Under the pieces are notes generated by a model. It ran no database searches and had not been told where the DNA came from. It saw only the letters and a list, made by a program, of their open reading frames with translations. Below are positions 1 to 39,662 of a stretch of DNA of 39,662 bases, in pieces (position 1 is the stretch's first letter; each line of letters begins with the position of its first letter). The position numbers and the translations under genes are program-made. This stretch comes from Myxococcales bacterium (lineage in GTDB: Bacteria > Myxococcota_A > Polyangia > Polyangiales > Polyangiaceae): positions 1 to 39,662 of the forward strand of contig JANXMC010000533.1 of NCBI GenBank assembly GCA_025354825.1, read 5' to 3'.

Positions 1-312
1 GAAAATCCGGTAATCGAAGCGCAGCGACGCGTGGCGAAGCTCGGCCAGCCGGCTCTCGACGACGAGCTTTTCATCGAAGCGGGCCGGAAGCCTATAGCGA
101 ACCTGCGCCTCGACGACGGGCAGGTGCGTGCCGCGATCGGCCCACTCTTTGTAGGCGACGTTTCGGCGCCGCAGCCACTCGACGCGCCCGGCTTCGAAGT
201 ACGCGAGGTAGTTCGCGTGGTGGACGATCCCCATCAAGTCGGTGTCGCAGAAGCGGACGCGAACGGTGAGGCGAGAGGTGGCGCGTTCGAGGTCGAGGGT
301 CGGGAGCGGCAT
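1..312 (-). CDS. Acyl-CoA thioesterase, YbgC/4HBT hotdog family (3' end cut by window)
   Basis: This minus-strand gene is missing from the ORF track because it runs off the left edge. The ATG lies at 312-310 and 104 codons stay open to base 1. The translation begins MPLPTLDLERATSRL and continues with RVRFCDTDLMGIVHHANYL, the hallmark of 4-hydroxybenzoyl-CoA thioesterase/YbgC hotdog proteins. The Asp in the DTDLMGIVHH segment is the family's catalytic residue. Family members hydrolyse cytosolic acyl-CoA thioesters, and YbgC itself is often linked to Tol-Pal genes. Family proteins are usually 130-150 residues, so roughly the last quarter is missing here. The plus-strand 99-aa ORF over it is a shadow. 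Confidence 0.88.
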   Translation of the reverse strand, partial: MPLPTLDLERATSRLTVRVRFCDTDLMGIVHHANYLAYFEAGRVEWLRRRNVAYKEWADRGTHLPVVEAQVRYRLPARFDEKLVVESRLAELRHASLRFDYRIF

Positions 313-326
313 GCAGCGGCGGCACG

Positions 327-1394
327 TTAGCGCGCGGCCGCGGCTCCGTCCGCCGTTGTAAAGAAGCCCGAGGGGCCTGCGGCGCACGACAACTCGGTGA
401 CGACCCACGGGTCGCCGTGTTGGGGTAGGTCGTTCGGGTAGCCGCAGACGCCGCTGCGTACGCCGCTGTCTTGATCGACCGTAACGTAGTTGCACAGGTT
501 CGAGTCGCACTCGCCGGCCCCCGCGCACCGGTCGCCGACGTGCTTTCGAGGTGTGCACGCGCCGCTCGACCCTTGCACATTGCAATACGCCGTGGGGCCA
601 CAAAAAATAGCGTTGTCGCGCGTTCCGACGCATTGCGCGCCCAACTCCGCGTACGCCTTGCAGACGCCCATTTGATCGATCGAGTCGGCGCTCACGGGGG
701 CGCACCAGCCGCGCGCCGCGTCGCAACGCGCCGCTTGGTAGTCGACGCTCGATGAGGTGTAGCGCGAGCAGGGCTCCCCAGGAGCGACGCCGAGCTTCGA
801 CTCGACGCACACGTGGGGGCCGGCGACGTACGGATAGCTGTACGAAACGCCGCCGTCGGTCGTCGTGTCCTCGACGCACGAAGCGGTGTACGCCGCGCTC
901 GACGTGACGCATTCGACAGCGTCGGTACAGTGCCCGCCGCGGGCGACGGTTGGCCGAATCACCGACGCGCATTCGGGGACGGTCACGACGTCGAGCGGTG
1001 GGTCGCCATAGTAGCCGTTGTTCCTGTCGCACCGCTGCATGCGGGCCGCGACCGCGCGCTCGCAGGCCGCCGCCGCGGTCGGATCGAACGTGACCTTCGC
1101 CCCCGTGAGGCTCGCGCTCAGGAGGCGCAAGTACGCCGGCGCGACGGCCGACGTGCAGGCCGCGGCGTCGTAGCGGTACGTGGCATCGCCGCAGCAACGC
1201 TCGAGGGCGCTGCAGGTCGCCGAGGCTAAGCGCGTCACGAAGGCCGACGCCTCGGAAGCGTCCGTCGGAGCCGTGGTGGCGCTCGGCGAGGCTTGGTCGG
1301 TCGCGCCGCTGCACGCCGAAACGAGGCCCGCGCCTCCGAGCGCGAGCCCGGCGAGGAGGGCAAGGGTACCTGCGCGCGTCATCGAGGTCGTCAT
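327..1394 (-). CDS. Cys-rich secreted lipoprotein, Dickkopf-like, Myxococcota type
   Basis: Only the last 355 residues of the 823-aa track ORF are real. Two ATGs (1394 and 1382) precede a basic-hydrophobic leader ending in a lipobox, GLVSAC, so the protein should be lipidated and exported. The mature part has more than 20 cysteines in spaced pairs, such as CSALERCCG, GHCTDAVEC, GERC-type and GAGECDSNLC repeats. This pattern is common in myxobacterial Dickkopf-like surface lipoproteins of unknown function, which are probably disulfide-rich. I see no catalytic motif. It lies 14 nt upstream of the thioesterase on the same strand, so co-transcription is possible. The upstream remainder of the track ORF is antisense to miaE and the membrane-protein gene and is not coding. 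Confidence 0.85.
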   Translation of the reverse strand: MTTSMTRAGTLALLAGLALGGAGLVSACSGATDQASPSATTAPTDASEASAFVTRLASATCSALERCCGDATYRYDAAACTSAVAPAYLRLLSASLTGAKVTFDPTAAAACERAVAARMQRCDRNNGYYGDPPLDVVTVPECASVIRPTVARGGHCTDAVECVTSSAAYTASCVEDTTTDGGVSYSYPYVAGPHVCVESKLGVAPGEPCSRYTSSSVDYQAARCDAARGWCAPVSADSIDQMGVCKAYAELGAQCVGTRDNAIFCGPTAYCNVQGSSGACTPRKHVGDRCAGAGECDSNLCNYVTVDQDSGVRSGVCGYPNDLPQHGDPWVVTELSCAAGPSGFFTTADGAAAAR

Positions 1395-1547
1395 CGAAGG
1401 CCGAGCAGCAGGCGGCGTGCCAGAGCCGTATTTCCCGCGTGGCGAGGCACCCAACGCCCTCACCCAGGCGTCGAGGGGCGCATCCGATGTCGCGCTCGCC
1501 GACCGCGCGGCACGGGGTGGCACTTTACGTAGGAGCCCCCCGTCGCC

Positions 1548-2087
1548 ATGGTGACGCCCGTGCAACCGCCGAAGCGTCGCCTCCCGCTGCTGCCGTCGCA
1601 GCCGCCCACGCCGTCGGGGGCCGGTGGCGACGGCGACGAGGCCGACGAGCGCCCGCCGTGGCAGTGGATAGGCTTCGGAACAGCCGCGATTTTCGGCGCG
1701 TGGCTCCCCCTCGCGTACCTCGCCGAAGGGGTGAAGGCGCGGGTGCTTCGTGGCTACGTCTCCGACGGGGCGAGCGCCGAGGACGCCCAGCTGGCGATCG
1801 CCGCGCTCACGTCGGGAGAGCGTACGCGGCTGCTCGTCATGACGGCGATTCTGTACGTCGGGCCGCTCCTCGCCGGGGCCTATGCGGGCGGCTTTTTGGT
1901 CGGCAAATGGGGCGGCAAAGCGGGCGTTCGCGAGGCGGCGCTCGCAGGTGCCGCGACGGCGATGATCGTGAGCGCGCTGTCGTGGTCGTCGACAGGCCTC
2001 TCGTGGGCGCCGCTCGTGGGGCTCGCCCTGGCGACGCCGGCGTCGGCACTCGGCGGCCTCGCAGGCACGAGACGCCGCGCGCCGTGA
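1548..2087 (+). CDS. Hypothetical membrane protein, about four transmembrane segments
   Basis: The 179-aa protein has a proline-rich, charged N-terminus (residues 1-37). Hydrophobic segments follow at about 40-60, 95-119, 130-148 and 152-172. Two have the small-residue spacing GAYAGGFLVG and ALGGLAG, typical of packed helices. It ends in a short basic tail. AGGAG lies 12 nt upstream of the ATG, and a GTG directly after the ATG is an alternative start. I recognise no family. It is the first gene of a plus-strand run with the MiaE-like gene 48 nt downstream. It is divergent from the Cys-rich lipoprotein, so 1395-1547 should hold both promoters. Confidence 0.75.
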   Translation: MVTPVQPPKRRLPLLPSQPPTPSGAGGDGDEADERPPWQWIGFGTAAIFGAWLPLAYLAEGVKARVLRGYVSDGASAEDAQLAIAALTSGERTRLLVMTAILYVGPLLAGAYAGGFLVGKWGGKAGVREAALAGAATAMIVSALSWSSTGLSWAPLVGLALATPASALGGLAGTRRRAP

Positions 2088-2135
2088 CGCGGGCGGAGCG
2101 CCCCACTGCGGGAGCTGTGCTACGGGCAAGCACCG

Positions 2136-2804
2136 ATGCTCTGCCTGAAGGTACCGACCGACCCTGCGTGGGCGAAGCTCGCGTCGGCCGATCTCGACGA
2201 CGTGCTCGTCGATCACGCCCACTGCGAGATGAAGGCCGCCTCGAACGCTCTCGCCCTGGCCGCACGCCACCCCTCGCGGACGTCCCTCGTGAGGGCGCTG
2301 ACGTCGCTCGCCCGTGAGGAGCTCGACCACTTTCAGGCCGTCCTCGCGCTCCTCGAAAAGCGCGGCCTTCCGCTGGGCGAGCCACGCGTCGACACCTACG
2401 CCGCCGAGCTTCGGCGTGCGGCGGGCGCCGTCTTGAAGCCGCCGAAAATGGCCGCTGCGGGGACGCCGGCGGCCGAAGTTCGATGGCAATTGGTCGATCG
2501 GCTGCTCATTGGCGCGGTCATCGAGGCGCGGTCGTGTGAGCGCTTCAAGCTGATGATCGAGGCCCTCGAGGCGCGGGTTGCCGCGGGCGATCACGCCCTC
2601 GACGATGTGCTTGTACTCTACAAAGAGCTCTTCCCCGCCGAGGCGCGCCACTACCGAACCTTCGTCGACCTCGCCGTCGTCGAAGCGGCCGGGAACGACG
2701 ACGCGGTGCAGGCGCGACTCGCCGCCCTCGCCGTCGAAGAGGCGCGCATCGTCGCTGCCCTCGACGCCAGCGACGACCCTAACCGCGCGACGATTCACGG
2801 CTGA
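2136..2804 (+). CDS. miaE: tRNA-(ms2io6A)-hydroxylase, MiaE-like diiron protein
   Basis: The 222-aa protein has the ferritin-like four-helix layout of MiaE. Diiron ligands are visible as Glu in DHAHCEMKAASNA, ExxH in AREELDHFQ, Glu in IEARSCERF and ExxH in PAEARHYRTF. MiaE is a non-haem diiron monooxygenase that hydroxylates the isopentenyl group of ms2i6A at position 37 of tRNAs reading UNN codons. Length and motif order match the family. The ATG at 2136 gives the standard N-terminus just before the first helix. It is followed after 20 nt by the unknown 478-aa gene, so the two are probably co-transcribed. The partner genes miaA and miaB are not in the window. Confidence 0.9.
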   Translation: MLCLKVPTDPAWAKLASADLDDVLVDHAHCEMKAASNALALAARHPSRTSLVRALTSLAREELDHFQAVLALLEKRGLPLGEPRVDTYAAELRRAAGAVLKPPKMAAAGTPAAEVRWQLVDRLLIGAVIEARSCERFKLMIEALEARVAAGDHALDDVLVLYKELFPAEARHYRTFVDLAVVEAAGNDDAVQARLAALAVEEARIVAALDASDDPNRATIHG

Positions 2805-2824
2805 GCGCGCAGGGACACGACGCC

Positions 2825-4261
2825 ATGGAAGCTATCGCCGTCACCGATTACCGCGCGCTCGACGCCGAGATTCAGCGGGCCGTTCGCGCCCTCGCGGCCT
2901 TCCGCGCCGAGCTCGCCCGCGACCCCGAGGCGGCCGAAGCGCTCGACGCCCTCGCACCGTTCCGACGTGTCTCAGGGAAAACCGTCTTCGACGCCCTCGC
3001 GGCCCACAGCCCCGTATCGTTCGAGATTCCGTTTCGCGATGCGCTTCGCCGATGGGTCGCCGAGCTCACGATGGCGCGGATCGCCCGCCCTCACGAGGTC
3101 ACGCTCGCAAAGGCCATCGCCGAAGCGTCCGCGCACTTCACCCTCGGAAAAGGGCGCAAGGTTAGCTACCGCGAGGCGCTCTACGGTGTCGTCGCGTCGC
3201 CGCTCCCCATCGAAGCGCGTGCGTATCTCGAGGCGATGGCGGAGCGTGGCGACGACGTCGCGTCGGCTGCGCGCGCGGTCACCGAAGTGCGCTTCGAAGC
3301 GGCGCAGAGGCTCGGTCTCGCGCGGCCCTCGTCGCTGTCGCTGGCCATTCCGCGGGGCGAGCTCGTGGCGTTTGCGAACGCGCTTCTCACGGCGACCGAC
3401 GGCGCGTCGGCGCACGTCCTCGGCGAAGCGCGGTTGCGCGAAGACCGCACGCGTACGGCGCCCGACGCAACGCTCGCCGTGCGCGTGGCGCTCGCCCGTA
3501 ACGCGCGCGAGGGGTGGCCGGCGCGGCTCACCGCCCGTTGGTTTCTCGACCTCTTTTCGTCTGGCGACGTCGCATCGGGGACCCTCGACCTCACGCGCGG
3601 CCTTCGCGTCGCGATTCCCAAGCTCCCCGAGGCCCTCGGCGCGTCGAGCTTCGCGCGGGCTCTCGGCGCCTTCGGCTACGCCGTCGCCGAGGCGGGGACG
3701 GCTCCGTCGCTCCCGTTCGTGCTCGCGCGCGAGCCGCTCTTCGTGCGGGCCCACAGGTTCGCTCTCGTGTTCGCGTCGCTGCCGACGAGCGAGTCGTTTC
3801 AGCGTCGCGCCCTCGGCCTCGCGCCGTCGGTCGCGCGCGATCAGGCGCGTGCGATTGCGCGAGCGTCCCTGGTCGATGCCCGCACGATCGCGATGCGCTT
3901 CTTGCTCACGGACGATGCAAAGCTGCCGGCACGCGACGTCTTCGAGGAGCTGTCGAGCCGCGTCTTCGGCGCGCCGTTGCCGAGCGGGCTCACCGCCGCG
4001 TGGCCTCTCGCGCGGGGCGACGAAGCGGCGCGGCTCGCAGCCCTCGCCACAGCGGAACCCCTCGCGAACGAGCTCGTTTCGCGCTTCGACGACGACTGGT
4101 TTCGCAACCCCAAAGCCGCCATGCACCTTCGAGCGATCGCCTCTGCGCCGGCCCGCGAGGAGCCGCGCGCCGAGGGCGACGGCGGGGGCGGCGGTGTCGA
4201 CCCGCTCGACGCGGCGGCGGCGCTGCGCCTCGCGCGACGGTTCGAGGAAGCCATCGCGTGA
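2825..4261 (+). CDS. Hypothetical protein, 478 aa, predicted helical and cytosolic
   Basis: I do not recognise this protein. It is Ala/Arg/Glu-rich, probably mostly alpha-helical, with no signal peptide or membrane segment. It ends in a glycine-rich linker (GDGGGGG, about residue 450) and a short helix. A central stretch (YREALYGVVASPLP, then VRFEAAQRLGL) looks faintly like helical M3-type oligopeptidases, but no HExxH zinc motif exists anywhere, so I do not assign that function. Coding status is secure: third positions are overwhelmingly G/C and the reading frame is uninterrupted. AGGGA precedes the ATG. The stop overlaps the GTG of the next gene (GTGA), which points to translational coupling with the secreted protein downstream. 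Confidence 0.85.
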   Translation: MEAIAVTDYRALDAEIQRAVRALAAFRAELARDPEAAEALDALAPFRRVSGKTVFDALAAHSPVSFEIPFRDALRRWVAELTMARIARPHEVTLAKAIAEASAHFTLGKGRKVSYREALYGVVASPLPIEARAYLEAMAERGDDVASAARAVTEVRFEAAQRLGLARPSSLSLAIPRGELVAFANALLTATDGASAHVLGEARLREDRTRTAPDATLAVRVALARNAREGWPARLTARWFLDLFSSGDVASGTLDLTRGLRVAIPKLPEALGASSFARALGAFGYAVAEAGTAPSLPFVLAREPLFVRAHRFALVFASLPTSESFQRRALGLAPSVARDQARAIARASLVDARTIAMRFLLTDDAKLPARDVFEELSSRVFGAPLPSGLTAAWPLARGDEAARLAALATAEPLANELVSRFDDDWFRNPKAAMHLRAIASAPAREEPRAEGDGGGGGVDPLDAAAALRLARRFEEAIA

Positions 4262-5169
4262 GACGCGCGGCGCTTCTCGTTGCGGCCATCGCGGCGGCTC
4301 TCGCGACGGCGTCGTCGCTTGCGTTCGTCCGTGCCGCGTCGGCCCAAGCTCCACGCCGCGCTCCCGCACCGCCACCCGCCCCGGCGGTTCACGCGACGCC
4401 GTCTGCGCCGCTCCCCGCGCTCCCGGTCATCGCGTCCGTGCGCGTCGACGTCGCGCGCGACCACGTCGTCGTCACCGAGGACATCGTCGTCGCCCGTGGT
4501 GAGATGCACGCCGGCGATCTTTCGCTCTTCGTCGCCTTTGGTGCCCCAGGCGCGCCACGCGCGTTCGACGCCCGCCTTTTTGCTGCCGATCCGGCGCTCC
4601 TCGCGCCCATCGACGAAGCCGTCTCCGAGCCCGTCGCCGTCGAGCGCGCGCCTCGGCGTCCCAAGACCGCCCTCTTGCTCCTCGGTCGCCCGCAAATGAG
4701 CGGCGCCGTCGTTCACGTTCGCGAGCCCGCCTTCCGGCGTGCCGTGTCGGCCGCGGGCGCGGCGATGCTCCGCCTTCGAACGCTCCTGGAGATTCCGCAG
4801 GAGGACGCGGCCGGCGGTCGCGAGCTGGTGATCCGCCTGGGCACCGAGGGCGGCGCGCCCCTCACGCTCACGCGCCTCGAGCTCCACGCCGAAAGCGCGC
4901 ACCCCGCAGTCCTCGCCGCCGAGGCCATGCTGTGCGGCGGCGGCAATGGCATGGCTGGAACGGGCACGAGCGACGGGCCCGACCCCTATCCGATCGCCGT
5001 CACGCTTTCGCCGACGCCGCGGGCCCCGTCCGCGCCCGCTCCGCCCGCACCCGTTGCCGCGCCCATCGATCCGCCGTCGCCCGCGCCACCGCGCCCCACG
5101 GCGCCCTGGCTCGTCGTGCGCCACGCGACGGACGATCTCTGTCTCCGCTTCCACACCGACAAGAGCTGA
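4258..5169 (+). CDS. Secreted hypothetical protein with Pro-rich C-terminal region
   Basis: The track ORF begins far upstream, but the real start is the GTG at 4258 inside the GTGA overlap with the previous gene. It yields MRRAALLVAAIAAAL followed by a cleavable Sec signal ending near ASAQA. The 303-aa product then has a Pro/Ala stretch (about 33-55), a beta-rich domain (about 60-230) with a lone LCGGGNGM Cys, a long Pro-rich linker and a final WLVVRHATDDLCLRF segment. It is probably periplasmic or surface-exposed. No family is recognised. The convergent porV-like gene ends 42 nt downstream. Confidence 0.8.
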   Translation: MRRAALLVAAIAAALATASSLAFVRAASAQAPRRAPAPPPAPAVHATPSAPLPALPVIASVRVDVARDHVVVTEDIVVARGEMHAGDLSLFVAFGAPGAPRAFDARLFAADPALLAPIDEAVSEPVAVERAPRRPKTALLLLGRPQMSGAVVHVREPAFRRAVSAAGAAMLRLRTLLEIPQEDAAGGRELVIRLGTEGGAPLTLTRLELHAESAHPAVLAAEAMLCGGGNGMAGTGTSDGPDPYPIAVTLSPTPRAPSAPAPPAPVAAPIDPPSPAPPRPTAPWLVVRHATDDLCLRFHTDKS

Positions 5170-5211
5170 CGCGCGCCGCGAGGCTCGCCTCGTCGCCGGC
5201 TTCGCCGCCGA

Positions 5212-6249
5212 TTAGAAGTTGTCCGGCTCGTCCGGCGTCGTCTTCGCGGCGTCGTAGAAGTAGCGAAGGCCGAGCGATACGACGGTCGAGGGAAAGTCGG
5301 CGGCTACGTCGCGACGGCCGCTCAGCTCGACGCTGAACTTGCTGTCGATGTAGCCGAACCCCGCCGAGATCGCGTGGGCGCGCTGCCCGTTGTCGTAGCG
5401 ATAGCCGATTCTTAGCGGGAAGTGGCTTGCGACGAAGATTTCGCCGCCGAGCATTCCGCGCGCTTGGGCTTTCCCCCACGTCGTGAAGTCGACCATCCCG
5501 TCGGCCTCGATGGCGAAAATCCCCTCCTGATAACCAAGGCCGCCGGTGAGCGTCGTCGGCGCGAAGCGGTTTCCCGGGTTCGTCAGGTTTCGGCCGAGGG
5601 CGGCGATGCGAAACCCTTCGCCGACGGCGATGGTGGCGCCGATGTCGAAGGTGATCGTGTTGACGGTCGGCTCCGTCGAGACGCCGCTCGATGCGAGGCT
5701 CGCGCCCAAAGGGCCGTGCCCCGCCTGCTGATCGAGCCGCAGGTAGCGACCCGTCACGCCGAGCGCGAAGCGGTCGCCGAGGGGGAGGCCGAGCCCGAGG
5801 CGCAAGTCGGTCCACTGCCGTTTGAGGCCGTCGGGATCTTGCTGCGACCACGAGCCGGCTACGCCGCCGGCGATTTTGCTCGTGACGGAGTCGACCACGG
5901 CGCCGCCGTAGCTCTGCCGGCGCGCCTCTGGCGAAAGGGAAGCGACCCCCTCGAAGTGGTAGACGCGCGAGAAAGGCAGGTTCGCGGGGTTGAGGTAGAG
6001 CGCCGACGTCGACGTGCCGAGGGCGGTCTGCGCGCCGCCCATGGCCACCGTGCGGGGGCTCTGAATTTCGCCGACGTCGTACCCCTGCTCGGGGGTCGTG
6101 GTCGACGGGTCGGCCTTCGCGAAGGGCGCCACGGTCAACGTGGCGAGCGCGGCGCCCAAGGCGAGAACGCTCGCGCGCGGCTTCCTTGCGGCGGCGACGG
6201 CGGCGGTCGCGACGACGTGAGATCGCTTTCTGCGGGAGGGGTACGGCAC
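5212..6249 (-). CDS. Outer-membrane beta-barrel protein, PorV/UPF0164-like
   Basis: The 345-aa protein has an unusually long basic N-terminus and then a signal-like hydrophobic stretch, SVLALGAALATLTVAPFAKA. The mature N-terminus contains SPRTVAMGGAQTALG and ALYLNPANLPF, the signature of the PorV/PorQ/UPF0164 group of FadL-like 14-strand barrels. Alternating beta strands with glycine turns fill the rest, and it ends with aromatic LGLRYFYDAA. PorV relatives act in type IX secretion in Bacteroidetes. In myxobacteria the role is unknown, and no type IX gene is nearby. The track start is GTG; a second in-frame GTG lies 11 codons later and would give a more normal leader. Confidence 0.85.
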   Translation of the reverse strand: MPYPSRRKRSHVVATAAVAAARKPRASVLALGAALATLTVAPFAKADPSTTTPEQGYDVGEIQSPRTVAMGGAQTALGTSTSALYLNPANLPFSRVYHFEGVASLSPEARRQSYGGAVVDSVTSKIAGGVAGSWSQQDPDGLKRQWTDLRLGLGLPLGDRFALGVTGRYLRLDQQAGHGPLGASLASSGVSTEPTVNTITFDIGATIAVGEGFRIAALGRNLTNPGNRFAPTTLTGGLGYQEGIFAIEADGMVDFTTWGKAQARGMLGGEIFVASHFPLRIGYRYDNGQRAHAISAGFGYIDSKFSVELSGRRDVAADFPSTVVSLGLRYFYDAAKTTPDEPDNF

Positions 6250-7273
6250 GCGGGGCGGACCCTATCAAGCGATGGAACGCGGGGCGTAGTTTTCGGCGCT
6301 TCGCGAAGTGTGGCCCCACGGGCGAGCGCCGGTGACCGTGTCGCGTCGACCGCGTGTTTCGTGACGCAGGTCAAGCCGCGTCGACGAATCGCAAAGGTGG
6401 GCAAATGTCACGGCGAAGACGCGGGATCGCCGCGTCTTGACACGGGCAGGTGGCTAAAAAGCAGCCCAGCCGGCGTGGACGAATTTCCCCGTCCCATGGA
6501 TTGCGGTGGCAGGTCGCGGGGTTGCGCATCGCCCGCCGAAGCGCCCATCTGCGAAGCGGATTTCGCGGGTGGATTACATCCAAAAAAGCGGAGCCCTATC
6601 CATCACTTCCGCCCTCTGGGTAGATCGCCGTGGACGGACGCGAAGCACGGGTGGTAGCTCCATGCTCGTTCGCGTCGGGCGGGTTCTTCCGCGGCGCGCC
6701 AGCCCAAGCTTCAAGGGGGCGGCGTCCGTGACGAGCTCGGTCGCGTGGCCGTATTTGCCTTTGCGTTGCAGCACCCGACAACACGAAGCTCGAGCACGAA
6801 GCGTTCCTGGCACGTTCAGCACACTTGGCCAGACGCGACACCACGACAACCGCGCCACCCGAACCCAAACAAGACGCCGACAGGCTTTTTCCGATCCTGA
6901 TTCCCCGATCGAACCGCTCGCTCTCACACATGAAGAGCGCGCCCATCCCCGAGACGAAAGGTTGACGCAGGCAGGGGCAACCCGCTCTCATCCTGCGCTT
7001 CGCTACGAAGACCGACGCCCTGAGCGTCGCCCCTGATCGCCCCGTGGCGGGTTCATCCCGAGCATCGACTACGCGGCGTTCGTGACGATGCGGCAGACGA
7101 TTGGCGCGACGGTTCTTGCCGTAGCGGTCGACGGGCCGACGAAACCGACGCTCTCCCCGAGAGCAGCGGGCCCCTGAGTGAGACGATCGCAACCGAGTAC
7201 GACCCCGCGCGGTGCGCCGGGACCCGATGCTCGGATATGCCTGTCTTTTGCGCCCGACGTAGGTGACAAGCTT

Positions 7274-7302
7274 TTGAAATCGTTCTCGAATATCGCTGCA
7301 AT
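7274..7302 (+). promoter_or_regulatory. Possible sigma-70-type promoter for dnaA
   Basis: TTGAAA at 7274-7279 and TGCAAT at 7297-7302 are separated by 17 nt, inside the most AT-rich part of the region. The -10 match is only 4 of 6. It lies about 66 nt upstream of the DnaA boxes, which would then sit in the early transcribed region. This is a pattern match only. Confidence 0.25.
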
Positions 7303-7367
7303 ACGCCCACTGCCGCGAAGCTCTCAACCCCGATCCCTACCCAGAGAATGAGTGATGCGATCAGGGT

Positions 7368-7388
7368 CTTTCCACATCCTGTGGATAA
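7368..7388. promoter_or_regulatory. Inverted pair of DnaA boxes
   Basis: TGTGGATAA at 7380-7388 is an exact reverse complement of the consensus DnaA box TTATCCACA. Three bases away, CTTTCCACA (7368-7376) is a weaker box (7 of 9) in the opposite orientation. The two arms form an inverted repeat. It lies about 350 nt upstream of the preferred dnaA start, a position that suits autoregulation or origin function. Confidence 0.6.
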
Positions 7389-7635
7389 CTTGTGGTGTTT
7401 CCGCGCGCGCCTTCGTGGCGGCGCGTTTGGCGCCGTCCGCGCGGCCCACTCGAAACGATTTTCGGCTCTGAACGCCTCCACGTCGACTGCGCTCCCGCGT
7501 AGCGACGCGGGGCGAGCGCTCTTGTCCGTGATGTTGAAAATGGCAGGCCTGGAAACCGGCGCGTTGCAGCCGCGCGCACCGGCTCATGGGGGGACTTGCT
7601 TCGATGGAGTTGTTACAGGCCGAGATGACAGTCAC

Positions 7636-7680
7636 ATGGCGCGAGACGACAGCGCGCGAGACGACCGCGCGCGAAGCAAC
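7636..7680 (+). repeat. Three tandem 15-bp units before the dnaA start
   Basis: The units are ATGGCGCGAGACGAC, AGCGCGCGAGACGAC and CGCGCGCGAAGCAAC, contiguous and without gaps. If dnaA starts at an upstream ATG they encode a repeated RETTA motif. If it starts at 7736 they lie in the leader or origin region. Confidence 0.7.
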
Positions 7681-7735
7681 GTGGGTCGACGTCGTAGGTT
7701 CGAGCTGGATTCAAGGATCTCCACTGCAGGCACGC

Positions 7736-9244
7736 ATGCTGGGTAGAGAAGACAGCAAAGAGGCAACGCTCTGGAACGACGCGATCGCGTACACGCGCGC
7801 GAAGTCGCCGGGGTCGTTCGATCAGTGGTTTTCCGGCGTCCAGTACGACGGCCTGACGGACGGCGTCCTCTGTCTGCGCGCCCGCGACGAGTTCGTGCGC
7901 GCGTGGGTCGACGACCACTTCCTGCCGACGATTGCCGACCGCATTCGCGAGCACACGGGGTGGAGCGTTCAGGTCGCGTGGACGGTCGACAGCACTCTCG
8001 ACAAGCCTGTCGCGAATCAACCCGCGCCTGCGCCCGTGCGTCCGCGCCCGCTCACGCTGCGCCACTCGTCGGCGCCGCCGCCGCCGCTCCCCCCGCCGCC
8101 GGCCCATGCTGAGGACGCGCCGATTCCGATCCCGATGGGCGTCGACGCGGAGCTCCACTCGATGCGCGGCATCGCCGTGGGTGAGCGCAACGAGATGGAG
8201 CTCGTGGCGCCTGCCGTCGACGGCCTCAATGGCAAGTACACGTTCTCCAACTTCGTCGTCGGCCCGTCGAACCAGCTCGCCCACGCCGCCTGCATCGCGG
8301 CCGCGGGTGGCGGTGGCCGTCGCCACAACCCGCTCTTCATTTGCGGCGGCACCGGCCTCGGCAAAACGCACTTGGTGCACGCCGTCGCGCACCGCGTTCG
8401 CACCGAGCACCCGGGCGCGCGCATCCTTTACCTGTCCGCCGAGAAGTTCGTGAACGAGTTCGTCGATGCGCTCAAAGAGCAGCGCATGACCGAGTTCCGC
8501 GCGCGCTACCGCGACAAGTGCGATCTGCTTCTCATCGACGACATTCAGTTTCTCGCGAACAAGCCGCAGACGCAGGAGGAGTTCTTCCACGCGTTCAATA
8601 CGCTGCACCAGGCGGGCAAGCAGATCATCGTCACGAGCGACAAGTATCCGCAGCAGCTCGAACGGATGGAAGAGCGGCTCATCTCGCGCTTCACGTGGGG
8701 GCTCGTGGCGGACATCCAGGCGCCGGAGCTCGAGACGCGCGTCGCAATCGTCGCGAAAAAAGCGCAGATCGAGCGCATCGACATCGGCGACGACGTTCTC
8801 CTCTACATCGCGCAGAGCGTTCGCTCGAACGTGCGCGAGCTCGAAGGGACGCTCATTCGCCTCGCGGCGAAGTCGTCGCTTCTAGGTCGCATCGTCGATC
8901 TCGAGTTCGCTCGAAACGAGATCTCGGCGACATCGAGCACGCGTGCGAGCGAGACGAGCCTCGAGGACATTCAGCGCGAGGTTTGCCACCACTTCAAGCT
9001 TCGAAGCGTCGACCTCTTCGGCAAGGATCGCCACAAAAGCGTGGCCTTCGCGCGCCACGTGGCGATGTACCTTTGCCGGCAGCGCCTGAAGTGCAGCTTC
9101 CCCGAGCTCGGTCGCGCCTTCGGTAACCGTGACCACACGACGGTCATGAGCGCCGTGCGCAAGGTCGAAGCCCTTCGTGGGACCGATCCTGAAGTGAGAG
9201 CGCACCTGGAAGCGCTCGAGCGGAAGCTCGGCACCAACGATTGA
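7736..9244 (+). CDS. dnaA: Chromosomal replication initiator protein DnaA
   Basis: DnaA is the AAA+ initiator that binds origin boxes and opens the duplex. From the ATG at 7736 it is 502 aa. Domain I begins at about residue 10 (LWNDAIAYTRAKSPGSF), as in other DnaA proteins. A Pro-rich domain II linker follows (about 90-135). Domain III carries Walker A GGTGLGKTH (about 203) and Walker B LLLIDDIQFL (about 264). Domain IV has the DnaA signature FGNRDHTTVMSAV (about 462). The track start at 7586 adds 50 residues with poor third-position G/C (about 47% over the 15 codons before 7736, against roughly 85-90% by eye in the core). I therefore prefer 7736, with ATGs at 7586, 7604 and 7625 as alternatives. 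A strong terminator follows 6 nt after the stop. Confidence 0.97.
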   Translation: MLGREDSKEATLWNDAIAYTRAKSPGSFDQWFSGVQYDGLTDGVLCLRARDEFVRAWVDDHFLPTIADRIREHTGWSVQVAWTVDSTLDKPVANQPAPAPVRPRPLTLRHSSAPPPPLPPPPAHAEDAPIPIPMGVDAELHSMRGIAVGERNEMELVAPAVDGLNGKYTFSNFVVGPSNQLAHAACIAAAGGGGRRHNPLFICGGTGLGKTHLVHAVAHRVRTEHPGARILYLSAEKFVNEFVDALKEQRMTEFRARYRDKCDLLLIDDIQFLANKPQTQEEFFHAFNTLHQAGKQIIVTSDKYPQQLERMEERLISRFTWGLVADIQAPELETRVAIVAKKAQIERIDIGDDVLLYIAQSVRSNVRELEGTLIRLAAKSSLLGRIVDLEFARNEISATSSTRASETSLEDIQREVCHHFKLRSVDLFGKDRHKSVAFARHVAMYLCRQRLKCSFPELGRAFGNRDHTTVMSAVRKVEALRGTDPEVRAHLEALERKLGTND

Positions 9245-9250
9245 GAACGA

Positions 9251-9282
9251 AGCCCCTGCTGAGCAATCAGCCGGGGCTTTTT
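9251..9282 (+). terminator. Rho-independent terminator after dnaA
   Basis: AGCCCC and GCTGA (9251-9262) pair with TCAGC and GGGGCT (9267-9278) around a GCAA tetraloop of the GNRA type, with one T-C mismatch. A run of five Ts follows. It begins 6 nt after the dnaA stop, so dnaA appears to be a single-gene transcript and dnaN is not co-transcribed here. Confidence 0.92.
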
Positions 9283-9289
9283 CGTTTCG

Positions 9290-10354
9290 CTAAACGTGCA
9301 CTCGCCAGGTAGTGGCAGCCGCGCTGTCGAAGAGCTCGATGCCGAGCGTTTCGAGCTCGGCGCGGAGGGCGTCGGCGCGGTCGAACTCTTTTGCGGCCCG
9401 CGCGGCGACCCGTTCGTCGACCTTCGCCTGCACGCTGTCGGCGTCGAGCTTTCGAAGCGCCAGCCTCCGCGCGGTCGTGCGCGCGGCGTAGTCGTCGTGG
9501 GGCGCCTGCAACAGGCCGAGAGTCGCGCCGCCGTTCGTGATCCCCTTCGCGGCTTTCGCGGCGAGGCCGCGGGCGCCGAGAAGCGCGCGGGCGTCTTTGG
9601 TTTTGGCCGCCTGCATGAGCACTTCGTTCCCGGTGCGCGCGATGTCCGTGAGCGCGGCGAGGGCTCCTCGCGCGTCGAGATCGTTCTCGAGGGCTGCGAG
9701 CAGGCGCTCGGGCGCCTCGGCGAGGACGGCGGCTTGGAGCGCCATTCCCGTTGCCTGGTGCGGGCGCGCACCGTCGGCGAAGCGGAGGAGCGCCGCGCGC
9801 GTCGTGTAGAGGTAGTCGACGCGCCGCTCCGCATCGTCGACGGCGGGGAAGCTCGCCGTGCCGTCCGTGCCGGTCTCGGTTTCGAGCAACAGCGGCGCCC
9901 GGTAGTGCGTGCCGAGGGCCGCGTAACGGAGAGCGTCGACGTCGTTGCGGGCGAGGACGTCGTGAAGGGGCGTCGACCCGGTGGAGCCCACCGCCGCGCG
10001 GAGCCAGACGCTCGCCGCGGGCTTGGTGTCGCTCGCGACCTCGCCGCAGAAAATGTCGAACGTGGTGCCCGCTCCGGCTTCATCGCCGTCCTGCGCGCGG
10101 GCGAGTGTCACGACGCCGCCGCGCATACGGAGCGCCCGGACGAGCACGTCGAACACCATGAGCGCGCGGGCCGCGGACACGTTGGCGCCTTCGTCCGTTG
10201 CCGTGCCCGAAACGAACATGGTCACAGCCGCGGCTTTCGAGCCGGACGAGCGTGCGATCAGCGGCTCGATCGCATCGGAGAGCGCGTTGTAAACGTGGAA
10301 GCCCGACGAGGGCGTGGCGGGGGGCGTGACGGGACCGGTTCGCGTGGGGGGCAT
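9290..10354 (-). CDS. Degenerate, non-catalytic cysteinyl-tRNA synthetase-like protein
   Basis: The 354-aa protein aligns by eye to CysRS at both ends. The N-terminus FHVYNALSDAIEPL matches the usual IYNTLT start, and ALMVFDVLVRALR matches FVAFDVVARYLR. A central DVLARNDVDALRYAALGTHYRAPL matches the [21 protein letters not shown] region. The C-terminus, RAAKEFDRADALRAELETLGIELFDS then TTWR, matches the CysRS end. But the HIGH motif is replaced by NVSA, the zinc Cys in YVCG is now Ser (FVSG), KMSKS is absent, and about 150 residues of the catalytic core are deleted. True CysRS is about 460 aa. It therefore cannot charge tRNA in the known way. The reading frame is long and well biased, so it looks like a maintained paralogue. 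ATG at 10354; the track used a TTG one codon earlier. Confidence 0.85.
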   Translation of the reverse strand: MPPTRTGPVTPPATPSSGFHVYNALSDAIEPLIARSSGSKAAAVTMFVSGTATDEGANVSAARALMVFDVLVRALRMRGGVVTLARAQDGDEAGAGTTFDIFCGEVASDTKPAASVWLRAAVGSTGSTPLHDVLARNDVDALRYAALGTHYRAPLLLETETGTDGTASFPAVDDAERRVDYLYTTRAALLRFADGARPHQATGMALQAAVLAEAPERLLAALENDLDARGALAALTDIARTGNEVLMQAAKTKDARALLGARGLAAKAAKGITNGGATLGLLQAPHDDYAARTTARRLALRKLDADSVQAKVDERVAARAAKEFDRADALRAELETLGIELFDSAAATTWRVHV

Positions 10355-10409
10355 CAAGCGCGGCGATATAGCTCTCGGGAGGGCTAGGCACTAGAGTCAC
10401 GCCCTCGGT

Positions 10410-11039
10410 ATGCGAAGCGTTTGGCTTGATCTCGGCGTCAGCGTCAGCGTCAGCCTCGGCCTCGCCCTCCGTGTGGGCGTCGTCGTCACGCTTGCGGCTG
10501 CAACGGCGGCCGTTGGCTGCGGTGGCGGCCGCGCGCCGTTCGACGGCACGACCTACCGCGACGGCGCCATCGCCTTCCGGGTGCCGCCGGCCCCCGCGGG
10601 GTGGCGCCCCATCGCCGTCACCGACGCGACGCTGGCCTACCGCGACGACGCGGACGACGCCTCCGTGCTCGTGAACGCGCGCTGCGGCGATCGCCAGGCG
10701 GACGCGCCCCTCGAGGCGCTTCGCAACCACCTGCTCGCGGGGACGACCGCGCGCGAGCTGTCGTTCGAAGAGACGATCCCCTTCGACGGCCGCGAGGCGC
10801 TGCACACGCACGCCGTCGCGAAGCTCGATGGCGTGCCGATGGGTTACGACATCTTCGTTCTTAAAAAAGACGGCTGCGTCTACGACTTCGTCCGCGTCTT
10901 CGCGCCCGCGCCCGCGCCCGGTTCCGTCTCGTCGGGCGACGCAGGCACGCCGCTGACGCTCGCGCCGGGGGGCGCCGCCTTCGAAGGCTACGTGAAGAGC
11001 TTCCACACGCTTCCACGCGGACGCGGAGGCGCCTCGTGA
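10410..11039 (+). CDS. Predicted lipoprotein, first gene of the MlaE/FtsX operon
   Basis: The 209-aa protein has a leader containing a Val-Ser repeat and ends in a lipobox (TAAVGC), giving a lipidated Cys near residue 37. The mature domain starts TYRDGAIAFRVPPAPAGW and resembles small lipoproteins that carry a membrane-stability fold of the kind seen near ABC exporters. No catalytic residues stand out. Two further cysteines (in NARCGD and KDGCVYD) could pair. The stop overlaps the GTG of the mlaE-like gene (GTGA), so the lipoprotein and permease are translationally coupled and may work together at the envelope. It is divergent from the CysRS-like gene. Confidence 0.8.
   Translation: MRSVWLDLGVSVSVSLGLALRVGVVVTLAAATAAVGCGGGRAPFDGTTYRDGAIAFRVPPAPAGWRPIAVTDATLAYRDDADDASVLVNARCGDRQADAPLEALRNHLLAGTTARELSFEETIPFDGREALHTHAVAKLDGVPMGYDIFVLKKDGCVYDFVRVFAPAPAPGSVSSGDAGTPLTLAPGGAAFEGYVKSFHTLPRGRGGAS
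10435..10452 (+). repeat. GCGTCA x3 hexanucleotide tandem repeat in signal-peptide codons
   Basis: Three perfect GCGTCA units are followed by two GCCTCG units. They lie in frame within the leader of the lipoprotein and encode VSVSVS then LGLAL. Copy-number change would lengthen or shorten the signal peptide without a frameshift. Confidence 0.7.
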
Positions 11040-11899
11040 CGCCGCCCGATCGTCCGAGCGCGCCTAGCTCCGAGCGCGCCAGCCGCCGCCCGAGCGTCCT
11101 GCCCCCGCCCGCCCTCGTGGCGTTGCCGCCCGCGCGCCACCGCATCACGAGCGCGATGCAGCAGATCGGCGAAGTGTCCGAGCTCACCTGGCACGTGATT
11201 CGAAGCGCGCTTCGTCGGCCGCTCGAAATCCCGGCCACGATCTACCAAATGGATTCGCTCGGAATCCGCTCCGTGATGATCGTCGCCGTCACGTCGATCT
11301 TCATCGGCATGGTCATGACGATTCAGTTCGCCTGGGGCCTCAAGCGCTTCGGCGGCGTCGATTACATCCCGCGGGTCATTGTCCTTTCGTTCGTCCGCGA
11401 GCTTGGCCCGACGCTCACGGCCGTCATCGTCGGCGGCCGCATCGGCAGCGGCATGGCTGCGGAGGTTGGCGCGATGAACGTCACCGAGCAGGTCGACGCG
11501 ATTCGCGCCCTCGGCGCCGATCCGGCGAAGAAGCTGGTGCTCCCGCGGGTCGTCGCCGCGATGATCGTGATGCCGGTGCTGAGCGCCATCTCCGATTTTC
11601 TCGGAACGATCGGCGCAATCATCATCTGCGCGACGCAGTTCGACATCTCGCCGCAGCTCTTCGTGCGGAGCGCGCTCGACTCGCTGGTGATCTCGGACTT
11701 TCTGGCCGGCCTCGCGAAAACGCCTGTTTTTGGCTACATCATTGCGATCGTCGGCTGCCACTTCGGCCTCCGCACGACGGGCGGAACCGAAGGCGTCGGC
11801 ACCAGCACCACGCGCTCCGTCGTGGCGATCTCGATCGCGATTTTGATCTCCGATTTCCTCATGACGAAGCTCTTCATGAGCATCGGCTTCAGCCAGTGA
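11036..11899 (+). CDS. mlaE: MlaE/YrbE-type ABC transporter permease
   Basis: The 287-aa protein matches the MlaE permease family, which together with an MlaF ATPase and MCE proteins moves phospholipids between inner and outer membranes. Recognisable pieces are MVMTIQFAWGLKRFGGVDYI, the conserved RELGPTLTAVIVGGRIGSGM, AEVGAMNVTEQVDAIRALGADP, and a C-terminal GLRTTGGTEGVGTSTTRSVV. There are about five or six membrane segments after a 35-residue disordered N-terminus. The start is GTG in a GTGA overlap. The usual partners mlaF (ATPase) and mlaD (MCE) do not follow; a small membrane protein overlaps next. The ATPase must be encoded elsewhere. Confidence 0.93.
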   Translation: MTPPDRPSAPSSERASRRPSVLPPPALVALPPARHRITSAMQQIGEVSELTWHVIRSALRRPLEIPATIYQMDSLGIRSVMIVAVTSIFIGMVMTIQFAWGLKRFGGVDYIPRVIVLSFVRELGPTLTAVIVGGRIGSGMAAEVGAMNVTEQVDAIRALGADPAKKLVLPRVVAAMIVMPVLSAISDFLGTIGAIIICATQFDISPQLFVRSALDSLVISDFLAGLAKTPVFGYIIAIVGCHFGLRTTGGTEGVGTSTTRSVVAISIAILISDFLMTKLFMSIGFSQ

Positions 11900-12246
11900 C
11901 AGACGCAGCGGCACACGGCGCGTTCGACGTCGCGCTCCGTCGCCGCGCGGGCCTCGCGGTGGTCGCGTTCGTCGTGGCCGTCGCGCTCCTCGCCGCCATC
12001 GTCGTCGACGCGCGGGCGAAGCGCGCGGCGCGTGCCCTCGATCAGCCGGTGATCGACGCCGTCGCGCACGTTTTGCCCACGTCCGACCTCGCGCTTTCGG
12101 GCGGCGCGCGGTGGCTTCGCGCGCCGTCACTCGAAGAGCCGGGGGCCGCGTTTCAGGACGGACCGGCGCTGCCCGACCCCGATCCGGCGGGCGGCATCAT
12201 GGCGCCGCCGCGCGCCGTGTGGGCCGCCGAGGTGACGCGCCCATGA
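11896..12246 (+). CDS. Small single-pass membrane protein, unknown
   Basis: The 116-aa product starts at a GTG in a GTGA overlap and ends in an ATGA overlap with the FtsX-like permease, so coupling on both sides supports it. One strong hydrophobic helix (about residues 19-36, AGLAVVAFVVAVALLAAIV) is followed by a short basic segment and a Pro-rich, probably exported tail. No family is recognised. Its place between two permeases suggests an accessory subunit, which is inference only. Confidence 0.7.
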   Translation: MTDAAAHGAFDVALRRRAGLAVVAFVVAVALLAAIVVDARAKRAARALDQPVIDAVAHVLPTSDLALSGGARWLRAPSLEEPGAAFQDGPALPDPDPAGGIMAPPRAVWAAEVTRP

Positions 12247-13448
12247 GCACGTCGTCGTCGACGTCGGGAATCTTGGCCTACGCCATCGGCTCCCTCGCGC
12301 GACGGCGCGCGAAGGCGATCGCCCTCGGCGGTGGCCTCGCCTTCGCCGTCGCACTCGTTGCGGCGGTTCTGTTTTTGAGCGACGCCCTCCGGTCCGAATC
12401 CGACCGCGCCCGCGCGGCGATTCCCGACGTCGTCGTCCAGCGCCTCGTTGGCGGTCGCCCGGCGATGATGCACGCGGGCGACGTCGACTTGCTCACAGGG
12501 ATCCCCTCGGTTCGCGGCGTGCGCGCGCGCGTCTGGGGGTACCTGTTTTTGCCGTCGCTCCAAGGGAACGTGACCATCGTCGGCGTACCGAAAAACGCCA
12601 CGGGCACGACCGAAACGTCGCGGCTCAGCGAGGTTCAAGGGACGCTCGCGCAAGGTCGCGTGCTCACTGCCGGCGCGCATGAAATGGTCACCGGGGCCGG
12701 GCTCGCGAAGTACCTCGGCATCTCCGTCGGCGACATGCAGGGGCTCCCTTCGGCGAACCCCGATGCGCACCCCCTCACCCTCGTGGGGACCTTCAGCTCG
12801 AAGGTCGATCTCTACGCCGTCGACGTTCTCCTTTGCGACGAGGACGACGCGCGCGCGCTCTTGATGATGCCGCCCGGCGACGCGACGGATCTTGCCGTCA
12901 CGGTGACGAATCCCGCGGAAGCGCGTGTGATCGCAAAGACGATTTTGGCCCGCCTCCCCGGCACGCGCGTCATCGAGCGGGACCTCTTGGGTCGTGTCTA
13001 CGCGCTCGCCTACGGCCGTCGCGCGGGGCTCGTTCTCGCCGCGTCGATCCCCGCGCTCCTCGCGCTCTTGGTGCTGGCGTGGGATCGCGTGAGCGGCCTC
13101 GGCGAAGGCGAACGGCGCGAGATCGCGACGCTGAGAGCCGTCGGTTGGAGCACCTCCGACGTGCTCGCCGCGAAGCTCTACGAGTCGCTCGCCATCGGCG
13201 TCCTCGCGACCGCCGCCGGCATCGTGATGGCGTACGCGTGGGTCTTTCTTTTGGGCGCGCCCGGCCTGCGCGCGACCCTCGTCGGGTGGAGCGTGCTCTA
13301 CCCCGAGGCGCCTCTCACGCCGATGGTCGACGCGACACAAATTCTCGGTATCGCATTGGGCGTACTCGCACCGTTCGTGGGGCTGAGCATCGTCCCCGCG
13401 TGGCGTGCGGCGTCGACCGATCCGGCCGACGTGATGCGCGGCGGCTGA
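12243..13448 (+). CDS. ABC transporter permease, FtsX/MacB family
   Basis: The real start is the ATG at 12243 (ATGA overlap), 44 codons inside the track ORF. The 401-aa protein has an N-terminal membrane helix (about 25-45), a periplasmic domain of about 220 residues, then three C-terminal helices. It includes the family motif EGERREIATLRAVGWSTSDV and ends SIVPAWRAASTDPADVMRGG, which matches the FtsX/MacB/LolC C-terminus (usually ...P.w.aa..dPae.lr). Such permeases pair with a separate LolD/MacB-type ATPase and drive lipoprotein transport or envelope mechanics. No ATPase gene is present next to it. Confidence 0.9.
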   Translation: MSTSSSTSGILAYAIGSLARRRAKAIALGGGLAFAVALVAAVLFLSDALRSESDRARAAIPDVVVQRLVGGRPAMMHAGDVDLLTGIPSVRGVRARVWGYLFLPSLQGNVTIVGVPKNATGTTETSRLSEVQGTLAQGRVLTAGAHEMVTGAGLAKYLGISVGDMQGLPSANPDAHPLTLVGTFSSKVDLYAVDVLLCDEDDARALLMMPPGDATDLAVTVTNPAEARVIAKTILARLPGTRVIERDLLGRVYALAYGRRAGLVLAASIPALLALLVLAWDRVSGLGEGERREIATLRAVGWSTSDVLAAKLYESLAIGVLATAAGIVMAYAWVFLLGAPGLRATLVGWSVLYPEAPLTPMVDATQILGIALGVLAPFVGLSIVPAWRAASTDPADVMRGG

Positions 13449-13554
13449 GCGCGCGGCAGGGCAATAAAGGCAAGCTTCGCCGACACGCGCGCACGTGCGC
13501 CCACGAGCGCGCGTATCGCGCGGACCGCGTACGGGGCTTAGAATCGGGAGAACC

Positions 13555-13992
13555 ATGAGCCCGCCGCGTGTCTTCACGCTCGAAGAAGTGAACGAGCTCG
13601 TACCGCTCTTAAACAATCTCGTCGCCACGCAGCTCTCGCGCCGACTCGAAATCGAAGGGCGTCTCAAGTCGCTCAGCGAGGCGCTCGGATCGACCCCTTC
13701 GGATCTCGTGGTCGTCGAGGCCGACGCCACCGACGTGCGCACGATGAAGCGCGAGCTCGCCGGACGCGTCGAGGAGTACCAGACCGGCTGGCGCGACATC
13801 GAAGACCTCGGCGGCGTCTTGAAAGACGCGAAAACCGGCCGAGTCGACTTCTACGGTCGCGTCGACGGCAAGCTCGTCTGGCTTTGCTGGCGCTACGGCG
13901 ACGAAGAGATTCGGCACTACCACGCGCTGGACGACGGCTTCAGCGCGCGAAAGGAATTGCGCCATAGCGCGAAGCACAGGCTCCTCAACTAA
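13555..13992 (+). CDS. DUF2203 family protein
   Basis: The track ORF is trimmed to the ATG at 13555, which has GGGAG 4 nt upstream. The 145-aa protein starts RVFTLEEVNELVPLL and carries the DUF2203 core: a helical hairpin (about 25-95), then DLGGVLKDAKTGRVDFYG, LVWLCWRYGDEEIRHYH, and a final DDGFSARKE. The family is of unknown function and occurs widely in bacteria. It begins a plus-strand run with folE 11 nt downstream. TTAGAAT about 15 nt before the start may be a -10 element. Confidence 0.88.
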   Translation: MSPPRVFTLEEVNELVPLLNNLVATQLSRRLEIEGRLKSLSEALGSTPSDLVVVEADATDVRTMKRELAGRVEEYQTGWRDIEDLGGVLKDAKTGRVDFYGRVDGKLVWLCWRYGDEEIRHYHALDDGFSARKELRHSAKHRLLN

Positions 13993-14003
13993 GCTGCGTC
14001 GTC

Positions 14004-14612
14004 ATGACGTTGGCGACCGTAGACAGAGCGGCGGCGGCCGCGGCCATCGACGCATTTCTCCGCGCTCTCGGGCGCGATCCCGAACGTGAGCCCGACCTCG
14101 CGGGGACCGGCGCACGCGTCGCCGACGCCTTCGCCGACGAGCTTTGCGAAGGGTACGCCGTCGACGTGGCGAAGCTCCTCGCCGAGAACGTCATCGACCT
14201 GGGCGGGCAGACCTCGTCGGCAACCGGCCACGCTCTCGTCGTCGTGCGCGACATCGCCGTCACGACGACCTGCCCGCATCACTTGATGCAAGCGACCGGC
14301 ATCGCCACCGTCGCGTTCGCCCCTGCGCAACGCATCGTCGGCGTAGGCGCCGTCGCGAGCCTCGTCGACGCCTACGCGCGAAGGCTCACGCTTCAAGAGC
14401 GGATCGGCGACGAGGTCGTCGCGGCGCTCATGACCCATCTCGCGCCGCGCTGGGCGGGGTGCCGCCTGCTTCTCTCCCACGGCTGCATGACGGCGCGGGG
14501 GGAACGGAAACACGGGGCGCGCGTCGAGACGCTCGCGTTCGGCGCGTCTGGCGACGAGCTCGCCGGCGACGCTCTCGCGATCGCGCACCGTGCTCTCGGA
14601 GCAGGCTCGTGA
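14004..14612 (+). CDS. folE: GTP cyclohydrolase I-like protein (FolE), divergent
   Basis: FolE converts GTP to dihydroneopterin triphosphate for folate and pterin synthesis. This 202-aa homologue keeps the zinc ligands Cys90, His93 (TTTCPHHLM) and Cys161, the catalytic His92 and His159 (SHGCMTARG), and QERIGD. It differs from canonical FolE in two places: CEHH has become CPHH, and the GLSK-x-x-R helix start has become GVGAVAS, losing the usual Lys and Arg. The N-terminus (about 1-60) is short but recognisable. It is followed by an SDR in a GTGA overlap. FolE-SDR pairing would fit pterin reduction but is not proof. Either a divergent FolE or a changed substrate is possible. Confidence 0.85.
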   Translation: MTLATVDRAAAAAAIDAFLRALGRDPEREPDLAGTGARVADAFADELCEGYAVDVAKLLAENVIDLGGQTSSATGHALVVVRDIAVTTTCPHHLMQATGIATVAFAPAQRIVGVGAVASLVDAYARRLTLQERIGDEVVAALMTHLAPRWAGCRLLLSHGCMTARGERKHGARVETLAFGASGDELAGDALAIAHRALGAGS

Positions 14613-15295
14613 ACAACATCGCCGTGGTCACCGGCGGCGGTCGCGGCATCGGTCGCGCGACCGCGCTCATGCTCGCCGAGCGCGGCTGCCACGTCGCGGT
14701 CTTGGGGCGCGGTATCGAGGAGCTCGAACGAACCGCAGCCGACGTCGTCGCGTGGGGTGCGGGGTCGATGGCGCTGCACTGCGACGTGTCGGTGCCATCG
14801 GATGTTGCACGGGCCAGTGCCGAGGTCGTGCGCGTGCTCGGCGCGCCGAACATCGTGATCAACAACGCCGGCGTCGTGCACCGCGCGTGGGTCGAAGAGA
14901 CGACCGACGAGCAGTGGGACGAGGTGATCGACGTGAACTTGAAGGGCGTGTTTCTCATGACACGCGCCTTTTTGCCTGCGATGCGCGCGGCGAAGCGCGG
15001 TCGCATCGTCAACATCGCGAGCATCTCGGCGACCCTCGGCACGCCGATGCTCAGCGCCTACTGCGCGTCCAAGTGGGGTGTCGTCGGTTTTACGAAGGCG
15101 CTCTCCGAGGAGCTGCGCGGCAGCGGCGTTCAAGCGCTCTCGGTCTTGCCGGGATCCGTCGACACGGAGATGCTGAAGGGGAGTGGCTTCCCACCGCAGA
15201 TGACGGCGCGCGAGATCTCGAGCGTCGTCGTCTACGCGGCCCTCGACGCTCCGGCGGCGATGAACGGAAGCGCGCTCGAAGCGTTCGGGCCCTGA
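14609..15295 (+). CDS. Short-chain dehydrogenase/reductase
   Basis: The 228-aa classical SDR starts at the GTG at 14609 (GTGA overlap). It shows the TGGGRGIG cofactor motif (residues 8-15), CDVS at about 60, NNAG at about 88, and a catalytic Ser138, Tyr151 and Lys155 in YCASK, with correct spacing. LPGSVDTEM near residue 180 and a short C-terminus follow. Members use NAD(P)H on alcohols or carbonyls, and the substrate cannot be told from sequence. Overlap with the folE-like gene hints at pteridine chemistry (sepiapterin reductase and FolM are SDRs). Confidence 0.92.
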   Translation: MNNIAVVTGGGRGIGRATALMLAERGCHVAVLGRGIEELERTAADVVAWGAGSMALHCDVSVPSDVARASAEVVRVLGAPNIVINNAGVVHRAWVEETTDEQWDEVIDVNLKGVFLMTRAFLPAMRAAKRGRIVNIASISATLGTPMLSAYCASKWGVVGFTKALSEELRGSGVQALSVLPGSVDTEMLKGSGFPPQMTAREISSVVVYAALDAPAAMNGSALEAFGP

Positions 15296-15339
15296 GTCGG
15301 CCCGACGCGAAGCGAGCGAAACAGAAAGAGCAGGCGAAC

Positions 15340-15993
15340 GTGAACGAGCGCGAGACAGAGAAGACCGGTGACTTCGAGGCGGCGCTCCAGAACCTCCCCG
15401 TGTTCCCGCTGCCGCAGGTCGTGCTGTTCCCACGAGCGCTCCTCCCGCTCCACATCTTCGAGCCGCGGTATCGGGCCATGCTCAAAGACTGCCTCGCGGG
15501 CCATCGCCACATCGTCATGACCCACGTCGATGCAAGCAGCGGAGCGCGCGAAGGCGTCGTCGCGGGCGTCGGCTACATCGTCGAGCACCAACCGCTCCCC
15601 GACGGCCGCGCCAACATCGTGGTGCAGGGGCGCGCGCGCGTGCGTGTGACCGAGCTCCCCTCGAGCGACCCGTACCGGCGTGTTCGCGCAACGAAGCTCG
15701 AAGACGTCACCAAGCGCGTGTCGCAAGCCGACCGCACGGCTCTCGTGACGGCGGCCGGCGCGTATGCCGGCGAGGTGGGTCGGCGCGATCCGCGTTTCTC
15801 GTTCGCCGTGCCGCCGAACCTCGAGACCGGCGCCCTCGCCGATCTCTGCGCGCACCATCTGATCCTCTCGGCGGAGATGCGCCAAAAGATGCTCGAGGAG
15901 CTCGACGCGAGCCTTCGCGTGCAGTCGGTCATTCGCGAGCTCGCGACGCAACACAGCGCGCTCCTCCACGTGAGCGGAGGCGTTCTCCATTGA
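15340..15993 (+). CDS. LON substrate-binding domain protein
   Basis: The 217-aa protein starts at GTG 15340 (MNERETEKTG). It consists of one LON N-terminal (PUA-like) domain: LPVFPLPQVVLFPRALLPLHIFEPRYR at the start, then a beta-rich body with VQGRARVRV, and helices at the end. No AAA+ or Ser-Lys protease domain follows. Free-standing LON-domain proteins are common, and their role is thought to be substrate or peptide binding. It is 44 nt after the SDR and 13 nt before the Rieske gene. Confidence 0.92.
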   Translation: MNERETEKTGDFEAALQNLPVFPLPQVVLFPRALLPLHIFEPRYRAMLKDCLAGHRHIVMTHVDASSGAREGVVAGVGYIVEHQPLPDGRANIVVQGRARVRVTELPSSDPYRRVRATKLEDVTKRVSQADRTALVTAAGAYAGEVGRRDPRFSFAVPPNLETGALADLCAHHLILSAEMRQKMLEELDASLRVQSVIRELATQHSALLHVSGGVLH

Positions 15994-16006
15994 GCTTGAA
16001 GACCTC

Positions 16007-16339
16007 GTGAAGCTCGTCGGTCGCGTGAAGCGGGACGCCCTGAAGGACGGCGCGATGGTGCGCATTCCGTATCCGCCGTTCGACGTCCTCGTGACCGAGC
16101 TCGAGTCGGGCTACGGCGCCATTGAGGACGCCTGCAACCACGCGGGGGCGAGCTTGCAAGAAGGGACACGCCTCCCTCGAGGGCGCGTGAGCTGCCCCAT
16201 GCACGGCTACGTGTTTTCCCTCTCGACGGGCGAGCTGCTCGTTCCGCGCGGCCTCTGCGATCACCAGCGACGCTTCGTGGCCGACGTCGAAGGCGACGAA
16301 ATCGTCGTGTGGGACCCGTTCCAAATGGTGATCACATGA
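16007..16339 (+). CDS. Rieske [2Fe-2S] ferredoxin
   Basis: The 110-aa protein contains a full Rieske motif: Cys43-x-His45 (CNHAG) and Cys63-x2-His66 (CPMHGYVFSL), which bind a 2Fe-2S cluster. No oxygenase or membrane domain is attached, so it is a soluble electron carrier of the type that serves dioxygenases or nitrite reductases. The track start is GTG 16007, but the best ribosome site (GGAGG, 15976-15980) points to an in-frame ATT at 15989 and not to the GTG. The ATGA overlap with the ATPase gene ties the two together. Confidence 0.92.
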   Translation: MKLVGRVKRDALKDGAMVRIPYPPFDVLVTELESGYGAIEDACNHAGASLQEGTRLPRGRVSCPMHGYVFSLSTGELLVPRGLCDHQRRFVADVEGDEIVVWDPFQMVIT

Positions 16340-17544
16340 GCGGCAAGGCGGCTCCGAACGCGAACGCGAATCCGAACGCGCAGGTACCGGTCGACGGCGA
16401 TGCCGTGGTCATCCTCGACCAGATCGTTCGCCTGGCGGCGAGCTACGGCGCGAGTGACATTCACTTCGAGCCGAAAGACACGCTCATGCAGGTGCGCTTC
16501 CGCGTCGACGGAGCGCTGCTCTTGCAAGCGCCCCTCGCCGTCGCGATCGCGCCGCAAATTCTCTCGCGCATCAAAGTGCTCGCGCGCATGGACATCGCCG
16601 AGCGGCGCGTCCCCCAGGACGGGCAATTTTCCCTCGACATCGGCGGCCCAACGAAGCTGCACCTCCGCGCGTCGACATTCCCGTCGATGTGGGGTGAGAA
16701 GATCGTGCTTCGCCTTCTCTTGGCGGAGACGCTCATCCCCTTCGACAGCCTCGGCTTCGAAGCCGACATCGGTGCGGTGGTTCGAGCCATCGTTCAACGG
16801 CCTCAAGGGTTCGTCCTTGCCTGCGGCCCCACGGGCTCCGGCAAGACGTCGACGCTGTACTCGTTTCTACAGCTCCTCGACACGACGCGCGTGAACGTCG
16901 TGACGCTCGAAGATCCGGTCGAAGTCGAAGTGGCAAGCATCACCCAGGGCCAGGCAAATCCGCGGGCGGGGTTCACCTTCGAGCTCGGTCTTCGCGCCGT
17001 TCTTCGCCAAGACCCAGACGTGATCCTCGTGGGCGAAGTGCGCGACTCTCAGACCGCGGGCATCGCGCTCCAGGCGTCGCTCACTGGGCACATGGTCTTC
17101 TCGACGCTCCATACTTCCGACAGCGTCGAGACGATCGTTCGCCTCGTCGATCTCGGCATCGAGCCGTGGATCATCGCGAACTCGATCTCGGCGGTCGTGG
17201 CGCAGCGCCTGGTGCGCAAGGTCTGCCCCCACTGCCGCACGATGGTGCCTCTCGAGATCGACGTCTGGGACGGCGACGAAGTGATCCTCACGCAAGGCAC
17301 ACAGATTGTGAGGCCCCGCGGCTGCGAGCGGTGCCACGGCGCGGGCTACCGCGGCCGCACGGGGATCTTCGAAGTGCTCGATTTCGACGACGAGCTTCGG
17401 GATCTCATCAAGCGCAAAGCCACGGCGCCGGCGTACCGGGCGATTCTCCAGAAGCGGAAGATTGCGTCCCTCCGGCGGACCGGCCTTCGCAAGGTGCAGC
17501 AGGGGCTCACGTCCGTCGACGAAGTCCTCCGCGTCACCCTCTGA
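16336..17544 (+). CDS. GspE/PilB-type secretion ATPase, short form
   Basis: The 402-aa protein is a type II/IV secretion ATPase. It shows the N2-domain ASDIHFEP motif, Walker A GPTGSGKT (about 164-171), the Asp box TLEDPVEVE, Walker B DPDVILVGEVRD (about 226-237), the His box FSTLHTSDSVE, and a tetracysteine zinc site (CPHC about 297, CERCHGAGYRGR about 332). Full-length GspE or PilB is about 500-570 aa; the N1 domain that docks on GspL or PilZ-type partners is absent. The ATG at 16336 sits in the ATGA overlap with the Rieske gene. No other secretion or pilus gene is nearby. Confidence 0.93.
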   Translation: MSGKAAPNANANPNAQVPVDGDAVVILDQIVRLAASYGASDIHFEPKDTLMQVRFRVDGALLLQAPLAVAIAPQILSRIKVLARMDIAERRVPQDGQFSLDIGGPTKLHLRASTFPSMWGEKIVLRLLLAETLIPFDSLGFEADIGAVVRAIVQRPQGFVLACGPTGSGKTSTLYSFLQLLDTTRVNVVTLEDPVEVEVASITQGQANPRAGFTFELGLRAVLRQDPDVILVGEVRDSQTAGIALQASLTGHMVFSTLHTSDSVETIVRLVDLGIEPWIIANSISAVVAQRLVRKVCPHCRTMVPLEIDVWDGDEVILTQGTQIVRPRGCERCHGAGYRGRTGIFEVLDFDDELRDLIKRKATAPAYRAILQKRKIASLRRTGLRKVQQGLTSVDEVLRVTL

Positions 17545-17698
17545 AATGAAAAGTGCCCGCGCAGAGCAGCTGGGGGGGCAGCCGAGCTCCACGCGAGCGG
17601 TAACCGTACATGCACCTGGTGTGCCATGAAAATGGCTGCGAACTACCAGGGATTCCCCCGTGGCCGACCCGCCGTTTGGATGCAGATCTGAAATTCGG

Positions 17699-17730
17699 AA
17701 AAGCAGGGGTGCAACATTAGGTTGCACCCC
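17699..17730 (-). terminator. Rho-independent terminator for the 1141-aa lipoprotein gene
   Basis: GGGGTGCAAC (17706-17715) and GTTGCACCCC (17721-17730) form a perfect 10-bp stem with a 5-nt loop. On the minus strand it begins 23 nt past the stop and is followed, after TGC, by four Ts. There is no T-run on the plus side, so it serves the minus-strand gene. Confidence 0.75.
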
Positions 17731-17753
17731 CGGGCCTCGACGTCAGGGTTGAG

Positions 17754-20700
17754 TCAGCGCCGGACGCAGCGGAGAGCTCGGCGCACTCGGCCGGAAGCTG
17801 CCGCCACCGAGACTGCGGTCGTGCTGTCGTCTTCGCGACGAGTGACGGTTTTCCTGCCGGTCGTCCGCTCGCCCGGCATGCGCCCGCCGGCCTCGAACCG
17901 TGCGAGCTGCGACGGCTCGAGAGAGCCCGAGACCGACTCGATGCAAGCCCCGTCGCGGCGCAGGTGGAGCCGCGCCATGGGGACCGCGCCCACCGACGCC
18001 GGCGGCTCGGACGGCGACGACGCGCCCGAGCCGGCTGACGCGGCAGTCGCGGCGGACCGTGCGTTCCACATCCGAAGGGGCGCGCCCGTCCACGAGACGT
18101 CGAGGACCCAGCCGGCTTCGTCCCCCTGGCACAACGTTACCGGCGGTCGGTCGCTCAAGTCGGTCGTGCCGAGGGGCTCGGGGTCGCCCATCGCGCCGGT
18201 CTCGAGATCGACGGGGAGAACCCATCGGGACGGCAGATACCGACCGTCGCTCGGCTGCCCTTCGACCACGACGCCGAGCGCGCGACCGTCTGCGCGCCGT
18301 GCGAGCTGCGTTGCCGTATGCGCGGAAGGGTCGCTTCGGCTCTCGCTGTTCGTCGTGGCATCGACCCAGCGTCCCGTGCTTCGAGGGACGCGCGCCATTT
18401 CGCGCGCCAGCGCGCCGTCGATCTGCCAGAGGACGGTCGCCGGCAGCTCGCCCGCGATGGCCGACGTTGCGACGTACCAGCGCCGCCCCACACGCGTCGC
18501 CGCTTCGACGTCGCCGAACGGCTCGTGATCCATACGGCGGGCTTCGACGATGGGCCGGCCGTCTTCGACGACGAGAAGAGTCGTTTCGACCGGGCTCGGG
18601 TGCCGGCCCAAAAGAAGAGCGTGCTGCGGATCGTCGCCGAGGGCCACGGTCCAGAACGCCGTGGTGCTCGCGAAGGACGCGGGGACGCTGGGCGCGCCGA
18701 TCGCTCGCCGTGCGGCTTCGATCGTCACGAAGGGTGACGTCGACGGCGTGGTCGTGTGGACGTCCGTCGAGTCGCCGTAGGGCGAGACCCACCGCGCGAC
18801 CCAGCGCGAGCTCTTGTCCCAGTCGCCCGTCTTCGGCCCCCACGCATAGAGCCGCGCGAGGGGGCCCGTTCGCGGGGCGCGCGACAGAATGTCGAGCGCT
18901 TCGGCGGTGACGGCGACCTCGTCGGCGCGAACCGTAGGCGACGATGCGGCGTAGAAGGGCGAGAGGTCGCCCATGGGCGGCGTGCCGAAGGGCGCGAAAA
19001 GGCCGATGCCCGCACGCATCGAAGGCTGCGCGAATGGCGGAAGACGAGGGGTCGCGAGCGGGGTGAGCGCAGCGCCGCCGGGCGGTGACGCCGAGCTCCC
19101 TTGCGAAGGCGCCGGCGGGCCGAGGTCGCAGACAAGATCGAGCGGCGCGAGGGCCGTTGCGGGGCGCCGAGCCGGCGGCGGCGCTTCGGGGAGCGGCGGC
19201 CGTTTCGCGTCGCCCCACCCGACACGGAGCCACCCCGCCGCCGTGCAGCCAATAGGGCCGCAGGCGCGCGACGTCACTTGCCGGGTTGGAACGAGAGGCT
19301 CGGGGACGTCGAGCGCCGTCCACGTCATTCCTCCATCGACGGTCTCGTACCCCCGGCGCGACGCCGACCATCCGAGGCCGTAGCGCCCCGACACCATCGG
19401 TGCGCCGAGATCTTTCACGAGCTTGCCGACGTGCGCCGTCGCCGAGCTCGCATCGACCTCGATGCCGAGGAACGTGCCGCCCGCCTCTATCCAGCCGCTG
19501 AGCACACCCGACGTTCGCTCTTCGAAGCCGTCGAGCCAGGCGCCGTTTCGCACGATGCGCGTGACATCGGGGTCGACGACCAGGGCGGACAGATCGAGCG
19601 ACCGTGTCTGCGCCGTGCCGTGATCGAGAATCGTCAGGCGTGCCGCGGCCAGCACCCCTTCGGGCGGCGTGATGACGGCGACGCGCCCATCGGCGAGGGG
19701 GACGACGCGCTCGCCGCCGTTGGTTCCGCGAACACGAACGTCGCGCCAGGCCGACGCCATCGGGCCGGACGCGAGGGCCCCGAGCACGCAGTACGACCGC
19801 TCGGCGCCGTCCTCTTCGGCGAGCGCGCTCTCGGCACACGGCCCGTGCACCGCGAGGGCGCCGTTGCCCGCGGCGAGAACCGCGCGGGGCGTGTCGAAGC
19901 GCTTCACGTCGACGAGGGCGCCCGACGCCTCGTCGTAGGCGTAGATCGCGGTCTGCCCGCGGGGCTCGCCGCAGACGAAGCCGAAGGTCGAAACGCTGCT
20001 GGCGACGCGCGTGTCGAAGCGCATCGCGTGGCACCGGGAAGGCTTGAGCGCGTAGGCGTCGCGTGCGACGTCGACGAGGGCGCCGTCGTCCAGACGAACG
20101 CGCCCGAGGCTGCCGTCGCGCGCGACGATCGCCGTGCCGTCGCCGAGCGGGAAGCCGTCTTCGACCGCCGCCGTGAGCGGGCGTTTTCCGAAGGTGCGGA
20201 GGCCGTCGAGGTTCGCGCTCGTGCTGCCGGCGGAGAAGCTCGCGCTGGTCGTCACCGCCGTGGGTGCAGACTGCACGGATTCGGCGGCGCGCCCCACCTG
20301 CCCATCGGGCCGCACTTCGTAGGCGACCTTGGCGTGGGTCGTGTCCTCGCCGGTGACCACGAGGAGGTCGCCCACGAGGTCGACGGAGGTTGCGTCGATC
20401 GGAAGACCGAGGGGCTTCCACGTGGCGCCCGCATCGAACGTCGCGACGACGCCGCGGAGATCGTTCACGGCGACCGCGCGCCAGCCGTCGGCCGCGGCAT
20501 ACGCGCCGACGACCGACGAGCCGGGCCAAGGCCCCACGTCGAGGCGCGCCCCCGTACGGGGATCGATCGCCTGGTGGGTGCCGCGATCGCCCCTCACGTA
20601 GACGCGATCGAGCCCGACGAAGATGCGGACGATCTCGTTGGGCGACGTGAAGATCGGCGAGATCGGCGACAGCCACTGATCGGCGCGCCAGACGGTGTTG

Positions 20701-21179
20701 CCAAGGACGTAGAGGAACCCACCGCCGAGGCGCTCGGGGAGCATCGCCGTGGCCTTGGGCGGCTGCGGGAGCCTGTCGATCGCGGCTTGCATCGCGCCGA
20801 AGGGAAGGCTCACGAGGCGCACGCCGCCGGCGATGCCCCGCACGCCGCCGCCGGCTTCAACGCCGTAGAGGCGGAGGTCGTCGACGGACTCGGGCACGAC
20901 GCGTGCGCCGACGACGGTAGGATCGACGGCGCGCAGGGACGTCGCCGCCGACGCGTTGCCCCCCGCGCGCGCCGGCTTTGCCGCCGGCTGCGCGTCGACG
21001 CGAAGGTGAGCCCGCGCGCTCTCGGGCGACCTCGCGAAGAAAGTCCCGCTCGCGCCTCGCGCCGCGCATCCATTCGTAAGGGCGAGCGCCACGACGATGC
21101 AGCGGCTGGCGGCGATGGCCGCACCGGCGGACGCCCCGGCCGCGCCGCCTCGCTTCGGGCCCGGCAGCGCTCGTCCCAT
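17754..21179 (-). CDS. Large exported beta-propeller lipoprotein
   Basis: The 1141-aa protein has a basic then hydrophobic leader ending near LALTNGC, a weak lipobox (Thr at -3) at about residue 39, so it is probably membrane-anchored. The body is beta-rich, with Asp-box/BNR-like motifs such as TFDAGATWKPL and TVDGGMTWTAL and blade-like GGGFLYVLGNTVWRAD, which suggest one or more propellers. About 20 cysteines are scattered through it. The C-terminus is Ser/Ala-rich and basic. No enzyme motif is visible. It stands alone, with its own terminator and the asd region behind it. It covers very long antisense ORFs (977 and 780 aa) that are shadows. Confidence 0.85.
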   Translation of the reverse strand: MGRALPGPKRGGAAGASAGAAIAASRCIVVALALTNGCAARGASGTFFARSPESARAHLRVDAQPAAKPARAGGNASAATSLRAVDPTVVGARVVPESVDDLRLYGVEAGGGVRGIAGGVRLVSLPFGAMQAAIDRLPQPPKATAMLPERLGGGFLYVLGNTVWRADQWLSPISPIFTSPNEIVRIFVGLDRVYVRGDRGTHQAIDPRTGARLDVGPWPGSSVVGAYAAADGWRAVAVNDLRGVVATFDAGATWKPLGLPIDATSVDLVGDLLVVTGEDTTHAKVAYEVRPDGQVGRAAESVQSAPTAVTTSASFSAGSTSANLDGLRTFGKRPLTAAVEDGFPLGDGTAIVARDGSLGRVRLDDGALVDVARDAYALKPSRCHAMRFDTRVASSVSTFGFVCGEPRGQTAIYAYDEASGALVDVKRFDTPRAVLAAGNGALAVHGPCAESALAEEDGAERSYCVLGALASGPMASAWRDVRVRGTNGGERVVPLADGRVAVITPPEGVLAAARLTILDHGTAQTRSLDLSALVVDPDVTRIVRNGAWLDGFEERTSGVLSGWIEAGGTFLGIEVDASSATAHVGKLVKDLGAPMVSGRYGLGWSASRRGYETVDGGMTWTALDVPEPLVPTRQVTSRACGPIGCTAAGWLRVGWGDAKRPPLPEAPPPARRPATALAPLDLVCDLGPPAPSQGSSASPPGGAALTPLATPRLPPFAQPSMRAGIGLFAPFGTPPMGDLSPFYAASSPTVRADEVAVTAEALDILSRAPRTGPLARLYAWGPKTGDWDKSSRWVARWVSPYGDSTDVHTTTPSTSPFVTIEAARRAIGAPSVPASFASTTAFWTVALGDDPQHALLLGRHPSPVETTLLVVEDGRPIVEARRMDHEPFGDVEAATRVGRRWYVATSAIAGELPATVLWQIDGALAREMARVPRSTGRWVDATTNSESRSDPSAHTATQLARRADGRALGVVVEGQPSDGRYLPSRWVLPVDLETGAMGDPEPLGTTDLSDRPPVTLCQGDEAGWVLDVSWTGAPLRMWNARSAATAASAGSGASSPSEPPASVGAVPMARLHLRRDGACIESVSGSLEPSQLARFEAGGRMPGERTTGRKTVTRREDDSTTAVSVAAASGRVRRALRCVRR

Positions 21180-21205
21180 GCCTCTAGACTACGCGAACGG
21201 CGCGA

Positions 21206-21280
21206 TCAGACCAGCGCGTGGCCGCCGTCGACGTGCACCGTCGTCCCGGCGGCAAGGCGGTTCCCCATGAGAAGCTCCCA
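21206..21280 (-). pseudogene. Possible C-terminal remnant of an SDR gene
   Basis: The minus strand reads WELLMGNRLAAGTTVHVDGG and ends HALV-stop. The AGTTVHVDGG segment is typical of SDR C-termini (TGTTLHVDGG-type). Only about 25 codons match, and upstream the frame loses similarity with no start, so this would be a decayed 3' end. Chance resemblance in GC-rich DNA cannot be excluded. Confidence 0.3.
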
Positions 21281-21478
21281 CCGACCGCGTGAGCCGTGCC
21301 GTCGCGCACCACCAAGCGGCCGCGGGCGGGCGCTCACTTGCCCGTCCGCGTTCGCCGTGCGATCGCGTGAAGCGCCGCGCCGCGTCACCTTGCCCCATCC
21401 GGAGCGTGGAGCTAGCGTCCACGGGTCACGAACGCGCCCGTAAATCTCGGGCGTTCCGCGAGAGAGGTGAGGATCGTC

Positions 21479-22483
21479 ATGGCATATGTCGTTGCGGTGG
21501 TCGGAGCCACGGGTGCAGTGGGTCGCGAGATGTTGCGCACGCTCGAAGGGCGCAAGTTCCCGATGAAGAAGCTCGTGCTCCTCGCGAGCCCCCGCAGCGC
21601 TGGCCAGAAGCTCCCGTTCAACGGCACAGAGATCACGATCGAGGCGCTCACATCGGCGTCTTTTGACGGCGTCGACGTCGCGCTCTTCAGCGCGGGCTCC
21701 TCGGTCTCCCTCGAGTGGGGGCCCATCGCCGCCAAGGCTGGCGCCGTCGTCATCGACAACTCCAGCGCCTGGCGAATGGACAAAGACGTTCCGCTCGTTG
21801 TCCCCGAGGTGAACATGGCGGCAGCCGCCAACCGTCCGAAGGGGATCATCGCAAACCCCAACTGCTCGACGATTCAAATGGTCGTTGCGCTCAAGCCGCT
21901 CCACGACGCCGCCGGCATCAAGCACATCGTCGTCTCCACGTACCAAGCGACGAGCGGCAAAGGGCACGCGGCGGTCGAAGACCTTCTCGCGCAGACGAAG
22001 CAGCTCCTCGCCGGCGAGACCGTGACGCCGACGGTGTTCCCCGGGCAGATCGCCGGAAACCTCATCATCGATTGGAAGGCCGGCGCCGACGACTACTCCG
22101 AAGAGGAGTGGAAGATGGTGAACGAAACCCGCAAAATCATGGGCGACGACACGATCGGCGTCTCGCCGACGACGGTGCGCGTGCCGGTCGTGAACAGCCA
22201 CTCGGAGGCGATTCACGTGCAGTTCAAACGCCCGATGACGGCCGCCGAAGCGAAGATGTTGCTCAAGACGGCCGAAGGCGTTGTGCTCGCCGACGCGCCC
22301 TACGCCCCGGGCAACTCGCCGCAGCCGCTCCACGCCACGGGGACCGATGCCGTGTACGTCGGGCGCGTTCGCGACGACCTCGCCGTCCCCGGCGCAATCA
22401 ACATGTGGGTCGTGAGCGACAACCTCCGTAAAGGCGCAGCTCTCAACGCCGTGCAGATCGCCGAGCGGCTCTTTCCGCGCTGA
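21479..22483 (+). CDS. asd: Aspartate-semialdehyde dehydrogenase
   Basis: Asd reduces aspartyl phosphate to aspartate semialdehyde, the branch point for lysine, diaminopimelate, threonine and methionine. The 334-aa protein has the NADP motif VVGATGAVG (residues 7-15), active-site Cys129 in NPNCSTIQM, substrate-binding STYQATSGKG, and a C-terminal RVPVVNSHSEAIHV. A clear GAGGTGAGG ribosome site precedes the ATG at 21479, so the track GTG at 21467 is not used. A GC-rich hairpin (CGCCCG/CGGGCG, 21435-21453) lies just upstream. Its 3' end overlaps the convergent lytic-transglycosylase-like gene by 41 bp. Confidence 0.97.
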   Translation: MAYVVAVVGATGAVGREMLRTLEGRKFPMKKLVLLASPRSAGQKLPFNGTEITIEALTSASFDGVDVALFSAGSSVSLEWGPIAAKAGAVVIDNSSAWRMDKDVPLVVPEVNMAAAANRPKGIIANPNCSTIQMVVALKPLHDAAGIKHIVVSTYQATSGKGHAAVEDLLAQTKQLLAGETVTPTVFPGQIAGNLIIDWKAGADDYSEEEWKMVNETRKIMGDDTIGVSPTTVRVPVVNSHSEAIHVQFKRPMTAAEAKMLLKTAEGVVLADAPYAPGNSPQPLHATGTDAVYVGRVRDDLAVPGAINMWVVSDNLRKGAALNAVQIAERLFPR

Positions 22484-23705
22484 CGAGAGAACGGAGCCGC
22501 GCGCGTGCCCTTGAACGCGCGCGCGGCCGTCTCGAAGACGCAATCGCGGCGAACGCCGCGAACGCGGTGAGCACGGCCCACGTTTCGCCGCGGCTGCCCG
22601 GTGTCGATAGGCCCACCACCGTGCAGCCGCACCCTCCGCTGTCGGCGGGCGCGAAGCTCGGTCTAGGCGTGCCGAGCCCTGCATCGCGAGCTCGCGGGGG
22701 CGGAGTCGCGCTCGCGATGGGGAACGACGGATCGGTGATGGGGCCGGTCACGAACGGCGCGCCGCCGTCGGTGGAGGGATTCGTCGTCACCGCGTCGCAC
22801 GCCGACGCATGCGTCGCTCGCGTTGTCGCGCAGCTCGTGGGGCTCGCGCACGACGGCTCGTCGAGCGCGGGCGGGCGCGTCCCATCGCCAATCGCGCCCC
22901 GATTCGGGTATGCGGCCGCGAGCGCAGGCCAGTGAGCCGCCGACGGCGGGTTCTCCATCCAGCCGTAAATCCGCTCTTGGTACGCATAGGCGCCGCCGTT
23001 CTTTGGATTGTACGGGCCGCGGTTCGCCTTGAGGTTCGGGTTGTTCGGGTTGTTCGAATAGGCGAGCCCGTTGTACGCCCAGAGCGCCGTGTACCAGTCC
23101 TCGACGACGTCGGGGTTGCTGTCGCCGACGCAGCTCGTGGCGGCCCATTTGTCGCGCAAGATGAGCGTGCCGGTCGCAAGGTTGTACGTCGCGTCCGAGG
23201 CGACGCGCGCGGGATCGAAGACCGTCGTTTCGCCGACGTGCATGCCGCTCGTGACCTGGCTTACCCCGTAGCCGCAATCGAACGACACGATGGTGCGCTC
23301 GCCCGCGCCGACCGACGTCTCGGGCGCGTCGGGCACACAGAACTGCACCCAACCGCTCTCGACCATCGCGAGCGCCTTCAGCACATGGCAGGGGAAATGC
23401 GCGTCGACGAGGGCGACCGGCTTCGGCTTCAAGCACCCCGAGTCGATCTTCGAAATCGCAGGCCCGTCCGCCCCCCACGACGCTTTTCCGCCGGACACTT
23501 TTGCGAAGATCCCGTTCCACGCGGCGGGGGTCGGATTCGTCCCGAGGGTCGGCTCGACACCGCAGCGCACGCCCGTCGCGGTCCCCGCCGGCGTATAGCT
23601 CGGGCAGTAGGCGTAGGCCGACGACGCTTGCATCGCGAGCGCCACCGCGCAGGCGATCCCCGCGGTCGCGAAGGGCGCGCGCAGGCGCTTGCGCGACCGC
23701 TTCAT
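22443..23705 (-). CDS. Secreted lytic transglycosylase-like protein with MYXO-CTERM-like anchor
   Basis: The 420-aa protein has a Sec signal (about 1-33). The central domain carries ALAMVESGWVQF (Glu116), GYGVSQVTSGM and AYNGLAYSNN, an order that fits goose-type/SLT lysozyme folds that cut peptidoglycan. Glu116 is the likely catalytic residue. A Ser/Pro-rich linker leads to GGCGCTVVGL, a hydrophobic helix and an Arg-rich tail, the MYXO-CTERM sorting pattern of myxobacteria, implying cleavage and surface anchoring. The ATG overlaps the stop of the upstream propeller gene (ATGA), so the two are coupled. The 3' end overlaps asd by 41 bp. Confidence 0.85.
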   Translation of the reverse strand: MKRSRKRLRAPFATAGIACAVALAMQASSAYAYCPSYTPAGTATGVRCGVEPTLGTNPTPAAWNGIFAKVSGGKASWGADGPAISKIDSGCLKPKPVALVDAHFPCHVLKALAMVESGWVQFCVPDAPETSVGAGERTIVSFDCGYGVSQVTSGMHVGETTVFDPARVASDATYNLATGTLILRDKWAATSCVGDSNPDVVEDWYTALWAYNGLAYSNNPNNPNLKANRGPYNPKNGGAYAYQERIYGWMENPPSAAHWPALAAAYPNRGAIGDGTRPPALDEPSCASPTSCATTRATHASACDAVTTNPSTDGGAPFVTGPITDPSFPIASATPPPRARDAGLGTPRPSFAPADSGGCGCTVVGLSTPGSRGETWAVLTAFAAFAAIASSRRPRARSRARARLRSLVSAERAARRSARR

Positions 23706-24925
23706 CGAAGTGCCGTTCGCGTTCCGCCCACGAAGCCGAGCGCCTCGAGGCGCTCGCGCGCTTCACCGTATTTGCCAATCGCGACTGTGGTGCCGGTCGC
23801 GACGTGGACGGCGCTCAGAGACTCCGAGCCGTCGGCCGCCTCGTGGGCGGTCATCGCCCAGACGCCGTCGTTTGCCATCGCGCGAAGCGACTCGAGCTCC
23901 ATCGTTTGCGCGGGGGCGAACAGCCGCGCGCCGCGGGGCAATGTCGAGCCGCGGCCGCCACTTCGCGTCGCCCACGCGAGCCCCGTACCCTCGAGCGCAA
24001 ACGGCACCGCCGCCTCGTCGCGCGTCGCCATTACGCGCGTGCGAAGTCCCGTGGCGAGGTCGACGCGCTCGACGACCCAGAGCGTCGCGTCGTGTGCGTC
24101 AAGGTTGCTCATCACGAGGGAGCGCGCCTGCCCATCGAGCGTGAAATCGCGCGCGAACGGCGGTACCGCCGCAACGACTCTCGAGCGCGCCGTGGCGCGG
24201 TCGATGGCCACGATTTCGGCAACGCCGGGCCCCACGCGGTAAACGACGAGCTCGCCGTCGAGCTCACCGGCGATGTGCAGCGCATAGCCCGACCACGTGT
24301 AGACCGCACGTATCGAAGCGGACGCGCGATCGACCGCATCGACGGACAGGTTGTCGACGCGCAAACGCCCAGCGCGCCCATCCCCGGTGGACACGTCAAC
24401 CCCGGCGACCCCGCGTTCGACGTAAATGGCCCCATCGAGCGACGCGAGGGGGCGGCTCGCGTGGACGATGCCGTCTGCGAGGCGCGTGACGCCGTGCGCT
24501 TCGTCGGCGCCGTAGAGGACCGCCGCGAAATCGGTCTCGCGCGCGCGCGGCCCACGGGGCGCCGTGCCGTCGGCCACGACGACCACGGCGCGTGCGCCGG
24601 GCACAACGTCGCCGCGGGCGACGCCTTCGCGCGGGAGAGCGATCGTCCCGAGTGGGGTCGACGTTGCGGAGGACGAAGGCCGCGACGACGTGTCGATGCG
24701 CTCGAAGCGGATCTCCACCGACGTCGCATCGATCGACCGAGGCGTCGCGAGGACGGCGACCTCGGTAACCGGCAGCGCTTCGGGCGCGGCGGCGCGCGAC
24801 GAAGGCTCGCCGTAGGGCAACGCGGCCAGCAGCGCGCCCGCAGCCACCGCGGTTGCGACGAGGGCCAGCCCACGACGGAGGCGTCGCGTTTGCGTGGCGC
24901 TGCGATCTCGAACGGGCTCGGGCAT
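23702..24925 (-). CDS. Exported beta-propeller-like protein, unknown function
   Basis: The 407-aa protein has a basic N-terminus and one hydrophobic helix (about 18-38), serving either as signal or as anchor. The rest is beta-rich with repeated blade-like pieces (DGELVVYRVGPGV, ARSLVMSNLDAHDATLWVVE, GVWAMTAHEAADGSESL), consistent with a TolB/WD-like propeller. No catalytic residues are seen. It overlaps the transglycosylase-like gene by 4 bp and lies 76 nt downstream of the sigma-factor gene, so all three may share a transcript. Confidence 0.75.
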   Translation of the reverse strand: MPEPVRDRSATQTRRLRRGLALVATAVAAGALLAALPYGEPSSRAAAPEALPVTEVAVLATPRSIDATSVEIRFERIDTSSRPSSSATSTPLGTIALPREGVARGDVVPGARAVVVVADGTAPRGPRARETDFAAVLYGADEAHGVTRLADGIVHASRPLASLDGAIYVERGVAGVDVSTGDGRAGRLRVDNLSVDAVDRASASIRAVYTWSGYALHIAGELDGELVVYRVGPGVAEIVAIDRATARSRVVAAVPPFARDFTLDGQARSLVMSNLDAHDATLWVVERVDLATGLRTRVMATRDEAAVPFALEGTGLAWATRSGGRGSTLPRGARLFAPAQTMELESLRAMANDGVWAMTAHEAADGSESLSAVHVATGTTVAIGKYGEARERLEALGFVGGTRTALR

Positions 24926-25001
24926 GGCGAAGACTCGGGGGGCGAGCGCGGGGTGCGCTCCAAGTATTCCCCCGCCCGCGCCATCGCGCGAGGGGTCCCG
25001 C

Positions 25002-25709
25002 TCAGGCCGCGGCGCTAAGGTGCTTCAAGTCACGGGCGAGCGACTGCACGGCGCGCGCGTGAAGACGGCTCCCCCACGACTTCGACAGCCCCAGCGAGCG
25101 CGATGCCTCGTCGAGCGTCACGTCGCCCATGTAGTAGCGCTCGAGGAGCGTGCGCTCCACCTCGGGGAGCTGCTTCATCGCCGCACGAACGGCGGCCCAC
25201 ATCTCGGCGCGCGAGAGCTGCTCCTCGGGCGAGTCGCTGTCCTCCGTGCTCTGGCCGTCCACCGACCGCGAGCCGGCGATGCGGAGGCTCATCATCGAGG
25301 CGAGCGCCGTGAGGTACTCGGTGAGGTCCTCTTCGGCCTTCAGCGCGCCCGGTGTGATCGAGCCGTCGGTGCTCGTGGCCTGGGCGGCCTCGGCGCTGCT
25401 CGCCGCAGCCGCCTCGGCGCGGAAGCGCTCGAAGGCGCGCCGCGGCAGGACGCCGTGCTTGCGGACGCCGTCCAGGATCGCGCCGCGGACGCGGAGCGAG
25501 GCCCACGCGCGAAACGGGATGCCGTGGCCGTCGTCGAAGCTGCGCGACGCGCGAAGGAGCGCCTCGCGCGCGAACGACGTGAGGTCTTCGAGAGGGAGCG
25601 AGAGACCGAGCTGCCGGCGTGCGCGTCGCGCAATGCCGTCGGCGAAGGGGAGCTCGGCGTGGAAGCGGGCGAGGGTCGTGGGCGAGTCGACGTTCGTGAC
25701 GGAGGGCAT
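25002..25709 (-). CDS. Sigma-70 family factor, FliA/WhiG-like
   Basis: The 235-aa product contains region 2 (LPLEDLTSFAREALLRASRSFDD then PFRAWASLRVRGAILDGVRK) and region 4 (LPEVERTLLERYYMGDVTLDEASRSLGLSKSWGSRLHARA, helix-turn-helix). These are separated by a low-complexity Ala/Ser linker, with a weak region 3. It resembles the FliA/WhiG/SigF branch. The ATG at 25709 has GGAGGG at 5 nt; the track start is a TTG six codons earlier. No anti-sigma gene is visible beside it. The upstream DNA holds a nested palindrome and a GTCGATAA element that could mark autoregulation. Confidence 0.9.
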   Translation of the reverse strand: MPSVTNVDSPTTLARFHAELPFADGIARRARRQLGLSLPLEDLTSFAREALLRASRSFDDGHGIPFRAWASLRVRGAILDGVRKHGVLPRRAFERFRAEAAAASSAEAAQATSTDGSITPGALKAEEDLTEYLTALASMMSLRIAGSRSVDGQSTEDSDSPEEQLSRAEMWAAVRAAMKQLPEVERTLLERYYMGDVTLDEASRSLGLSKSWGSRLHARAVQSLARDLKHLSAAA

Positions 25710-25779
25710 GTGAACCCTCCATCGCAATGGGCGTGCCGCCTGTGAATTTGCCGACGTTCGGCCAATTGTCGCGGGAAAA

Positions 25780-25831
25780 CCCTTATCGACAGCGCGTTTC
25801 GCCCGCGAACGAAACAGTGTTTCGAAACGCG
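25780..25831 (-). promoter_or_regulatory. Nested palindromes and a FliA-like -10 upstream of the sigma-factor gene
   Basis: CGCGTTTCG (25793-25801) and CGAAACGCG (25823-25831) are a perfect inverted repeat. Inside lies CGAAACAGTGTTTCG (25810-25824) and the perfect 10-bp palindrome GTTTCGAAAC (25819-25828). Next to it, on the minus strand, GTCGATAA (7 of 8 to the FliA -10 GCCGATAA) is at 25791-25784. It lies 70-120 nt upstream of the sigma-gene ATG. Confidence 0.5.
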
Positions 25832-25870
25832 TTATGCCGCGCGCGATTCGATAGCCCGGGCGGCGTGCCC

Positions 25871-27148
25871 TCAGCCGACGATCTCGGCGACCGCTTCGAC
25901 GAGGCGGTCGATGTCCCCCGTCGTGTTGAAGATGTGCGGGCTCGCGCGAACCGTCCCATCGAGCTTCGCGCGCGCGTGGAGCACGTGGGTGCAGTGGAAG
26001 CCGCCCGACACGCAGATGCCGAACATGTCGGAAAGGGCGCGGGCGACGTTCTCTTGGGTCATGGCCGGGGCGTCGACCACGAAGGTCGCGAGCGCAATGC
26101 GGCGCGACGCGGGAACGTCGCCCGCGAGGATGCGCACGCCCGAAATCGTGCCGAGGCCGCGGAGCAGGTAGTCGGTCATCTGTACGTCGTGCGCGCGAAT
26201 CGCCGTCATGCCGATCTTGCGCATGAAGCGCACCGCGGCGCCGAAGCCGATGGTCGCCTCGATGGCCGGCGTGCCGGCCTCGAAGCGGAATGGCGGGTCG
26301 CGCAGCACCAGCTCGCCGATCCCCAAGTCACCGTTCACGGCCACCATGCCGCCGCCGACTTGGTACAGCCCGAACTTCGCCATGCGCTCTCGCTTGGCGA
26401 AGAGCACTCCGACGCCGCTCGGCCCGAAGGCCTTGTGGGAGCTCGCCGCGTAGAAGTCGACGTCGAGCTTTTTCACATCGACGGGCAGGTGACTCAGCGA
26501 CTGCGCGCCGTCCAGAAGCACGGGAATGCCGCGGCGCCGCGCGATGGCGACGATCTCCTCGACCGGCGCGATGACGCCGGTGACGTTCGAGACGTGCCCC
26601 ACGGAGATGAGCTTCGTGCGCGGCGTGATGAGGCTCTCGATCATCTCCCAGCGGGGCACACCGTCGCCGTCGATGGGGATCGGCACGGGCGCCGCGCGAA
26701 CGCGCCACGGAAGCCAGTTCGCGTGGTGCTCGCTCGCGGGGAATACGACCTCGTCGTCCGCCGTGAGCGCGAGGGCGTGGGCGACCAGGTTGATGGCCTC
26801 GGTGGCGCCGCGCACGAACACGAGCTCGTCGGGGGCGGCGTTGAGCAGCCCCGCGACCTCCAGCCGTGCGGCGTCGTAAAGCTGCGTCGCCTCGTCGCCC
26901 AAGCCGTGGACACCGCGGTGCACATTGGCTGTGCACGACGCGTAGTAGTGCGACACGGCGTCGATGACGACGCGCGGCTTCGGTGTGGTCGACGCGCTGT
27001 CGAGGAAGACGAGCCCGTGCCCCGAAAGCTCGCGCGAGAGGAGAGGGAACTCGGGCCGCAGCGACTCGGCGAGATGGTTCAAGCTCGTCGTGCTGGCGCT
27101 TGCTGGGTTGCCGTTCGTCGGGCCCGTCGTCGTGGTCGTGGTCGTCAC
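25871..27148 (-). CDS. SufS/CsdA-like cysteine desulfurase with altered Cys loop
   Basis: The 425-aa PLP enzyme follows SufS closely: SEHHANWLPW (His for PLP stacking), LLDGAQS, SSHKAFGPSGVGVLF with PLP-binding Lys239, FEAGTPAIE, and a C-terminal VRASPHIFNTTGDIDRL with the carboxylate Arg. The persulfide Cys386 is present, but the loop reads VSGGFHCTHVLH where SufS has RTGHHCAQP. The loop Arg (R359 in E. coli SufS) is therefore Ser. A Thr-rich N-terminus precedes it. The GTG start lies in a 4-bp overlap with the PaaK-like gene; no SufE or SufBCD genes are nearby. Function could be sulfur delivery or a different beta-elimination. Confidence 0.9.
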   Translation of the reverse strand: MTTTTTTTGPTNGNPASASTTSLNHLAESLRPEFPLLSRELSGHGLVFLDSASTTPKPRVVIDAVSHYYASCTANVHRGVHGLGDEATQLYDAARLEVAGLLNAAPDELVFVRGATEAINLVAHALALTADDEVVFPASEHHANWLPWRVRAAPVPIPIDGDGVPRWEMIESLITPRTKLISVGHVSNVTGVIAPVEEIVAIARRRGIPVLLDGAQSLSHLPVDVKKLDVDFYAASSHKAFGPSGVGVLFAKRERMAKFGLYQVGGGMVAVNGDLGIGELVLRDPPFRFEAGTPAIEATIGFGAAVRFMRKIGMTAIRAHDVQMTDYLLRGLGTISGVRILAGDVPASRRIALATFVVDAPAMTQENVARALSDMFGICVSGGFHCTHVLHARAKLDGTVRASPHIFNTTGDIDRLVEAVAEIVG

Positions 27149-28518
27149 AGGCCTACCTCACCGATTTCGAATGTGGCCGCGTAGTCGAGAGGGAATGCGC
27201 GCCGCGCGATGCGCACCTTGCCGCTCGCCTCGGCGGCGAGAGCACTAACCGTTCGCACGTCCACGGCGAGGCCGGCGAGGAGCACGGTGAGGGCGGCGCG
27301 CACGTCGCGCACCACACGCTCAGCGTCGATGGAACCTCCGCTGTCGTCGCAAACGACGTCGACATCGACCTGCTCGGGCGTGCGCTGGTTTGCCTGAAAA
27401 AGCGCGACGCCGTCGACGTCGGCGAGCGCGCGGTCGAGCGCCCCCGCCGTGACGAGCGCCCCGTCGCCGCGGACGATGGCGTCGTCGACGCGCCCTTCGA
27501 GCGACACGAGCGCCGCCACATCGGACGGCCCACGTGGCGCGTCGCGCTCGACCTGCACGAGATCGCCCACGACGTAGCGCACGAGGGGCTGCGCCTCGCG
27601 ATCGAGCGTGGTCACGACGACGAGCGCCACGTTGGCGGCACCGGGGGTTGCGACCTTGACGGGGAGAAGCTCGACGTGCGTCGTGAACGGCGCGTCGAAA
27701 GGTGCATGATACAACCTTCCGTCCTCGCCTTGGACGAACAGCGTACCAACCTCGCGCGCGCTGTAGACCTGCAGCACGGGCACGGACGACACGGCCTTGA
27801 TCGCGCGCAACGCCGCGGCGGTCGTCGTCGCGTGGGTCAGCGCGATGAAGCCGCGCACGTCGAGCGTTTGCCCTTGGCGCGCCGCATACCGCGCGAGGAC
27901 GGCGAGATGCATGGGGTCGGCGATGAGGCCCACCGTCGCATGGCGCGATAGCTCGGCGATCATGCGCGCCATCTCCGCGGGCTTCCAGTAGGTCGGATCG
28001 GGGCGCTGGCTCAGCGCGAGGACCGACCCCGTAAGCCGCTCTTCATAGGCGAGGTCCCCCGCGTTGCAGCTGCGCGTTCCCGTGGCAGGCATCGCGAGCA
28101 CGGCGAGCCGCGGCGACGCGCCCACCTCGCTGCCGAGCGCCCGCGCCACGACGGCGTTGGTGCGAAGCGCCCGCGCCTCTTGCCGCGCCCACCACCCCGC
28201 ATCGTGCAGCACGCGCGCGCGCTCGCCCGTCGACCCGGCCGTCTCGACGATCTCGATCGCACCCGACGCGAGGTCGGCCTTGAGGTCGCGCCCCGCCGGC
28301 ACCCACTGCTTTGGCAGCGTCGCGCGGATGTCTTTCTTGTGGAGCAGCGGGAGCGACGCGAGGGCCTTCGCCAAGCTGCCTTCGGTGGCGAGCCGCGCCC
28401 CGCGCTTTACGTAAAAAGGAATCTCACGGAGCGCGCGTTCAATGGATACTCGAACGTTGGACCGAACTTCGCGCGCGTGCCCATCGTCGGCTGCGACCAC
28501 TTGGACCCCTGCGACCAT
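27145..28518 (-). CDS. PaaK-like adenylate-forming enzyme
   Basis: The 457-aa protein resembles phenylacetate-CoA ligase/CapK adenylate-forming enzymes. The P-loop-like ETAGSTGER (about 92) stands where TSGTTG-P is usual. YSAREVGTLF (about 255) matches the A5 region, GRVDDAIVRGDG the hinge, and SGKVRIARR near the C-terminus has the conserved A10 Lys. Such enzymes activate carboxylates with ATP and pass them to CoA or a carrier. The substrate is unknown. It overlaps the SufS-like gene by 4 bp, so the pair probably works in one pathway, perhaps making a thioester or thioacid (inference). The start at 28518 fits the upstream stop-free stretch. Confidence 0.82.
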   Translation of the reverse strand: MVAGVQVVAADDGHAREVRSNVRVSIERALREIPFYVKRGARLATEGSLAKALASLPLLHKKDIRATLPKQWVPAGRDLKADLASGAIEIVETAGSTGERARVLHDAGWWARQEARALRTNAVVARALGSEVGASPRLAVLAMPATGTRSCNAGDLAYEERLTGSVLALSQRPDPTYWKPAEMARMIAELSRHATVGLIADPMHLAVLARYAARQGQTLDVRGFIALTHATTTAAALRAIKAVSSVPVLQVYSAREVGTLFVQGEDGRLYHAPFDAPFTTHVELLPVKVATPGAANVALVVVTTLDREAQPLVRYVVGDLVQVERDAPRGPSDVAALVSLEGRVDDAIVRGDGALVTAGALDRALADVDGVALFQANQRTPEQVDVDVVCDDSGGSIDAERVVRDVRAALTVLLAGLAVDVRTVSALAAEASGKVRIARRAFPLDYAATFEIGEVGL

Positions 28519-28545
28519 CGCTGCGCGATAGCATGAGTGGGGCCC

Positions 28546-29931
28546 TTAGTTCGATGTGCCAATCGTCCCGAGCGCGCGACCCAGCGCCGCGTCGTAAATA
28601 TGAATCACCCGTGACTCGGGGACATAAACTCGGCTCGCCGTAACCGTCATTGCGTCGACGGTGGTTTTGGGCATTCCGACGTCCCAAAGGCGATTGCCGG
28701 ACTTTGCGTCGAACGCTGCGACGTGCGCGTCGCCCTTGACGGTCTCGTAGCTCACCATCACGCGCCCACCTACGAGATCGCCCACCTTCGGCGGCCCTTC
28801 GGCGAGCCCGAGGGTGTCGGCCGCGACCGGGACGCTCCACCTCGGCTTCTTCGTTTTCGGGTCGAAGCCGGCGAGCATCGGTGTCCGCGTTCCCGGCGAC
28901 TTTGTCCCGAATGCTACGCCGTCGTCGCCTTCGACGAGGCCGTTCTGTGTGTCGAAGCCAGGTACCGTGGGGACAGCCCTCTTCGGAGTGCAACGCGCTT
29001 TCAAACTAGGATTTCGAAAGTGCATTTCGCAATCGAAGTTATCGGGGAAGGGGAGCTTGACCGGCATCCACGCGGGCTCCTTCGCGGGCTTCAGGGAAGC
29101 TGTCCTTCCGTCATACGAGACATCCTTCTTGTCGCTCATCTTCAGCCATGCGTCGCCGCTCGGGCCGGGCGCGGCGAAGATGTGCTCGACGCGATCGGAG
29201 AGCTTTTCGCTCTTCCGTTCCGTGCCGGTCGCGACGTCGTAGACCCTGAGGTTCGCCCGCGAGTCGGCAATGAAGACGTTGCGCCCCGCGACGGCGTAGT
29301 GCACCGAGGTTTCGGCGCCGACGTCTCCGATGGGGCCGACGCTCCAGAGCAGCTCGAACGTCGCGCCGTCGAAGGCCCCGACGAAGAGGCGCGACTTGCT
29401 GTTCACGTAGTCGTAGGTCGTGTAGCGCCCGATGAGATCCTCGACGCCATCGCCGTTCACCTGCGTCAGAACGGGAGGCTCGCTGTACCCCTCCATCATG
29501 ATCTTGTTGCTCGCCGCTTCGAGCGGGTTGCTCACGAGGGACTGCGCCGTCTTCCCGCTGGCGATGCGCGCACGGCTCGCGCTGGTGACGATCGACGTCA
29601 CGCTGCCAATGCCTGCGAAGAGCATGATCGGGATCACGTAGAGCGCGACCATCCACCCTTTGAAGCCGCTCGCGGGGGGCTGATACGCGATCCGCGGCAC
29701 GCTCCCGTTCGCGTAGGCGCCGCCCGGGCCGCGCGCGTTGGGCCCAGCGCCGAACGCCGTGACGATCACCTGCCCGGGCTGCAGCTGCGGCGGACCGAAG
29801 CCCGGCGCGCCCTGGCGGGGCGCATCGAAGCGAGTGCCGCAAAACTGGCAAACGACGAAGGGGGTGCCCGCCGGTACGACGAGATGCGCGCCGCAGTGAG
29901 CGCACTTGGGAGCAGTGAGCGAGGTCGCCAT
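28546..29931 (-). CDS. Zinc-ribbon membrane protein with PQQ-like propeller domain
   Basis: The 461-aa protein starts with a zinc ribbon (CAHCG at about 10, CQFCG at about 28). A Pro/Gly-rich stretch, one membrane helix (about 93-113, WMVALYVIPIMLFAGIGSV) and a long beta-rich domain follow. That domain contains blade signatures such as FVGAFDGATFELLWSVG, ADSRANLRVYDVATGT and FDAKSGNRLWDVG, as in PQQ/outer-membrane BamB-like propellers. The topology puts the ribbon in the cytoplasm and the propeller outside. Exact function is unknown. Divergent from the gene at 29999; the PaaK-like gene begins 27 nt past the stop. Confidence 0.85.
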   Translation of the reverse strand: MATSLTAPKCAHCGAHLVVPAGTPFVVCQFCGTRFDAPRQGAPGFGPPQLQPGQVIVTAFGAGPNARGPGGAYANGSVPRIAYQPPASGFKGWMVALYVIPIMLFAGIGSVTSIVTSASRARIASGKTAQSLVSNPLEAASNKIMMEGYSEPPVLTQVNGDGVEDLIGRYTTYDYVNSKSRLFVGAFDGATFELLWSVGPIGDVGAETSVHYAVAGRNVFIADSRANLRVYDVATGTERKSEKLSDRVEHIFAAPGPSGDAWLKMSDKKDVSYDGRTASLKPAKEPAWMPVKLPFPDNFDCEMHFRNPSLKARCTPKRAVPTVPGFDTQNGLVEGDDGVAFGTKSPGTRTPMLAGFDPKTKKPRWSVPVAADTLGLAEGPPKVGDLVGGRVMVSYETVKGDAHVAAFDAKSGNRLWDVGMPKTTVDAMTVTASRVYVPESRVIHIYDAALGRALGTIGTSN

Positions 29932-29998
29932 GGAGCCCTAAGCGTACGCCGATACGTGGGATCCGCGCCCGTGCGGCGACGTCGTCCACGCTGAGGGC

Positions 29999-30391
29999 TT
30001 GACGGGTGGACGTTTGGCACGTCGGCCCCCCAGATCTTCCCTCTCTCCCGCGACGACGACCTCCCGTTTCCACGTCACAGCCCTGGACGTCGGCGATGCA
30101 TTTTCCGAGCTCCACACGACCGTGGCGCGGCTCCCCTCGTACGACGGCGTGCGCCTCGCCATCGATTGCCCTGATCGCTACCGCGGCGTCGTTCGCGCGG
30201 CCTCGGGCGCACTCGTCGCGGCCGGCGGCGTCGCCAGCACGCTCCCCGAGATCGACCACGTGCTCACCCACGCATGGGCACGGAACATCGGCCATTCAGC
30301 GCCTTCGCGAGGAGGAGGCGTTGCTCGTTTGACGGGCCGCGTCGATGGCGCGTTACGCATCGCCAACCACCTGCGCGTGCGTCTGGCGTGA
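29999..30391 (+). CDS. Small hypothetical protein
   Basis: The 130-aa frame starts at TTG 29999 just after TGAGGG, though a later start is possible. Codons 25-110 have strong G/C third-position preference. The translation (FHVTALDVGDAFSELH, RLAIDCPDRYRGVV, STLPEIDHVL) reads like a compact soluble alpha/beta protein. No family is recognised. It is divergent from the zinc-ribbon gene with a 67-nt gap. The overlapping minus-strand ORF (29111-30295) is a shadow of the propeller gene. Confidence 0.55.
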   Translation: MTGGRLARRPPRSSLSPATTTSRFHVTALDVGDAFSELHTTVARLPSYDGVRLAIDCPDRYRGVVRAASGALVAAGGVASTLPEIDHVLTHAWARNIGHSAPSRGGGVARLTGRVDGALRIANHLRVRLA

Positions 30392-30552
30392 CAGCGCGAT
30401 CCCAGGAGAATTTCCCGCCGGAAGAACCACCCACGCACGCCCCCCTTCGCACCCAATGCCTCAGGAGCGCGCTCTACTGAACGCAAGTTCTTGTGTGGCG
30501 GATGCGCGACACCCCCCGCTTGACCACGGCAAAAGGGCGGGCTACTTCCAAT

Positions 30553-30590
30553 CCTGTTCCCCCCCTCGGGGGGCCGTTTTGGGGGACAGG
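30553..30590 (+). promoter_or_regulatory. Alternative hairpins over the ribosome site of the next gene
   Basis: A short stem CCCCCC/GGGGGG (30560-30573) followed by CCGTTTT is embedded in a larger arm pair, CCTGT(T)CCCCC with GGGGGACAGG (30553-30590). The two structures exclude each other. The 3' arm covers ACAGGGG, the ribosome site 9 nt before the ATG at 30602. Confidence 0.45.
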
Positions 30591-30601
30591 GGTTTGACCG
30601 C

Positions 30602-30874
30602 ATGGGCAGTCGTTTGACCTGGCCACAGATTCGTCGAAGTGAAGAGTTCCGCGGGCGCTGGGTAGCGCTCGACCACTGCACTTACGACGCACGTACCGCG
30701 CAGCCGCTCGAAGGGAGCGTTGTCGATTCGGACGAAGACCTCGTCGAGCTTTGCAACCGGATGCAGCAGAGCGACAACAAGCACTGCGCCATCCTGTTTT
30801 GCGGCGAGTGCGAAGAAGAGCGTGCGCCGATGTCCTCACGGAGGTCGCCGACTCCTCCCCGCGCCTACCACTGA
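30602..30874 (+). CDS. Small protein, DUF5678-like
   Basis: The 90-aa product contains FRGRWVALDHCTYDARTAQP followed by a central SDEDLVELCNRMQQSDNKHC and a beta strand, AILFCGECEE. This F-x-G-x-WVAL / L-x-x-L pattern resembles the DUF5678 family of small soluble proteins with unknown role. The tail after residue 75 is basic and low in complexity. The ATG has a ribosome site inside a hairpin (see the leader feature). It has no same-strand neighbours closer than 200 nt. Confidence 0.6.
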   Translation: MGSRLTWPQIRRSEEFRGRWVALDHCTYDARTAQPLEGSVVDSDEDLVELCNRMQQSDNKHCAILFCGECEEERAPMSSRRSPTPPRAYH

Positions 30875-31039
30875 CCGTCGGCACGAGGCTGCTGCGGCCG
30901 CCTTGGCGTCGGTCGCCATCGCTCCGGCTACAGGAAGCAGGCATCGCTCAGGCTTCCTAGCCACTGCGTCCTCGCTGCGCCTCGTGACGACCGTCACCGC
31001 GAAGCGTGTTTAGAGGGAGGGCGCGAGCGAGGGAGAGGG

Positions 31040-32356
31040 CTATTTTACGATCGGTTTTAGGACGGTTTTGCCGTCTTTGACCGAGACTTCGAAGTCGATG
31101 TTTTTGCCCGCGCCGACCTTGTCGCGGAGCTTTGCCGACGAGTCGCGGAGCGACTTTGCGAGGCCGTCGAACGTGACGGCGGCAGTCGATTCGCCGTTCG
31201 CGCGTTTGGTGTCGACGTACCGCGCGTAGATCTGGCGGACGCGCTCGTCGGGCATTCCGTTCGCGTCGGCGACGCTCGTCGGTGGGCGCGCGACAACGCG
31301 GGCGACGGGGGCGACCGGGCGTGAGGCTGCCGGTGGCGGCGCGGCGGTGGACGCGACTGCCTGCGGCGGGGCGGCCGGCGTCGGCGGCGATGCGAAGGGC
31401 GACGGCGGGCGGACGATGGCGGGGACGCTCGGTGCGGGGGCGGGCGCGCTCGCCGACGCGGCCGGTGCCGACAGGGGCGGACGCGGCGTCATTGCGGGGC
31501 CGTTCGGCCCAAGGGCGGCGGGGCGCGTGATGACGATACGCTTCACCGGCGCGCGCTCGATTCCCGGCGAGGACGGCGCGGGCGGGCGCGGGGCGCTCGC
31601 CGGCGACGGGCCGAAGTGCGGCTCGTCGATGCTCGCGAACGACGCGCGCGCGGCCGGTGCGGGCTGTGGGTTGGCTGCCGAAGGCTGGGCAGGCGACGCT
31701 GCGGGCGCGCTCGCCGCGGCCGTCGGAACGGGCGGTTTCATCGCGCGCGGCGGCAGCGGCGGCGCGAGGGCGCGGGCTCCGGCGGGTGCGGGTGCGGGCG
31801 GCGGCTGCGCGGGTGACGGTGCGGGCGCGCGCTCAACCGACTTCATGACCATCGGCGCCGTCGCCTCGGCAAACGCGTCGTCGAGCGACAGATCGAGATC
31901 GAAGCCGTCGGTCAGCTCGAAGATCCCGCCCGCCTCTTTCTTCGCCGTCGTCTGCTGAAGGGCGTCGCGTGCGGCTTCGGCCTGTTGCGCGGCCTCGGGG
32001 TTCGCGCGCGCGGCCTCGTTCGCCGCGACCATCGCCTCCGGAGGATCGGATCCGAAGCGCGCTTTCGCACGGCGCACGTCGCGCTTGTACGTCCCGTTCT
32101 CGATCTGCCGGCAGATGCGCAGCCAGTAGGTTTGGTACGTGTTGTACCGCTGAATGACGACTTGAAATCGGAAGCGGAGACCCGTGTTGCGGATTTGCGT
32201 TTTGCGCAAAATCTCGAGGCGTCGATCGAAGTCTTTTCGAACGACCTGCGGCTCCATCTTCTCGATACCGGTGAAATACTGGTCGTACAGCGACCGGAGT
32301 CGCTCGAGCCGGAGCTCGACCTCGCTCACCGCGCTTTCGACTTCACCGGCCTGCAA
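31040..32356 (-). CDS. MXAN_5187-like protein with long Pro/Ala linker
   Basis: The 438-aa protein has an N-terminal helical domain (about 1-125) that includes VELRLERLRSLYDQYFTGIE and RFQVVIQRYNTYQTYWLRIC. A central Pro/Ala/Ser linker of about 190 residues follows (160-350). The C-terminal domain (about 365-438) contains VRQIYARYVDTKRANGES, a layout I associate with the MXAN_5187 family of Myxococcota. The role is unknown, and the linker suggests a tethered or scaffold protein. The TTG start (GGGGA at about 6 nt) fits the track. There is no signal peptide, so it is cytosolic. Confidence 0.8.
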   Translation of the reverse strand: MQAGEVESAVSEVELRLERLRSLYDQYFTGIEKMEPQVVRKDFDRRLEILRKTQIRNTGLRFRFQVVIQRYNTYQTYWLRICRQIENGTYKRDVRRAKARFGSDPPEAMVAANEAARANPEAAQQAEAARDALQQTTAKKEAGGIFELTDGFDLDLSLDDAFAEATAPMVMKSVERAPAPSPAQPPPAPAPAGARALAPPLPPRAMKPPVPTAAASAPAASPAQPSAANPQPAPAARASFASIDEPHFGPSPASAPRPPAPSSPGIERAPVKRIVITRPAALGPNGPAMTPRPPLSAPAASASAPAPAPSVPAIVRPPSPFASPPTPAAPPQAVASTAAPPPAASRPVAPVARVVARPPTSVADANGMPDERVRQIYARYVDTKRANGESTAAVTFDGLAKSLRDSSAKLRDKVGAGKNIDFEVSVKDGKTVLKPIVK

Positions 32357-32467
32357 TCGCGTTCCCCTCGCTGTCGCCGAACCACGATCCGCGTGCTCGT
32401 TCCGAACCGTGCCTCACGCATCACGCTCAGCACGCGCCGACGATCATGCAGCCGATCGCTCTCGCTG

Positions 32468-33367
32468 TCACAACGGAGTGATCTTCACATTGTCGTAGCA
32501 AACCTTCACCTGCCAATTGTTGAAGCCGAAGTGGTCGTGCCCGAAGCCCGCGAGGGGGGCGCTGTCGTCGAACGAAAGGAAGTCGACGCCATCGACGGAC
32601 CACCGGACTTTGCGCCCGTCGGAGCGCTCCACCTTGAAATGATACGTTTGGCCCACGTTCACCGGCTTTTGCCGTGGGTCGTCCGACGTGGGGTCGACGT
32701 TGACCACCTTGCGGTCGTCGCCGTGCTCGTTAATGCGCGCGAGGACGTGCAGCGTGTTCTTCCAGCCGCCGAGGATCGTCAGGTAGCTCGTGGCGTTCGT
32801 ATACGAGAGCGCCGTCGCAGCGGAGCGGCCGTCGCCCCACAGCTCGGCTTTCACGTCCCCGTCGGCGCCGTAGCTCGTCGCCTCGAACTCGATACGCGCG
32901 TTGATGGGGAGCGTCCGATTCAGCCAGACGCCGTGGTTCTTCGCGTTCTCCACGCAGAGGCGCCCCTTTTCGATGTGCCACGCGGACGTGCCGGCCTGCG
33001 TCCAGTCGGGGCCAAGATCGGAAGCCGCCGCATCGTTCGCATTCGCCGACGCCGCCGCCGCTGCTGCCGCTGCTGCCGCGGCGCCGTCGGAACGCGGTGC
33101 GGCAGCGGGCGCGGCGGCGTCGGTCGCACTTGCCGAGCTTGCTGGGCTCGCCGGTTCCGCTGGCTTCGGCGCGCGGTCGAACGTGTCCTCGAACGGCGCG
33201 CGCATGACGTTCACCGACGGACGAATCGTGGGCGTTGCCGCGGCATTCGCATTGGGACCTGGCGGTCCCGCGTCGCTCGGCGTGCTGTTGCCGGGCGGCA
33301 CACAGGCGATTGCCGTGAGCGCGGCGCCGCCGCCGATCACGAGGGTGGATGCAAAATACAGCCTCAT
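32468..33367 (-). CDS. Lipoprotein with LamG/DUF1080-like beta-sandwich
   Basis: The true start is the ATG at 33367, 48 codons inside the track ORF, which gives MRLYFASTLVIGGGAAL and a lipobox ending ALTAIAC. A poly-Ala/Pro linker (about 50-125) with a run of ten alanines follows. Then comes a beta-sandwich (about 130-299) with TSAWHIEKGRLCVEN, ARIEFEATSYGADGDVKAEL and GHDHFGFNNWQVKVCYDNVKI, the pattern of LamG/3-keto-glycoside hydrolase (DUF1080) domains. It probably binds a carbohydrate at the cell surface. It is divergent from lgt; the promoters for both lie in 33368-33475. Confidence 0.82.
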   Translation of the reverse strand: MRLYFASTLVIGGGAALTAIACVPPGNSTPSDAGPPGPNANAAATPTIRPSVNVMRAPFEDTFDRAPKPAEPASPASSASATDAAAPAAAPRSDGAAAAAAAAAAASANANDAAASDLGPDWTQAGTSAWHIEKGRLCVENAKNHGVWLNRTLPINARIEFEATSYGADGDVKAELWGDGRSAATALSYTNATSYLTILGGWKNTLHVLARINEHGDDRKVVNVDPTSDDPRQKPVNVGQTYHFKVERSDGRKVRWSVDGVDFLSFDDSAPLAGFGHDHFGFNNWQVKVCYDNVKITPL

Positions 33368-33475
33368 CGTCCTGGGGAGCCGGGTGGTCACGACCGAAGT
33401 CTCTATCACAGGCCGGCAAAACAGCGTCTGCGCCCGCGTGCGTCGGCCACGGACTTTGTGTAAAGCAGCCTTGCC

Positions 33476-34861
33476 ATGCACCCCATCCTCTTCCGCATCC
33501 CGCTCCCGCACATGCCGCTCAAGCTCTGGTGGGCCCTGGTGGCGGTCGCCGTCATCGCGCTCATCTACACGGCGCTTTCCCTCAAGAAGGGCGACAAGAG
33601 CACGGCGCTCGTCACCGCCATCGTGCTCGCTGCAGCGGGCGCGGGGAGCTACTTCGCGCGCGGCATTCAGTTCGAAGCGGCGAACCTGCCCATCTACTCT
33701 TACGGCGTGATGCTCGGCCTCTCGCTGGTCGTCGGCTGGTACCTCTCGCTCTCGCTCGCCGAGCGCGACGGGCTGCCGAAGGAGACCATGGCCAACTGCT
33801 ACGTCATCACGGCGGTCGCCGCGATCGCGGGGGCGCGGCTCCTCTACATCGTGACGAACCTCGACGAGTTCAAGACCTTCAGCGACGTCTTCGCGCTCCG
33901 TCGCGGCGGCCTCGTCGCCTATGGCGGCTTTCTAGGCGGCTTCGTCGGTAGCTGGCTCTTTCTTCGCCAGCACAAGATTCGCCTCATGCCGTGGGCGGAT
34001 GTTGCCGTCCCCAGCTTGGCCTCGGGCCTCTTCATCACGCGCATCGGTTGCTATCTCTTCGGCTGCGACTTCGGCAAGCGCCTGCCCGATTCGGCGCCGG
34101 GCTTTTTGAAGACCCTAGGCACGTTCCCGCACTGGTCGTCCGGCACCCTCGACGGCGGCGACGGCTCGCCCGCCTTCGTCCGCCACTTGGAGCTTTTCCG
34201 CGGCACGAACACGGGCTCGGAGATCCTCGCCGCGAACCACTCGCTCCCCGTCCATCCGACGCAGATTTACGAGTCCCTCGTGGGCATATGCCTACTTGGC
34301 ATTCTGCTCCTGCAGCGCCGTAATCTGAAGTTCCGTGGGCAGATCTTCTTCACGTTCGTGTACGGCTATGGCGTCCTCCGCTTCCTCCTCGAGATCATCC
34401 GCGACGACGTGGAACGTGGCGAGTACGGCCCGATGATGGGCGAGCACGTGCTCATCCCCGCGGTGCTCTTGCTCCTCGCGGTCGGCTTCGCGTTCGGCAT
34501 GGCGCTCGGCATCAAGAACCCCACGGTGCGCCTCGGGGCGCGCATCGCCGCCTTCGTGCCTGCGGTGGTCGCGTACGTGATGCTCGCGCCGGCGTCCTTC
34601 GGGCAGAGCATCAACATTCAGCTCTCGACGAGCCAGTGGATCGCCTTCGTCACGGCGATGCTCGTCTCGTACTTCTACGCAAAGTTCTGGAACGACGCGC
34701 GCATCAACCCCAAGCTCGCGATGGATCTTGGTGACGGCGCGACCGAAGGCGTCGCCGCCGAGGCTGCAAAAGCCAAGGCCGACGAAGCCGAGGACGAGGA
34801 CGAGGCCGACGAGGAAGACGAAGCGGACGCGGGCGACGCCACCGCGAAGCCCGCTACGTGA
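33476..34861 (+). CDS. lgt: Prolipoprotein diacylglyceryl transferase (Lgt), divergent with acidic tail
   Basis: Lgt moves diacylglycerol from phosphatidylglycerol to the lipobox Cys of prelipoproteins at the inner membrane. This 461-aa protein has the Lgt fold: YSYGVMLGLSL, GGLVAYGGFLGG, RIGCYLFGCDFG, HPTQIYES (about 260) and YGYGVLRFLLEIIR. Key positions differ: His103 of the HGG motif is Tyr149, and the N146 position in RLGNF is Cys192. Arg189 and the RF pair are kept. It is also longer than standard Lgt (about 290): extra N-terminal helices (about 15-60), two further C-terminal helices, and a tail rich in Glu/Asp (430-461). Confidence 0.88.
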   Translation: MHPILFRIPLPHMPLKLWWALVAVAVIALIYTALSLKKGDKSTALVTAIVLAAAGAGSYFARGIQFEAANLPIYSYGVMLGLSLVVGWYLSLSLAERDGLPKETMANCYVITAVAAIAGARLLYIVTNLDEFKTFSDVFALRRGGLVAYGGFLGGFVGSWLFLRQHKIRLMPWADVAVPSLASGLFITRIGCYLFGCDFGKRLPDSAPGFLKTLGTFPHWSSGTLDGGDGSPAFVRHLELFRGTNTGSEILAANHSLPVHPTQIYESLVGICLLGILLLQRRNLKFRGQIFFTFVYGYGVLRFLLEIIRDDVERGEYGPMMGEHVLIPAVLLLLAVGFAFGMALGIKNPTVRLGARIAAFVPAVVAYVMLAPASFGQSINIQLSTSQWIAFVTAMLVSYFYAKFWNDARINPKLAMDLGDGATEGVAAEAAKAKADEAEDEDEADEEDEADAGDATAKPAT

Positions 34862-34879
34862 GGCCCTTGGCGTCGCTGA

Positions 34880-35425
34880 CTACTGCAGCGACGCCGTCAC
34901 TGCGGCGAGGAGCGCCTTCTGCTCCTCGTCGCCGAGCCGCCCGACCGCGCGAAATTTCACCACCCCCGCGCGGTCCATCACGATGACGTTGGCGCTCGCG
35001 TCTTTCACGCCGAGCGACTCAATCGCGATGCCTCGCCAATCCATCAGGATCTCGATTCCGAAGCGGCTCGCGATCGTTCGAATCGCTTTGCGCGCAATCG
35101 TCGACGCCGGCGCGAAGTCGTACCCCATCAAGTTCGCCACCGCGACGACCTCGACCTGATCGCGCAAGCGGTGCTCCTGCCCGTAACGCGCGACCGCTTC
35201 TTTCACACGCGCGTTCGTCTCCGTGTGATGCCGGTCCTCGTAAAAGAGAACCGCGACCTTGCCGCGGTACGACGAGAGCGCGCGCGTTCCGCCACTCGAG
35301 CTCTCGAGGCTGAAGTCCGGCGTGGGCGCGCTTTCGGCGGCGTCCACGATGCGCGCATCGGCCACGACAGCCGTGGCAGCGCCCGAAAAAACGAGGGCTG
35401 CGAAGAGGGATCGAACGCGCGTCAT
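34880..35425 (-). CDS. Periplasmic thioredoxin-like protein, YtfJ family
   Basis: The 181-aa protein has a signal peptide (about 1-24, ending near VVADA) and then a YtfJ/thioredoxin-fold domain. It has PDFSLESSSGGTRALSSYRGKVAVLFYEDR at the start and a C-terminal NVIVMDRAGVVKFRAVGRL. No CxxC redox pair is present, as in YtfJ, so it is probably not a disulfide reductase. The carotenoid operon starts divergently 144 nt away, and the gene is convergent with lgt (18-nt gap). Confidence 0.82.
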   Translation of the reverse strand: MTRVRSLFAALVFSGAATAVVADARIVDAAESAPTPDFSLESSSGGTRALSSYRGKVAVLFYEDRHHTETNARVKEAVARYGQEHRLRDQVEVVAVANLMGYDFAPASTIARKAIRTIASRFGIEILMDWRGIAIESLGVKDASANVIVMDRAGVVKFRAVGRLGDEEQKALLAAVTASLQ

Positions 35426-35440
35426 GGCCGGCTCCGGAGG

Positions 35441-35545
35441 TAGTACGACACGTGTATCTGATGTACGGTAGGTAAAGCTTGTTCCGTTTTGAGCGATTCT
35501 AGCTCAGTATGAACGAATTGAACGATTTGGGAGCGCTTTTTCTCG
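35441..35545 (+). promoter_or_regulatory. Candidate regulatory region of the carotenoid operon
   Basis: TGTA half-sites at 35453 and 35462 (with AGTAC at 35442) are repeated in one direction, as in CarH/LitR-type light-repressor operators. TGAGC-GATTCTA-GCTCA (35490-35506) is an inverted repeat. GAACGAatt and GAACGAttt (35511-35528) are direct repeats; the second, with TCTCG at 35541, gives a GAAC-N17-TCTC spacing like an ECF sigma promoter. No strong sigma-70 boxes are seen. All are visual matches only. Confidence 0.35.
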
Positions 35546-35569
35546 CGACCGGTCTCTAATCTCAACGAA

Positions 35570-37081
35570 ATGAAGCAGACCGCAGTCGTCGTGGGTGCAG
35601 GGCTCGGGGGGCTGGCGGCGGCGGCACGCCTTGCCCGCGCGGGCTTCGACGTACGGGTCTTCGAAAAAGAGAGCGCTCCCGGCGGCCGCTGCGGAAGGCT
35701 CACCGACGGCCCCTTCGTTTGGGACATCGGTCCGACCATTCTGCTCTTCCCCCAGGTGCTCCGCGATCACTTCACCGCATGTGGTGCGCGGATCGACGAG
35801 CACCTCGCGCTTACGCCGTGCGATCCGAACTACCGCATTCACTTCGGCGACGGGTCGGCGCTGACGATGAGCGCGAACCTCCGTGAGATGCAGACGGAGC
35901 TCGAGCGCCTCGCGCCCGGCTCGTTCTCGGGCTTCCTCGCGTTTCTCGACCAAGCCAAAGGGGCGAAGGAGATCGCCTTCTCCACGTTCCTCGCGCGCAC
36001 CTTCGACAGCGCGCTTTCGATGATGCGGCCCGACGCGCTTCTCGGTGTTCTCAAATCACGCTCGTACCGAAGCCTCTATAGCGTCGTGTCCGACCTCGTG
36101 TCCGACGAGCGCGTGCGCATGGCGCTCACCTTTCAAACGATGTACCTCGGCCTCTCCCCCTTCGAGGGGCCGGCCCTCTTTGGTCTCTTGCCCTATACCG
36201 AAATGACCGACGGTATTTGGCATACCGCGGGGGGCCTCTCCGCCATCTCGCGCGAGCTCGCGGCGCTTGCGGAGCGCTGTGGTGCACGCATCGAGTATTC
36301 CCGCGCCGTCGAACGAATCGACGTTTCGCCCGGCGGCGCCAAGGCGCGCGGCGTGACGCTCGCCGACGGCGAGACGGTGACCGCCGACGTCGTGTTGGTG
36401 AATGCCGATTTACCCTACGCGTACCGCGCGCTGCTCAATCGGCCCCTCCGGCGCGGCAAAAAGTTCACGAGCAGCGGCTTCATGATGTTCCTCGGCTGCG
36501 ATCGCGAATGGGACTCGGTGCTGCATCACAACGTGCTGTTCGGAACGCGCTACCGCGAGTCGTTCGACGACCTGTTCGAGCGCGGCCGCGTGCCGGAGGA
36601 TCCTTCGTTCTACGTGGCGCACCCGGGTCGGAGCGACGCCTCGATGGCGCCTCCGGGGAAGAGCGCGCTTTACGTGCTCGTGCCTGTGCCGCACCTTCCG
36701 GCCCATGACGGGGGTCGTGGGGCGGGGCAAGGGGTCGATTGGAACGATCACGGCGCGAACGGCATGCGCCGCAAGCTTCGTGAGCACGTCCTCGCGCGCC
36801 TCGAGCGGACGATCGCGCCGGGGATTTCGAAGTCGATCGCCGTCGAGCACACGATGACGCCCCTCGATTGGCGCGACCGCTTCTCCCTCGAGCACGGTTC
36901 GGCGTTCGGCCTTTCCCACACGCTCGACCAGGTGGGCGGCCTCCGCCCGCCGAACCGCGACCCCGAGACCGGCAATCTCTACTTCGTCGGCGCGAGCACG
37001 CAGCCCGCGACGGGGATTCCCAACGTTCTCATCGGCGCGCAGCTCGTTTCCGATCGCATCGCACGGGAGCAACGGGCATGA
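35570..37081 (+). CDS. crtI: Carotenoid desaturase, CrtI/phytoene desaturase-like
   Basis: The 503-aa FAD enzyme starts AVVVGAGLGGLAAAARLARAGFDV (dinucleotide-binding motif), has GGRCGRLTDGPFVWDIGPTILL, and ends with the CrtI signature GNLYFVGASTQPATGIPNVLIGAQ. Family members insert double bonds into phytoene or later carotenes. The central DGIWHTAGGLSAI fits phytoene desaturases of the myxobacterial/planctomycete type. No strong ribosome site is seen before the ATG. It overlaps crtB by 4 bp (ATGA). Confidence 0.92.
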   Translation: MKQTAVVVGAGLGGLAAAARLARAGFDVRVFEKESAPGGRCGRLTDGPFVWDIGPTILLFPQVLRDHFTACGARIDEHLALTPCDPNYRIHFGDGSALTMSANLREMQTELERLAPGSFSGFLAFLDQAKGAKEIAFSTFLARTFDSALSMMRPDALLGVLKSRSYRSLYSVVSDLVSDERVRMALTFQTMYLGLSPFEGPALFGLLPYTEMTDGIWHTAGGLSAISRELAALAERCGARIEYSRAVERIDVSPGGAKARGVTLADGETVTADVVLVNADLPYAYRALLNRPLRRGKKFTSSGFMMFLGCDREWDSVLHHNVLFGTRYRESFDDLFERGRVPEDPSFYVAHPGRSDASMAPPGKSALYVLVPVPHLPAHDGGRGAGQGVDWNDHGANGMRRKLREHVLARLERTIAPGISKSIAVEHTMTPLDWRDRFSLEHGSAFGLSHTLDQVGGLRPPNRDPETGNLYFVGASTQPATGIPNVLIGAQLVSDRIAREQRA

Positions 37082-38067
37082 CGGTTTCACGTTTCAACCT
37101 GCCCTCGCGTTCGCATTCGCAGCCCTCGCCCGCCCGGGCCCGGGCCGATCTTGGGTACCGTATGGCGGAGGCGATCACACGTGAGCGCGCGAAGAGCTTC
37201 GCCTTCGCGTCGGTGGCCCTCGACGCGAAGACGCGCCGTGCCGCGTTTGCCGTTTATGCCTTTTGCAGGCGGTGCGACGACGCGGTCGACACGGGCGTGC
37301 GCGAAGGTCTGTCGGTGAGCGAGCGCGTCGCCGAGCTCCACGGGCGCGTCGAGGTTTTGCGCGCGGAAGTCCGCGCCGTGTATGCGGGCGACGACGGCGG
37401 CGACCCCGTGCTCGCGGCCTTCGGCGACGCGGTGCGCGGCCGCGGCGTGCCGATGGAAGCGGTCCTCGGCCTCATCGACGGCATGGAGCAAGACGTGACC
37501 GTGACGCGCTACGCGACATGGGACGAGCTCTTGCACTATTGCGAGCTCGCTGCCGGCACCGTGGGCCGGATGATGGCGGCGATATTCGGCATTCGCGAAA
37601 CCGCGGCCTTGGCGCCGGCGTCCGCCCTCGGGCGCGCGATGCAGCTCACCAACGTGCTGCGCGACGTGCGCGAAGACTTCGTCGACCACGGCCGCATTTA
37701 TCTGCCTACCGAGGCGCTCCTGGAGCGTGGCCTCACCGACGCGCATTTGGCTCGATTTTCCGCACAAAACGGCCTTGGCGAAGGGCGCGAGGCCGAGGCG
37801 TTTCGCGATCTCGTTCGCGAGACCGCGTCCCGCGCACGGCTGCTCTACCGCGTTGCCGATTCCGGCGTGCCGCGCATCACGAGCAGCGCAGGGCGTGCGT
37901 GCGTGCGGCTGATGCGGTCGTCCTATTCCGAAATACTCACTGTGCTCGAGAGCCGTCATTGGGATCCGTTCCTCGGGCGGGCGAGCACGACGACGCGCGA
38001 GAAGCTCCGCGTCGGCGCGCGAGCCGTTCTCTTCCCGGGCGCGATGCCGCTTCAAGGAAGCCCGTGA
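37078..38067 (+). CDS. crtB: Phytoene synthase
   Basis: CrtB condenses two geranylgeranyl-PP to phytoene. The 329-aa protein has the first Asp-rich motif CRRCDDAVD (residues 67-71), the second NVLRDVREDF (about 191-200), the conserved ARSFxFA-like KSFAFASVALDAKTRRA, and GRIYLPTEAL. The ATG at 37078 lies in the ATGA overlap with crtI, so the 399-aa track frame is trimmed. The GTGA overlap with the following gene completes a coupled three-gene operon. It has no transmembrane helix but would act at the membrane surface. Confidence 0.95.
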   Translation: MTVSRFNLPSRSHSQPSPARARADLGYRMAEAITRERAKSFAFASVALDAKTRRAAFAVYAFCRRCDDAVDTGVREGLSVSERVAELHGRVEVLRAEVRAVYAGDDGGDPVLAAFGDAVRGRGVPMEAVLGLIDGMEQDVTVTRYATWDELLHYCELAAGTVGRMMAAIFGIRETAALAPASALGRAMQLTNVLRDVREDFVDHGRIYLPTEALLERGLTDAHLARFSAQNGLGEGREAEAFRDLVRETASRARLLYRVADSGVPRITSSAGRACVRLMRSSYSEILTVLESRHWDPFLGRASTTTREKLRVGARAVLFPGAMPLQGSP

Positions 38068-39662
38068 GCGCGCTCTCCGACATGCACGTCGTCGTCGTAG
38101 GGGCAGGCTTCGGGGGTCTGTCGGCGGCGGCGCACCTCGCGAAGGCGGGGGCGCGCGTAACTGTCCTCGAGCGCGCGCAGACGGTCGGGGGAAAAGCGGC
38201 GCACCTCGCGCGCGACGGCTTCACGTTCGACGCGGGGCCCACGCTTTTGACGATGCCGTGGATCGCCGAGGAGACCTTCGCCGCCGCGGGGGTGCGCCTC
38301 GCCGACGTTGCGCCGCTCACGCGGGTCGAGCCTGCGTGTCGGTACCTTTTGCCGGGCGGCGAAGAGCTCGTCGTGTCGGCCGACGATGAGGCGACGCGAG
38401 CGTCCATCGCGCAGGTGAGCGCCGCCGACGCGCGCCACTGGGGCGCGTTCCTTGCCGAGTGCAAAGCGATTTGGGAGGCCGCGGGCGAGCCGTACCTCGA
38501 GGCGCCCTTCGAAGGGTACGTCGGCTTTTCGAAGCGTGTTCTCCGCCGCGGCGCCAAGGCGGTGAAGCTCGGGATGGGTCTCGGCACCCTGGACGACGTC
38601 GCGCGCCGCCATTTCGAAAGCGCCGCGATGCGCGCATTCGTCGGCCGCTTCGCGACCTACGCGGGTGGCTCGCCGACGCAGGCGAGCGCGGCGTTCGCGA
38701 TGATCCCGTACCTCGAGATTTGCACGGGTGCTTTCTACCCGCACGGCGGCATGCACGCCCTTGCCCGCGAGCTCGCGCGCGCCGTTGAAGCGCGCGGCGT
38801 GCGCATCGTGACCGGTGCCGACGTGACCGCGATCACGCTCGACGCGGGCGGTCGCGCGAACGGCGTCACGTATTCGGCGGTCGACGGCCGCGACACGCGC
38901 CTCGCCGCCGACGCCGTGGTCGCGAACATCGACCCACGGCTCGTCGTGGGGCGCCTGTTGCCCGAAAGCAGGCGGCGCGCCGCGGGCTTGCGCGAGCTCT
39001 CTTCACGCACGCCGTCGCTCAGCGGGTTCGCCTGGTCCTTCGGAATCGTGGGCGCGCCCCCGTCGTCCGCGCTGCACACGGTGCTGTTCGCCCGCGATTA
39101 CGACGACGAGATGCGCGCGATCTTCGATCGCAAGAACGTCTGCGACGACCCAACGGTCTACGTGAGCGTGCCGACGGTGCTCGATCCATCGCGCGCACCC
39201 GCGGGGCATCACACCGTCTTCACACTCATCAATGCACCGGCGACCGGCGACGCTGGCGACTGGAGCCGCGAGACCGCGCATTTGCGCGCCCGCGTTCTCG
39301 CGCGCCTCGAGCGCGATTGGTGCCCGGGACTCGCCGCACGCATTCGCAGCGAGGCGTTCGTCACGCCAGCCGACATCGCGCGCACGGGGAGCGCCGGCGG
39401 TGCCATTTACGGCGCAGCCCCCATCGGCGCTCTCGCCGCGTTCGATCGCCCCGCCAACCGCGCGCGTGGCGTCACCGGTCTCTATTACGTAGGCGGCGCG
39501 ACGCACCCCGGCGGCGGCGTGCCGCTCGTCATGCGCGGCGGTCGCTTCGTCGCCGAGCTTCTCGAAAGCGACGCCCGCGCACGCAAGCTGCCTCGGGCAC
39601 GCGCCACCGCGACGGCGGGAGGCCCGGACGGGAGCGCCAGGGAGCTCGCGGCCGCCGCGATC
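38064..39662 (+). CDS. Second carotenoid desaturase/oxidoreductase, CrtI/CrtD-like (3' end cut by window)
   Basis: This gene is missing from the ORF track because it is open to the right edge. The start is GTG 38064 in a GTGA overlap with crtB; 533 codons are visible. It has VVVGAGFGGLSAAAHLAKAGARV, then FTFDAGPTLLTMPWIAEETF, and a C-terminal GLYYVGGATHPGGGVPLVMR, all standard for the CrtI superfamily. The TMPW segment after DAGPT is closer to CrtD-type (hydroxycarotenoid 3,4-desaturase) than to CrtI. Substrate is not certain. The visible part already covers the whole fold, so only a short tail is missing. Confidence 0.9.
   Translation, partial: MSALSDMHVVVVGAGFGGLSAAAHLAKAGARVTVLERAQTVGGKAAHLARDGFTFDAGPTLLTMPWIAEETFAAAGVRLADVAPLTRVEPACRYLLPGGEELVVSADDEATRASIAQVSAADARHWGAFLAECKAIWEAAGEPYLEAPFEGYVGFSKRVLRRGAKAVKLGMGLGTLDDVARRHFESAAMRAFVGRFATYAGGSPTQASAAFAMIPYLEICTGAFYPHGGMHALARELARAVEARGVRIVTGADVTAITLDAGGRANGVTYSAVDGRDTRLAADAVVANIDPRLVVGRLLPESRRRAAGLRELSSRTPSLSGFAWSFGIVGAPPSSALHTVLFARDYDDEMRAIFDRKNVCDDPTVYVSVPTVLDPSRAPAGHHTVFTLINAPATGDAGDWSRETAHLRARVLARLERDWCPGLAARIRSEAFVTPADIARTGSAGGAIYGAAPIGALAAFDRPANRARGVTGLYYVGGATHPGGGVPLVMRGGRFVAELLESDARARKLPRARATATAGGPDGSARELAAAAI

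Follow-up and report, generated by a model that had tools for sequence, protein, structure and literature searches.

A SufS-type cysteine desulfurase paired with a PaaK-like protein in Polyangiales: a candidate sulfur-transfer unit with a changed docking surface

Introduction

Characterised type II cysteine desulfurases pass their sulfur to SufE, SufU or CsdE. The locus considered here raises the question of where a SufS-type enzyme might send its sulfur when its persulfide loop is altered and its gene overlaps that of a PaaK-like protein. It lies in a window of 39,662 nucleotides, this being the whole stretch of DNA that was analysed (contig JANXMC010000533.1 of the Myxococcales bacterium assembly GCA_025354825.1). 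The original prediction, made from the sequence alone, was that the two proteins perform thio-chemistry on an activated carboxylate and do not take part in Fe-S assembly. We posit instead, with a probability of roughly two in five, that this type II desulfurase has been redirected towards a sulfur acceptor with the PaaK fold and that the two genes constitute a dedicated sulfur-transfer unit. Both proteins are divergent representatives of known fold families; what is new here is that they form a fixed pair, one with an altered docking surface and the other with an invariant cysteine. A literature search, limited in extent, returned neither a report of a SufS/PaaK pair nor a paper on an R359 variant of SufS.

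Results

Organization of the locus

Both reading frames predicted for the stretch 25871–28518 are present at those positions, with the PaaK-like gene preceding the desulfurase gene (Table 1). At the junction (...GGCCTGTGACG...), the TGA stop of the former and the GTG start of the latter have 4 bp in common, bearing out the overlap described in the original prediction and pointing to translational coupling. Scans for promoters and terminators gave no signal above chance.

Table 1. Coordinates in the window of the two genes, their junction and the motifs discussed in the text
Feature	Position	Strand	Remark
PaaK-like (ANL-fold) protein, 457 aa	27145..28518	(-)	gene 1 of pair; ORF
SufS-type (type II) cysteine desulfurase, 425 aa	25871..27148	(-)	gene 2 of pair; ORF, profiles
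4-bp GTGA overlap, stop/start	27145..27148	(-)	translational coupling
CVSGGFHCT, changed Cys loop, codons C379 to T387	25988..26014	(-)	computed from ORF start 27148
TQEN replacing the HxxD transpersulfurase-docking motif, codons T364 to N367	26048..26059	(-)	computed from ORF start 27148
TAGSTGER, degenerate ATP P-loop (A3 motif), codons T93 to R100	28219..28242	(-)	computed from ORF start 28518
C151 codon, sole invariant Cys of the PaaK-like family	28066..28068	(-)	computed from ORF start 28518

The desulfurase frame opens with a Thr-rich N-terminus (residues 1–18, beginning MTTTTTTTG) that is missing from the orthologues; hence, translation may in fact begin at a more internal codon. On the same strand, 27 bp upstream of the pair, a gene at 28546–29931 codes for a protein that begins with a zinc-ribbon-like segment (CxxC) and also has a BamB-like region of PQQ repeats. 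This gene may be co-transcribed with the pair and shows no conservation alongside it in the orthologous loci.

Conservation and evolution of the pair

A survey of 184 genomes of the order recovered a desulfurase orthologue in 16, and in all 16 a PaaK-like orthologue is adjacent, indicating that the pairing is more than chance. About half of the loci overlap by 4 bp, the −4 arrangement being seen in eight orthologous loci. Thus, the pair, on whose recurrence across genomes the original prediction depended, is conserved in related genomes. Two diverged pairs were also found. One (G020) is located near genes for a radical SAM protein, LuxC, a luciferase-like protein (oxygenase) and a fatty acid hydroxylase. 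The second (G268, locus L162), from a different family, displays the reversed order with the desulfurase first, and again a 4-bp overlap, in which an in-frame ATG of the PaaK-like gene overlaps the desulfurase stop codon. A wide scan of genome contigs with the PaaK-like protein returned one relative, and the distribution given here is that known from this phylum sample.

In the desulfurase tree, the orthologues group together with support of 100/100 and are joined with the two distant paired forms at 83/82, a join that long branches leave unsure. In the PaaK tree, the paired forms do not constitute a single clade, implying repeated gain or loss of the pairing on the PaaK side.

The desulfurase and its docking surface

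The window desulfurase is a class V PLP enzyme (PF00266, 359 bits), for which the best curated profiles are TIGR01979 (SufS; 377.6 bits, under the cut-off of 475.1) and NF041166 (family 2A encapsulin cargo; 378.7 bits, cut-off 800). Its sequence shares about 40% identity with structurally characterised SufS, and the top fold-search matches of its model (pLDDT 76) are SufS structures. We aligned the window protein and 12 orthologues with E. coli SufS (MG1655) and a further 47 distinct SufS-type sequences taken from related genomes. The equivalents of E. coli K226, H123, D200, Q203, R379, C364, H55 and R56 are all retained in the window protein and the 12 orthologues. Accordingly, the enzyme displays the features of a type II desulfurase, namely the class V PLP fold, the Schiff-base lysine, His123, Asp200, Gln203, Arg379 and Cys364 on a short loop. 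Since these catalytic residues are kept, it probably has cysteine desulfurase activity, with the persulfide forming on C386.

C386 is the equivalent of the E. coli persulfide cysteine, C364, while S381 and F384 occupy the positions of R359 and H362, respectively. Hence, two elements of the original prediction, the kept cysteine and the replacement of the loop arginine by serine, stand as described. The third stands in part: the cysteine is indeed followed by T-H-V, but the E. coli sequence given for comparison as AQP is in fact AMP, QP being the commonest form at these residues outside E. coli SufS. The R359 position is Ser in 13 of 13 orthologues (window included) and Arg in all 48 of the other SufS-type proteins compared, which take in SUF-operon enzymes, encapsulin cargo enzymes and the two distant paired forms; among related genomes, the altered loop is thus not shared by proven SufS enzymes, a finding that would have spoken against the original prediction. 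Across the clade the H362 position is F, H or Y, and the position of E. coli A357 has a second invariant cysteine (C379), 7 residues upstream of C386.

The change extends beyond the loop: the HxxD docking motif of helix alpha16 (H343, D346) is replaced by TQE[N/S] across the clade, so that the window enzyme departs from the SUF-type docking features at both the motif and the loop arginine. In SufS, H343 and D346 matter in SufE binding (PMC11408855), and in M. tuberculosis SufS, Arg368 and His371 touch SufU (PMC10216065); judged by their distance from the cysteine, the latter two would correspond to E. coli R359 and H362. As published contact residues for both SufE and SufU are changed, we interpret the loop change as belonging to a wider remodelling of the partner surface. 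The two diverged paired desulfurases retain the loop arginine and, therefore, the Arg-to-Ser change is not required for pairing.

Family 2A encapsulin cargo desulfurases, which occur in related genomes, resemble the window enzyme in being SufS-type proteins that are found outside the SUF operon and lack HxxD. However, they keep the loop arginine, score far higher against NF041166 and form a separate clade in the tree. We accordingly rejected an assignment of the window enzyme to this family, its score being far under the cut-off, its clade different and its N-terminus short (425 aa).

The PaaK-like partner and its invariant cysteine

The PaaK-like protein of the window has no match in Pfam and falls under the cut-offs of both NF045666 (DVU_1553 family; 49.5 bits against 300) and TIGR02155 (PaaK phenylacetate-CoA ligase; 22.1 bits against 646.3). 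Modelled with AF2 (mean pLDDT 86), it matches PaaK-family AMP-ligases from end to end (E 6.7e-20) and displays the two-domain ANL fold. The atypical P-loop attributed to this adenylate-forming enzyme in the original prediction is there, if only mildly atypical, and belongs to a series running from SGTTGER in the G020 form through TAGSTGER in the window to its absence in all members of genus g5, which have GLAEAR or GSADAR. In the window protein, the A5 Glu, A7 Asp and A10 Lys can be recognised along with the P-loop; the A5, A7 and A10 motifs are mostly retained across the family, with the A10 Lys changed to Arg in two members.

Within genus g5, pairwise dN/dS of the PaaK-like gene is about 0.14 to 0.56 (NG86). 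As these values are below 1 even without the P-loop, the gene is evidently under purifying selection, and we rejected the idea that it is a decaying pseudogene. The loss of the P-loop in one genus, with the pairing and the partner cysteine persisting, suggests that adenylation may not be the shared core function of the family.

The sole invariant cysteine, C151, is situated in a loop modelled with pLDDT below 50. Every paired form, the two distant ones included, has Cys at this alignment column, and not one of the 22 unpaired relatives does; no SufS-type gene was found in the DNA surrounding the latter. Most of the unpaired relatives have a gap at this column, i.e., they lack the loop, and the correlation hence depends chiefly on the two nearest unpaired proteins, which have a Cys four columns before that of C151, and on genus g20. 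The PaaK-like proteins of genus g20 (L150–L154, L163) are relatives of the G020 paired form with a P-loop altered to STGTNHAR, and are without C151 and without a SufS neighbour. C151 could alternatively have a structural or substrate-binding role.

Iron-sulfur assembly genes in the carrier genomes

In the 17 genomes with the pair (the 16 with orthologues plus G020), where control searches matched as expected, SufB/D and SufE searches found no match in any. The absence of Suf genes near the pair noted in the original prediction thus extends, for SufB/D and SufE, to the whole of the assembly from which the window derives. NifU_N has one match each in 15 of the 17, the full-length ones scoring near 180 bits, as for IscU. 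We therefore rejected a SufE or SufU hidden elsewhere in the genome, SufE being found in 0 of 17 and the single strong NifU_N matches resembling IscU. Given carriers without a SUF scaffold, SUF Fe-S assembly does not appear to be the role of the paired desulfurase; the earlier claim that the pair is not for Fe-S assembly is well supported in this sense by a pair that is both conserved and coupled. The window's own assembly (859 contigs) gave no NifU_N match, most likely reflecting an assembly gap, because nearly all relatives have the domain (37 of the 39 genomes in the relatives search).

Discussion

A candidate sulfur-transfer unit

Based on these residues and gene associations, we propose that the SufS-type enzyme would take sulfur from cysteine with the help of PLP and hold it as a persulfide on C386. 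With the docking surface for SufE or SufU swapped for other, fixed residues, it would operate outside SUF Fe-S assembly. The likeliest acceptor would be the co-encoded PaaK-like protein, with the sulfur passing to C151. More speculatively, where the adenylation motifs survive, as in the window, the sulfur might be delivered to an adenylated acid, yielding a thiocarboxylate or a compound related to it; the PaaK-like protein of genus g5, devoid of the P-loop, might serve as a plain sulfur acceptor or carrier. A bolder and rather unlikely version of this proposal is that the PaaK-fold acceptor takes the persulfide on its loop cysteine and ancestrally thiolated its own acyl-adenylate, the pair being a self-contained desulfurase and thioacid synthetase.

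If the acceptor model is true, a clade with a rewritten and fixed docking surface and a ligase-fold partner would represent a new branch of bacterial sulfur traffic. The PaaK-like protein would be a new kind of sulfur acceptor, widening the known range of bacterial sulfur hand-over, and would offer a testable example of how an adenylating enzyme drifts towards a role as sulfur carrier. The pair may also flag undescribed sulfur-containing metabolites of myxobacteria.

The strongest competing proposal, which is rather unlikely, follows the activated-carboxylate chemistry of the original prediction: an aryl or fatty acid would be adenylated by the PaaK-like enzyme and converted to a thiocarboxylic acid or a derived metabolite with persulfide or sulfide from the desulfurase, C151 not necessarily being the acceptor. 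The full-length PaaK fold, whose nearest solved relatives activate aromatic acids, the recognisable P-loop, A5, A7 and A10 residues, and the biosynthesis-like cluster around the G020 pair (LuxC, luciferase-like oxygenase, radical SAM) are all consistent with it. However, the genus without the P-loop keeps both genes under selection, and no tailoring genes are conserved beside the pair in the family. The data thus bear out the earlier activated-carboxylate idea only in part, and more of them agree with the PaaK-like protein as a sulfur acceptor; the two proposals converge if the protein does both.

It is improbable that the SufS-type enzyme has ceased to donate sulfur and now works as a different PLP enzyme (a lyase, decarboxylase or aminotransferase), its substrate being an amino acid or adduct thereof in the pathway of the ligase. 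Class V PLP enzymes are known to switch reaction, which provides a precedent, and the score under the SufS cut-off and the changed loop and docking residues would agree with such a switch; yet the persulfide cysteine, the carboxylate-binding arginine (E. coli R379), H123 and the R56 loop are retained, which is unexpected if desulfuration was lost. Least probable is a housekeeping desulfurase for general sulfur supply (Fe-S clusters, tRNA thiolation) with the PaaK-like gene merely a neighbour, for although the window enzyme is the only SufS-type desulfurase found in its own assembly and NifU_N was not found there, the latter is probably the assembly gap noted above, contig C616 has a NifS-type desulfurase, and adjacency and coupling recur in distant lineages.

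Comparison with known systems

The proposed sulfur-transfer unit shares with the SufS/SufE and SufS/SufU systems the fold, about 40% identity, the catalytic residues and a short persulfide loop on the desulfurase side; it differs in lacking SufE, SufU and SufBCD, in the replacement of HxxD and the loop arginine, and in its PaaK-fold partner. That partner shares the ANL fold over its full length with PaaK-family AMP-ligases such as PaaK1, NatL2, AjiA1 and ClxA. In contrast to these, to which it is less than 21% identical in the fold match, its family has a worn or lost P-loop and a family-specific C151 loop; moreover, PaaK-family AMP-ligases usually belong to a separate pathway that does not include a desulfurase. 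A further parallel, one of gene logic, is the PtmA3/PtmU4 cassette of thioplatensimycin, in which two genes likewise provide for carboxylate activation followed by sulfur addition. There, sulfur is supplied by sulfur-carrier proteins and PtmU4 performs the transfer (PMC6006322), whereas here a desulfurase is encoded together with the ligase-like protein.

Variation among the loci

We rejected a larger conserved cluster around the pair, the neighbouring genes, among them those for LGT, a class II DAHP synthase and an MFS transporter, being present in some loci only, in a manner resembling chromosomal synteny. A related MFS transporter is located upstream of the pair in six loci (L069, L071, L072, L075, L077 and L080), and four loci have the class II DAHP synthase close to the pair; the window contains neither gene.

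The desulfurase genes at L075:11096-12316 and L076:216-1436 are separated by a dS of about 0.10, compared with about 0.60 for their PaaK-like partners, a pattern that recombinational exchange of the desulfurase gene could produce. Near-identical desulfurases with PaaK-like partners that are not so argue against tight one-to-one co-evolution. In L083:16893-18320, which belongs to the same record as L039, the reading frame of the desulfurase changes close to residue 365, immediately ahead of the Cys loop, through either a frameshift or an assembly error. One genome (G139) codes for two copies of the pair (L076 and L084).
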